Source: Sulfurovum sp. FS08-3 (GTDB lineage Bacteria > Campylobacterota > Campylobacteria > Campylobacterales > Sulfurovaceae). From it: a stretch of DNA of 50,219 nucleotides. Within the stretch, counting starts at the first letter, position 1, and each line of letters begins with the position of its first letter. The notes below the pieces were generated by a model that was given only the letters and a program-made list of their open reading frames with translations, made no database searches and had not been told where the DNA came from. Below, one piece after another: positions 1-50,219 of this stretch. Both the position numbers and the translations under genes were made by a program. The DNA lies in NCBI GenBank assembly GCA_000830175.1, contig JQIS01000003.1, forward strand, positions 1 to 50,219, read 5' to 3'.

Positions 1-1
1 T

Positions 2-625
2 TATAGAGAAAAACATCACTTATGGATACGATTGGTAACAGGAGGAGCTAACCGATTAGCCTGTATGAGAGATTATGAACAAGTGCTTTTGTGGTGCAAA
101 ACATTTTTGCTTGAAAACTCTTTTTCACCTTATAAGGGCGATACGATTGCCTTTGCACTTTTATTTGATATGAATTTACTTTTTGAAAGCTATGTGTATG
201 ATTATCTAAGAAAAAATGGAGATTTTACGAGTATTAAAAATCAAGATAAAAAACACCATTTAGCCTATGAAAATGGAAGTGGAAAGTTTGCCCTTAAACC
301 TGATATCGTGATAAATGGTGGAGAAATTATAATAGATACTAAATGGAAGATTTTAAATGCGGACAAAAGCAATCAAGGGATTTCTCAAAGTGATATGTAT
401 CAACTTTATGCTTATGGTACAAAATATGAAACTTGCGAAAAACTCTATCTTGTTTACCCAAAAGATGGAGAAACTCCAGAAAGTAGCTATGAGTATTTTA
501 ACGATAAAGAACAAAAGTTGCAACTAAGAGTATGCTTTTTTGATGTTGTGAAGCCAAAAGGAGGGAGTGGTAACTTGTTAATGTGCAATATTATTAATCA
601 AGATTTTAAAAAGATGATAGGATAA
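2..625 (+). CDS. McrC-like component of a McrBC-type restriction system (5' end outside window)
   Basis: The reading frame is open from the first bases, so this is the C-terminal part of a longer gene starting to the left. The internal TTG at 32 is probably not the start. The translation has the C-terminal nuclease features of McrC: a segment reading LLFDMNLLFESYV, then KPDIVI, then IIIDTKWK (a PD-(D/E)xK core with Asp and DTK), then QSDMYQLYAYG. In McrBC systems the McrB GTPase recognises modified DNA and McrC supplies the cutting domain. McrB would be expected just upstream, outside the window. A RhuM gene follows after 24 bases, so this looks like the edge of a defence island. The family call rests on motif order, not on a search. 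Confidence 0.75.
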   Translation, partial: YREKHHLWIRLVTGGANRLACMRDYEQVLLWCKTFLLENSFSPYKGDTIAFALLFDMNLLFESYVYDYLRKNGDFTSIKNQDKKHHLAYENGSGKFALKPDIVINGGEIIIDTKWKILNADKSNQGISQSDMYQLYAYGTKYETCEKLYLVYPKDGETPESSYEYFNDKEQKLQLRVCFFDVVKPKGGSGNLLMCNIINQDFKKMIG

Positions 626-649
626 CAAAAACAAAAAGAGGAAATCGCT

Positions 650-1513
650 ATGACTGAGCAAAATAAATCCGATATAGTTATTTATGATGATGGTGAAATA
701 GAACTTAATGTATCGCTTAAAAAAGAAACTGTTTGGCTCAATAGAAATCAAATAGCTAAGCTTTTTGATAGAGATGTCAAAACTATTGGGAAGCATATTG
801 GCAATGTTTTTGAAGATGGGGAACTTGAAAAGTTTTCAGTTGTCGCAAATTTTGCGACAACTGCCTCAGATGGTAAAACTTACAGTATGGAATATTATAA
901 TTTAGATGCAATAATCTCTATTGGCTATCGTGTTAAATCTCAAAAAGGGGTGCGATTTCGTCAATGGGCAACATCAGTTCTCAAAAACTATATCCAAAAT
1001 GGATATGCTATCAACTCTGATAAAATCACAAATGAGAGGTTTAAAGAGCTTGAAAACGATGTCACACTCCTAAAATCAAAAGTGGAGAATATTTCAAATT
1101 CACTTGAGGATACAACACTTAGAGTAAAACAAGGGATATTTTTTGATGGAGAAACTTATGATGCTTATGTTTTTATCAACGATTTACTAAGCAATGCAAA
1201 AAGTGAAGTGGTGCTTATAGATAACTATATCAGTGAAAGTGTTTTTACACTTTTTAGTAAATATCCAAATCTGAGTATAAAAATCTATACGGGAAATATC
1301 TCCAAACAACTCAAACTTGACTATCAAAAATACACTTCTCAATATCAAAATATAGAACTGATTGAGTTTAAAAACTCTCACGATAGATTTTTAATACTTG
1401 ATAAAAAAGAGGTTTTTCATATTGGGGCAAGTTTGAAAGATTTAGGTAAAAAATGGTTTGGATTTTCAAAGTTTGAGATAGGAACTTTGGATATTTTGGG
1501 GAGATTGAAATGA
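650..1513 (+). CDS. RhuM-family protein with a C-terminal PLD-like domain
   Basis: A 287-residue protein with the RhuM-type N-terminus: residues 1-120 include VWLNRNQIAKLFDRDVKTI and SIGYRVKSQKGVRFRQWA. This part looks like a DNA-binding or phage-repressor-like domain. A short coiled-coil linker follows (about 125-160). Residues 165-287 contain NSHDRFLILD and FHIGASLKDLGKKW, which resemble one phospholipase-D-like half with a single His-x-Asp/Lys-type motif. RhuM proteins are often found beside restriction-modification genes, and here it follows a McrC-like gene by 24 bases. The start has an AGGAAA stretch a few bases upstream. Its biochemical role is unknown, and the old virulence label comes from a Salmonella island homologue. 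Family confidence is good; function is open. Confidence 0.75.
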   Translation: MTEQNKSDIVIYDDGEIELNVSLKKETVWLNRNQIAKLFDRDVKTIGKHIGNVFEDGELEKFSVVANFATTASDGKTYSMEYYNLDAIISIGYRVKSQKGVRFRQWATSVLKNYIQNGYAINSDKITNERFKELENDVTLLKSKVENISNSLEDTTLRVKQGIFFDGETYDAYVFINDLLSNAKSEVVLIDNYISESVFTLFSKYPNLSIKIYTGNISKQLKLDYQKYTSQYQNIELIEFKNSHDRFLILDKKEVFHIGASLKDLGKKWFGFSKFEIGTLDILGRLK

Positions 1514-1613
1514 TAAAAAGGGAGCTAATGGATGGATGGGCTTTTGAGTGTTGAGGATTTTCTTTGCGGTTTGTTACGAAAGCAAAAGATTATTCCCCTC
1601 AAAAAAAGTATGG

Positions 1614-1619
1614 TATAAT
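1614..1619 (+). promoter_or_regulatory. -10 element before the toxin-antitoxin pair
   Basis: A TATAAT hexamer (context tggTATAATatgg) lies 22 bases before the antitoxin start. No -35 hexamer is recognisable at normal spacing, only AT-rich DNA, as is usual for promoters of this bacterial group. Confidence 0.4.
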
Positions 1620-1641
1620 ATGGCAAAATAAGGAGAGTGCT

Positions 1642-1857
1642 ATGACAAAAAAAATAACTATCACTTTGGAAGAAAATTTAATTGATGAATTATGCGTCAC
1701 TGCGTTGGAGAATGGGAAGAAAAAAACTCAAATAATCAGAGAAGCATTGCAAGACTATTTTGATACACAAGCGGTCACAAAAACCGTTCAAGATTACAAA
1801 ATGGGAACTTTGCAAAGAGTATCGCATCAAAATGTAAGAGAATCTCTTGGCTTATGA
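1642..1857 (+). CDS. Ribbon-helix-helix antitoxin
   Basis: A 71-residue protein starting MTKKITITLEENLIDEL, with an N-terminal beta strand and two helices (to about residue 45) typical of CopG/RelB-type ribbon-helix-helix proteins. The C-terminal tail is the part that usually wraps the toxin. The ATG at 1642 is preferred over an upstream in-frame codon at 1564 because it has AAGGAGAG seven bases upstream and is preceded by a TATAAT box. It overlaps the following RelE-like gene by 11 bases, the normal arrangement of a toxin-antitoxin operon. Such antitoxins usually repress their own promoter; that is inferred here. Confidence 0.75.
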   Translation: MTKKITITLEENLIDELCVTALENGKKKTQIIREALQDYFDTQAVTKTVQDYKMGTLQRVSHQNVRESLGL

Positions 1858-2101
1858 TATAGAGTACGACCCAAAAGCCGTTAAACAACTCAGCAAACTT
1901 GACAAATCGGTAGCTTTATTTTTGCTTGATGGGATTGAAGAGTTTGCAAAAAATCCAGTTTTGACCAAAATCAAAAAACTTAAAACACCCTTTGATGGAG
2001 CTTATCGGTTGCGAATCGGGGATTATAGAGTTGTATTTTATCAAGAGGATAATCTAATGCTTATCTCTAAAATCGCTCATAGAAAAGATGTTGATTTTTG
2101 A
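1847..2101 (+). CDS. RelE/ParE-superfamily toxin
   Basis: An 84-residue protein with RelE-fold features: MAYDIEYDPKAVKQLSKLDK at the N-terminus, then LKTPFDGAYRLRIGDYRVVF and the C-terminal KIAHRKDVDF. RelE relatives with this RIGDYRVVF plus HRKD/E pattern are mostly ribosome-dependent mRNA interferases (RelE/YafQ-like). ParE-like gyrase toxins share the fold, so the target cannot be fixed by reading. The start is a TTG at 1847 inside the antitoxin end; no in-frame ATG fits better. The overlap suggests translational coupling. Confidence 0.75.
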   Translation: MAYDIEYDPKAVKQLSKLDKSVALFLLDGIEEFAKNPVLTKIKKLKTPFDGAYRLRIGDYRVVFYQEDNLMLISKIAHRKDVDF

Positions 2102-2132
2102 AAATATATTTTTTGATACCAAGTGAGCCAAT

Positions 2133-3278
2133 ATGAGTAATATAAAAGAGATAGCCATTATAGGGGCGGGGGCGAGTGGGCTTTTTGTCGCTGCTAATCT
2201 ACGCAACAACGATTTTATCCTCATCGATAGCAACCCCAAAATCGGTGCAAAAATAGCTATTTCGGGTGGCGGTAAGTGCAATATTACCAACGGTTTTGTG
2301 GATACTGGTCATTATGTGGGCGATAGCGATTTTATTGCACCTATTTTGGATAGTTTTAGTCCCAAAAATCTCTTGAAGTGGCTACAAGAGAGAGGATTAC
2401 ATCCTATTATGAAAAAAGAGCATCAATACTTTTGTCCCAACAGTGCCAAAGAGATAGTAGAGCTTTTGGGTGCCTCTAGTTCTCCTCAAAATCTGCGTCT
2501 CAATACTCTCGTAGAGCAAGTGAGGAGTGAAAATGGGCTGTTTGTGATAGCGACCAATAGAGGTGTGATTAAAGCCAAAAAGTTGGTAGTGGCTTGTGGG
2601 GGATTGAGCTATGCCACGATAGGGGCGAGTGATATAGGCTACACTATCGCACAAGATTTTGGGCATAGTGTAGCCAAAACCTCTCCTGCTTTGGTGGGCT
2701 TTACGCTCCAAAAAGAGCAGTTTTTTTTCAAAGAGCTTAGCGGAGTAAGCACTCCCGTGGTTATCACTGTAGAGGGGAGAACCTTTAGCGGTTCGCTACT
2801 CTTTGCACACAAAGGTATTTCGGGTCCAGCGGTGCTTAATGCCTCACTCTATTGGCAAAAAGGCACGATGAGTATAGATTTTCTCAATGGCTTCAAGCTA
2901 AGCCAACACCGCAACGCTAACAAATTAATCAGTACGCTTTTGCCTCTACCCAAACGACTTACTAAGGCTTTTTTGGTACAATTTGATTTAATCGATAAGC
3001 CCATCAAAGAGCTTAAGCGAAATGAGTTAGAGGTGTTAGAGCAACTAAGTGCCTATACGTTTGCTCCTGCGGGAAATTTTGGCTACTCCAAAGCCGAAGT
3101 GACGCGTGGAGGCATCCGTACCGATGAGATAGACAAGCACACTATGCAAAGTCTTTTGGTGGATAATCTCTACTTCATCGGTGAGGTACTCGACGTAACG
3201 GGGCAACTGGGTGGATATAACTTTCAATGGGCATTTAGTAGTGCCTATCAATGTGCAAAGGATTTGAATGCGAATTAA
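2133..3278 (+). CDS. HI0933/BaiN-type FAD-dependent flavoprotein
   Basis: A 381-residue protein with an N-terminal Rossmann dinucleotide motif IIGAGASGLFVAANL (about residues 9-23) and the family signature ISGGGKCNITN (about 44-54). It ends with GEVLDVTGQLGGYNFQWAFSS, the C-terminal FAD-binding segment of the HI0933 (YhiN/BaiN) family. The length is normal. Members are soluble flavoproteins of poorly defined substrate; the label aminoacetone oxidase is used for some relatives. The end overlaps the start of the L,D-transpeptidase gene by 11 bases, so the two are probably translated together. Confidence 0.85.
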   Translation: MSNIKEIAIIGAGASGLFVAANLRNNDFILIDSNPKIGAKIAISGGGKCNITNGFVDTGHYVGDSDFIAPILDSFSPKNLLKWLQERGLHPIMKKEHQYFCPNSAKEIVELLGASSSPQNLRLNTLVEQVRSENGLFVIATNRGVIKAKKLVVACGGLSYATIGASDIGYTIAQDFGHSVAKTSPALVGFTLQKEQFFFKELSGVSTPVVITVEGRTFSGSLLFAHKGISGPAVLNASLYWQKGTMSIDFLNGFKLSQHRNANKLISTLLPLPKRLTKAFLVQFDLIDKPIKELKRNELEVLEQLSAYTFAPAGNFGYSKAEVTRGGIRTDEIDKHTMQSLLVDNLYFIGEVLDVTGQLGGYNFQWAFSSAYQCAKDLNAN

Positions 3279-4524
3279 ATTATTAGTGGTTATGGGCGTT
3301 TTATTATTGTTAAGTAGCTGTACGAGTGTTATCGTCGATACTAGCGGATGGAGCAGTGGCAACAAGAGTGCCTTTATGAAGATATTGCATGAGGATAAAT
3401 ACCTCTCTATTTGCAACCAAACCACGCTCTACAATCAAGTAAAGAGTTCGGACGATTCTAAATTATTAACCAAAATGCTTTTAGCCTATACTCAAAATCT
3501 AGCCAATGGGTGCATCAATATCAAAAGCTTCAACGCCTCACAAGCGACCAAAAAGCACCGTGATGTAGATACCAATTACCAATTTGATTTTCAAAAAATC
3601 AATGGCAACACTATCGTTGCACAACTCCAAAAGGGCGAAACGATTGAGAATATCCTAAAGCCCTACATTCCTACCCATCCAGAGTTTTTTGCGTTGGTCA
3701 ATAAGTACAAACTTCTCAAAGCCAGTGGCAAAACCGATGCTAAAACGTTGCATAAAATCCGACTTAATATTGAGCGACTTAAGCTTCTTACACCCCATTT
3801 GGGTCAAAATTATGTGATGATTAACGTACCTGAATTTACCATGCGTTTCGTAGAAAATCAAAAAACAGCGATGAAGTTTGGGGTTGTCATTGGCAAATAC
3901 GAGAAGCAAACCCCTATTTTTAGCTCCGCTATGCAATACATTGTCGTCAATCCTACATGGAATGTACCCGATTCTATCGCACGAAAAACCATTATCCCTT
4001 ATGTACGAAACGGCTCGGGCTATTTGAACTCACGCAACATGGTAGCCAAAAAATGTTACGATTTAAGTTGCGAATCCTTTAACCCCGCCTCTATTGATTG
4101 GACACCCTATTTGCAAAACAAAAACAAGCCAATTCCTTATAAATTTATCCAAAAGCCCTCCAAAGGCAACGCTTTGGGACGAGTGAAGTTTATTTTCCCC
4201 AACCACTACGCCGTCTATATGCACGATACCAATGCCAAAGAGCTTTTCAAAACCCGTACCCGTGCCTCTCGTTCACAAAGCTCTGGGTGTATTCGTTTGG
4301 AAAAACCGCTTGATATGTTGCACCATGTAGCCGCTAAATATACCCACGAATCGCCCAAAGCGGTAAAGGCTAAATACAACTCCTACAAGACCCACAATAT
4401 CAATCTCAAAGCTCCTATACGAGTCCACACCGTTTATCTTACGGCGTTTGTGGATGATTGCGGGGATTTGATTATGAGTGAGGATCTTTATGGATTTGAT
4501 GCGTCGCAAAAATTGACGTTTTAG
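3268..4524 (+). CDS. L,D-transpeptidase (YkuD domain) lipoprotein
   Basis: A 418-residue protein with a lipoprotein signal (hydrophobic stretch then LLSSC, with Cys about 18). It has a long middle region including KGETIENILKPYIP and then a YkuD catalytic domain from about residue 185. The domain shows IVVNPTWNVPDSIA, YAVYMHDTNAKELF and SSGCIRLEKP, with catalytic Cys about 341 and the upstream His. This arrangement is like the YcbB/LdtD group, which makes 3-3 cross-links in peptidoglycan or modifies its ends, at the outer face of the cell. It overlaps the upstream flavoprotein gene and meets the sensor gene on the other strand tail to tail with a 4-base overlap. In this phylum such enzymes can shape cells; that role is inference. 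Confidence 0.85.
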   Translation: MRIKLLVVMGVLLLLSSCTSVIVDTSGWSSGNKSAFMKILHEDKYLSICNQTTLYNQVKSSDDSKLLTKMLLAYTQNLANGCINIKSFNASQATKKHRDVDTNYQFDFQKINGNTIVAQLQKGETIENILKPYIPTHPEFFALVNKYKLLKASGKTDAKTLHKIRLNIERLKLLTPHLGQNYVMINVPEFTMRFVENQKTAMKFGVVIGKYEKQTPIFSSAMQYIVVNPTWNVPDSIARKTIIPYVRNGSGYLNSRNMVAKKCYDLSCESFNPASIDWTPYLQNKNKPIPYKFIQKPSKGNALGRVKFIFPNHYAVYMHDTNAKELFKTRTRASRSQSSGCIRLEKPLDMLHHVAAKYTHESPKAVKAKYNSYKTHNINLKAPIRVHTVYLTAFVDDCGDLIMSEDLYGFDASQKLTF

Positions 4525-5975
4525 ATAAGCTCTATGCCATTTCCACCTTTGGATTTGGCTTCATTGAGTGCTTGGGTGGTACGCATCAAAAGAGTATCTA
4601 GGGTATCGCTTGTGCGATATTGCGTTACCCCTGCACTTATGGTAACGCCATCAACGGGTGCGACATCTAAGCATTTGATATGCTCTACAATACGTTGTGC
4701 CAAAATCAATGCACCCGAGCTTTGCACTTTGGGAAGAATAATCATAAACGCATCGCCACTGTAGCGACACAAAACATCGGTAGTACGCAAAAAATCTTTT
4801 ACCGATTGAGCAATTTTAATCAAAACACTATCCCCCGCCTCTTGTCCGTAGAGTTCATTGATTTTATTGAAGCGATCAATATCAAACATAATAAGAGAGA
4901 GTTCCGTGGCGTGACGCTTGGCTCTTGCTATCTCCATGTGAATGTTTTGATAAAACGATTCTCTATTGCCCAGTTTGGTTAAAATATCGGTTTTGGATAT
5001 ACGTTCAAGCTCCTCTTGGTAGCGTTTCATAGTCGTAATATCGCTCAATACTACGGTGTAGAGTTCTTGATGGGTGTATATTTTGGAACCCGATTGCGAA
5101 AGGGCTTGGACTTTGAGAGCGAAGATATGCTCTTGTTGCTTGTAGTCTATCTTGAGCTGATGCTCTTTGGTTTTGTGATGATAGGCATACTCGACCCAAT
5201 GGTATCCTCCTATTGTTTTTTGTATAAATCCCTCTTCTTGCACGAAGAGATTGGCGATTGTGTTGTGTGATTTCTCAAAATCCTCCAATGTTTTACAATC
5301 CTCAAAAAATTTATAAAAGGCCAGATTGGCATCAATGAGTCGATCGTGATCAAAAATCATAATAATGTCAAGGGTTGAGTTGATAATCTCTTTGAAATGC
5401 TCTTTTTGAATAGTGATCTCTTGTTTGTTTTGATAAAATTGTGTAATAAAAAAAAGCACCAAAAAGAGTACCCCAAAAACCCCAAAACCCAAAAGATAAA
5501 TAGAGTTTTTATTATAAGGCTCAATGGCTTTAATCAAGAGATAATACCCGAGGTCTTGATTGTTTTGTGTGATTTTGTACGGCACAATGAGATGATTTTG
5601 ATAGATACGGTAGTGCGGTATTTTGAGAAAATAGTTGAGTCCTTTTTGCTTGATAAGCTCTATTTTTTGGCTATCTTCATTGAAGCTTGTGAGGTGATAA
5701 TCCTCCAAAGCGTGATTGGGCATAGCTTGGGCTATCATTTTTTTGGGGTTTTTAGGCACAAGCATCAATGCGGTAGTGTCTATCTTAGAGAGATAGGTTT
5801 GCTTGGAGTTTTCCAAATGCAAAAAAGACTCTATAAGCTGTTTGCTCTCACGTTCATAGTGGGAGGCTTGAAGTGAGGCAATCTCTTTTTGGGTAGATTG
5901 CGTAAAGGTGTAGGCACCAACGAATGAAAGGGCGATAAGTAGAGCGTGAGTAAAAAAAGTTTTGAGACTAAACAT
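4521..5975 (-). CDS. Membrane sensor with PAS and degenerate GGDEF domain
   Basis: A 484-residue protein. A membrane helix sits at about residues 5-25, a periplasmic sensor region at about 26-158, and a second helix (YLLGFGVFGVLFLVLFFI) at about 160-182. A PAS-like domain follows (FKEIINSTLDIIMIFDHDRLIDANLAF), then a GGDEF domain from about residue 325 (TDILTKLGNRESFYQNI). The signature reads SGDAF at 406-410 instead of GGDEF, with the fourth-position Glu replaced by Ala. A plausible inhibitory RxxD site (RTTD, 397-400) is kept. Family knowledge says intact GGDEF domains make cyclic di-GMP; here activity may be weak or lost and the domain could act as a GTP or c-di-GMP sensor. It is transcribed alone, convergent with the transpeptidase gene. 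Confidence 0.85.
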   Translation of the reverse strand: MFSLKTFFTHALLIALSFVGAYTFTQSTQKEIASLQASHYERESKQLIESFLHLENSKQTYLSKIDTTALMLVPKNPKKMIAQAMPNHALEDYHLTSFNEDSQKIELIKQKGLNYFLKIPHYRIYQNHLIVPYKITQNNQDLGYYLLIKAIEPYNKNSIYLLGFGVFGVLFLVLFFITQFYQNKQEITIQKEHFKEIINSTLDIIMIFDHDRLIDANLAFYKFFEDCKTLEDFEKSHNTIANLFVQEEGFIQKTIGGYHWVEYAYHHKTKEHQLKIDYKQQEHIFALKVQALSQSGSKIYTHQELYTVVLSDITTMKRYQEELERISKTDILTKLGNRESFYQNIHMEIARAKRHATELSLIMFDIDRFNKINELYGQEAGDSVLIKIAQSVKDFLRTTDVLCRYSGDAFMIILPKVQSSGALILAQRIVEHIKCLDVAPVDGVTISAGVTQYRTSDTLDTLLMRTTQALNEAKSKGGNGIELI

Positions 5976-6135
5976 ATTCTTCTTTTTGAATGGAGGTGAA
6001 TTGAGTAAATGTAGAAATAATTATAATACTTGAAATATTACAAACAACTTATAGGGTCTAATGATTTGGATTTAGGCATTTAAAAATTACCCCATTGAAA
6101 CAGGTTATTAAAAACAAAATGAGCTATTTTGAGCC

Positions 6136-6203
6136 GTAGGTTCGGCTTTAGTTGAACATTTGAGGCTATTGAGTCTCTCAAACTTGGCTAAAGCCGAGGC
6201 TAC
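6136..6203. repeat. REP-pair (BIME-like) palindromic element
   Basis: Two hairpins in opposite orientation. On the plus strand GTAG (6136-6139) is followed by a 7-bp stem (with two G-T pairs) and a TTTA loop. On the minus strand GTAG (reading from 6203) is followed by a similar stem, CCTCGGC..., again with a TTTA loop. The outer arms also pair with each other (gtaggttcggctttag against ctaaagccgaggctac). GTAG plus hairpin is the architecture of REP sequences mobilised by RAYT transposases. It lies in the 270-base gap between two leftward genes; nothing else is recognised in that gap. Confidence 0.7.
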
Positions 6204-6245
6204 AGATTCAAAGTCATTCGTGGTGACGATTTAAAAGAGAGTAAG

Positions 6246-7421
6246 TTACATTCCAGGCAAACGGAACATACGTTTCATTTTGGAGTTTTTGTAGTACCAA
6301 CCCCACCCTTTTTTCATCCAATGGCCCAAAGTAAAAAGTGGTATCATCATCGCTTTTTTATCGCTTCGATAGACAAACGCCGCCCCATCACCACTGTCCA
6401 TAACGCAAAGAATATTAAGATGATCTTGATACCCTTTGAAAGCTTTGGAGTTGCTTTCCATCATTTTGATATTAAAAGCACTGTTTCGTGCCATAACTTC
6501 GGCAATATGCCCTTGTTTGGCTCTCCATTCAGGTCCTTCAAGTGCTGCACAATCGCCAATGGCAAAAACTCTCTCCAATGTATTGATTCCATCGCTTACT
6601 TGGCAGTAGTCATTGATTTTGATAAATCCTGCATCGTTAAGCGGCATATCGGAGTGGGCTAGGACGGAGTGACCGTCTCCAGCGGCTATAAACATGGTAA
6701 GGTCACTTGCGATATGAGTCTCATCTTCAAACATAATGCCATCTTCACTAAACTCTACAATCTTTTTGCCCACTTGCTTTTTGATGTTGAGTTTATCAAA
6801 GAAAATATCCATCATGCCCATTGCTCTTTCACCCATTCTAGCCCCTGGCTTCTCCATAGGTGCAAAGAAAGTAAGCTCAAAATTCTCTCTCATGCCGATT
6901 TTTTTGAGTTTGTTGTGTACATTAAAAAGCACTTCAAAAGTAGGGCCACCTCGCACATTGGAGCTATCTTTTGGATTGCCTCCAAAGCCCATAGCGATTT
7001 TACCGCCCCCTTTGGCAATCAACGCATCGAGACGTTTTTTGATTTCAAGAGACTCTTTGGGGTCGCCGCAGATAGTAAGAGTGTTTTCAATCCCCTTATG
7101 TTTCATCTTTCCGCTACCCAATGCTACTACAAGATATTCATAGTTATACTCTTTGTTGTTGGAAAGAACTTTTTGCTCTTGTGTGTTGATGGCGTTGATT
7201 TCATCAATAATCACCTCAAAACCATGAGCCTTTGCAAGTTTTTCAAGCGGCATTGAGACGCTCTCAAACGTAGCATCGCCTGTGGGTATCCAAATAGAGG
7301 TTGGATAAACATAGAGATAGTCTCGATTGGATACTATCGTGACATCCAATCCATACTCACGCAAAAAAATTGCTGCTTCTACTCCCGCAAGTCCTCCGCC
7401 TAAAACCAATACGTGTGCCAT
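6246..7421 (-). CDS. Sulfide:quinone oxidoreductase-like FAD flavoprotein
   Basis: A 391-residue protein with an N-terminal FAD motif VLGGGLAGVEAAIFL (5-19), a C-terminal FAD motif RVFAIGDCAAL (284-294) and a positively charged, aromatic C-terminal tail (HWMKKGWGWYYKNSKMKRMF). That tail fits monotopic membrane attachment. The order fits the SQR/NDH-2 family, which passes electrons from sulfide or a related donor to quinone. Of the three redox cysteines of classical SQR, candidates for the first (C118) and third (C339) are present. The middle one, normally before the GP(A/T)xE segment, is missing (SSNVRGGPTFE, 153-163). This suggests an atypical SQR type, a flavocytochrome-c-like mechanism or another substrate. 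It is third in an operon with ccoG and a small membrane protein. Confidence 0.7.
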   Translation of the reverse strand: MAHVLVLGGGLAGVEAAIFLREYGLDVTIVSNRDYLYVYPTSIWIPTGDATFESVSMPLEKLAKAHGFEVIIDEINAINTQEQKVLSNNKEYNYEYLVVALGSGKMKHKGIENTLTICGDPKESLEIKKRLDALIAKGGGKIAMGFGGNPKDSSNVRGGPTFEVLFNVHNKLKKIGMRENFELTFFAPMEKPGARMGERAMGMMDIFFDKLNIKKQVGKKIVEFSEDGIMFEDETHIASDLTMFIAAGDGHSVLAHSDMPLNDAGFIKINDYCQVSDGINTLERVFAIGDCAALEGPEWRAKQGHIAEVMARNSAFNIKMMESNSKAFKGYQDHLNILCVMDSGDGAAFVYRSDKKAMMIPLFTLGHWMKKGWGWYYKNSKMKRMFRLPGM

Positions 7422-7469
7422 ATACGTCTTCCTTTTTGAATATAGTGTGAGCCAAAAGCTCTTTGTTGT

Positions 7470-7673
7470 TTACTCTTTGTGTGTGTCCATAATATAAGGT
7501 TTGCCGATAAGTTCATCGCTTACGGTTGCGGTGGTGCGAAAGTAGGTGTATATTCCACCCACAATCAAACACACTGCCACGACTCCCCAAATCACAAATC
7601 TCTTCTCACTGGTTGGGATACCGTTGTAATCGTCTAGTTCCTCAAGTGTAGGTTCGCTTTGCAACATCTTCAT
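7470..7673 (-). CDS. Small single-span membrane protein of unknown function
   Basis: A 67-residue protein. An acidic N-terminus (SEPTLEELDDYNG) precedes one membrane helix (FVIWGVVAVCLIVGGIYTYF, about 27-46) and a short tail ending MDTHKE. It starts 9 bases after the ccoG stop and ends 48 bases before the SQR-like gene, so it is the middle gene of a three-gene leftward operon. A GGAGAG stretch lies just upstream. I do not recognise a family. The context suggests a small partner of a membrane redox complex, loosely comparable to CcoH/CcoS-type helpers, but there is no sequence evidence for that. Confidence 0.6.
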   Translation of the reverse strand: MKMLQSEPTLEELDDYNGIPTSEKRFVIWGVVAVCLIVGGIYTYFRTTATVSDELIGKPYIMDTHKE

Positions 7674-7682
7674 GGCTCTCTC

Positions 7683-9098
7683 CTATTTTTTGATAAGGTC
7701 GCTTCGTGGATAGACAAAAACGGTTTTTCTATCGACTACAATCTTCTCTTTGTCATCAACGGCGTAAGCTTTGATAGCAAGAGGCAACGGTGTATCTTTG
7801 CGTGCATCATTGGCAAGTATTTTGTTGGTTTCCAAAATGACAACCTTTTTCTTCTTTTCACCCGCTTTGAGCGTAAAGGATTCTTTGGGTTGGATAATCT
7901 TAATATCGGGATTAAGTACCTCAAAGGTATAGGTATGCTCTTTGCTATCGGTATTTTGGAAAAGGAAAATATAGTCATTTTGTACCTTTCCACCATCAAG
8001 TACTTTGTAGAGTCTTGTGTTTTTGTTTACGTTGAGCAACATGTGTTCTTTTTTGCTTCCCATTGTAAAAAGAGCGATCAAAATAATCGTAAGAATGACC
8101 GCATAGGCTTTGACTTTGCCTCTAAAGTAGTTAGGCGCTCCCTCACGGCGAATATCTTTGTCACTCGTCCATCGTACCAACGACTCTTTGCCCAATGCTC
8201 CCATTACTTCGGTACAAGCATCGACGCACTCTAGGCAGTTGATACACTCTAGTTGCATTCCTTTGCGAATATCAATGTGCGTAGGACAAACCGTCACACA
8301 ACTTTCGCACGTCGTACACTCCGCATTGCTATTGACACTCAAAAGCTCTTTGGCTTTGTTAAACTTTTTGACTCGACTATTACCATGCCCCTCGTAAATC
8401 TCACCACCACGCACGGGGTCATAGATAGCTTGAATGGTATCATCATCGTAAAGCACCGATTGCACACGGCTATAGGGGCAGATATAGACACAAAAATCCT
8501 CTTTAAGGAAAACCACATCGACAATCAAAAAGAGAGCAAATCCAATCCAAGCACCCAAGAGTACCGTATGCTCCATAGGATTGGACATATAATCAATAAA
8601 CTCAGTGGGTGGAACAAAATACCACAAGAAGTTTGCCCCCGCAACAAAAGCCAAAAATGACCATATCAAAATAGCCGCTACCTTTTTGACCTGATTGATA
8701 GGTAGTGACATATCGGGATTTTGTTGTTTGTTTTTGATACGTTTACGCAATCCCAAAAGTTTGGTCTCAATTAAGTCACGATAGATAACTCGAAAGATGG
8801 TTTGAGGACAAGCCCAGCCACACCACGCACGTCCGCCTACAACCGTCACCGCAAAGATACCCAAAAAGAGCAACATCAACACAAAAGGCATAAGATAAAG
8901 CTCTTGCATATCAAAAGCTACTCCCATAAGATGAAGCTTTTTGTGGTCGAAGCTTAACAAAAAGATATGATTGCCATTGATGGTAATCCATGGAATAGAG
9001 ATTCCTATAATTGTACCAATTAAATAACCCCAGTATCGTTTAACCGAATAGGGAACCCAATCTTTGAGGTACTCTTTTTTAGAGATTTTCTCAGACAT
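7683..9098 (-). CDS. ccoG: CcoG (FixG/RdxA) cytochrome cbb3 oxidase accessory iron-sulfur protein
   Basis: A 471-residue membrane iron-sulfur protein. It has several membrane helices (about 20-40, 70-90, 155-175, 190-210, 340-360). It also has the conserved AWCGWACPQT (91-100) and VYICPYSRVQ, and a ferredoxin-like pair of cysteine clusters (CTTCESCVTVCP and CINCLECVDAC). A C-terminal immunoglobulin-like domain follows. CcoG family proteins are thought to reduce copper during cbb3-type cytochrome oxidase assembly. The ATG at 9098 is chosen over an upstream codon at 9149 because AAAGGAG lies 7 bases before it and MSEK fits the family start. It leads an operon with the small membrane protein and the SQR-like gene. 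No oxidase subunit gene is in the window. Confidence 0.9.
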   Translation of the reverse strand: MSEKISKKEYLKDWVPYSVKRYWGYLIGTIIGISIPWITINGNHIFLLSFDHKKLHLMGVAFDMQELYLMPFVLMLLFLGIFAVTVVGGRAWCGWACPQTIFRVIYRDLIETKLLGLRKRIKNKQQNPDMSLPINQVKKVAAILIWSFLAFVAGANFLWYFVPPTEFIDYMSNPMEHTVLLGAWIGFALFLIVDVVFLKEDFCVYICPYSRVQSVLYDDDTIQAIYDPVRGGEIYEGHGNSRVKKFNKAKELLSVNSNAECTTCESCVTVCPTHIDIRKGMQLECINCLECVDACTEVMGALGKESLVRWTSDKDIRREGAPNYFRGKVKAYAVILTIILIALFTMGSKKEHMLLNVNKNTRLYKVLDGGKVQNDYIFLFQNTDSKEHTYTFEVLNPDIKIIQPKESFTLKAGEKKKKVVILETNKILANDARKDTPLPLAIKAYAVDDKEKIVVDRKTVFVYPRSDLIKK

Positions 9099-9150
9099 TT
9101 TAACTCCTTTACATAAGTTAGTAGTATATTTTGAATAAGTATAACACATA

Positions 9151-9164
9151 ATTCTTATAAGAAT
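9151..9164. promoter_or_regulatory. 14-bp perfect palindrome between divergent ccoG and glutaminase genes
   Basis: ATTCTTATAAGAAT is a perfect palindrome 53 bases upstream of the ccoG start, in the AT-rich gap between divergent promoters. It could be an operator for a dimeric regulator. It does not match the Fnr/Crp consensus and may be chance in such AT-rich DNA. Confidence 0.3.
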
Positions 9165-9246
9165 ATTTAATATGTATAATTATTTTACTTTATTTTTTAT
9201 AAATATTAGATTATTCCAAAAATTAGATAAATTCTATCTTGATACA

Positions 9247-9255
9247 TGATATAAT
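9247..9255 (+). promoter_or_regulatory. Extended -10 promoter of the glutaminase gene
   Basis: TGATATAAT, an extended -10 type element, ends 27 bases before the GTG start of the glutaminase. No good -35 hexamer is seen. The same nonamer recurs before several other genes in this window. Confidence 0.45.
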
Positions 9256-9282
9256 TACGTTGTTAAAATTGCAGGAGAGGCA

Positions 9283-10200
9283 GTGGAGTATCAACACATT
9301 TTAGATGAGATTTTTTTGGAAATCCAACCCTATTTGAATCATGCTTCTCACTCTGGTTCGACACTTGACAATGCAAAGAGCGATACTTTTGCCATGAGTT
9401 TGCACCTTCTTGATGGCACAAGCTATCATGTGGGTGAAAGTGAGCATAAATTTTCCATCCAAAGCATCTCGAAAGTTTTTAGCTTCACTGAAGCGTTGCG
9501 TATTTATGGAGCCGATATTTACACACGAGTAGGCAGAGAACCCTCAGGTGACCCCTTTAACTCGCTCGTATTGCTTGAACACGAAGAGGGTATTCCTCGC
9601 AATCCTTTCATCAATGCAGGGGCTATTGTGGTAGCTGATGCCCTTTTGTCACACTATGGCAATGTGGATGAGGCTTATAGCAGTATTGAGCAGTTGATAC
9701 GCACGGTGTGTGGAGACAAAACCATCACCTTTGATAGAACCGTTTGGTTTTTGGAGTATCGCAACGGGCATCGCAATATGGCTTTGGCGTATTTGATGAA
9801 GAGCTTTAACAATCTTCGCAACAGTGCAGAGGATACCGTCAAGCTCTATTGCAAATACGGCTCGATTATGATGAGTACCGCTTTGCTCTCTCGTGCGATG
9901 CTTTTTTTGGCCAATCACGGCATTGACCCCACAACCAACGAGCCTATTATCACCTCCTCCAAAGCCAAACGTATCAACTCATTGATGCTCACCTGCGGTC
10001 ACTACGACACAAGTGGAGATTTTGCTTTTCGAGTAGGATTGCCTAGTAAAAGTGGCACAGGAGGGGCGATTGTAGCGGTTGTGCCTCATGTGATGACCCT
10101 TGCTGTTTATGCTCCAAAGCTCAATCAAAACAGCAACCCTTCAGTAGCCATAAAGGCTTTGGAGCTTTTTGCACACAAAACATCTTTTTCTATTTTTTAA
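9283..10200 (+). CDS. glsA: Glutaminase
   Basis: A 305-residue protein of the beta-lactamase-fold glutaminase family, which hydrolyses glutamine to glutamate and ammonia in the cytoplasm. The SxxK catalytic motif is seen in FSIQSISKVFSFTEAL (Ser61, Lys64). Other family blocks are GREPSGDPFNS, RNPFINAGAI, the Tyr-containing KLYCKYGSI and GLPSKSGTGGAIVAVVP. The length is normal. It starts with GTG at 9283 after GGAGAGG. The MscS-type channel gene follows after 10 bases, so the two probably share a transcript. Glutaminases of this type sometimes help acid resistance through ammonia release; whether this holds here is not visible. Confidence 0.9.
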   Translation: MEYQHILDEIFLEIQPYLNHASHSGSTLDNAKSDTFAMSLHLLDGTSYHVGESEHKFSIQSISKVFSFTEALRIYGADIYTRVGREPSGDPFNSLVLLEHEEGIPRNPFINAGAIVVADALLSHYGNVDEAYSSIEQLIRTVCGDKTITFDRTVWFLEYRNGHRNMALAYLMKSFNNLRNSAEDTVKLYCKYGSIMMSTALLSRAMLFLANHGIDPTTNEPIITSSKAKRINSLMLTCGHYDTSGDFAFRVGLPSKSGTGGAIVAVVPHVMTLAVYAPKLNQNSNPSVAIKALELFAHKTSFSIF

Positions 10201-10210
10201 AGGTCTTATT

Positions 10211-11569
10211 ATGAAAATTATCCTTGCGTTAGTGCTATTGATTGTCTCTATTTTTGCCCAAGAAGAACCCAAGCAAGAGCTATGGGATGTACGAAATATT
10301 TGGATGAAAGTCTATCTCAACAACAAAAACTACAACACCATTATCAACAACATCACCGTGACAGAGCGTAAATTAGCCAACAAAAACAACCCGCTTAGCG
10401 TCCTTGAGGATTTGCAACAAAAGCTTAATCTCTACAAATCCAAACTAAGCTTTTACAAAAAAGATAGCAACTTTGATGTCATTTTGCGTCCCTACAAATA
10501 CACATTGGGCGATATTACGATTTACGATTTTTTATTTAAAGAGTCGCTTAACGATGTCGAAAAGCTCTTGTATAAATTTAGTCGCCTCAAAAAAGATTTC
10601 TATTTAGCCAAAGCCAAGCTCAACGACCACTACCTCCAAGAAAAAAAGAAAAAAAGCAAAACACTTCAATCCACTAAAGAGGATTTGGAGTATTTTATCG
10701 AATACAGTGACAATGTCGAAAAGGTACACCATGACCTTATCGATACCAAAGAGGAGGTTGTTACCAAATACCAAGAGTACAAGGTAGAGGTTTTTACCCA
10801 GCATCTTATGACATTGGCGATACTCTTTATGCTCTATCTGCTCTATCGCTTTATTTGTGCTATTGTCAATTATTTGAGCTTTCGCAGCAAAGAGCCTGAA
10901 AATTACAAAAGCTACCGCAAAATCCTCTCGACGCTTTTTGTGAGCTTTATGATGATCTTTTTGGCGATTCGCTACATCGACGATTTGGCCTATATGCTTA
11001 CATTCTTAGGGGTTGTGGCGGCGGCTTTGACATTGGCGGCACGCGAGATTATTATGAGTATCGCAGGGGGAATTTATCTCTTTTTTAGCCACATGATTCG
11101 TGTGGGTGATAGAATTATGGTGCAATACGGCAACCGTCACACTATTGGAGATGTAGTCGATGTGACGATGTTTCAAATCAAACTTCATGAAGTCGAAGAC
11201 TACAACAGCATCAAAGATGTCAAAAGTCTGGGGCGAACCGTCTATATCCCCAACAGCTACCTCTTTACCAATGTCTTTTATAACTATTCGCTCAAAAATC
11301 ATGGGCTTATCAAAGATTTGATTGAGCTTGAATTTAAACCCGAAAGCGATTTTGATAAAATCGAAAAAATCATTCATTCTATTTTGGACGATATGGGCAT
11401 GGATCACGGGATAACCTTTACACTCAATGCACTCAAAACGGGTATTATTGCGCAAATCTCCTATCAAACCAACTACAAAGAGGCCTCCAAAAATAGAGGT
11501 AAAATCACCATAAGACTCTACAAAGAGTTCTCTAATTATGATGATATTGAGATCAAACAAGCCAAATAG
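10211..11569 (+). CDS. MscS-family mechanosensitive channel
   Basis: A 452-residue protein with a signal peptide (MKIILALVLLIVSIFAQEEP). A charged, partly coiled-coil periplasmic region (about 20-195) is followed by three membrane helices at about 198-222, 245-260 and 270-305. The pore-lining segment reads FLGVVAAALTLAAREIIMSIAGGIYLF in two halves around the Ala/Gly-rich TM3, then HMIRVGDRI begins the beta domain. MscS channels open under membrane tension and release solutes on osmotic downshock. The ATG at 10211 is chosen over an upstream codon inside the glutaminase gene because it starts a clean signal peptide. The extended N-terminal domain makes it larger than E. coli MscS. Confidence 0.85.
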   Translation: MKIILALVLLIVSIFAQEEPKQELWDVRNIWMKVYLNNKNYNTIINNITVTERKLANKNNPLSVLEDLQQKLNLYKSKLSFYKKDSNFDVILRPYKYTLGDITIYDFLFKESLNDVEKLLYKFSRLKKDFYLAKAKLNDHYLQEKKKKSKTLQSTKEDLEYFIEYSDNVEKVHHDLIDTKEEVVTKYQEYKVEVFTQHLMTLAILFMLYLLYRFICAIVNYLSFRSKEPENYKSYRKILSTLFVSFMMIFLAIRYIDDLAYMLTFLGVVAAALTLAAREIIMSIAGGIYLFFSHMIRVGDRIMVQYGNRHTIGDVVDVTMFQIKLHEVEDYNSIKDVKSLGRTVYIPNSYLFTNVFYNYSLKNHGLIKDLIELEFKPESDFDKIEKIIHSILDDMGMDHGITFTLNALKTGIIAQISYQTNYKEASKNRGKITIRLYKEFSNYDDIEIKQAK

Positions 11570-11578
11570 AGGAAAAGT

Positions 11579-11896
11579 ATGGATTCATTTTTGTTAGAGT
11601 TTAGTATGTTCCCTACCGATGTAGGCGAGAGCAAGAGTCATTATGTTGCTGAGGTGGTAAAGGTTGTCAAGGAGAGTGGCATTGCCTATCAGCTTACGCC
11701 TATGGCGACTATCGTGGAGTGTAGCTCTTTGAGCGAGGCTTTTGATTTGGTGCAAAAGTGCTACAGCGTACTCGATGCTATGGGGTGCAATCGGGTCTAT
11801 AGCGTATTGAAGTTTGATATTCGCAAAAACTGCTCCCATCGACTCCAAACCAAAATCCAATCCATTGAAGCCAAAATCGGAGAAGTATCTCGGTAG
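11579..11896 (+). CDS. MTH1187-family (YkoF-like) thiamine-binding protein
   Basis: A 105-residue small alpha/beta protein. FLLEFSMFPTDVGESKSHYVAEVVKVV at the start (in two blocks) and YQLTPMATIVEC in the middle are typical of the MTH1187/DUF77 family, whose members bind thiamine or related molecules. It starts 9 bases after the MscS stop with AGAGGAAAAG upstream, so it is probably last in the glutaminase-MscS transcript. The physiological role is poorly known and no thiamine gene is nearby. Confidence 0.8.
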   Translation: MDSFLLEFSMFPTDVGESKSHYVAEVVKVVKESGIAYQLTPMATIVECSSLSEAFDLVQKCYSVLDAMGCNRVYSVLKFDIRKNCSHRLQTKIQSIEAKIGEVSR

Positions 11897-11993
11897 ATTA
11901 ACGAGGAAAAACTTTAAAAAAGTGTGATATGATACTATTAAATTAATGTAGATAAATTCTAAAGTATAATCAACAAAAATCAAGGAGTTCAAA

Positions 11994-12251
11994 ATGTACG
12001 CCGTTGAATTTCAAGCACCTATAGAAAATGGCATTGTCCATATACCAAAACAATTTCAAGATATACAAAATAGAAAAAAAGCAACTTTTGTGGTGATGTA
12101 TGAAAGCATAAGTGATACAATTCAAAAGGAGGTTGTACAATCACAACTTGAGGAGTTTCGCAGATTAAGAGCTAAATCCAATAATCAAATAGAAGCAACA
12201 ATGGAACGTGCTACAAATATTGATGAAATGGTAGATGATGGTATTTTTTGA
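11994..12251 (+). CDS. Antitoxin-like partner of a PIN toxin
   Basis: An 85-residue protein. The N-terminal half (NGIVHIPKQF, then KKATFVVMY) looks like an AbrB-type swapped-hairpin fold or a related beta-rich antitoxin domain. The C-terminal half is helical and acidic (SQLEEFRRLRAKSN; IDEMVDDGIF), as expected for a toxin-binding tail. AAGGAG lies seven bases upstream. It overlaps the PIN-domain gene by 17 bases. The family assignment rests mainly on the pairing. Confidence 0.6.
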   Translation: MYAVEFQAPIENGIVHIPKQFQDIQNRKKATFVVMYESISDTIQKEVVQSQLEEFRRLRAKSNNQIEATMERATNIDEMVDDGIF

Positions 12252-12645
12252 TACAAATGTTTTAATATATGCTTTTTGTAAAAATACAGACAATAAAGAA
12301 CAACAAGATATATCAGTAAAATTATTTGATGAAGCAATAGAAAATCAAAATCTTATTGTATCGGAACTGATACTTTGTGAATTTGCTTTTATCTCAAACA
12401 AACTAAGAGAAAATAAAAATAATATTGATGATAATTTAAAATTTCTATCAACATTTTTAAAACAATCAAATCATCATATAAATCTTAGAATGACAGAAAT
12501 ATTAAAAGAAACAAGTTTATATATGAGTTCATTTGATGTAAATCATTTAGCGTTTTGTGAATACTATAACTCGAAACTATTTACATTTGATAAGGACTTT
12601 AAAAAACTTCAACACCTATCTAAAATCAAACTTGTTATTCAATAG
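12235..12645 (+). CDS. PIN-domain (VapC-like) toxin
   Basis: A 136-residue protein starting MMVFFDTNVLIYAF, with the PIN-domain acidic set visible: Asp6, a Glu in SELILCEF (44 or 49), Asp101 and Asp119/121 in FDVNHLAFCEYYNSKLFTFDKDF (split across the two acidic sites). VapC toxins are Mg-dependent RNases that cut tRNA or rRNA. The start overlaps the antitoxin-like gene, and either of two adjacent ATG codons could be used. Base composition is clearly more AT-rich than the neighbours, a sign of recent transfer together with its partner. Confidence 0.75.
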   Translation: MMVFFDTNVLIYAFCKNTDNKEQQDISVKLFDEAIENQNLIVSELILCEFAFISNKLRENKNNIDDNLKFLSTFLKQSNHHINLRMTEILKETSLYMSSFDVNHLAFCEYYNSKLFTFDKDFKKLQHLSKIKLVIQ

Positions 12646-12690
12646 CAAATCAACTTCAAACGACTAAAATGAACATTTTCGCCCATTACA

Positions 12691-13044
12691 TTATCGTTGT
12701 TTGCGTAGTATCTCTTGGATTACTTTTTCAAATCCCTCTTTGCCATCGATGTGTGCTTGAATGCTCATGGCAAGTCCCATAAACCATTGTGTCTCTTCTA
12801 TTTGAGGGAGCGATTGGGTGAGTATCTCTAGGGGGTCTTTGTTCCATGCCAATGTTCTATCGTGTAGTTCCCATCCTAGCTCTCTAAGAATATAGGCAAA
12901 AATTTGATGGAGCAGTTGGTATCCGCCTTGTAATTTGGCGTAATCTTTGGATTTTTCTAATTTTTGGATGGTTTTAATAAGCTCTTTGCGTTGGTTTCTA
13001 TCGTATTTGGCTTTGATAGCATCAATTATCGCTTCGTTTGTCAT
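12691..13044 (-). CDS. Hypothetical helical protein
   Basis: A 117-residue soluble protein, mostly helical and charged (MTNEAIIDAIKAKYDRNQRK at the start; LGWELHDRTLAWNKDPLEIL in the middle; IQEILRKQR at the end). No signal peptide, cysteine cluster or membrane helix is seen and I do not recognise the family. It is read leftward with the hemerythrin gene upstream of it, 103 bases away. Codon usage resembles the core genes, so it is probably real. Confidence 0.5.
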   Translation of the reverse strand: MTNEAIIDAIKAKYDRNQRKELIKTIQKLEKSKDYAKLQGGYQLLHQIFAYILRELGWELHDRTLAWNKDPLEILTQSLPQIEETQWFMGLAMSIQAHIDGKEGFEKVIQEILRKQR

Positions 13045-13147
13045 GCAGACTCCTATAAAAAATTGCGAGTATTATAACATAATCTCTGGCTTTGAAAAGA
13101 GTAAAGGAGTAGCATTTGCGAAGCTCTATAGAGAAAAAATTTCTCTA

Positions 13148-13654
13148 TTAGCTTGAGTAGAGTGAGTAGAGTCTATCCTCTTCCATTTTGAAGCGTTTTG
13201 CCAAAAGATCATGGATGTTTTGCAAATCGTTTAAAAAGTTCTCTCTGTTGTTGTCGTACGATTGTCGATTGGTATATTTTCGATTGAAAAATATCGCCTC
13301 TTTGGTGATATTGGTCATCTCATCTTGAATATCTTCAACAAAGGCTTTGTGTGTCTCATCTGTACCGTATTTGCTCTTCAAATAGGTATAGAGCTTATTG
13401 TCTTCTACCATTACATGAATCTCTAGTGCTACCTTGAAGTCGTTGAGCAACTCGCTGGTTTTTTTATGCACATTGGGATCACTCGTAAAACTCTCTTTAA
13501 TTTGTGGGAAAAAACCAAGCAACTCGGCGTGATCGTTTTTGAAATCCTCAATGAGCTTATCGTTATAGTTTGTCTCTTTCTCAATCTCAGATCCATCTAC
13601 TGTACCGTCTTTATTTTTTTTGAATTTACCCAAAAGTTTTTTTACAAAACCCAT
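13148..13654 (-). CDS. Hemerythrin-like (HHE) cation-binding protein
   Basis: A 168-residue protein with a lysine-rich N-terminal extension and then a four-helix HHE-type domain. Candidate di-iron ligands are His42 (NDHAELL), His80 and Glu84 (EIHVMVEDNKL), His102, His148 and Glu158/159 (FKMEEDRLY). Such proteins bind oxygen or NO or handle iron and are common in microaerophilic members of this phylum. The exact ligand set is read by eye. The upstream region carries an extended -10 on the minus strand (13686-13694). Confidence 0.75.
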   Translation of the reverse strand: MGFVKKLLGKFKKNKDGTVDGSEIEKETNYNDKLIEDFKNDHAELLGFFPQIKESFTSDPNVHKKTSELLNDFKVALEIHVMVEDNKLYTYLKSKYGTDETHKAFVEDIQDEMTNITKEAIFFNRKYTNRQSYDNNRENFLNDLQNIHDLLAKRFKMEEDRLYSLYSS

Positions 13655-13685
13655 TGTTAGTTCCTTGTATTGGTTTTCTACTGAT

Positions 13686-13694
13686 ATTATATCA
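13686..13694 (-). promoter_or_regulatory. Extended -10 promoter of the hemerythrin gene
   Basis: On the minus strand the sequence reads TGATATAAT, about 30 bases before the ATG. The surrounding 14 bases (ctgatattatatca) match, in inverted sense, the palindrome over the tuf -10. Confidence 0.45.
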
Positions 13695-13745
13695 AGTAAT
13701 TGTTTAGATAGGAAATATTTTTATAACAAATATTGTACAACTTTT

Positions 13746-13754
13746 TGATATAAT
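13746..13754 (+). promoter_or_regulatory. Extended -10 promoter
   Basis: TGATATAAT ends 30 bases before the ATG of the 128-residue conserved protein; an AAGGAA ribosome site follows at about 13774. Confidence 0.45.
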
Positions 13755-13784
13755 TGCGTTTTATATTAAAAATAAGGAATATTA

Positions 13785-14171
13785 ATGGAAAAAATGATTT
13801 TTATGGACAAGTATCCTATCTATGAAACGACCCTAAACAAAGCCGATACTCAGTACAAAAGTGTCGAATCGGTAATGGATTATCTCAAAGCAAAGATTGA
13901 AGCCGATAGTGTAGCTGCCTATATTGCTCAGTTTGATCCTTATGCTCATACGCTTTCGCTAGGCGGTGAGATAGATGCGACGATTGTTGAAGCCAAAGAG
14001 ATTATTTTTTGTTTTGGTCAAAAGTTACCAAATGCTACCATTGTGGCGGTACGTCCCCGTGCTATTGGTGTCATCGATAGGGGTGAGGATTTGGTCATCA
14101 ACTTCATGGAAGCCCCCAATGAGCCTTCTACCAATACAATGATAGCATGGATAGAAGAGTTAAAAAATTAA
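13785..14171 (+). CDS. Conserved hypothetical protein, 128 residues
   Basis: A cytoplasmic protein without signal or membrane segments. It begins MEKMIFMDKYPIYETTLNK, has a helical middle (VMDYLKAKIEADSVAAYIAQF) and a beta-rich part (FCFGQKLPNATIVAVRPRAIG). It reads like a protein conserved within this phylum, but I cannot name a family with confidence. It lies just upstream of the thiol peroxidase gene with its own extended -10 promoter, and a separate AT-rich promoter region lies between the two. Confidence 0.6.
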   Translation: MEKMIFMDKYPIYETTLNKADTQYKSVESVMDYLKAKIEADSVAAYIAQFDPYAHTLSLGGEIDATIVEAKEIIFCFGQKLPNATIVAVRPRAIGVIDRGEDLVINFMEAPNEPSTNTMIAWIEELKN

Positions 14172-14269
14172 ATTTTTCCAAAAAAGAGAAATTTTTTTAA
14201 TTTAAGAGTAATTTTATCTTATTTAGAGTACAATTTGAATGTACCAATTAAAATTTATAAGGAAAATAA

Positions 14270-14785
14270 ATGGCAACAGTAACTTTTAAAAATGACATCG
14301 TATGTAACCTTGCAGGAAATGAAATCAATGTAGGTGATACAGCACCCGTAGTAACAGTAGTAAACTGTAACCCAATGCTTCAAAACGAGCAAATTGGTGG
14401 TGAAGGTAAAGTTCAACTCGTCGTTGCAGTGCCATCATTAGATACAGGCGTGTGTGACGCTGAAACAAGAAGATTTAATCAAGAGGCAGCTTCTTTGGAA
14501 GGTGTTGAAGTTATTACTGTATCTATGGATTTACCATTTGCAGCGGCTAGATGGTGTGGTGCAGCAGGAATTGAAAATCTAAAAGTATGTTCAGACTTTA
14601 GAAACAAAGATTTCGTTAATGCTTACGGTGTACTTTTGGCAGATGGTCCACTAGCTGGTATCAGTGCAAGAGTTATTTTTGTGATTGGTAAAGACGGTAA
14701 AGTAGCTTACAAACAAGTTGTTCCAGAAATTACAACAGAGCCAAATTACGATGAGGCATTAGAGGCTGCGAAAGCTGCAGTATAA
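14270..14785 (+). CDS. tpx: Thiol peroxidase Tpx
   Basis: A 171-residue atypical 2-Cys peroxiredoxin. The peroxidatic cysteine is Cys62 in PSLDTGVCDAETRRFN and the resolving cysteine is Cys96 in AARWCGAAGIEN, the spacing of the Tpx family (Cys61/Cys95 in E. coli). It reduces hydrogen peroxide and alkyl hydroperoxides with thioredoxin as reductant in the cytoplasm. Length is normal. A good ribosome site (AAGGAAAA) precedes the ATG and a long hairpin lies 45 bases after the stop. The gene uses regular, highly expressed-type codons. Confidence 0.9.
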   Translation: MATVTFKNDIVCNLAGNEINVGDTAPVVTVVNCNPMLQNEQIGGEGKVQLVVAVPSLDTGVCDAETRRFNQEAASLEGVEVITVSMDLPFAAARWCGAAGIENLKVCSDFRNKDFVNAYGVLLADGPLAGISARVIFVIGKDGKVAYKQVVPEITTEPNYDEALEAAKAAV

Positions 14786-14829
14786 CTTTTCATAATAAAC
14801 AATTACTATAACCTCCTTTTGAAAATAGA

Positions 14830-14876
14830 CTTCGGGCTTCCTTTTTTCTCCTCCTCCTTTTTAGGGAAGCCCGAAG
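14830..14876 (+). terminator. Long hairpin downstream of tpx, possible terminator
   Basis: CTTCGGGCTTCC (14830-14841) pairs perfectly with GGAAGCCCGAAG (14865-14876), and two further inner pairs extend the stem. The loop is almost pure pyrimidine (runs of T and CTCCTCC). No T-run follows on the plus strand directly, only a mixed T-rich stretch, so it may be a terminator with a weak tail or an mRNA-stabilising structure. Confidence 0.55.
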
Positions 14877-14973
14877 ATATTCTTTCTTGTTCTCAAAAAT
14901 ATTCAAATCATCCTATCTCCTAAAGCGAATTTTTGTTAAACTACTTTAAATGATTTTTTATTGAGGAACACTT

Positions 14974-15564
14974 ATGCGTTTTGCTCTGATCTCTTTTTTT
15001 GTTGTGTTGATAGTTACAAGTTGTACCCGTTACGATATGCCCCCTGGTATCAAAGTCACTCCTCAAAACGGCAAATACCCAATGGCTCAATGCCTCAAAG
15101 AACTCTCCACTTCATCGGAGATTGATGCTTCAAAAGTTGTGGATAAAATCCGTGTTTTAAAATCCAAACGTACCATGGAGCTTATCAAAGGCAATCAGAT
15201 ACTCTATCGTTTTCCTATCTCACTAGGCAAAAATTCAGTAGGTCACAAGCTTGTCCAAGGCGATTTCAAAACCCCTATTGGACACTACAAAATCGTACAA
15301 AAACGATGCGACCCCAAATATTATCGCTCCATTCTCATCTCCTATCCCGACCAAGAAGATATTGATAGAGCCAAAAAAAATGGGGTTAAGGTGGGTGGTG
15401 ATATTACTATTCATGCTCAACCGATATGGAATGCCGATGGACACGGCGATAGGCAAACGCTCACAAAAGATTGGACCGAGGGTTGCATTGCTATTACTGT
15501 AGGAGCGATGAATATTCTATGGGCATCGCTCAAAAATCAAACACCCATAGACATTCACCCCTAA
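14974..15564 (+). CDS. Small L,D-transpeptidase (YkuD) lipoprotein
   Basis: A 196-residue protein with a lipoprotein signal (MRFALISFFVVLIVTSC, Cys about 17) and a single YkuD domain. The blocks seen are FPISLGKNSVGHK, GDFKTPIGHYKI, ITIHAQP (catalytic His) and TEGCIAIT (Cys about 171). It belongs to the compact YafK/ErfK-like group acting on peptidoglycan in the periplasm. Its stop overlaps the start of the next gene by one base (TAATG), so the two are coupled. It is the second YkuD protein in the window and is unrelated in architecture to the longer one at 3268. Confidence 0.85.
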   Translation: MRFALISFFVVLIVTSCTRYDMPPGIKVTPQNGKYPMAQCLKELSTSSEIDASKVVDKIRVLKSKRTMELIKGNQILYRFPISLGKNSVGHKLVQGDFKTPIGHYKIVQKRCDPKYYRSILISYPDQEDIDRAKKNGVKVGGDITIHAQPIWNADGHGDRQTLTKDWTEGCIAITVGAMNILWASLKNQTPIDIHP

Positions 15565-15929
15565 TGGCATACACACAAGCTCAAATTGACAAATACAACC
15601 GACAGCGTTACATTACGCATCTTGAAAAGATTACCAAAAATCTCTACAAGATGTTGCGTGAGGAGAGTACAACCCAAGAGAAGTTTATCAACAAATTTCA
15701 CGAACTCAAAACCGCTCTCAACAAACTGCCCCAAATTGAGCTTTACACTTCGCACCACAAAGAGATTGTTGATTTTATCAATGCCTTTTACAAAGAGGCA
15801 ACGGGCGAAGATTTTGTACTAGAAGATGTGCGACAAGCCCAAATGAGCAATCTTAACCGTCTGCAAAAATCCAAAAACAACAACACCTACAAAAAGCTTA
15901 AACACAAAAACTCTTTTAATGAGTGGTAG
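15564..15929 (+). CDS. Hypothetical helical protein coupled to the L,D-transpeptidase
   Basis: A 121-residue soluble, strongly helical and basic protein (MAYTQAQIDKYNRQRYITHL at the start; SKNNNTYKKLKHKNSFNEW at the end). The ATG at 15564 shares one base with the upstream stop, a typical coupled arrangement; an in-frame codon at 15471 inside the upstream gene is rejected. No family is recognised. It ends one base before the stop of the MEMO-like gene on the other strand, so the space is packed tightly. Confidence 0.55.
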   Translation: MAYTQAQIDKYNRQRYITHLEKITKNLYKMLREESTTQEKFINKFHELKTALNKLPQIELYTSHHKEIVDFINAFYKEATGEDFVLEDVRQAQMSNLNRLQKSKNNNTYKKLKHKNSFNEW

Positions 15930-16727
15930 TTATTCGATACAGATACAAGCGCTCATATAGCCCACAACCGAGCTTTTATCGTGACTGGTATCGTAGCTTG
16001 TGCGGTAATCAAGCAGTTGAATGTTGAGATTTTGCTCTTTGGCAATGGCTACTATCGCCTCTACTCCTGCTTTGCCACACGCTTGACATTGTGTCAAAAG
16101 CTCTAAATCTTTGTGAAAGACTCCATCAAGACAATGCTTATCAAGCCTCTGGGCGGTCTCCAAATCGTAAAAATGGCTCAAATCGGTACTAATGACAAGG
16201 GCGTTGTCCCTATCTTGCAACAAAAACTCCATGAGTTGTTTGAGCTGCTTGTCTGTTTTGCCGTAAATGAGTTCAATAACGGCTCTATCTTTGGAGTAGT
16301 GTTTGATAAAAGGCATATGTGTCTCCGTGGAGTGCTCTTTTTGGTGTGCCTCTTCAACAAATCCTATTTCAAACGTATGTGCCAACTCCTCTAAATAGAG
16401 CGTATCAATCGATAAATCTCCGCACGGCGAAGCGTAGCGAGTGTAAAAACTCCCGCTTATCCCCCTAAATGCAACGTAGTGACTAGACCCTATGACAATG
16501 ACCCGTTTGGCTTTGGAGTTTCCTAGAAGTCTATGGGCAATATTGGCACTAAAACCGCTATAGATATACCCAGCATGAGGAGCGATAATGACCCGTGCCT
16601 CTTTGTTTAAAAACTCTTTTTTAGTGAGAGCATTTTCCAATAAGCGATTAAAATGGCTTATTTGATCCCTAATCTCATCGCAACTACTGCTGTAGAATCG
16701 TCCGCTGTTTTTGGCAACTCTTGTCAT
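15930..16727 (-). CDS. amrB: MEMO-family protein (AmmeMemoRadiSam system protein B)
   Basis: A 265-residue protein with the MEMO signature: RVIIAPHAGYIYSGFSANIA near residues 45-65, VIGSSHYVAF, THMPFIKHY and VISTDLSHFYD with conserved His residues. MEMO proteins resemble non-heme iron dioxygenases. In bacteria and archaea they occur with AMMECR1 and a radical SAM protein in the AmmeMemoRadiSam set, whose function is unsettled. The ATG at 16727 is preferred over the codon at 16772 because AAAGGAG lies 8 bases upstream. It follows the AMMECR1 gene by 34 bases. Confidence 0.85.
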   Translation of the reverse strand: MTRVAKNSGRFYSSSCDEIRDQISHFNRLLENALTKKEFLNKEARVIIAPHAGYIYSGFSANIAHRLLGNSKAKRVIVIGSSHYVAFRGISGSFYTRYASPCGDLSIDTLYLEELAHTFEIGFVEEAHQKEHSTETHMPFIKHYSKDRAVIELIYGKTDKQLKQLMEFLLQDRDNALVISTDLSHFYDLETAQRLDKHCLDGVFHKDLELLTQCQACGKAGVEAIVAIAKEQNLNIQLLDYRTSYDTSHDKSSVVGYMSACICIE

Positions 16728-16761
16728 CTTTTGCTCCTTTTTTGGCTGTAAAATATTACGA

Positions 16762-17313
16762 TTACTCCACAATCTTTTGGGCTTGATAGAGATAGATTTG
16801 AGGATGATGCTTCAAGCAATCCACACTCAATCCTGCTTTTTGGCACAAATGACTAAAAAAGGCATCAAAGTGCGGCAAAGATTCCCATACGAGAGGCAAA
16901 AAGGTAGCTCGACGATTGCCATAGTGTAGCACCACGCCATCAATATGGGGACGCACAATCTTTTTGAGTTGGGTTATGTCGTTGTAGTGTATGAGCTTTG
17001 GTTGTGTCAAGATAGAGATTTCAATCTCAATCTCTCCAAACTCCTCTTTGGTTAGCGGAGTAAAGCGTGGATCGTGAAACGCCGCTGAGAGTGCATTGGA
17101 GATGGTATCTTCTAAAATATCTCGATGAGCCTCTAGTGAGCCAATACATCCTCTCAATTTGGCTCGTTTATTGATTGTCACAAATACCGCTCCCTCCTCT
17201 TTGAGCCAAGGGTGAAGCGTGGTAAGTTGGTCTCTATCGATAATTACTCTGTTTTCTAGCTTTTGAGCTATTGCGTCTCGTGCAATTTTAATAAGTATTT
17301 TTTTATCTTCCAT
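16762..17313 (-). CDS. amrA: AMMECR1-domain protein (AmmeMemoRadiSam system protein A)
   Basis: A 183-residue protein with the conserved AMMECR1 motif LRGCIGSLEAHR and the blocks HPWLKEEGAVFVTI, AAFHDPRFTPLTKEE and VVLHYGNRRATFLPLVWE. The biochemical role of the family is unknown. The ATG at 17313 is chosen over the long upstream extension to 17544, which runs backwards through the rpe gene and looks like shadow reading. On the minus strand a TATAAT (17320-17325) ends six bases before this ATG and no ribosome site is seen, which would fit a leaderless message. The radical SAM partner is not in the window. Confidence 0.85.
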   Translation of the reverse strand: MEDKKILIKIARDAIAQKLENRVIIDRDQLTTLHPWLKEEGAVFVTINKRAKLRGCIGSLEAHRDILEDTISNALSAAFHDPRFTPLTKEEFGEIEIEISILTQPKLIHYNDITQLKKIVRPHIDGVVLHYGNRRATFLPLVWESLPHFDAFFSHLCQKAGLSVDCLKHHPQIYLYQAQKIVE

Positions 17314-17319
17314 AGTGCT

Positions 17320-17325
17320 ATTATA
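17320..17325 (-). promoter_or_regulatory. -10 element immediately before the AMMECR1 start
   Basis: On the minus strand GTTATAATAGCACT is followed directly by ATG. Transcription would begin at or next to the start codon. Confidence 0.4.
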
Positions 17326-17332
17326 ACCAATA

Positions 17333-17341
17333 TGATATAAT
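17333..17341 (+). promoter_or_regulatory. Extended -10 promoter of rpe
   Basis: TGATATAAT, 24 bases before the rpe ATG. A second TATAAT at 17355-17360 lies too close to the start codon for a normal leader. The divergent AMMECR1 promoter shares this 52-base gap. Confidence 0.45.
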
Positions 17342-17365
17342 AAGCCCCAAAAACTATAATGGAAA

Positions 17366-18013
17366 ATGATGTTAGTAGCTCCTAGTATATTATCTGCCGA
17401 TTTTGGTAATTTAGCTCGTGATGTCCAAGCGATTTGTGAAGGCGGATGCGATTTGGTGCATGTTGATGTAATGGATGGGCATTTTGTCCCCAATCTTACT
17501 ATTGGTCCTGTGGTAGTGAGTGCCGTAGCCAAAGTCGCTACCAAGCCTCTTGATATTCACTTGATGGTGCAAAACAATACCTTTTTTGTCGAACTCTTTG
17601 CACCCCTTAAGCCTCACTATATCTCCTTTCATATCGAAGAAGAGAAGCATCCCCACAGGTTGATTCAAAAAATTAGAGATTACGGTATCTCACCTGCTAT
17701 CACGCTCAATCCCCACACACCGCCCGAAGCGATTGAGTTTTTGTTGGAGGATTTGGATATGGTGTTGCTTATGAGTGTCAATCCAGGTTTTGGTGGGCAA
17801 AAGTTTATCCCTAGTGTGCTAGAAAAAATCAAACGCCTCAAAAATCTTATCACTCAATACAACCCCAATTGTCTTATCGAAGTCGATGGGGGCGTGGGTG
17901 AAAAAAACATTCATGCCCTCAAAGAAGCAGGAGCGGATATTGTCGTGGCAGGTTCGTACATCTTTGGTAATGAAAAGGGAATACCTTATGCCATTGAGTC
18001 GCTGAAAGTCTAA
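17366..18013 (+). CDS. rpe: Ribulose-phosphate 3-epimerase
   Basis: A 215-residue TIM-barrel enzyme interconverting ribulose-5-phosphate and xylulose-5-phosphate (pentose phosphate and CO2-fixation routes, cytoplasm). Motifs: VAPSILSADFGNLARDV, HVDVMDGHFVPNLTIGP (metal and catalytic Asp), HLMV, MSVNPGFGGQKFIP and the C-terminal VDGGVGEKN with the phosphate-binding VAGSYIFG. Length is normal. Either of two adjacent ATG codons can start it. trpF follows after three bases in the same direction. Confidence 0.92.
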   Translation: MMLVAPSILSADFGNLARDVQAICEGGCDLVHVDVMDGHFVPNLTIGPVVVSAVAKVATKPLDIHLMVQNNTFFVELFAPLKPHYISFHIEEEKHPHRLIQKIRDYGISPAITLNPHTPPEAIEFLLEDLDMVLLMSVNPGFGGQKFIPSVLEKIKRLKNLITQYNPNCLIEVDGGVGEKNIHALKEAGADIVVAGSYIFGNEKGIPYAIESLKV

Positions 18014-18016
18014 TGG

Positions 18017-18607
18017 ATGCGTGTCAAAATTTGCGGTATTACCAATTTAGAAGATGCCTTGAACGCCATTGAAGCGGGAGCCGATGCTTTGGGATTTGTC
18101 TTTTATAGAGACTCTCCTCGCTACATCACTCCTATAGAAGCCAAAAAGATTGTTGCAGCTTTGCCCCCCTTTGTAGAGCGGGTAGGACTTTTTGTCCATG
18201 AAGATGTCCAAACAATCAATAGGATTTGCAAAGAGACCAAGATGAGTTTGGCTCAAATTCACTTTGATGTCGATGAGGCGTTTTTAGATTCGTTAGAAAT
18301 CCAATCCATTCCCGTCGTTCGTGCCAAGAGTGCCAAAGATATTGCACGTTTTAGTGAGTGTTATCGTTTGGTAGATGCCTACTCTGAGGCTTATGGGGGA
18401 AGTGGCAAACGGGTCAATTTGGAGTGGTTTGATGGAGTCGATTGCTCTAAGATTATTCTTGCAGGTGGGCTTGATAGTGACAATGTTGCCTTAACCCTTG
18501 CGTACAACTTTTACGGCGTGGATGTGAGCAGCGGTACGGAGTCCCAAAAGGGCAAAAAAGATCCTCAAAAGGTAAGAGATTTTATAAACAATGCAAAAAC
18601 TATTTGA
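18017..18607 (+). CDS. trpF: Phosphoribosylanthranilate isomerase
   Basis: A 196-residue TIM barrel for the third step of tryptophan synthesis. Motifs: VKICGITNLEDALNAIEAG with the catalytic Cys, GFVFYRDSPRYI, ILAGGLDSDNV and the C-terminal GVDVSSGTESQKGKKD. It is separate from other trp genes, lying between rpe (3-base gap) and the exonuclease gene, which it overlaps by 17 bases; scattered trp genes are common in this phylum. Confidence 0.92.
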   Translation: MRVKICGITNLEDALNAIEAGADALGFVFYRDSPRYITPIEAKKIVAALPPFVERVGLFVHEDVQTINRICKETKMSLAQIHFDVDEAFLDSLEIQSIPVVRAKSAKDIARFSECYRLVDAYSEAYGGSGKRVNLEWFDGVDCSKIILAGGLDSDNVALTLAYNFYGVDVSSGTESQKGKKDPQKVRDFINNAKTI

Positions 18608-19403
18608 TAATTTAACGGCCGCTTTTCGCAAAAACAACGGCTTTTTGACCCGTACGCAACTCAAAGCTTTTTTGCATCATAGCGATGACATTTACGGCCA
18701 TCTTGATACTTTTGTGATGATTTTGGACTCTTGCGGTTATCCTATTGAGACGACTCCACTGGGTTTTAAGCTCAAAACTTTTTTTTGTTCTTATGAAGAG
18801 CAAAAATTTTGTGTCATTGATATAGAGACCAACGGAAGCAAACCTACCAAAGCCGATGTAATAGAGATAGGAGCGGTAATGGTGCAAAATTGGGAGATTG
18901 TGGATCATTTTGATACGTTTGTCTATGCCGATGAGGTGCCTGAGTATATTACCAAAATCACAGGGATAACCTACGACGATATTCAAAATGCCCCCAGTCA
19001 AAAAGAGGCACTTTTGATGCTTCGGGCTTTTATAGGGGATGCGATTTTTGTAGCGCACAATGTGAAGTTTGACTACTCGTTTCTCAATACGCTTTACAAT
19101 AAATACGGACTAGGCAGTATTGGCAATCAACGCTTTTGTACTATTGACCTTGCCCGTCGAAGCTTTGAATCGCCTCGCTATGGACTTGCCTATCTCAATG
19201 AGACATTGGGTATCGAAGCGGCCAATCACCACCGAGCCTACAGTGATGCCCTTTCGGCGTATATTGTCATGAAAAAAAGTTTTGAAACGCTTCCTGATTA
19301 TGTCAAAAGCGGTGATGATGTGGTCAAATTCTCAACCTCCAATTGCACAACTCGAAAACAAAACACCCCTAAAGAGACTCCACGGACTCCAACGCACACT
19401 TAA
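18591..19403 (+). CDS. DnaQ-like 3'-5' exonuclease (polymerase III epsilon type)
   Basis: A 270-residue protein. An N-terminal helical region of about 70 residues precedes a DEDDh exonuclease domain: FCVIDIETNG (Asp77, Glu79), FVAHNVKFDYSFL with its Asp, and HHRAYSDALSA with the catalytic His and Asp. In this phylum proteins of this layout serve as the proofreading or a DnaQ-family exonuclease. It overlaps trpF by 17 bases and overlaps the opposite-strand gene by 35 bases at its 3' end, where the tail is low in sequence character (TRKQNTPKETPRTPTHT). Confidence 0.8.
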   Translation: MQKLFDNLTAAFRKNNGFLTRTQLKAFLHHSDDIYGHLDTFVMILDSCGYPIETTPLGFKLKTFFCSYEEQKFCVIDIETNGSKPTKADVIEIGAVMVQNWEIVDHFDTFVYADEVPEYITKITGITYDDIQNAPSQKEALLMLRAFIGDAIFVAHNVKFDYSFLNTLYNKYGLGSIGNQRFCTIDLARRSFESPRYGLAYLNETLGIEAANHHRAYSDALSAYIVMKKSFETLPDYVKSGDDVVKFSTSNCTTRKQNTPKETPRTPTHT

Positions 19404-19890
19404 GACGTTTGGCAATATCTTTGCCCATAGGATCCATGTAGTCAAGTTGAACCGTATAGACTCTTGTGTGGCTCAAATAAAAACTCACCTGCACATACCC
19501 CTCGTAGAGTTTGGCCTCTTGGGTTTTTTTCTTGGGGTCTTGTTTGTCGTTTTCATAGAGCAACAAATCAATACGCAACTTCTCTCCACGAGGTTTGCCA
19601 AATGTATTATGCAACAGTGCTTCAAATGCCTCTTGTGTCATATAGCTATCGATGCGGGTTGGCATATAGCTTGATTTGGCAATGTTTATAGTAAAGCCAA
19701 AATCACCGCTTTTTAGGAGTGTTTGGATGGTGTTGGTTTGATGGGGTTCGTAGAGTCGCTCAAAGGTTGTACTCTCTTGATGGCACACCAATCGCTTGGA
19801 TTTTGCACTTTTGGGGTTGAAGTGGTGGTAGAGAATTGTGCCACCCAAAAGAGCAAACACAAGAACAACAATGGGGTAAATTCGCTTCAT
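19369..19890 (-). CDS. Hypothetical exported or membrane-anchored protein
   Basis: A 173-residue protein with an N-terminal hydrophobic helix (YPIVVLVFALLGGTILYHHF) and a hydrophilic remainder that includes TERIDS-like helices and a beta-rich part (LYEGYVQVSFYLSHTRVYTVQLDY). No family is recognised. It is transcribed alone and overlaps the exonuclease gene tail to tail. Confidence 0.55.
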   Translation of the reverse strand: MKRIYPIVVLVFALLGGTILYHHFNPKSAKSKRLVCHQESTTFERLYEPHQTNTIQTLLKSGDFGFTINIAKSSYMPTRIDSYMTQEAFEALLHNTFGKPRGEKLRIDLLLYENDKQDPKKKTQEAKLYEGYVQVSFYLSHTRVYTVQLDYMDPMGKDIAKRLKCALESVESL

Positions 19891-20004
19891 ACTCTCTCAT
19901 TATAATTATATTTTATTATAAACATAAGTATATATTAACTATTGTTAAATAACCCTAAGTTTATGATACAATACCGAAAATTTAATCCAAAAAAAGGAAC
20001 GATT

Positions 20005-20985
20005 GTGTATAAACGAGAGTTTGATACTCTATTGACATCGCAAAAAATACCCAAAGCGGTACTGCTCTACGGTGAGAATAGCTTTTTTTTGGATTATTAC
20101 AAAACTCTATACATTCAAAAATTGGATGCCAAAGAGGATGCTATGGTGCTTCAGTATGATACCTATAAGTTTGAACAAGCCTACTCCTATCTCTCGCAAA
20201 ACTCTCTTTTTGGTGGAGTCAATCTTTTGATTGTACGAAGCGATAAAAAGATGCCCAAAAAGGATCTAGAAGCACTGCTTACTATTGCAACCAAAAGCGA
20301 CAGTAATTACTTTGTTTATATTTTCGAGGGCGATAGCAAAGATGCACGGAGTTTGCAAAGCTCTTTTGTAGTCAAAAACAATGCGTTATGGGTACGTTTT
20401 TTTGAAACGACATTGCGAGAAGCGTTGGAGATACTCACACACAAAGCTCGACACATTGGGCTTAAAATCGATCACTACGCACTCAATCATCTCTTTGTTT
20501 TACTCAATCACAATATTGCATTAGCCGTCAATGAATTGGATAAATTGGCAATTTTAAATCGAGAGATAACAAGCAAAGATATTGATAATCTCGTCTATTC
20601 TACAGCTCCTATGCAAGTCGAACAGCTTTTGTTGGTACTTTTTGAAAAAAAAGATACTTTTGCACTATTAAGGCAACTTATGGAGCTAGGTGAAGATGAG
20701 TTTAGCGTTTTACGCTCTATCCAGCTCTTTATCCATCAACTTTTTATGTTCAATGCCTACATTAAGCTCCATGGTGCTATTGATTCAATGGCTATTTTGG
20801 GGTATCGACTGCCTAAGCCTATCGAAGAACAACGTACTCAAATCGCTTTACGTCTCAAAAGCACAACGCTATTGGCACTTTGTGAGTATTTACTTCGTAG
20901 CGAACTTGAACTCAAAAAAGCCAAAGCCATTGATAGAGAGTCGCTTATTTTTGGAATATTGATCAAAATGCAATCGTTTTTCTAA
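20005..20985 (+). CDS. holA: DNA polymerase III delta subunit (HolA-like)
   Basis: A 326-residue protein. It has KAVLLYGENSFFLDYY near the start (the degenerate nucleotide-binding fold of delta), LWVRFFETTLREALEIL in the middle, and the C-terminal helical collar (EDEFSVLRSIQLFIHQLFMFNAYIK region). Delta opens the sliding clamp within the clamp loader. The GTG at 20005 is chosen because AAAAAGGAA lies 7 bases upstream and the protein then begins like related delta subunits; a TTG at 19942 and an ATG at 19963 are less likely. Confidence 0.75.
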   Translation: MYKREFDTLLTSQKIPKAVLLYGENSFFLDYYKTLYIQKLDAKEDAMVLQYDTYKFEQAYSYLSQNSLFGGVNLLIVRSDKKMPKKDLEALLTIATKSDSNYFVYIFEGDSKDARSLQSSFVVKNNALWVRFFETTLREALEILTHKARHIGLKIDHYALNHLFVLLNHNIALAVNELDKLAILNREITSKDIDNLVYSTAPMQVEQLLLVLFEKKDTFALLRQLMELGEDEFSVLRSIQLFIHQLFMFNAYIKLHGAIDSMAILGYRLPKPIEEQRTQIALRLKSTTLLALCEYLLRSELELKKAKAIDRESLIFGILIKMQSFF

Positions 20986-21025
20986 ATAAAAGATGTATAA
21001 AATTCATAATTTTTTTTAAAAACTC

Positions 21026-21054
21026 TTGACATCAATTTGAAAATAGACTATAAT
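21026..21054 (+). promoter_or_regulatory. Consensus sigma-70 promoter of the tRNA-tuf transcript
   Basis: TTGACA (21026-21031) and TATAAT (21049-21054) with exactly 17 bases between them. This is the only full-consensus promoter I found in the window. The tRNA genes begin 47 bases after the -10, and a run of C/T with GTCCC near the expected start is of the kind seen in strongly regulated stable-RNA promoters. Confidence 0.85.
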
Positions 21055-21100
21055 TTCAGTCCCTAACGAGTCGGAAGATTTGGAAAAAGGAATTTATGGT

Positions 21101-21176
21101 GCTGGTGTAGCTCAGTTGGTAGAGCAGCTGATTTGTAATCAGCAGGTCGGGGGTTCGAGTCCCTTCACCAGCTCCA
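21101..21176 (+). tRNA. trnT: tRNA-Thr(TGT)
   Basis: The acceptor arms GCTGGTG and CACCAGC pair. The D-loop TAGCTCAGTTGGTAGAGC and T-loop GGTTCGAGTCC are standard. The anticodon loop TTTGTAA gives anticodon TGT. The CCA end is encoded. Confidence 0.95.
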
Positions 21177-21238
21177 TTTAATATAATTATCAGTGTTTGA
21201 CCAGTAATTAATAATAAATAAAATTCAGGTGAGCCGAT

Positions 21239-21324
21239 GGTGAGTTACTCAAGCGGCCAAAGAGGGCAGACTGTAAATCTGCTGGTTTATACCTTCGAAG
21301 GTTCGAATCCTTCACTCACCACCA
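21239..21324 (+). tRNA. trnY: tRNA-Tyr(GTA)
   Basis: The acceptor arms GGTGAGT and ACTCACC pair. The anticodon loop CTGTAAA gives GTA. A long variable arm (class II) accounts for the length of 86 bases including CCA. Confidence 0.95.
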
Positions 21325-21343
21325 TTTATTAATTGGAAGCCTT

Positions 21344-21420
<77 letters not shown>

Positions 21421-21554
21421 TTAGCATACTGGGAGCTGTGTAAAGTAATTGTATTCTATATATTTACTCAACAAACTTACACAACTTAAACAATCAAATA
21501 CTGTAATTAAAACTATTGTTTTGCTATTTATTGCAGTAAACTACTATTCGTTAT

Positions 21555-21629
<75 letters not shown>

Positions 21630-21708
21630 CACACTATGGACACGAAAGTTACAAAACCAATGTAATTTTTGTGTCCATATTGGGGGCTAAAGTAACATTG
21701 AACAAAAA

Positions 21709-21723
21709 CTGATATAATATCAG
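21709..21723 (+). promoter_or_regulatory. Palindromic -10 region before tuf
   Basis: CTGATATAATATCAG is a palindrome of two 7-base arms around one base and contains the extended -10 TGATATAAT (21710-21718). It lies 35 bases before the tuf ATG and could give tuf a promoter of its own in addition to the tRNA promoter upstream. Confidence 0.5.
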
Positions 21724-21758
21724 TCGTAAAATTAAATTAAGCTAGGAGAGATTTACAG

Positions 21759-22967
21759 ATGGCTAAAGAAAAATTTGCACGTACCAAACCACACGTAAAC
21801 ATCGGTACTATCGGTCACGTTGACCACGGTAAAACAACATTAACTGCTGCTATTACAATGTGTATGTCGGTTAAAAACGGTTCTAAGGCTATGGATTATG
21901 ATCAAATTGATAATGCCCCAGAAGAGAGAGAAAGAGGGATTACCATCGCTACTTCTCACGTAGAGTATGAAACAGCAATTAGACACTATGCTCACGTTGA
22001 TTGTCCAGGACACGCCGACTATGTTAAAAACATGATTACAGGTGCTGCTCAAATGGATGGTGCTATTCTTGTTATTGCAGCAACTGATGGACCAATGGCT
22101 CAAACAAGAGAGCATATTCTTCTTTCAAGACAAGTTGGTGTACCTTATATTGTAGTGTTTTTGAACAAAGAAGATCAACTTGATGATGAAGACAGAGAAG
22201 AGATGCTTGAACTCGTAGAGATGGAAGTACGAGAATTGCTTTCTGAATACGATTTCCCAGGCGATGATACACCTATTATATCTGGTTCAGCTTATCAAGC
22301 TTTGGAAGAAGCAAAAGCAAAAGCTCAAGGTGCATGGTCTGAAAAAATTTACGCACTTATGGATGCAGTAGATGATTATATCCCAGAGCCAGTACGAGAG
22401 AATGATAAAGATTTCTTGATGCCAATCGAAGATATCTTCTCCATCCAAGGTCGTGGTACAGTTGTAACGGGTAAAATTGACCGTGGACAAGTATGCGTAG
22501 GTAACACTATTCAAATCGTTGGAATCAAAGACACAAAAACAACAACCGTCACAGGTGTTGAGATGTTTAGAAAAGAGATGGATTGTGGTCAAGCAGGAGA
22601 TAACGCAGGTGTTCTTCTAAGAGGTATTGGTAAAGATGACGTACAAAGAGGTATGGTTCTTTGTAAGCCAGGCTCAATCACACCTCATACTAAGTTTGAA
22701 GCGGAAGTTTATGTGCTTAGCAAAGAGGAAGGTGGACGACACACTCCATTCTTTAACAACTACAGACCACAGTTTTATGTACGCACAACAGACGTTACAG
22801 GTTCTATCCAATTACAAGAAGGAACTGAGATGGTTATGCCAGGCGACAACGTAAAAATTAATGTTGAACTTATTGCACCCGTTGCTCTCGAAGAGGGTAC
22901 ACGATTTGCTATCCGCGAGGGTGGACGAACCGTCGGTGCTGGAGTTGCAACTAAAATCATCGAATAG
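21759..22967 (+). CDS. tuf: Elongation factor Tu
   Basis: A 402-residue translational GTPase that delivers aminoacyl-tRNA to the ribosome. G motifs: GHVDHGKTT (P-loop), RERGITI (switch region), DCPGHAD and NKED (NKxD). The rest, through [10 protein letters not shown] at the end, is full length. The ribosome site AGGAGAG precedes the ATG. It is in the classic position after four tRNA genes and before rpmG. Confidence 0.98.
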
Positions 22968-23020
22968 TCTCACTATCTAGGAGTTTCTCCTAGAAGAGCC
23001 TATCAAACAACGGAGAAGAG

Positions 23021-23173
23021 ATGAGAGAAAATATTCACTTAGGTTGTGAAAAGTGTACGAGAAGAAACTATCACACAACAAAAAACAAAAAGAATACAAC
23101 AGAAAAACTTGCTATGAAAAAATATTGCAAGTGGTGTAAAGAGCGAACTGTACACAAAGAGATGAAACTCTAA
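23021..23173 (+). CDS. rpmG: Ribosomal protein L33
   Basis: A 50-residue protein beginning MRENIHLGCEKC. It has two CxxC pairs (CEKC and CKWC) that form a zinc site, so it is the zinc-binding form of L33. It starts after AGAAGAG, 53 bases behind tuf and 21 bases before tRNA-Trp. Confidence 0.93.
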   Translation: MRENIHLGCEKCTRRNYHTTKNKKNTTEKLAMKKYCKWCKERTVHKEMKL

Positions 23174-23194
23174 TAGGTTTATCTCTTTATTTGT

Positions 23195-23270
23195 AGGCGT
23201 ATAGCTCCAACGGTAGAGCATCGGATTCCAAATCCGAGTGATGGGGGTTCGAATCCCTCTGCGCCTGCCA
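23195..23270 (+). tRNA. trnW: tRNA-Trp(CCA)
   Basis: The acceptor arms AGGCGTA and TGCGCCT pair with one G-T. The anticodon loop TTCCAAA gives CCA. The CCA end is encoded. The gene sits between rpmG and secE, as in related genomes. Confidence 0.95.
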
Positions 23271-23287
23271 TAAAAGGTAGAATTAAA

Positions 23288-23467
23288 ATGAAAAAAATTT
23301 CAACATTTATAGCACATGCAAAAGAAGAGATACATAAAGTAATTTTTCCAACCAAAGTGCAGATGAGACAAGCGTTTGTTTCAGTCATTTTGGTTGTAAC
23401 AATTATTTCAATATTTTTAGCGTTAGTTGATCTTATGATGTCATCAATCGTCTCATCTATTGTATAA
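23288..23467 (+). CDS. secE: Preprotein translocase subunit SecE
   Basis: A 59-residue protein. An amphipathic N-terminal helix (HAKEEIHKVIFPTKVQMRQA, with the conserved V.FPT turn) is followed by one membrane helix (VSVILVVTIISIFLALVDLMM). SecE clamps the SecY channel. It is the short single-span form, lying 17 bases after tRNA-Trp and 11 before nusG. Confidence 0.93.
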   Translation: MKKISTFIAHAKEEIHKVIFPTKVQMRQAFVSVILVVTIISIFLALVDLMMSSIVSSIV

Positions 23468-23478
23468 GGAGAGAAGAG

Positions 23479-24009
23479 ATGGCTTATCAATGGTATGCTA
23501 TACAGACTTACGCAGGAAGCGAACAGGCTGTAAAAAGAGCAATTGGGCAACTTGTAATAGATTATAAATTAGAAGATAGAGTAAAAGAGATAGTTGTTCC
23601 TACCGAAGAGGTAATTGAAGTTAAAAATGGAGCAAAAAAAATCACTGAAAAATCAATTTATCCAGGGTACGCCTTTGGGAATATTGATTTAGATACAGAT
23701 CTTTGGCACAAAATACAGAGTCTTCCTAAGGTTTCACGATTTATTGGAGAGCAAAAAACACCCACACCTTTGGGTGAGGCAGATATTAAAAAGATCTTAG
23801 AGAAGATGCAAAATAAAGCAGCACCGAGACCTAAGATACAATTTGAATCAGGAGAAATGATTCGTATTGTTGATGGTCCCTTTGCAAACTTTACGGGCAT
23901 GGTAGAAGAGTACGATCTTGACCATGGTAAATTGAAACTCAATGTTTCAATTTTTGGTAGAAATACTCTCGTGGAGATTATGTACACTCAAGTAGAGAAA
24001 ATCATTTAA
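23479..24009 (+). CDS. nusG: Transcription termination/antitermination factor NusG
   Basis: A 176-residue protein. The NGN domain is at the N-terminus (WYAIQTYAGSEQAVKRAI; YPGYAFGNIDL). The C-terminal KOW domain reads GEMIRIVDGPFANFTGMVEE. NusG binds RNA polymerase and links it to Rho or the ribosome. A good ribosome site (AAGGAGAG) precedes the ATG. Note AFGNI where most family members have VLV in the NGN strand. Confidence 0.97.
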   Translation: MAYQWYAIQTYAGSEQAVKRAIGQLVIDYKLEDRVKEIVVPTEEVIEVKNGAKKITEKSIYPGYAFGNIDLDTDLWHKIQSLPKVSRFIGEQKTPTPLGEADIKKILEKMQNKAAPRPKIQFESGEMIRIVDGPFANFTGMVEEYDLDHGKLKLNVSIFGRNTLVEIMYTQVEKII

Positions 24010-24030
24010 ATTTAGTTAGGAGAAAATTCG

Positions 24031-24456
24031 ATGGCAAAAAAAGAGAGTTCAAGATTTAAGCTCATTATTCCAGCTGGATCTGCAAACCCCTCACCACCTG
24101 TAGGACCAGCTCTTGGTCAAAGAGGTGTGAATATTATGGAGTTTTGTAAAGCCTTTAATGAAAAGACAAAAGAGTCAATGGGGTTTAGAATCCCTGTAGA
24201 GATTATTGTTTATACCGATAAGAGTTTTACATTTATCACAAAGCAACCCCCTGCAACCGATTTGATTAAAAAAGCAGCGGGTATTAAAAGTGGAAGTAGC
24301 AATCCTATCACTACTAAAGTGGGTAAAATTACAAAAGCTCAACTTGCAGAGATTGTAGAGAAAAAGATAGCTGATTTAAATACAGACGACAAAGAGATGG
24401 CTGCAAAAATTATTGCAGGCGGATGTCGAAGTATGGGAATTGATATAGTAGATTAA
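24031..24456 (+). CDS. rplK: Ribosomal protein L11
   Basis: A 141-residue protein of normal length. It has the proline-rich N-terminal block [21 protein letters not shown] and the C-terminal rRNA-binding segment ending [12 protein letters not shown]. It binds the GTPase-associated region of 23S rRNA. It lies in the standard order nusG-rplK-rplA with AGGAGAA before the ATG. Confidence 0.98.
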
Positions 24457-24513
24457 TCATAATACCACTACATGATTTAAATAAAATGTGGGAGCAAATA
24501 AGCGGAGAAATAT

Positions 24514-25218
24514 ATGGCAAAGAAAGTTAGTAAAAGAAGAGAAGCACTATTACAAAAAATTGACAAAACAAAACTCTACAGCATAGATGAGTCTATAGCA
24601 TTGGTAAAAGAGTTAAAATCGGCAAAGTTTGATGAGACCGTTGAGATTGCTTTCAATCTTAATGTTGATCCACGACATGCCGACCAAATGATTAGAAGTT
24701 CCGTTGTACTTCCTCACGGGACAGGTAAAACAGTAAGGGTAGCCGTTTTTGCAAAAGGTGCAAAAGTTGATGAAGCCAAAGCTGCGGGTGCAGATTTTTT
24801 TGATGCTGATGAACTCATTGAAAAGATTCAAGCTGGAAACATTGACTTTGATACTGTTATCGCAACACCTGATATGATGGGTATATTGGGAAAAGTCGCT
24901 AGAATTTTGGGACCTAAAGGTTTGATGCCAAACCCAAAAACAGGGACAGTTACAATGGATATTACACAAGCCGTCAAAGATGCTAAGGGCGGAAAAGTTG
25001 ATTTTAGAGTCGATAAAAAAGGTAACATTCATGCAGGAATTGGTAAAGTAAGTTTTGATTCTGATAAAATCAAAGAGAACCTTATCACATTTGTAAAAAA
25101 GATCAATAGAGTAAAACCTTCAACTGCAAAAGGTAAATATATCAAAAATGTAGCTATCTCTTTGACAATGAGCCCCGCTGTTACAATTGCTACAAGCGAA
25201 CTCATGGATCTTAGATAG
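24514..25218 (+). CDS. rplA: Ribosomal protein L1
   Basis: A 234-residue protein of full length with the conserved [15 protein letters not shown] motif and the C-terminal [13 protein letters not shown]. It forms the L1 stalk and in many bacteria represses translation of the rplK-rplA message; a binding site is not obvious in the 57-base gap. Confidence 0.97.
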
Positions 25219-25245
25219 TAAAAAACTTTTTTCAAAGTTTATCTT

Positions 25246-25304
25246 AAAACTAAAGACAGCTGGTGAGAAGCGATTCTCATAAATCCCGCCGAAGTTTTGG
25301 TTTT
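25246..25304 (+). promoter_or_regulatory. L10-leader-like RNA structure before rplJ
   Basis: AAAACTAAAG (25246-25255) can pair over ten positions (with G-T pairs) with TTTTGGTTTT (25295-25304). Inside it a hairpin GAGAA-GCGA-TTCTC (25265-25278) is followed by an AAATCCCGCCG stretch. In other bacteria the L10/L12 complex binds a leader at this place and represses rplJ-rplL translation. Family membership is read by eye from position and shape. Confidence 0.65.
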
Positions 25305-25317
25305 GAAAGGAGGAAAA

Positions 25318-25806
25318 ATGACAAAGAAAGAAAAAAACGAGATTATTCAGTTTTTGACTCATGAATTTAAAGAGTCACAAGCTATCGTTGTTGCTGACTA
25401 TAAAGGCACAACGCATAAATCACTAGAGCAGTTGCGAAAAACAGCACGTGAAGCGGGTGTTAAAGTTCAAGTTGTTAAAAATACTTTGGTAGGCATTGCT
25501 GTAAAAAACAGTGAGCAAGAGTCTATAGAGTTGCTTGGAACCAATATATTTTTGTGGTCTCAAGATCAAATTTCTGCTTGTAAAGTAGCCGATAAGTTTG
25601 CTGAAACCAATAAAAATACCTTTTCTATCAAAAGCGGTATTATTGAAGGTAAAGCAGCAGATCAAGCCAAAGTTATTGCATTTGCTAAGTTGCCTGGTCG
25701 AGAAGAGCTTCTTGGTATGTTGGCATCGGTTTGGATGGGTCCTGTACGAAACTTTACTATTGGACTTGATGCACTTAGAATCAAAAAAGAAGAGGAAGCT
25801 GCTTAA
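25318..25806 (+). CDS. rplJ: Ribosomal protein L10
   Basis: A 162-residue protein, the base of the L7/L12 stalk. The N-terminal block VVADYKGTTHKSLEQLRKT and VVKNTLVGIAV are conserved, and the C-terminal helix binds L12 dimers. The ATG at 25318 is chosen because AAAGGAGG lies five bases upstream; an in-frame codon at 25297 would lie inside the leader stem. It is likely autoregulated through the leader just upstream. Confidence 0.96.
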   Translation: MTKKEKNEIIQFLTHEFKESQAIVVADYKGTTHKSLEQLRKTAREAGVKVQVVKNTLVGIAVKNSEQESIELLGTNIFLWSQDQISACKVADKFAETNKNTFSIKSGIIEGKAADQAKVIAFAKLPGREELLGMLASVWMGPVRNFTIGLDALRIKKEEEAA

Positions 25807-25862
25807 TCGTTTATTGATTAAGAGCCAATGATTAGATTTATAGAAATAAAGAGGAAAATATA

Positions 25863-26234
25863 ATGGCAATTTCTAAAGAAGATGTATTAGAGTATATCTC
25901 TAATTTGAGTGTTTTGGAACTCTCAGAGCTTGTAAAAGAGTTTGAAGAGAAATTCGGAGTATCGGCTCAACCTGTTGCTGTAGCTGGTGGTGCTGTAGCT
26001 GCAGTTGAAGCTGTAGAGGAGCAAACTGAATTTAACGTTGTACTTTTGGATGCAGGTGCTAAGAAAATCAACGTTATTAAAGTGGTTCGTGCGGTTACTG
26101 GTCTTGGTCTTAAAGAGGCTAAAACAGCTACAGAAGAGACTCCATCGGTTATCAAAGAGGGTGTTTCTAAAGATGAAGCTGAAGATATTAAAAAGCAATT
26201 TGAAGAAGCGGGTGCTAAGGTTGAACTTAAATAA
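25863..26234 (+). CDS. rplL: Ribosomal protein L7/L12
   Basis: A 123-residue acidic stalk protein. The N-terminal dimerisation domain is followed by an Ala/Val/Glu-rich hinge (about 37-52). The C-terminal factor-binding domain reads [21 protein letters not shown] and ends in ...[11 protein letters not shown]. It recruits translation GTPases. It starts 56 bases after rplJ with AGAGGAAAA upstream. Confidence 0.97.
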
Positions 26235-26255
26235 GTTTAATCCATTAAACGCCCT

Positions 26256-26313
26256 TACTCTCTGCAAGTATCGCAAGATACAAGTAGAGAGTATAAACAC
26301 TGCAGATACAGTG
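26256..26313 (+). ncRNA. Two hairpins in the rplL-rpoB intergenic region
   Basis: Hairpin 1 has outer stem TACTCTC (26256-26262) with GAGAGTA (26287-26293). It has a symmetric internal loop (TGCAA facing AAGTA) and an inner stem GTATC/GATAC closed by a GCAA tetraloop (26273-26276), a GNRA type. Hairpin 2 is CACTG (26298-26302) with CAGTG (26309-26313). No T-run follows. The 301-base gap between rplL and rpoB also holds a TATAAT at 26347-26352. A transcript-processing or attenuation structure is likely, as known for this place in E. coli; homology to that is not shown. Confidence 0.5.
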
Positions 26314-26346
26314 ATAAGCTATTTAGAGCCAATATTTACGCTCTAG

Positions 26347-26352
26347 TATAAT
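26347..26352 (+). promoter_or_regulatory. Possible internal promoter -10 before rpoB
   Basis: TATAAT in the context tagTATAATagt, 184 bases before the rpoB ATG. No clear -35 hexamer is visible. Confidence 0.35.
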
Positions 26353-26532
26353 AGTTTTTTGGTGTATCTTAGAGGCATTGAAGCAATTGAGCCAAACGGT
26401 AAAATTCTTATAATTTTCCCTACAAGATGCCAAAAAACAAAAACAGATTTTTTTAGCATTTTTTAAGTCTATTATGAGTATTTTACTGTTTTGAGCTACT
26501 CTTTCAAGAACGAATACTAATGACAAGGTTGA

Positions 26533-35338
<8,806 letters not shown>

Positions 35339-35342
<4 letters not shown>

Positions 35343-36175
35343 AAAAAAGCCTAATATTGTTGCTTAAGATTGCAACGAGTCTGCTTTTGTTGTGGTTTGT
35401 GGTGAGCCAAATAGACAAAGAGGCATTTCAAACTACGCTTCAAAAGATAAATATTGGGTGGCTTTTGGGTGCATTGATTGCTTTTAATCTCTCCAAAATC
35501 GTAAGTGCTATTCGCCTAAACTACTACTTTAGAGACTTAGGAATAGCGTTGGGGCAGATGAGTAATCTTAAGCTCTACTATTTGGGGATGTTTTACAATC
35601 TCTTTTTGCCTGGAGGGGTAGGAGGGGACGGTTACAAAGTCTATTGGTTGCATCAACGCTACGCTATAAAGGTAAAATCACTTCTTTTGGCTACCTTGCT
35701 TGATAGAGTAAGCGGGGTTGTAGCTTTGGGTTTTTTAAGTGCTATCTTGCTCTTTTTTAGTGCCTTTGCTGCGATGAGTCATCTCTTAACTATTAGCATG
35801 GTTCTTGTTGGTATTTTGCCACTCTATTGGGCGATTCATCGACATTTTTTTACTCTTTTTAGCACCTCATTGTCAGTGACCATGCTGTTGGCTTTGGTCG
35901 TGCAACTGCTCCAGCTTTTGAGTGCCTTATCTATTGTTTACGCTATGGGGGCAAGTGCACTATTTGAATACCTAACCGTCTTTCTTGTCTCTTCACTCGT
36001 AAGCGTACTCCCGCTCACAATTGGAGGCATAGGAGCTAGAGAATTTACTTTTCTCTATGCCTTTGGACTTATTGCTCTTGAGCCTAGTGGCGGTGTTGTC
36101 TTTTGTCTGCTTTTTTTTATCCTCACTGCACTCTCGTCACTGATAGGTCTTTTTTTTATTGATGGTAAGTTTTAA
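35339..36175 (+). CDS. Lysylphosphatidylglycerol synthase TM-region (UPF0104) membrane protein
   Basis: A 278-residue integral membrane protein with about eight hydrophobic helices. The family blocks are GMFYNLFLPGGVGGDGYKVYWL, LLATLLDRVSGVVAL and VLPLTIGGIGAREFTFLYAFG. This family (AglD/MprF N-terminal region) is thought to flip or handle lipids or lipid-linked sugars in the inner membrane. The ATG at 35339 is used; a TTG six bases earlier is in frame. It follows rpoC by 117 bases and is not a usual member of that operon. Confidence 0.75.
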
Positions 36176-36181
36176 TCCATA

Positions 36182-36204
36182 TAATAATTGAAGTTATGCA
36201 CTTT
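36182..36204 (+). repeat. 23-bp direct repeat, copy 1
   Basis: The 23 bases starting taataattgaagttatg recur without mismatch at 36349-36371, 167 bases further on. A REP pair lies between them. Confidence 0.8.
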
Positions 36205-36206
36205 TA

Positions 36207-36295
36207 TCGGAAGTGGGACTTTAGTCCCACAAAAGCCAAGGTTTGGTTGTCGTTACTATCGAAGCTAATAAGTGGGACTGAAGTCCCACCTCCGA
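36207..36295. repeat. REP-pair (BIME-like) palindromic element
   Basis: Left: TCGGAA then stem GTGGGAC (36213-36219), loop TTTA, stem GTCCCAC (36224-36230). Right, on the opposite strand: TCGGAG then the same stem (36272-36289) with loop TTCA. The two REP units face each other as in a BIME. The architecture (7-bp stem and TTTA-type loop) is the same as at 6136 and 42473. Confidence 0.75.
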
Positions 36296-36348
36296 AATGG
36301 CATTGCATTTGCATATTTTACAAATAGAATACAGGTGCGTAAGGTCAG

Positions 36349-36371
36349 TAATAATTGAAGTTATGCACTTT
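36349..36371 (+). repeat. 23-bp direct repeat, copy 2
   Basis: Identical to 36182-36204. The 407-base gap between the flippase-like gene and argF holds these repeats, the REP pair and two further palindromes, but no gene. Confidence 0.8.
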
Positions 36372-36394
36372 GCCTATCCAATCATCTTTGGGCA

Positions 36395-36465
36395 AGATAT
36401 TGTGAGGCACGAAGCAATCTATAATGTTTTGGATTGCTTCACCCAAAAAAAGTTCGCAATGACGT
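36395..36465. repeat. Small palindromic interspersed element
   Basis: GAAGCAATC (36411-36419) pairs with GATTGCTTC (36432-36440). The outer parts (tattgtgaggcac on the left, gttcgcaatgacg on the right) are also related by inversion. The pattern of attgcgagg...gaagcaatc facing gattgcttc...gcaatgac resembles a short palindromic element seen in many bacterial genomes; identification is from memory. Confidence 0.5.
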
Positions 36466-36512
36466 AGGGGTAATTTTTAAGTAGGTAAAAGGTCACTATC
36501 TAATTACCCCTA
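36465..36512. repeat. 11-bp inverted repeat
   Basis: TAGGGGTAATT (36465-36475) and AATTACCCCTA (36502-36512) are a perfect inverted repeat around a 26-base loop, 70 bases before argF. It could be a hairpin in the argF leader or the ends of a small inserted element. Confidence 0.6.
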
Positions 36513-36582
36513 TAGCTTTATTTGGGTAAAATTCATAAAAACACAATGAGAACTTCCGTTCTAACCGTTAGGAAAGACTACT

Positions 36583-37503
36583 ATGAGACACTTTTTAACA
36601 CTCAAAGATTTCACAAAAAACGAACTTTTGGAGATGATTGACCTTGCAATCAAAATCAAAGCACAAACCAAACAGCGAGAATATGTCCCCTATCTCAAAC
36701 AACAAACATTGGGCATGATATTTGAAAAAAGCTCCACGCGTACCCGTGTGAGTTTCGAGACGGGCATCTATCAGCTCGGTGGTGTAGGACTCTTTTTGTC
36801 TGCCAATGATATTCAGCTAGGGAGAGGAGAGCCGATGAAAGATACGGCACGAGTCATTAGTAGAATGGTTGATATGGTGATGATTCGCACCTACGAACAA
36901 GCCAAAATTGAGGAGTTTGCAACCTACTCCAAAGTCCCCGTTATCAATGGATTGAGCGACAAATACCACCCCGTACAGATTATGGCAGACTACATGACCA
37001 TGATGGAGTTTGGCAAAAGCCAAAATGCCGTCGTAGCCTATGTGGGCGATGGTAACAATGTCGCCAATTCATGGGTACTTTTGGCTTCGTTGCTAGGGTT
37101 TGAGTTGCGTATTGCTACACCCAAAGGATATGAGTGCCATGACGATGTGGTAGCCTTTGCTAGAGACAAAAAAGCAAATGTGAGCTTTGGCAATGACCCC
37201 AAAGAGGCGATACGAGGGGCTAATGTCGTCACCACCGATACATGGGTATCAATGGGACAAGAGGAGCAAAAGGAGCAAAAACTCAAAGATTTTAAGGGCT
37301 ATTTGGTCGATGATGAGATGATGGCGTTGGCACAAGAGGGTGCGATGTTTTTGCATTGTCTTCCTGCCTATCGGGGCTATGAGGTGAGTGAGAAGGTTTT
37401 TGAAGATCACGCCCATGAGGTCTTTAGCGAAGCCGAAAATAGACTTCACGTCCAAAAGGGGATTATGGTTTGGCTTGATAATCACAGAGGCATCCATGAG
37501 TAG
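36583..37503 (+). CDS. argF: Ornithine carbamoyltransferase
   Basis: A 306-residue enzyme making citrulline from ornithine and carbamoyl phosphate (arginine synthesis, cytoplasm). Motifs: [10 protein letters not shown] (50-59, carbamoyl phosphate site), [23 protein letters not shown] and [14 protein letters not shown]. Length is normal. AGGAAAG lies about nine bases before the ATG. Its end overlaps hemN by 8 bases. Confidence 0.95.
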
Positions 37504-38863
37504 TATCGATTTTAATCAATTTGTCAAATACTCCAAAGCAGGACCTCGCTACACTAGCTATCCTACAGCATTGGAGTTTAGTGACCAATTTAGCTACGAA
37601 AGCTACATCCGCTATCTCGAAAACTCCACCGAGTCGCTCTCACTCTATGTCCATTTGCCCTTTTGTCGAAGTGCTTGTTACTTTTGCGGATGCAACGTCG
37701 TCTTTACTTCCAAACAAGAGAACCTTGATAGGTACGTTGAGTATCTCAAAAAAGAGATTGATATTTTAGCCCAGCATCTTGATACAACCCGTGAGGTGAT
37801 TCAGTTTCACTTTGGTGGAGGGACACCGACTTACTACAGTGCTGCTTCATTGGATGAGATTGTAGGTTACATCAAATCCAAATTTACCCACTGGAGTCCA
37901 AACGCCGAGATGAGTTGTGAGATTGACCCTCGATACTTCAACGAAGAGCAAATGCAAGTTTTTGCCAAACATGGATTTAATCGCATTAGCTTTGGAGTCC
38001 AAGACCTTGATGAGAAGGTGCAAAAAGAGATTCACCGCCTCCAACCCCTCTCACTCACCCAAAAGGCAGTCGAACTTGCACGAAAGTACGGTATTGGCTC
38101 TATTAATGTCGATTTTATCTATGGACTACCTTATCAAACTTTGGAGAGTTTCAAAAAAAGCCTAGAACTCTCCATGACCCTAGATCCCGATAGAGTTGCG
38201 GTATTTAACTACGCTCATGTTCCATGGCTTATGAAAACGATGCGCAAGTTTGACGAGACGACCCTGCCTACTCCTCAAGTGAAGTTGCAAATCCTTCAAC
38301 ATACCATTGAGTTTTTTGAAACGCATGGTTACAAGATGGTAGGGATGGATCACTTTGCCAAACCCAATGATGAGCTTTTTTTGGCGATTGACAAAGGGGA
38401 GTTGCATCGAAACTTTCAAGGCTACACGACCAAAGGGGGTGCAAACCTTATAGGCATTGGACTTACAAGCATTGGCGAGGGGTTACGCTATTATGCTCAA
38501 AACTCCAAAGATATGAGCGAGTATGAAGCCCTCATTGATAGTGGCAAACTCCCTTTTGTGCGTGGAGTGGAGCTTAGCGATGATGATTATGTGCGAAAAG
38601 CTGTCATTATGGAGCTTATGGCAAATTTTTCAATTGATATTAGACGCATAGAAAAAGAGCATACTATTGTATTTCGAGACTATTTTGCCCATGCACTCAC
38701 AGAGCTTCAAGAGTTTATGGAGGCACAACTTGTAACCGTTGATGAAAATAAACTATCGCTCTCACCCACAGGCACACTCCTTATTCGCAATATCGCCATG
38801 CCTTTTGATGCCTATATGCAAAAGTACCAAGGCTCCAAAAAGAGTTTCTCCAAGACGGTGTAG
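37496..38863 (+). CDS. hemN: Oxygen-independent coproporphyrinogen III oxidase
   Basis: A 455-residue radical SAM enzyme for heme synthesis under low oxygen. The cluster motif is [13 protein letters not shown] (Cys57, 61, 64, 66), followed by [10 protein letters not shown] and later [23 protein letters not shown]. The length and N-terminal [11 protein letters not shown] fit HemN proper, not the HemW relative. The ATG at 37496 overlaps the argF stop. argF-hemN adjacency is also known in Campylobacter (established from memory). Confidence 0.95.
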
Positions 38864-38880
38864 CCTTAACGGAGACAAAA

Positions 38881-38910
38881 GTGCATAAGGTTAATTAACA
38901 CATTATGCAC
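38881..38910. terminator. Inverted repeat after hemN
   Basis: GTGCATAA (38881-38888) and TTATGCAC (38903-38910) are a perfect inverted repeat, with a second palindrome GTTAATTAAC in the loop. It lies 18 bases after the hemN stop. No T-run follows, so terminator function is uncertain. Its TTATGCAC half also occurs in the 23-bp repeat before argF. Confidence 0.4.
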
Positions 38911-39073
38911 CGCCAAACGCTTAAAAACACTTAATATATCGTATCCGTAGATAGGCTTTATCTATCGTTTGGTGATACCAAACCTGCGAAATATCAAATT
39001 TTCTCTCGAAGTGTGTAACATCAGTAATTAAAACAAACTTTAAAATCAAATAGTTTTCTAAGCTTTTTTAGGA

Positions 39074-39117
39074 TAGAATATTGCTCAATTTTGCACCTTT
39101 CAAGAGGTACAAAATTG
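39074..39117 (+). promoter_or_regulatory. rpsL promoter -10 and 5' hairpin
   Basis: TAGAAT (39074-39079) is a plausible -10. Seven bases on, CAATTTTG (39086-39093) pairs with CAAAATTG (39110-39117) and ACCT with AGGT inside it. Transcripts would therefore begin with a stable hairpin, 33 bases before the rpsL start codon. Confidence 0.55.
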
Positions 39118-39150
39118 CAGATTTTATTCAATTTTAGAAAGGAAAACAAA

Positions 39151-39525
39151 TTGCCTACAATTAATCAGTTAATTCGTAAAGAGCGTAAAAAAGTGGTTAA
39201 GAAATCAAAATCACCCGCTCTCGTAAAGTGTCCTCAAAGACGAGGAGTATGTACAAGAGTCTATACAACGACACCTAAAAAGCCTAACTCCGCTTTGAGA
39301 AAAGTAGCAAAAGTTCGATTGACATCAGGATTTGAAGTCATTTCATACATCATGGGAGAGGGTCACAACCTTCAAGAGCACTCTATCGTGTTGGTACGTG
39401 GAGGTAGGATCAAAGACTTACCAGGGGTTAAATACCATATCGTAAGGGGTGCTTTGGATGCTTCAGGTGTAAATGGAAGAACCGTATCACGTTCTAAATA
39501 CGGTACTAAGAGACCCAAAAAATAG
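39151..39525 (+). CDS. rpsL: Ribosomal protein S12
   Basis: A 124-residue protein beginning [15 protein letters not shown], from a TTG start codon at 39151. The AGAAAGGAAA ribosome site lies a few bases upstream. An ATG at 39091 in the same frame lies inside the leader hairpin and would add twenty non-homologous residues. The decoding-site loops [15 protein letters not shown] and [12 protein letters not shown] are standard; the streptomycin-related Lys residues are of the sensitive form. It leads the rpsL-rpsG-fusA operon. Confidence 0.96.
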
Positions 39526-39595
39526 ATAAGCAACGTTTCAGGCTTTATCGTTCAACCTTAGGGGATAAAGCATGAGTAAATCAATAAGCGATTGA

Positions 39596-40075
<480 letters not shown>

Positions 40076-40089
40076 AAAAGGATTAGATA

Positions 40090-42183
40090 ATGGCAAGAAG
40101 TCACAAGCTTGAAGATGTAAGAAATATCGGTATTGCTGCTCACATTGATGCAGGTAAAACAACAACAACAGAAAGAATCCTATTCTACACAGGTGTTGAA
40201 CACAAAATCGGTGAGGTTCACGAAGGTGCTGCAACGATGGACTGGATGGAGCAAGAGCAAGAGAGAGGTATTACCATTACTTCTGCTGCGACAACTTGTG
40301 GATGGGCTGGTAAGCAAATCAATATCATCGACACCCCAGGACACGTGGACTTTACGATTGAAGTTGAGCGTTCTATGCGTGTACTTGATGGTGCGGTATC
40401 GGTTTTCTGTGCCGTTGGTGGAGTTCAACCTCAATCGGAAACCGTATGGAGACAACGTAACCGATACGGCGTACCTTCGCTTGTATTTGTAAACAAAATG
40501 GATAGAATCGGTGCCGATTTTTATGAAGTTGAGAGACAAATCCGAGATAGGCTCAAGGGCAATCCTGTCATTATTGCTTTGCCAATTGGCAATGAAGATG
40601 CTTTTAAGGGTATTGTAGATCTTGTGACGATGAAAGCGGTGATTTGGGATGAAGACCAAACGCTTATGGGTCAAAAATTTGAAGTTCTTGATATTCCTGA
40701 AGATATGGAAGAGCAAGCTCAAGAGTATCGTGAAAAGATGATTGAAGCGATCTCTGAAGTTGATGGTAATGAGATGCTTATGGAGAAGTTCCTAGAGGGC
40801 GAAGAGATTAGCAACGAAGAGATCAAGGCAGCTATCAAAGCAGCTACGATTGGAATGCACATTGTACCTATGCTTCCTGGAACAGCATTTAAAAACAAAG
40901 GGGTTCAATCGCTTTTGGACGCTGTTGTTGATTATCTACCCTCACCTATAGATGCTCATGACATCAAAGGAACGATGATGGAGGATGAGACACAAGAGGT
41001 TATTGTGCCTTCAACTGATGATGGTAAATTTGCTGCACTTGCGTTTAAAATTATGACTGACCCCTTTGTTGGGCAACTTACTTTTATCCGAGTCTATCGA
41101 GGTAAATTGGAGTCTGGTTCGTATGTACACAACTCAACCAAAGACAAAAAAGAGCGTATTGGGCGTATCATGAAGATGCATGCTATTAAGCGTGAAGAAG
41201 TCAAAGAGATTTATGCGGGTGAGATTGGTGCGGTTGTAGGTCTTAAATACACAACTACAGGCGATACCCTTTGTGATCCAAGCGACAAAGTAGTACTTGA
41301 AAGAATGGATTTCCCAGATCCTGTTATCTCTGTAGCCGTTGAGCCAAAAACCAAAGCCGACCAAGAAAAAATGGGACTAGCATTGGGCAAACTTGCAGCA
41401 GAAGATCCATCTTTTAGAGTTAATACCGATGAAGAGACAGGTCAAACCATTATCTCTGGAATGGGTGAACTTCACCTTGAGATTATCGTTGATCGTATGA
41501 AACGAGAGTTTAAAGTCGAAGCCGAAGTAGGTGCACCACAAGTTGCTTACCGTGAAACCATTAGAGAAGCGGTTAATCAAGAGTACAAATACGCTAAACA
41601 ATCGGGTGGTCGAGGACAATTTGGACACGTCTATCTCAAAATCGAGCCACAAGAAGCGGGTGCAGGTTATCTCTTTGTTGATGAGATTAAAGGTGGGGTT
41701 ATTCCAAAAGAGTATGTTCCTGCGGTCAATAAAGGTATCGAAGAGGCGTTAAAGAGAGGTATTCAAGCGGGTTATCCAGTCGAAGATATCAAAGTAACGC
41801 TTTACGATGGTTCTTACCACGAGGTCGATTCATCGGAGATGGCGTTTAAATTGGCGGGTTCTATGGGATTCCGTGAGGGTGCTAGAAAAGCCAAACCTGT
41901 TATTCTTGAACCGTTGATGAAAGTTGAAGTTGAAGTACCTGAAGATTTTATGGGTGACGTTATCGGTGATATTTCAAAACGAAGAGGTCAAGTCAATGGA
42001 ATGGGAGATCGAGCAGGTAACAAAATCGTCGATGCTTTCGTGCCACTAGCTGAGATGTTTGGATATTCAACCGATTTGCGTTCTATGACACAAGGACGTG
42101 CAACGTACGCTATGGAGTTTGACCACTACGAAGAGGTTCCAAGCAATGTAGCAGCAGAAATTATCAAGAAACGAAACGGATAA
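40090..42183 (+). CDS. fusA: Elongation factor G
   Basis: A 697-residue translocation GTPase. G motifs: [35 protein letters not shown] and [11 protein letters not shown]. Domain IV includes [15 protein letters not shown] and the C-terminus is complete ([10 protein letters not shown]). It begins 14 bases after rpsG and is followed by a terminator hairpin. Confidence 0.98.
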
Positions 42184-42229
42184 TTTGCATTAAATTTTTC
42201 CTCACTCCAAGAGAGTGCTACTAACAAAA

Positions 42230-42262
42230 CTCCTAAGGTGGATAGCAAACCCATCTTAGGAG
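42230..42262 (+). terminator. Terminator hairpin after fusA
   Basis: CTCCTAAGGTGG pairs with CCATCTTAGGAG (12 pairs, one of them G-T) around a 9-base loop. It is followed by an AT-rich stretch (aattattacttattt). It lies 46 bases after the fusA stop. The 322-base gap to oadB holds this hairpin and two repeat elements and no gene. Confidence 0.65.
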
Positions 42263-42311
42263 AATTATTACTTATTTGACTTTTAATCTATTCAATCCAA
42301 TCATCTCTTTT

Positions 42312-42378
42312 AAAACTCACCAAAAACGATGGCTTTGGTCTCGTCCAATAGTGTAGCCAAAGCACCGCTTCCAAGTTT
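42312..42378 (-). repeat. Imperfect ~67-bp repeat with a REP unit, copy 1
   Basis: The same segment recurs imperfectly at 49492-49559 (identical at both ends: aaaactcac and caaagcaccgcttccaag, different in the middle). On the minus strand it begins AAACTTGGAAGCGG and continues into an imperfect hairpin with a TTTG loop. This is close to the start of the 60-bp repeat (AAACTTCGGAAGCGG), so it is a degenerate REP unit in the opposite orientation. Confidence 0.65.
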
Positions 42379-42451
42379 TTAATGCGATAATGTTTTAAGT
42401 GCTTAAGGTTTAGTTAATATGAACTATCAATCGTTCCATCTCTCTGAGAGT

Positions 42452-42511
42452 GTGAAATAACATGGGAAAACTTCGGAAGCGGGACTTTAGTCCCGCCAAA
42501 AAAGTCTAAAA
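42452..42511 (+). repeat. 60-bp perfect repeat with REP hairpin, copy 1
   Basis: It is identical over 60 bases to 50154-50213. It contains TCGGAA, stem GCGGGAC (42479-42485), loop TTTA and stem GTCCCGC (42490-42496). Its right edge (42511) falls exactly where the homologous part of oadB ends, and it provides the oadB stop codon (42506-42508). Confidence 0.85.
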
Positions 42512-43444
42512 CTCTTTGGCAAAATTTCCCAACGCAAAAGCACCCATCAAAGGAGCAGCATCGGGCAAAAAGAGAGCGGTCATTATCACAACTACGATAG
42601 GGAAAAAGAGCTTCTCTAGTCGGTGTACTTTACGCGTTGTTTTCATGACAATTCTACGCTCTTCTACGGTAGTTAAAGCTTTCATAATAGGGGGTTGGAT
42701 AACGGGTACCAACGCCATATAGGAGTAAGCTGCTACCGCAATCGCACCCAATAGTTCAGGAGCAAGAGCTGAAGCAATAAAGATAGAGGTTGGTCCATCT
42801 GCTCCTCCAATGATACTAATAGCCGAACACTGTTTGAGGGTGAAATCAAAAATTCCCGTATATTCTGTGAGCATTGCAGCACCTACGAGAGAACCAAAGA
42901 TACCAAATTGTGCCGCACCCCCCAATAGAGCGGTTTTGGGGTTGGAGAGAAGCGGAGCAAAATCGGTCATAGCTCCTACTCCCATAAAGATAACCAATGG
43001 GAAAAACTCATTGGCAATACCCATATTGTAGATAATCCCCAACATTCCATGATCCCCAGTCATATTGGCAATGGGAATATTGGCCAAAAGCCCTCCAAAA
43101 GCGATAGGTAAAAGCAAAAGCGGTTCAAATTGTTTGGCGATAGCTAGATAAAAGAGCAAAAAGACAACCCCAAACATAATAATGCGTCCAAGACCTTGTG
43201 CAAAGTGGCTCATCTCTTTGCCATCGCTTGTTTTGACCCCATCTTTGGGTGAGATGAGAGCTTTAAGTCCTGTAGTATGATAAAAAGAGACAAGCATTTG
43301 AGGTATTGTTTTGGATACATATACCTCTTCTTCTACTTTGGTGTCCGATGGAGTAGCATGATTATCTGTGTTGGAGGCGTAAATAGAACCTGTCGTCATC
43401 GCCAAGATAAAGAGCCAAGATAGTATCAATCGTTTGAGTCTCAT
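42506..43444 (-). CDS. oadB: Oxaloacetate decarboxylase beta subunit, C-terminally truncated
   Basis: A 312-residue membrane protein of the Na+-translocating decarboxylase beta family. A signal-like N-terminus and periplasmic linker (1-85) precede helices starting at [14 protein letters not shown]. The central motif [10 protein letters not shown] (Asp216, the conserved sodium-site Asp) and the segment [15 protein letters not shown] are intact. Family members continue about 120 residues beyond the LMG..GN.(K/R)ES segment, with further helices and conserved Ser/Arg of the channel. Here the protein stops at GNFAKEF. The last gene-specific codon is GAG at 42512; the next two codons come from the 60-bp repeat. 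It is probably a pseudogene or non-functional pump unless rescued elsewhere. It follows oadA by 2 bases. Confidence 0.8.
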
Positions 43445-43446
43445 GA

Positions 43447-45264
43447 TTACTCCATTGTTGCTAGTAATTGACCATCAGTTACAGCATCATTGACATTGAC
43501 ATTGATTGATTTAAGTTTACCTGGTACTTCAGCTACAATATCAATCTCCATTTTCATCGATTCCAAAATCATAATCTTATCACCCACTTTGAGGCTATCG
43601 CCTGGATTGGCAACGATTTTCCATACATTTCCTGGTGTTTGAGAGTGAATCTCAATAGAACCTGTCGCTACGTTATGTGCAACAGGAGTAACCACTGGAG
43701 CTATTGGGGCTACTGGAGTTGTGGTGGGTGTTGTTGCTTTGACTTCAATTGAACCCTCGCCTTCTGCTACTTGAACACTGTATTGTTTACCATCTACTAC
43801 TACTGTATAATTTCCTGCCATTTTTGTCTCTCCATTAGAACTATTTTCACTGTTTTCACTGTTTTTTCTGACCATCAAAGGACCTTCGCCCTTCAAAAAC
43901 GCTATACCTTTTTTATCGCACGATGCAGCGATAAAGATATTCTCCTCACTTGTCTCAATGCCCTCATCTTGCAACATTTTTGTCCAATAGGCAATGGATT
44001 TTGTCTCGTCTCTATCGGCTATATCCAAAGGATTTTCGGTTGTAGGCTCCAAATTGAGTTTCTCAGCGGCAAGTTTGATAATCTCATGATCTGCCTCTAC
44101 GGGAGTTTTGCCAAAGTAGCCCAGTACCATTTTGCCATACCCTGGAGCAATTTGTTTCCATGGACCAAACATCACGTTGGCGTAAGCTTGTTGCCAATAA
44201 AATTGACTCACAGGAGTCACGGATGTACCGTATCCACCTCGCTCAACGACCTCTTTCATGGCACGAATTACTTCATCGAATTTATCAAGATTTCCTGCAT
44301 CACGCATCATTTGAGTATTGGCGGTCAAAGCACCTCCTGGCATAGGTGAGAAGGGAATAATAGGCGAAACTTGTGTTGCTTCGGGTGGTACCATATAATC
44401 TTTGAGACAACTTTTGAGTACATCTTCGTATTTTAGGATTTTATCAAGTTGCAAATCACCCAAATTGTAATCGGTGCCTTTGGTAGCGTGCAACATTGTC
44501 AAAATATCGGGTTGGCTTGTACCACCGCTTACAGGAGAGGCTGCCATATCAATACCGTTTGCACCCGCATCCAAAGCTGCTAGATAGGCTGCGACACTCA
44601 CACCCGCTGTTTCGTGCGTGTGGAGTCTTAAGTGGACTTCATCACCTAAAAGTTTACGTGCCATAGAGATGGTTTCATAGACTTTGTGAGGACTTGAAGT
44701 TCCTGAAGCATCTTTGAAACAGACGCTATCAAATACAATACCGCTATCTAAAATCCCTCGAAGTGTCTTTTCATAAAAAGCTACATCGTGAGCCCCTTTG
44801 CATCCTGGAGGCAAATCCATCATCGTTACGACTACTTCATGGTTCATGCCGTATTTTTTGATACACTCCGAAGAGTACATTAGGTTTTGTACGTCGTTGA
44901 GGGCATCAAAATTGCGCACGGTTGTTGTGCCGTGTTTTGCAAACATCTTGGCAAAAAGATCAATCATCTCTGTGCTACCCGTATCAAGCATGACGGTATT
45001 GATACCACGAGAGAGTACTTGAAGATTGACTTCAGGCCCTACAATCTGACGAAAGCGATCCATCATCTCAAAAGCATTCTCTCGAAGATAGAAAAATAGA
45101 GATTGAAATCTTGCACCACCACCAAATTCAAAGTGGTTTATTCCTGCTTTTTTGGCGGCTTCAACTGCGGGAAAGAAATCCTCCATAAGCACTCTACCTC
45201 CAAAAACCGATTGAAAACCGTCTCTAAAGGTTGTATCCATTACGTCAATATACTTTTTTGCCAT
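43447..45264 (-). CDS. oadA: Oxaloacetate decarboxylase alpha subunit (carboxyltransferase plus biotin carrier)
   Basis: A 605-residue protein. The carboxyltransferase TIM barrel (about 1-300) has [10 protein letters not shown] (family norm DTTLRD) and metal-site LHTHETAG, then the PYC/OadA helical domain to about 465. A low-complexity linker (NSENSENSS, then Pro/Thr-rich) leads to a C-terminal biotinyl domain with ESMKMEI (Lys571 biotinylated; usually AMKM). It transfers CO2 from oxaloacetate (or, as pyruvate carboxylase subunit B, to pyruvate). Ser replacing Ala at the biotin site and Phe in DTTF are the unusual points. It lies between oadG and oadB in one leftward operon. Confidence 0.9.
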
Positions 45265-45268
45265 CTAA

Positions 45269-45514
45269 TTAACCTTGGTTGTTTTGATTTTTTCTAAACT
45301 CTGCTACGGCAGCGATAATGGCTGCAACGCGTTTGGACTCTTCATCCTGTGAAATGTTGGGAGTCGGTGCTGTGGGTGCTTTTTGAGGAAAATATTTATT
45401 GATGAGCTTGGCTTGTAATTTCATGATTTCTACTAAAACCATTAGAAAAATCAATACAATTAGCATACCAAGTATCATAAATTTTATACTCTCTGCGACT
45501 AAATTTACTTCCAT
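45269..45514 (-). CDS. oadG: Oxaloacetate decarboxylase gamma subunit
   Basis: An 81-residue protein with one N-terminal membrane helix (FMILGMLIVLIFLMVLVEIM), a Pro-rich linker (QKAPTAPTPN) and a C-terminal helical part (VAAIIAAVAEFRKNQ). It is typical OadG, which anchors the alpha subunit and helps assembly. It is first in the operon, 4 bases before oadA. Confidence 0.85.
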   Translation of the reverse strand: MEVNLVAESIKFMILGMLIVLIFLMVLVEIMKLQAKLINKYFPQKAPTAPTPNISQDEESKRVAAIIAAVAEFRKNQNNQG

Positions 45515-45589
45515 TGTAACAACCTCTTGTTATTCTTTTGTAATAAAATTTTACATAGACTTTGCTTGAAGCAACATAAAATATTGCAT

Positions 45590-46975
45590 TTATGTTCTTT
45601 TTTTTCGTCCGTTGGGCTTTTTGGTCTCTTTTTTCTCTATTTCAAACTGATTGAGCATATTTTCGACACTGGAGTAGTCGTATCCAATGTTTGTCTCTCC
45701 CTTTTGCGTTTCGTGTTCTATGACGATGGACAAAGCTCTTTTGAGGAGTTCATTGGGATTGCAATCTCGCATATACTCTAGCAAGGTATCGACGTTGTCA
45801 TGAAGGGCAAAGTTGCGTACCTTTTGGCTAATATCTTGATAGTGCGTATCGTTAAGCAATCCATTGCCCTCAATGACGGAAAACTTCATATTGGCCCCTA
45901 CCTCTTTTTTGATACGTTTGAGTTCATTGAACTCTTCGGTAGTCACGAGAGTAATGGCTTGACCGCTCTTTCCTGCTCTGCCTGTTCTTCCGATTCGATG
46001 CACATAGCTTTGGGGGTCAAAAGGGATATGGTAGTTGAAAACGTGCGTTATGTCTTTGATATCGATACCACGTGCTACAATATCGGTAGCAATCATGATT
46101 TTGACTTTGGAGCGACGATAGTCACGCACAATCTGCTCTCTTTGAATCTGCTCGACATCACCGTGTAGGGCTACCACGCCAAATCCCAAAGCACTAAGGT
46201 ATTCACCGAGCCTATCAACTTCACGCTTCATACGGCAAAAGATAAGGCATTTGTCGTAGTTTTCGCTCTCCAATAGATTGACAATTGCATCGTCTCGCTG
46301 GTTTTCATTGATGACGTAGTAGCGTTGTTCAATGTCGTTGTTGGTCGTCTCATCCTCGTCGCTAATGACTGAAATATACTCAGGATGATACAACAGCATA
46401 CTGGCCAAATCTTTGATTTCATCGGGCATAGTAGCCGAAAAGAGGAGAGTTTGGCGATTTTGAGGGATGTAGTTAAAAATCTCCTTAATATCATCCAAAA
46501 ATCCCATATCGAGCATCTTATCGGCTTCATCAAGCACTACTATCTCGGGATTAAAGGTATCAATTTTGCCTTTTTGGTAGAGATCTTTGAGTCTGCCTGG
46601 TGTGGAGACCACGATGGGTACTCCCTTGTGAATAAGGGCAATTTGTCTGCCATAACCCACACCTCCATAAACGGCCAATGTCTTAATACCCGCAAAACGT
46701 CCCAAATGGTAGAGTTCATCGCTAATTTGTGTGGTTAGCTCTCGTGTAGGAGCCAATATTAAAGCTCTTTCAATCTCGCCCTTTGCGATTTTGTCGAGAA
46801 TAGGCAAGCCAAATGCTGCGGTTTTGCCTGTACCCGTATGGGCTTGTCCCACCATATCTTGGTTTTGTTCAATAATGGGTATCGACATGGCTTGAATTGG
46901 GCTAGGTTCTCTAAACCCAGCGACTTTGATACCTTTTTCGATATCACTGTGAAAATCAAACGCATTAAATGTCAT
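45590..46975 (-). CDS. DEAD-box RNA helicase
   Basis: A 461-residue ATP-dependent RNA helicase. Order of motifs: Q motif (FREPSPIQAMSIPII), GQAHTGTGKTAAFG (I), APTRELT (Ia), VLDEADKMLDMGF (II), FSATMP (III), IMIATDIVARGIDI (V) and HRIGRTGRAG (VI). A 90-residue C-terminal part ends in a basic tail (KKETKKPNGRKKRT). Related to RhlE/CshA/DeaD; such helicases aid ribosome assembly and RNA decay. It is transcribed leftward, 76 bases before oadG, probably from its own promoter. Confidence 0.9.
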   Translation of the reverse strand: MTFNAFDFHSDIEKGIKVAGFREPSPIQAMSIPIIEQNQDMVGQAHTGTGKTAAFGLPILDKIAKGEIERALILAPTRELTTQISDELYHLGRFAGIKTLAVYGGVGYGRQIALIHKGVPIVVSTPGRLKDLYQKGKIDTFNPEIVVLDEADKMLDMGFLDDIKEIFNYIPQNRQTLLFSATMPDEIKDLASMLLYHPEYISVISDEDETTNNDIEQRYYVINENQRDDAIVNLLESENYDKCLIFCRMKREVDRLGEYLSALGFGVVALHGDVEQIQREQIVRDYRRSKVKIMIATDIVARGIDIKDITHVFNYHIPFDPQSYVHRIGRTGRAGKSGQAITLVTTEEFNELKRIKKEVGANMKFSVIEGNGLLNDTHYQDISQKVRNFALHDNVDTLLEYMRDCNPNELLKRALSIVIEHETQKGETNIGYDYSSVENMLNQFEIEKKETKKPNGRKKRT

Positions 46976-47211
46976 ATAGTACCTTCTGTGAAAAAAGCTT
47001 TAGATAACGCCTATCTAAACCTTAATCTTTAGTATATCCAAAAGCCTTTGGATTTGAGCTTAGAAGCACTCTATTGAGTTTAAAATGAAAGAGATTGTTG
47101 TATCATGAGAGTTGCTTTTTGCTTTATTTTTTCAAAAAGTTTTAATGAGGCTTTGCAAAAGCCAAAGCAATCCAAAAGGCGATTTTTAGAAGTTCTCTTA
47201 AAACAAAAAAG

Positions 47212-47217
47212 CTATAA
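47212..47217 (+). promoter_or_regulatory. -10 element before hypF
   Basis: TATAAT, 27 bases before the GTG start. It is in the 269-base gap between divergent genes. AT-rich DNA precedes it and no clear -35 is seen. Confidence 0.4.
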
Positions 47218-47244
47218 TGGCTTGATAGATTAAGGAGAGTATCA

Positions 47245-49482
47245 GTGGAGAGTTATCAAATAGATATTCAAGGCACGGTTCAAGGGGTGGGGTTTCGTCC
47301 TTTTGTCTATGCATTGGCGATGCGTTTTGGCGTTTATGGAGAGGTTTGGAATGACTCTAGGGGGGTAAGCATTAGGCTTAATGCCACGATGGAGCTATTG
47401 AAAGATTTTATAGCTCAAATAGAGTCTCAAAAGCCTCCACTAGCTTCTATTGATGCTATTAATTTTTATACTATCGAGCCTCAAAACTATGCGAAGTTTT
47501 CTATTATCCAAAGCCAAATGCAAAACGATACCTTTGCCCTTATGCCCCCTGATGTTTCGATTTGCGATGCGTGTGAAGCGGAGCTTTTTGAGCCTTCCAA
47601 TCGTCGCTATGGCTATCCTTTTATTACCTGTACTCATTGCGGTGTACGCTACACGATTATCCAACAACTCCCCTACGATAGAGCCAATACCTCCATGGGG
47701 GCTTTTGCAATGTGTGCAAAGTGCCACGAGGAGTACACCAATCCTCTCAATCGTCGCTACCATGCCCAACCTATTGGGTGCTTTGATTGCGGGCCAACGT
47801 TGAAATTAAGAGACAAAAGTGAAACCTTAAGCCTTAGTCAAAGCCAAATTATTGATAGAGTAGTGCAAATGATTCAAGAGGGAAAAATTGTAGCCATTAA
47901 GGGAGTAGGGGGGTATCATTTGGTTTGCGATGCCTCCAATGATGAAGCGGTACAAACCCTGCGTAAACGTAAAAATCGCCCCCACAAACCTTTTGCTATT
48001 ATGGTCAAAGATAGCGATATGGCAAAACAACTTGCACCTATTTCATCCAAAGAAGAAGAACTGCTTTTATCTAAAGAATGCCCTATTGTGTTGCTTAACA
48101 AACGTAACACTCAGCACTTAGCACTTAGCACTCTCATTGCTCCCGATGTCGATACGATAGGGATATTTCTCCCCTATACCCCTTTGCATCTGCTTTTGCT
48201 CAAAGCCCTCAATCGTCCCATCGTAGCCACCAGTGCCAATGTGAGCGATGAGCCACTCGCACGCACCCTTGAAGAGATAATGAGACTTGTTCATGTGTGG
48301 GATTACTGCCTCGACCACGATAGAGAGATTGTGAATGGTTGCGATGATAGTGTGGTCACTGTTGTTGAAGATAGCGTTTTGTTTGTGCGTCGTGCTAGAG
48401 GCTATGCACCCCAAGCGATTACGTTGCCCTTTAGGCTTAGTCAAAAGGTTTTGGCATTGGGAGCTAATCAAAAATCAACCATTGCCATCGCCTTTGGAAA
48501 CAAAGCAATCCTTTCGCCTCATATAGGGGATTTGCATACGATTGATTCTATCGCCTACTACCGCCAACACATCGATCATTTACGCCAAATCTATAATTTT
48601 CAAGAGGATATAGTCGTACACGACAAACACCTCCACTACGAATCAACCAAGTACGCCAATCAATTAAAAATGAAAAATGAAAAATTAAAAGTGCTGGAGG
48701 TGCAACACCATGTCGCCCATATTCAAGCGGTGCGTTTGGAACACGGCATAAGAGGCAAAGTGTTGGGTATTGCCTTTGATGGTACGGGATACGGGGATGA
48801 TGGCAATATGTGGGGAGGGGAGTTTATCGTTTGTGATGATAATAGTTATGAAAGGGTCGCTCATTTGGACTATTTTAAGCTCTTAGGAGGCGAAAAGGCG
48901 ATCAAAGAACCACGTAGGGTAGCCCTTTCACTGCTCTTTGAGTGCTATGGGGCAAAGGTGCTTGATATGGATAATCCAACCACTCGTGCCTTTTTCCCCC
49001 AAGAACTACGACTCTACTACCGTATGTGGTACAAGGGTTTAAATGCTCCACTTACCTCCTCTATCGGTCGTCTCTTTGATGGAGTAGCCTCTCTAAGCGG
49101 TATCGTTCAAACCCTTAGTTATGAGGGGCAAAGCGGAGCGATGATGGAGTGCTATTATGACCCCGCTATTCAATCGTGCTATTTGTGGAATCTTAATGAT
49201 GGGAAAATCGATATCAAGCCAATGATAAAGATGATGCTCACCCAATCCGATGCTAGGGTGATGATTTCAAAATTTTTTAATACACTGGTGAATATTGTGG
49301 AACAAATTGCTATGTGCTATCCCTACCCTGTCGTTTTGGGGGGTGGAGTCTTTCACAATAGGGTTTTGGTAGGGTTGCTTTTGCACAAAATGGGCAAGAG
49401 AGTCTCTCTTCCCCAAAAACTACCCCCCAACGACGGAGCTATTGCACTAGGACAAATCATGCAAGGATATAGGGCAATTTAA
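47245..49482 (+). CDS. hypF: Carbamoyltransferase HypF, [NiFe]-hydrogenase maturation
   Basis: A 745-residue protein. An N-terminal acylphosphatase domain (TVQGVGFRPFVYAL) precedes four CxxC pairs (C107/110, 129/132, 157/160, 179/182) forming two zinc fingers. A YrdC-like domain follows (GVGGYHLVCDA; RPHKPFAIMV), then a Kae1-like domain with VQHHVAHIQAV and FDGTGYGDDGNMWGGEF. HypF converts carbamoyl phosphate to a thiocarboxamide on HypE, the source of the cyanide ligands of [NiFe] hydrogenases. The start is GTG after AAGGAGAG. No other hyp or hydrogenase gene is in the window. Residues 473-482 derive from an unusual A-rich stretch (see findings). Confidence 0.93.
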   Translation: MESYQIDIQGTVQGVGFRPFVYALAMRFGVYGEVWNDSRGVSIRLNATMELLKDFIAQIESQKPPLASIDAINFYTIEPQNYAKFSIIQSQMQNDTFALMPPDVSICDACEAELFEPSNRRYGYPFITCTHCGVRYTIIQQLPYDRANTSMGAFAMCAKCHEEYTNPLNRRYHAQPIGCFDCGPTLKLRDKSETLSLSQSQIIDRVVQMIQEGKIVAIKGVGGYHLVCDASNDEAVQTLRKRKNRPHKPFAIMVKDSDMAKQLAPISSKEEELLLSKECPIVLLNKRNTQHLALSTLIAPDVDTIGIFLPYTPLHLLLLKALNRPIVATSANVSDEPLARTLEEIMRLVHVWDYCLDHDREIVNGCDDSVVTVVEDSVLFVRRARGYAPQAITLPFRLSQKVLALGANQKSTIAIAFGNKAILSPHIGDLHTIDSIAYYRQHIDHLRQIYNFQEDIVVHDKHLHYESTKYANQLKMKNEKLKVLEVQHHVAHIQAVRLEHGIRGKVLGIAFDGTGYGDDGNMWGGEFIVCDDNSYERVAHLDYFKLLGGEKAIKEPRRVALSLLFECYGAKVLDMDNPTTRAFFPQELRLYYRMWYKGLNAPLTSSIGRLFDGVASLSGIVQTLSYEGQSGAMMECYYDPAIQSCYLWNLNDGKIDIKPMIKMMLTQSDARVMISKFFNTLVNIVEQIAMCYPYPVVLGGGVFHNRVLVGLLLHKMGKRVSLPQKLPPNDGAIALGQIMQGYRAI

Positions 49483-49491
49483 AAGGCTTTC

Positions 49492-49559
49492 AAAACTCAC
49501 TAGAAACGATGGCTTTAGCCTCATCTAAGGGCGGCAACCAAAGCACCGCTTCCAAGTTT
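49492..49559 (-). repeat. Imperfect ~68-bp repeat with a REP unit, copy 2
   Basis: Second copy of the 42312-42378 element, 10 bases after the hypF stop. On the minus strand GGAA precedes an imperfect hairpin (GCGGTGC, loop TTTG, then GCCGC). A second small hairpin with a TTTA loop lies at the other end (gatggcTTTAgcc...catc). Confidence 0.65.
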
Positions 49560-49591
49560 ACGCAAAATTTGAACAAAAAGGAGATACAACA

Positions 49592-50152
49592 ATGAAACGA
49601 AGTTTTACAATAGCCCTAGCGGTAATGGTTTGGGGAGTGGTGGTTTGGGGCAATAGTGTCGATAAGCTAGTCGAGGGGGCTAAGTGGCAAGTGGGTAAGA
49701 CGCTTACTTATAATCCCGAGTATGTCAAACTCTCCTATCCTATGGGCGACATCAATGTAACCAAAGGGGTTTGTACCGATGTGGTAGTTCGAGCCATGCG
49801 AAAGCTTAATATTGATTTGCAACGTGAGATATACCTTGACAAAAAAGCCAACCCCAAACGCTACCGTGGACTATACTCTACCAATCGATTGGACCCCAAT
49901 ATCGACCACCGACGAGTCAAAAACATTCAAGCCTATTTTGCTGCCAAAGGTTATCGTGTCAAAGATGGCTTTAGGGCGGGAGATATTGTGGTATGGAAGC
50001 TTCCTTTTAATGCACTTGACCATATTGGTATCTGTTCACATCGTACCAACGCCCAAGGAGAGCCGTTTGTAATCCACAATATCGGAATGGGAGCAAGGGA
50101 AGAGGATGTTTTGAGAGAGTATAAGATAGTGGATCACTTTAGGCTTCAATGA
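49592..50152 (+). CDS. DUF1287-family exported protein
   Basis: A 186-residue protein with a signal peptide (MKRSFTIALAVMVWGVVVWGNS) and the DUF1287 signature set: YPMGDINVTKGVCTDVVVRA (with a conserved Cys), NIDHRRVKNIQAYFAAKGY and FRAGDIVVWKL, followed by DHIGICSH and VIHNIG. The Cys and two His suggest an NlpC/P60-like papain-fold hydrolase of the cell envelope, though the family is uncharacterised. AAAGGAG lies eight bases before the ATG. It is bracketed by an inverted REP repeat on its left and the 60-bp REP repeat on its right, which begins two bases after its stop. Confidence 0.8.
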   Translation: MKRSFTIALAVMVWGVVVWGNSVDKLVEGAKWQVGKTLTYNPEYVKLSYPMGDINVTKGVCTDVVVRAMRKLNIDLQREIYLDKKANPKRYRGLYSTNRLDPNIDHRRVKNIQAYFAAKGYRVKDGFRAGDIVVWKLPFNALDHIGICSHRTNAQGEPFVIHNIGMGAREEDVLREYKIVDHFRLQ

Positions 50153-50153
50153 G

Positions 50154-50213
50154 GTGAAATAACATGGGAAAACTTCGGAAGCGGGACTTTAGTCCCGCCA
50201 AAAAAGTCTAAAA
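50154..50213 (+). repeat. 60-bp perfect repeat with REP hairpin, copy 2
   Basis: Identical to 42452-42511. TCGGAA (50175-50180) precedes stem GCGGGAC, loop TTTA and stem GTCCCGC (50192-50198). The window ends six bases after the repeat. Confidence 0.85.
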
Positions 50214-50219
50214 ATGACA

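Follow-up and report, generated by a model that had tools for sequence, protein, structure and literature searches.

We interpret the 60 bases that stand at two places in the window as belonging to a short mosaic repeat, non-coding and of the REP, REPIN or BIME type, of which they make up the left half; to this reading we give a probability of roughly 0.82. The window, the whole stretch of DNA analyzed here, is the entire contig C55 (G000:C55:1-50219), 50219 bases of a 2.54 Mb genome of Sulfurovum sp. FS08-3 in 68 contigs. The full element is 195 bp long and contains no gene; a GGAAG-tagged REP palindrome and its inverted partner are enclosed by ends, GAGAGTGTGAAATAA, that are common to other inserts. 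This composite REPIN/BIME-like form is undescribed but unsurprising, and the repeat is of an ordinary bacterial kind. No description of it was recognized in the accessible portions of the open literature searched.

A multicopy repeat closes the contig

The bases at 42452-42511 and 50154-50213 are identical at 60 of 60 positions, with a spacing of 7702 in a repeat search of the window, and the bases that flank them differ. An exact match of 60 bases within 50 kb is, by our estimate, far beyond chance expectation. A preliminary description made from the window had named a genome with only these two copies as part of its refuting case; instead, the genome holds six near-identical copies of the 60-mer, four at 100% and two at 98%, and three of the six lie at contig ends. 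A further 23 weaker matches (E up to 1e-3) fall mainly over the hairpin of the 60-mer. In a genome of the same genus (G003) there are two copies, 97% and 91% alike to the copy in the window over 66 bases. The same description had called the repeat non-coding, which is right for most of its length but not for 42506-42511, the end of a minus-strand ORF (42506-43444) whose stop codon lies inside the repeat; the second copy begins one base past the stop codon of the ORF at 49592-50152. Nor are the 7.7 kb between the copies wholly unique, as had been stated, since the hairpin GGAAGCGGTGCTTTGG at 49538-49553 recurs at 42357-42372.

The contig stops six bases past the second copy, at its length of 50219, and the suggestion that it ends in a multicopy repeat was borne out. 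In a comparison of 173 overlapping stretches of the genome, four contig ends (C55 end, C56 end, C57 start and C50 end) lie in the element, and the terminal 66 bases of each match elsewhere exactly; the exact terminal matches at other ends were 58 bases at C49 start, 17 at C56 start and none at C55 start. Graph assemblers yield such contig ends at repeats, and contig C55 stops here because of the multicopy repeat. The 12 bases GGCTTCAATGAG at 50142-50153, before the contig-end copy, recur at the start of C57 (L079), 24 bases outside the element end, and both may flank one insertion.

Anatomy of the 195-bp element

A complete copy of the element, of which the 60-mer is the left half, lies at C59:244966-245160. 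With the 195 bp as query, long partial copies were found in the genome at C49, C50, C55 (two), C56 (two), C57 (two) and C59:381034. When twelve copies, including two from G003, are aligned, a spacer is seen to separate a left from a right half. GGAAG and CGGGACTTTAGTCCCG are found in the left half; their partner in the right half, GTAGGACTAAAGTCCTACTTCC, is inverted and slightly different. Folded as single-stranded DNA, the element is predicted to form a single hairpin of -41.4 kcal/mol (z -7.56), and none of 200 shuffles was equally stable; the 60-mer alone, folded as RNA, goes only modestly beyond its shuffles (z -1.96; 7 of 200).

The features of the window are collected in Table 1. On its left side the contig-end copy is without the outer arm and the first bases of the end motif. 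The solitary half-element near 42446 runs in the order end motif, spacer, REP hairpin and a tail that closes with GTCTAAAA. This closing motif is the stop point shared by two separate left-half copies, at window position 42511 and at C59:381035. The dinucleotide CT, given as the RAYT cleavage dinucleotide in the accessible part of PMC8266576, is found a few bases ahead of that common end, and cleavage at CT is not claimed as its cause.

Table 1. Features of the repeat and its surroundings in the window.
Feature	Position	Strand	Basis
Related element of another family (CTGANNTTACGCAC-like ends, left end degenerate)	about 36188..36348	+	inverted GGAAG REPs at 36209 (plus) and 36293 (minus)
Variant GGAAG hairpin GGAAGCGGTGCTTTGG, between fusA and the half-element	42357..42372	-	also at 49538..49553
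Degenerate outer arm ATCGTTCCATCTC	42430..42442	+	two mismatches to CTCRTTCCACCTC; alone at chance level (19 of 100 shuffles match as well), called by its position beside the end motif
Solitary left half-element, includes the 60-mer 42452-42511	42446..42511	+	100% over 66 bases to element positions 18-83; alignment
End motif GAGAGTGTGAAATAA	42446..42460	+	exact match
GGAAG-tagged REP hairpin GGAAGCGGGACTTTAGTCCCGC	42475..42496	+	position
oadB (oxaloacetate decarboxylase beta subunit), truncated where the repeat lies	42506..43444	-	OAD_beta profile 2-217 of 349
Variant GGAAG hairpin GGAAGCGGTGCTTTGG, behind hypF at the end of synteny with relatives	49538..49553	-	also at 42357..42372
DUF1287 gene, immediately ahead of the contig-end copy	49592..50152	+	PF06940, 182 bits
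Left half of the 195-bp element, truncated by the contig end	50154..50219	+	100% over 66 bases to element positions 24-89 (C59)
GGAAG-tagged REP hairpin GGAAGCGGGACTTTAGTCCCGC	50177..50198	+	position and predicted hairpin

Dispersal of the REP core

The REP core GGGACTTTAGTCCC, at one mismatch or fewer, occurs at 54 places in the genome, 27 on each strand and 36 of them exact, and a reversed-pattern control gave none. By hand count these 54 places include 14 inverted core pairs, 59-63 bp apart, most of them members of a different element family, one bounded by CTGANNTTACGCAC-like ends. With the 14 second arms of the pairs excluded, 36 of 40 core sites fall outside ORFs by a simple ORF rule. 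Among the remaining four, one lies in an ORF that we take to be plsX, and this match is taken for chance; the other three are in frame as GSGTLVP or GSGTLVS. Two are found in one 701-aa protein with cadherin-like domains, both as GSGTLVP (C62:238388 and 238496), and the third, as GSGTLVS, in an Eco57I-type methylase (C41:23648). In-frame REPs are known from Rickettsia, according to the part of PMC3733652 drawn on here.

The tag is GGAAG in most copies of this genome, and GGAGTA stands before the same core in locus L318. As the tag is not GTAG or CGTC, the element is not filed as a GTAG or CGTC REP. Across several phyla, at least 103 stretches of genomic contigs contain the pattern GGAAGYGGGACTTTAGTCCCRC, including, among the matches listed, records of Sulfurimonas, Sulfurovum, Sulfuricurvum, Gammaproteobacteria, Nitrosomonas, Desulfobacteraceae, Aminicenantes, Polarisedimenticolaceae and others. 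The occurrence of the same REP in several phyla bears on the spread of REP-RAYT pairs among distant bacteria.

The CTGANNTTACGCAC-type ends form a large family in their own right, with 120 sites in the genome at one mismatch or fewer (controls 7); among the places listed, pairs of such ends are often about 160 or 230 bp apart. In the window, the direct repeat TTGAAGTTATGCAC stands on both sides of the body of the family-A element, at 36188-36201 and 36355-36368.

The REP core and RAYT genes

One Y1-type protein is encoded in the genome (C58:1365-1727), and NCBIfam assigns it to the REP-associated tyrosine transposases (149 bits against a cut-off of 80). At its locus the REP core is absent and other palindromes surround the gene. 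A 5S rRNA gene (L030:72-187) stands at the start of the contig that bears this sole RAYT.

Three RAYT-like ORFs in the listed stretches with GGAAGYGGGACTTTAGTCCCRC contain several GGAAG-type palindromes in frame (L147:4496-5278, minus strand; L194:3577-4359, plus strand; L128:6325-7059, minus strand), as if REPs had settled in their own transposase gene. The first two are from Sulfuricurvum STA_65 and encode identical proteins, and L128 is from a relative. L147 and L128 match Y1_Tnp at 50 and 40 bits (cut-off 23), and L147 scores 64.5 bits with the REP transposase model, below the 80-bit cut-off. The L147 protein as query has matches in 33 of 60 genomes, five of them with E of 5e-43 or better, and this RAYT subgroup has no match in the Sulfurovum sp. 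FS08-3 genome at E up to 1e-3.

At two mismatches or fewer, the core was found in five of 50 Y1 loci (46 distinct), namely L318 (8 times), L320 (5), L319 (3), L237 (2) and L251 (2). It is absent from the other 45, including L321 and L322, and the reversed control gave 0 in all 50. The REPs surround RAYT homologues in L318, L319 and L320 but not in L321 and L322, which are both among the five closest homologues. Of the five core-bearing loci, two hold RAYTs of other types. Thus, the link between this REP and RAYTs is seen in some members of the subgroup, and also outside it.

Shared ends and the mode of spread

The end pattern GAGNGTGTGAAATAA, at one mismatch or fewer, occurs at 39 places in the genome (control 1). 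In the loci examined, pairs of ends enclose at least three types of interior: the REP doublet, a TTCGACTAGGCTCAGG-type palindrome (element of about 110 bp) and a GGGTGTCAAT-type palindrome (about 139 bp). Complementary arms, usually like CTCGTTCCACC and GGTGGAACGAG, flank the ends on the outside. Because elements with different interiors have these ends in common, it may be the ends that are moved and not the REP. On the 3' side of fusA, G003 carries 113 bp with the same ends and G004 carries nothing, the site lying within the imperfect hairpin CTCGCTCCCAAATAGAGTTTGGAAGCGAG. The insert possibly represents a 110-bp element and a 3-bp duplication; since AGAG is read in the target as well as in the ends, it is ambiguous whether 3-4 bp are duplicated or none. 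In the relatives compared, no empty site was found for either copy of the window. At the 42452 site the relatives differ by rearrangement, and the DUF1287 gene beside the 50154 copy has no DNA match in G001-G004.

The inverted 15-bp ends around differing interiors, and the G003/G004 difference inside the fusA hairpin, are compatible with a classical MITE, that is, the remnant of a DDE insertion sequence whose transposase would read the ends, duplicate 3-4 bp of the target and prefer hairpins, with the REPs as passengers. This is the best of the alternatives, a serious one that we nevertheless hold to be less probable than not, given the ambiguous duplication and because none of the inspected loci showed a transposase gene enclosed by such ends. 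Pfam scans of eight ORFs from L299 (family-A ends, C17), L089 and L279 (both B ends, C4) gave AAA_14, rhodanese, PP2C, EcsC, Crp-type and Hsp20 domains or nothing, and no transposase family among them. By the definition in the accessible part of PMC3733652, bacterial MITEs are alike in size (70-300 bp), in inverted ends of 15-30 bp and in having no coding capacity; unlike them, the present element has REPs inside, an ambiguous duplication and, in the loci inspected, no parent insertion sequence.

As the mover of the mosaic repeat, a RAYT is slightly favored over a DDE transposase. The full element is a pair of half-units in inverted orientation; an outer palindromic arm, GAGAGTGTGAAATAA, a spacer and a GGAAG-tagged REP hairpin make up each of them, and the single strand is predicted to fold into one long hairpin. 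Being without a gene, the element must be moved in trans. Most likely, the REP part owes its spread to a RAYT from the subgroup whose genes lie among these REPs in some relatives, and the composite spread later via its ends, for which no enzyme was found in the loci inspected. Half copies such as that at 42452 would be partial or decayed copies. Copy number, architecture, predicted folding, the REP-RAYT link in some relatives, the lack of a match to that RAYT subgroup in this genome and the contig breaks at the repeat are observations, and from there we infer the enzyme, the single-strand route and the recency. The weakest step is the enzyme: a RAYT may be responsible, or a DDE transposase that acts on the ends, or each of the two at a different time.

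A two-level system is a more speculative and rather doubtful extension. Here GAGAGTGTGAAATAA and the outer palindromic arms would be a container that jumps into the tops of hairpins, e.g., terminators, with exchangeable palindrome doublets as cargo; the same GGAAG REP would ride in a second container with CTGANNTTACGCAC ends, and in related bacteria it would have settled in frame within the coding sequence of its own RAYT. If true, this reading lets one ask how REPs lose their dependence on a RAYT and ride other ends; otherwise, the repeat is an ordinary addition to the catalogue of REPs.

Age of the copies

The identity of the window copies had been attributed to recent movement or gene conversion. 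Movement is plausible but unproven: the 60-mer copies are 98-100% alike, and one pair of relatives, G003 and G004, differs at one locus by presence and absence of an element with these ends. That gene conversion among old copies, and not recent movement, explains the identity is unlikely in our judgment, for the six copies have no common flanks beyond the element, and one relative carries, while another lacks, an element with these ends. What this explanation has on its side is that identity within the genome exceeds identity to G003, and that some elements with GAGAGTGTGAAATAA-type ends sit at the same place in this genome and in relatives (L114/L084 and L118/L085), which makes part of the family old. 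As to transposition or gene conversion, the data plausibly fit either.

The broken oadB gene and the assembly

The product of oadB has 312 aa here compared with 444 aa in the same-genus genomes G003 and G004; 311 conserved residues lie in the window, and the stop codon (42506-42508) lies within the 60-mer. Similarity to G001, G003 and G004 starts exactly at 42511. In G003 and G004, oadB is followed by pckA. In the present genome truD, a PAS gene and pckA (assigned by Pfam) are found at C16:67857-71339, together with about 108 bp of the 3' end of oadB. The 293 bp of oadB that would connect these pieces had no listed match in the genome, with 40 of 119 first-look candidates scored, and a copy of the element is absent from the C16 junction (71339) as printed. 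At the other end of the synteny, similarity to the relatives past hypF stops at 49472-49474, adjoining another GGAAG hairpin. Repeats thus stand at both points of the window where the order differs from that of relatives, and they may have caused these changes.

Over exactly 66 bases the copy at 42446-42511 is identical to C59, and the fusA-oadB join across it therefore depends on how the assembler resolved the repeat. Together with the 66 terminal bases common to four contig ends, this is what an assembly artefact would draw on, whether one window copy is false or the join at 42446-42511 is. Such an artefact is quite improbable as the explanation: oadB is broken at the repeat whichever left flank is correct, and its 3' remnant lies on C16 beside pckA with no listed match for the intervening 293 bp, which a simple misjoin does not explain. 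The mosaic repeat itself accounts for both the contig break and the broken end of oadB, and joins at such repeats need checking.

An ordinary intrinsic terminator at two gene ends is highly improbable, for although a strong predicted hairpin adjoins gene ends at both places, the identity spans 60 bases including parts outside the hairpin, and the core recurs at 54 scattered sites, some paired in inverted orientation, and with common ends; this copy pattern speaks against a terminator as the whole explanation, and an added terminator effect is possible. Among known RNA families, only five tRNAs in the window reached the gathering score. The 195-bp element had no match in phage or plasmid collections (blastn, E up to 1e-3), which thus lend no support to a phage or plasmid origin.

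Relation to described repeats

Several described systems resemble the mosaic repeat in part, as far as the portions of the sources drawn on here extend. REPINs (PMC3116915) also bring two inverted REPs and a spacer into one hairpin, occur as singlets too, are mostly intergenic and are linked to RAYTs. In contrast to REPINs, the doublet here is enclosed by extra ends and palindromic arms, the tag is GGAAG and the cognate RAYT subgroup is unmatched in the genome that carries the element. BIMEs (PMC2817692) are likewise mosaics of REPs in alternating orientation, whereas here there are just two inverted REPs between inverted ends. REPs usually number more than 100 per genome (PMC2817692), so that the 54 core copies found here are fewer than usual.

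Tagged palindromes, dimers and an association with RAYTs are shared with the GTAG and CGTC REPs, REPtrons and TIRtrons of PMC3733652. The present repeat differs from the GTAG and CGTC REPs in its GGAAG tag, in the several interiors that share its ends and in its host group, and one of the families in that source could still be this one. The accessible part of the same paper describes Pseudomonas REP units adjoined to unrelated stem-loops, and REPs within ORFs, and mentions a Sulfurovum that has GTAG and CGTC repeats. A table row in the part of PMC12306157 drawn on here covers Sulfurimonas gotlandica together with other epsilonproteobacteria.
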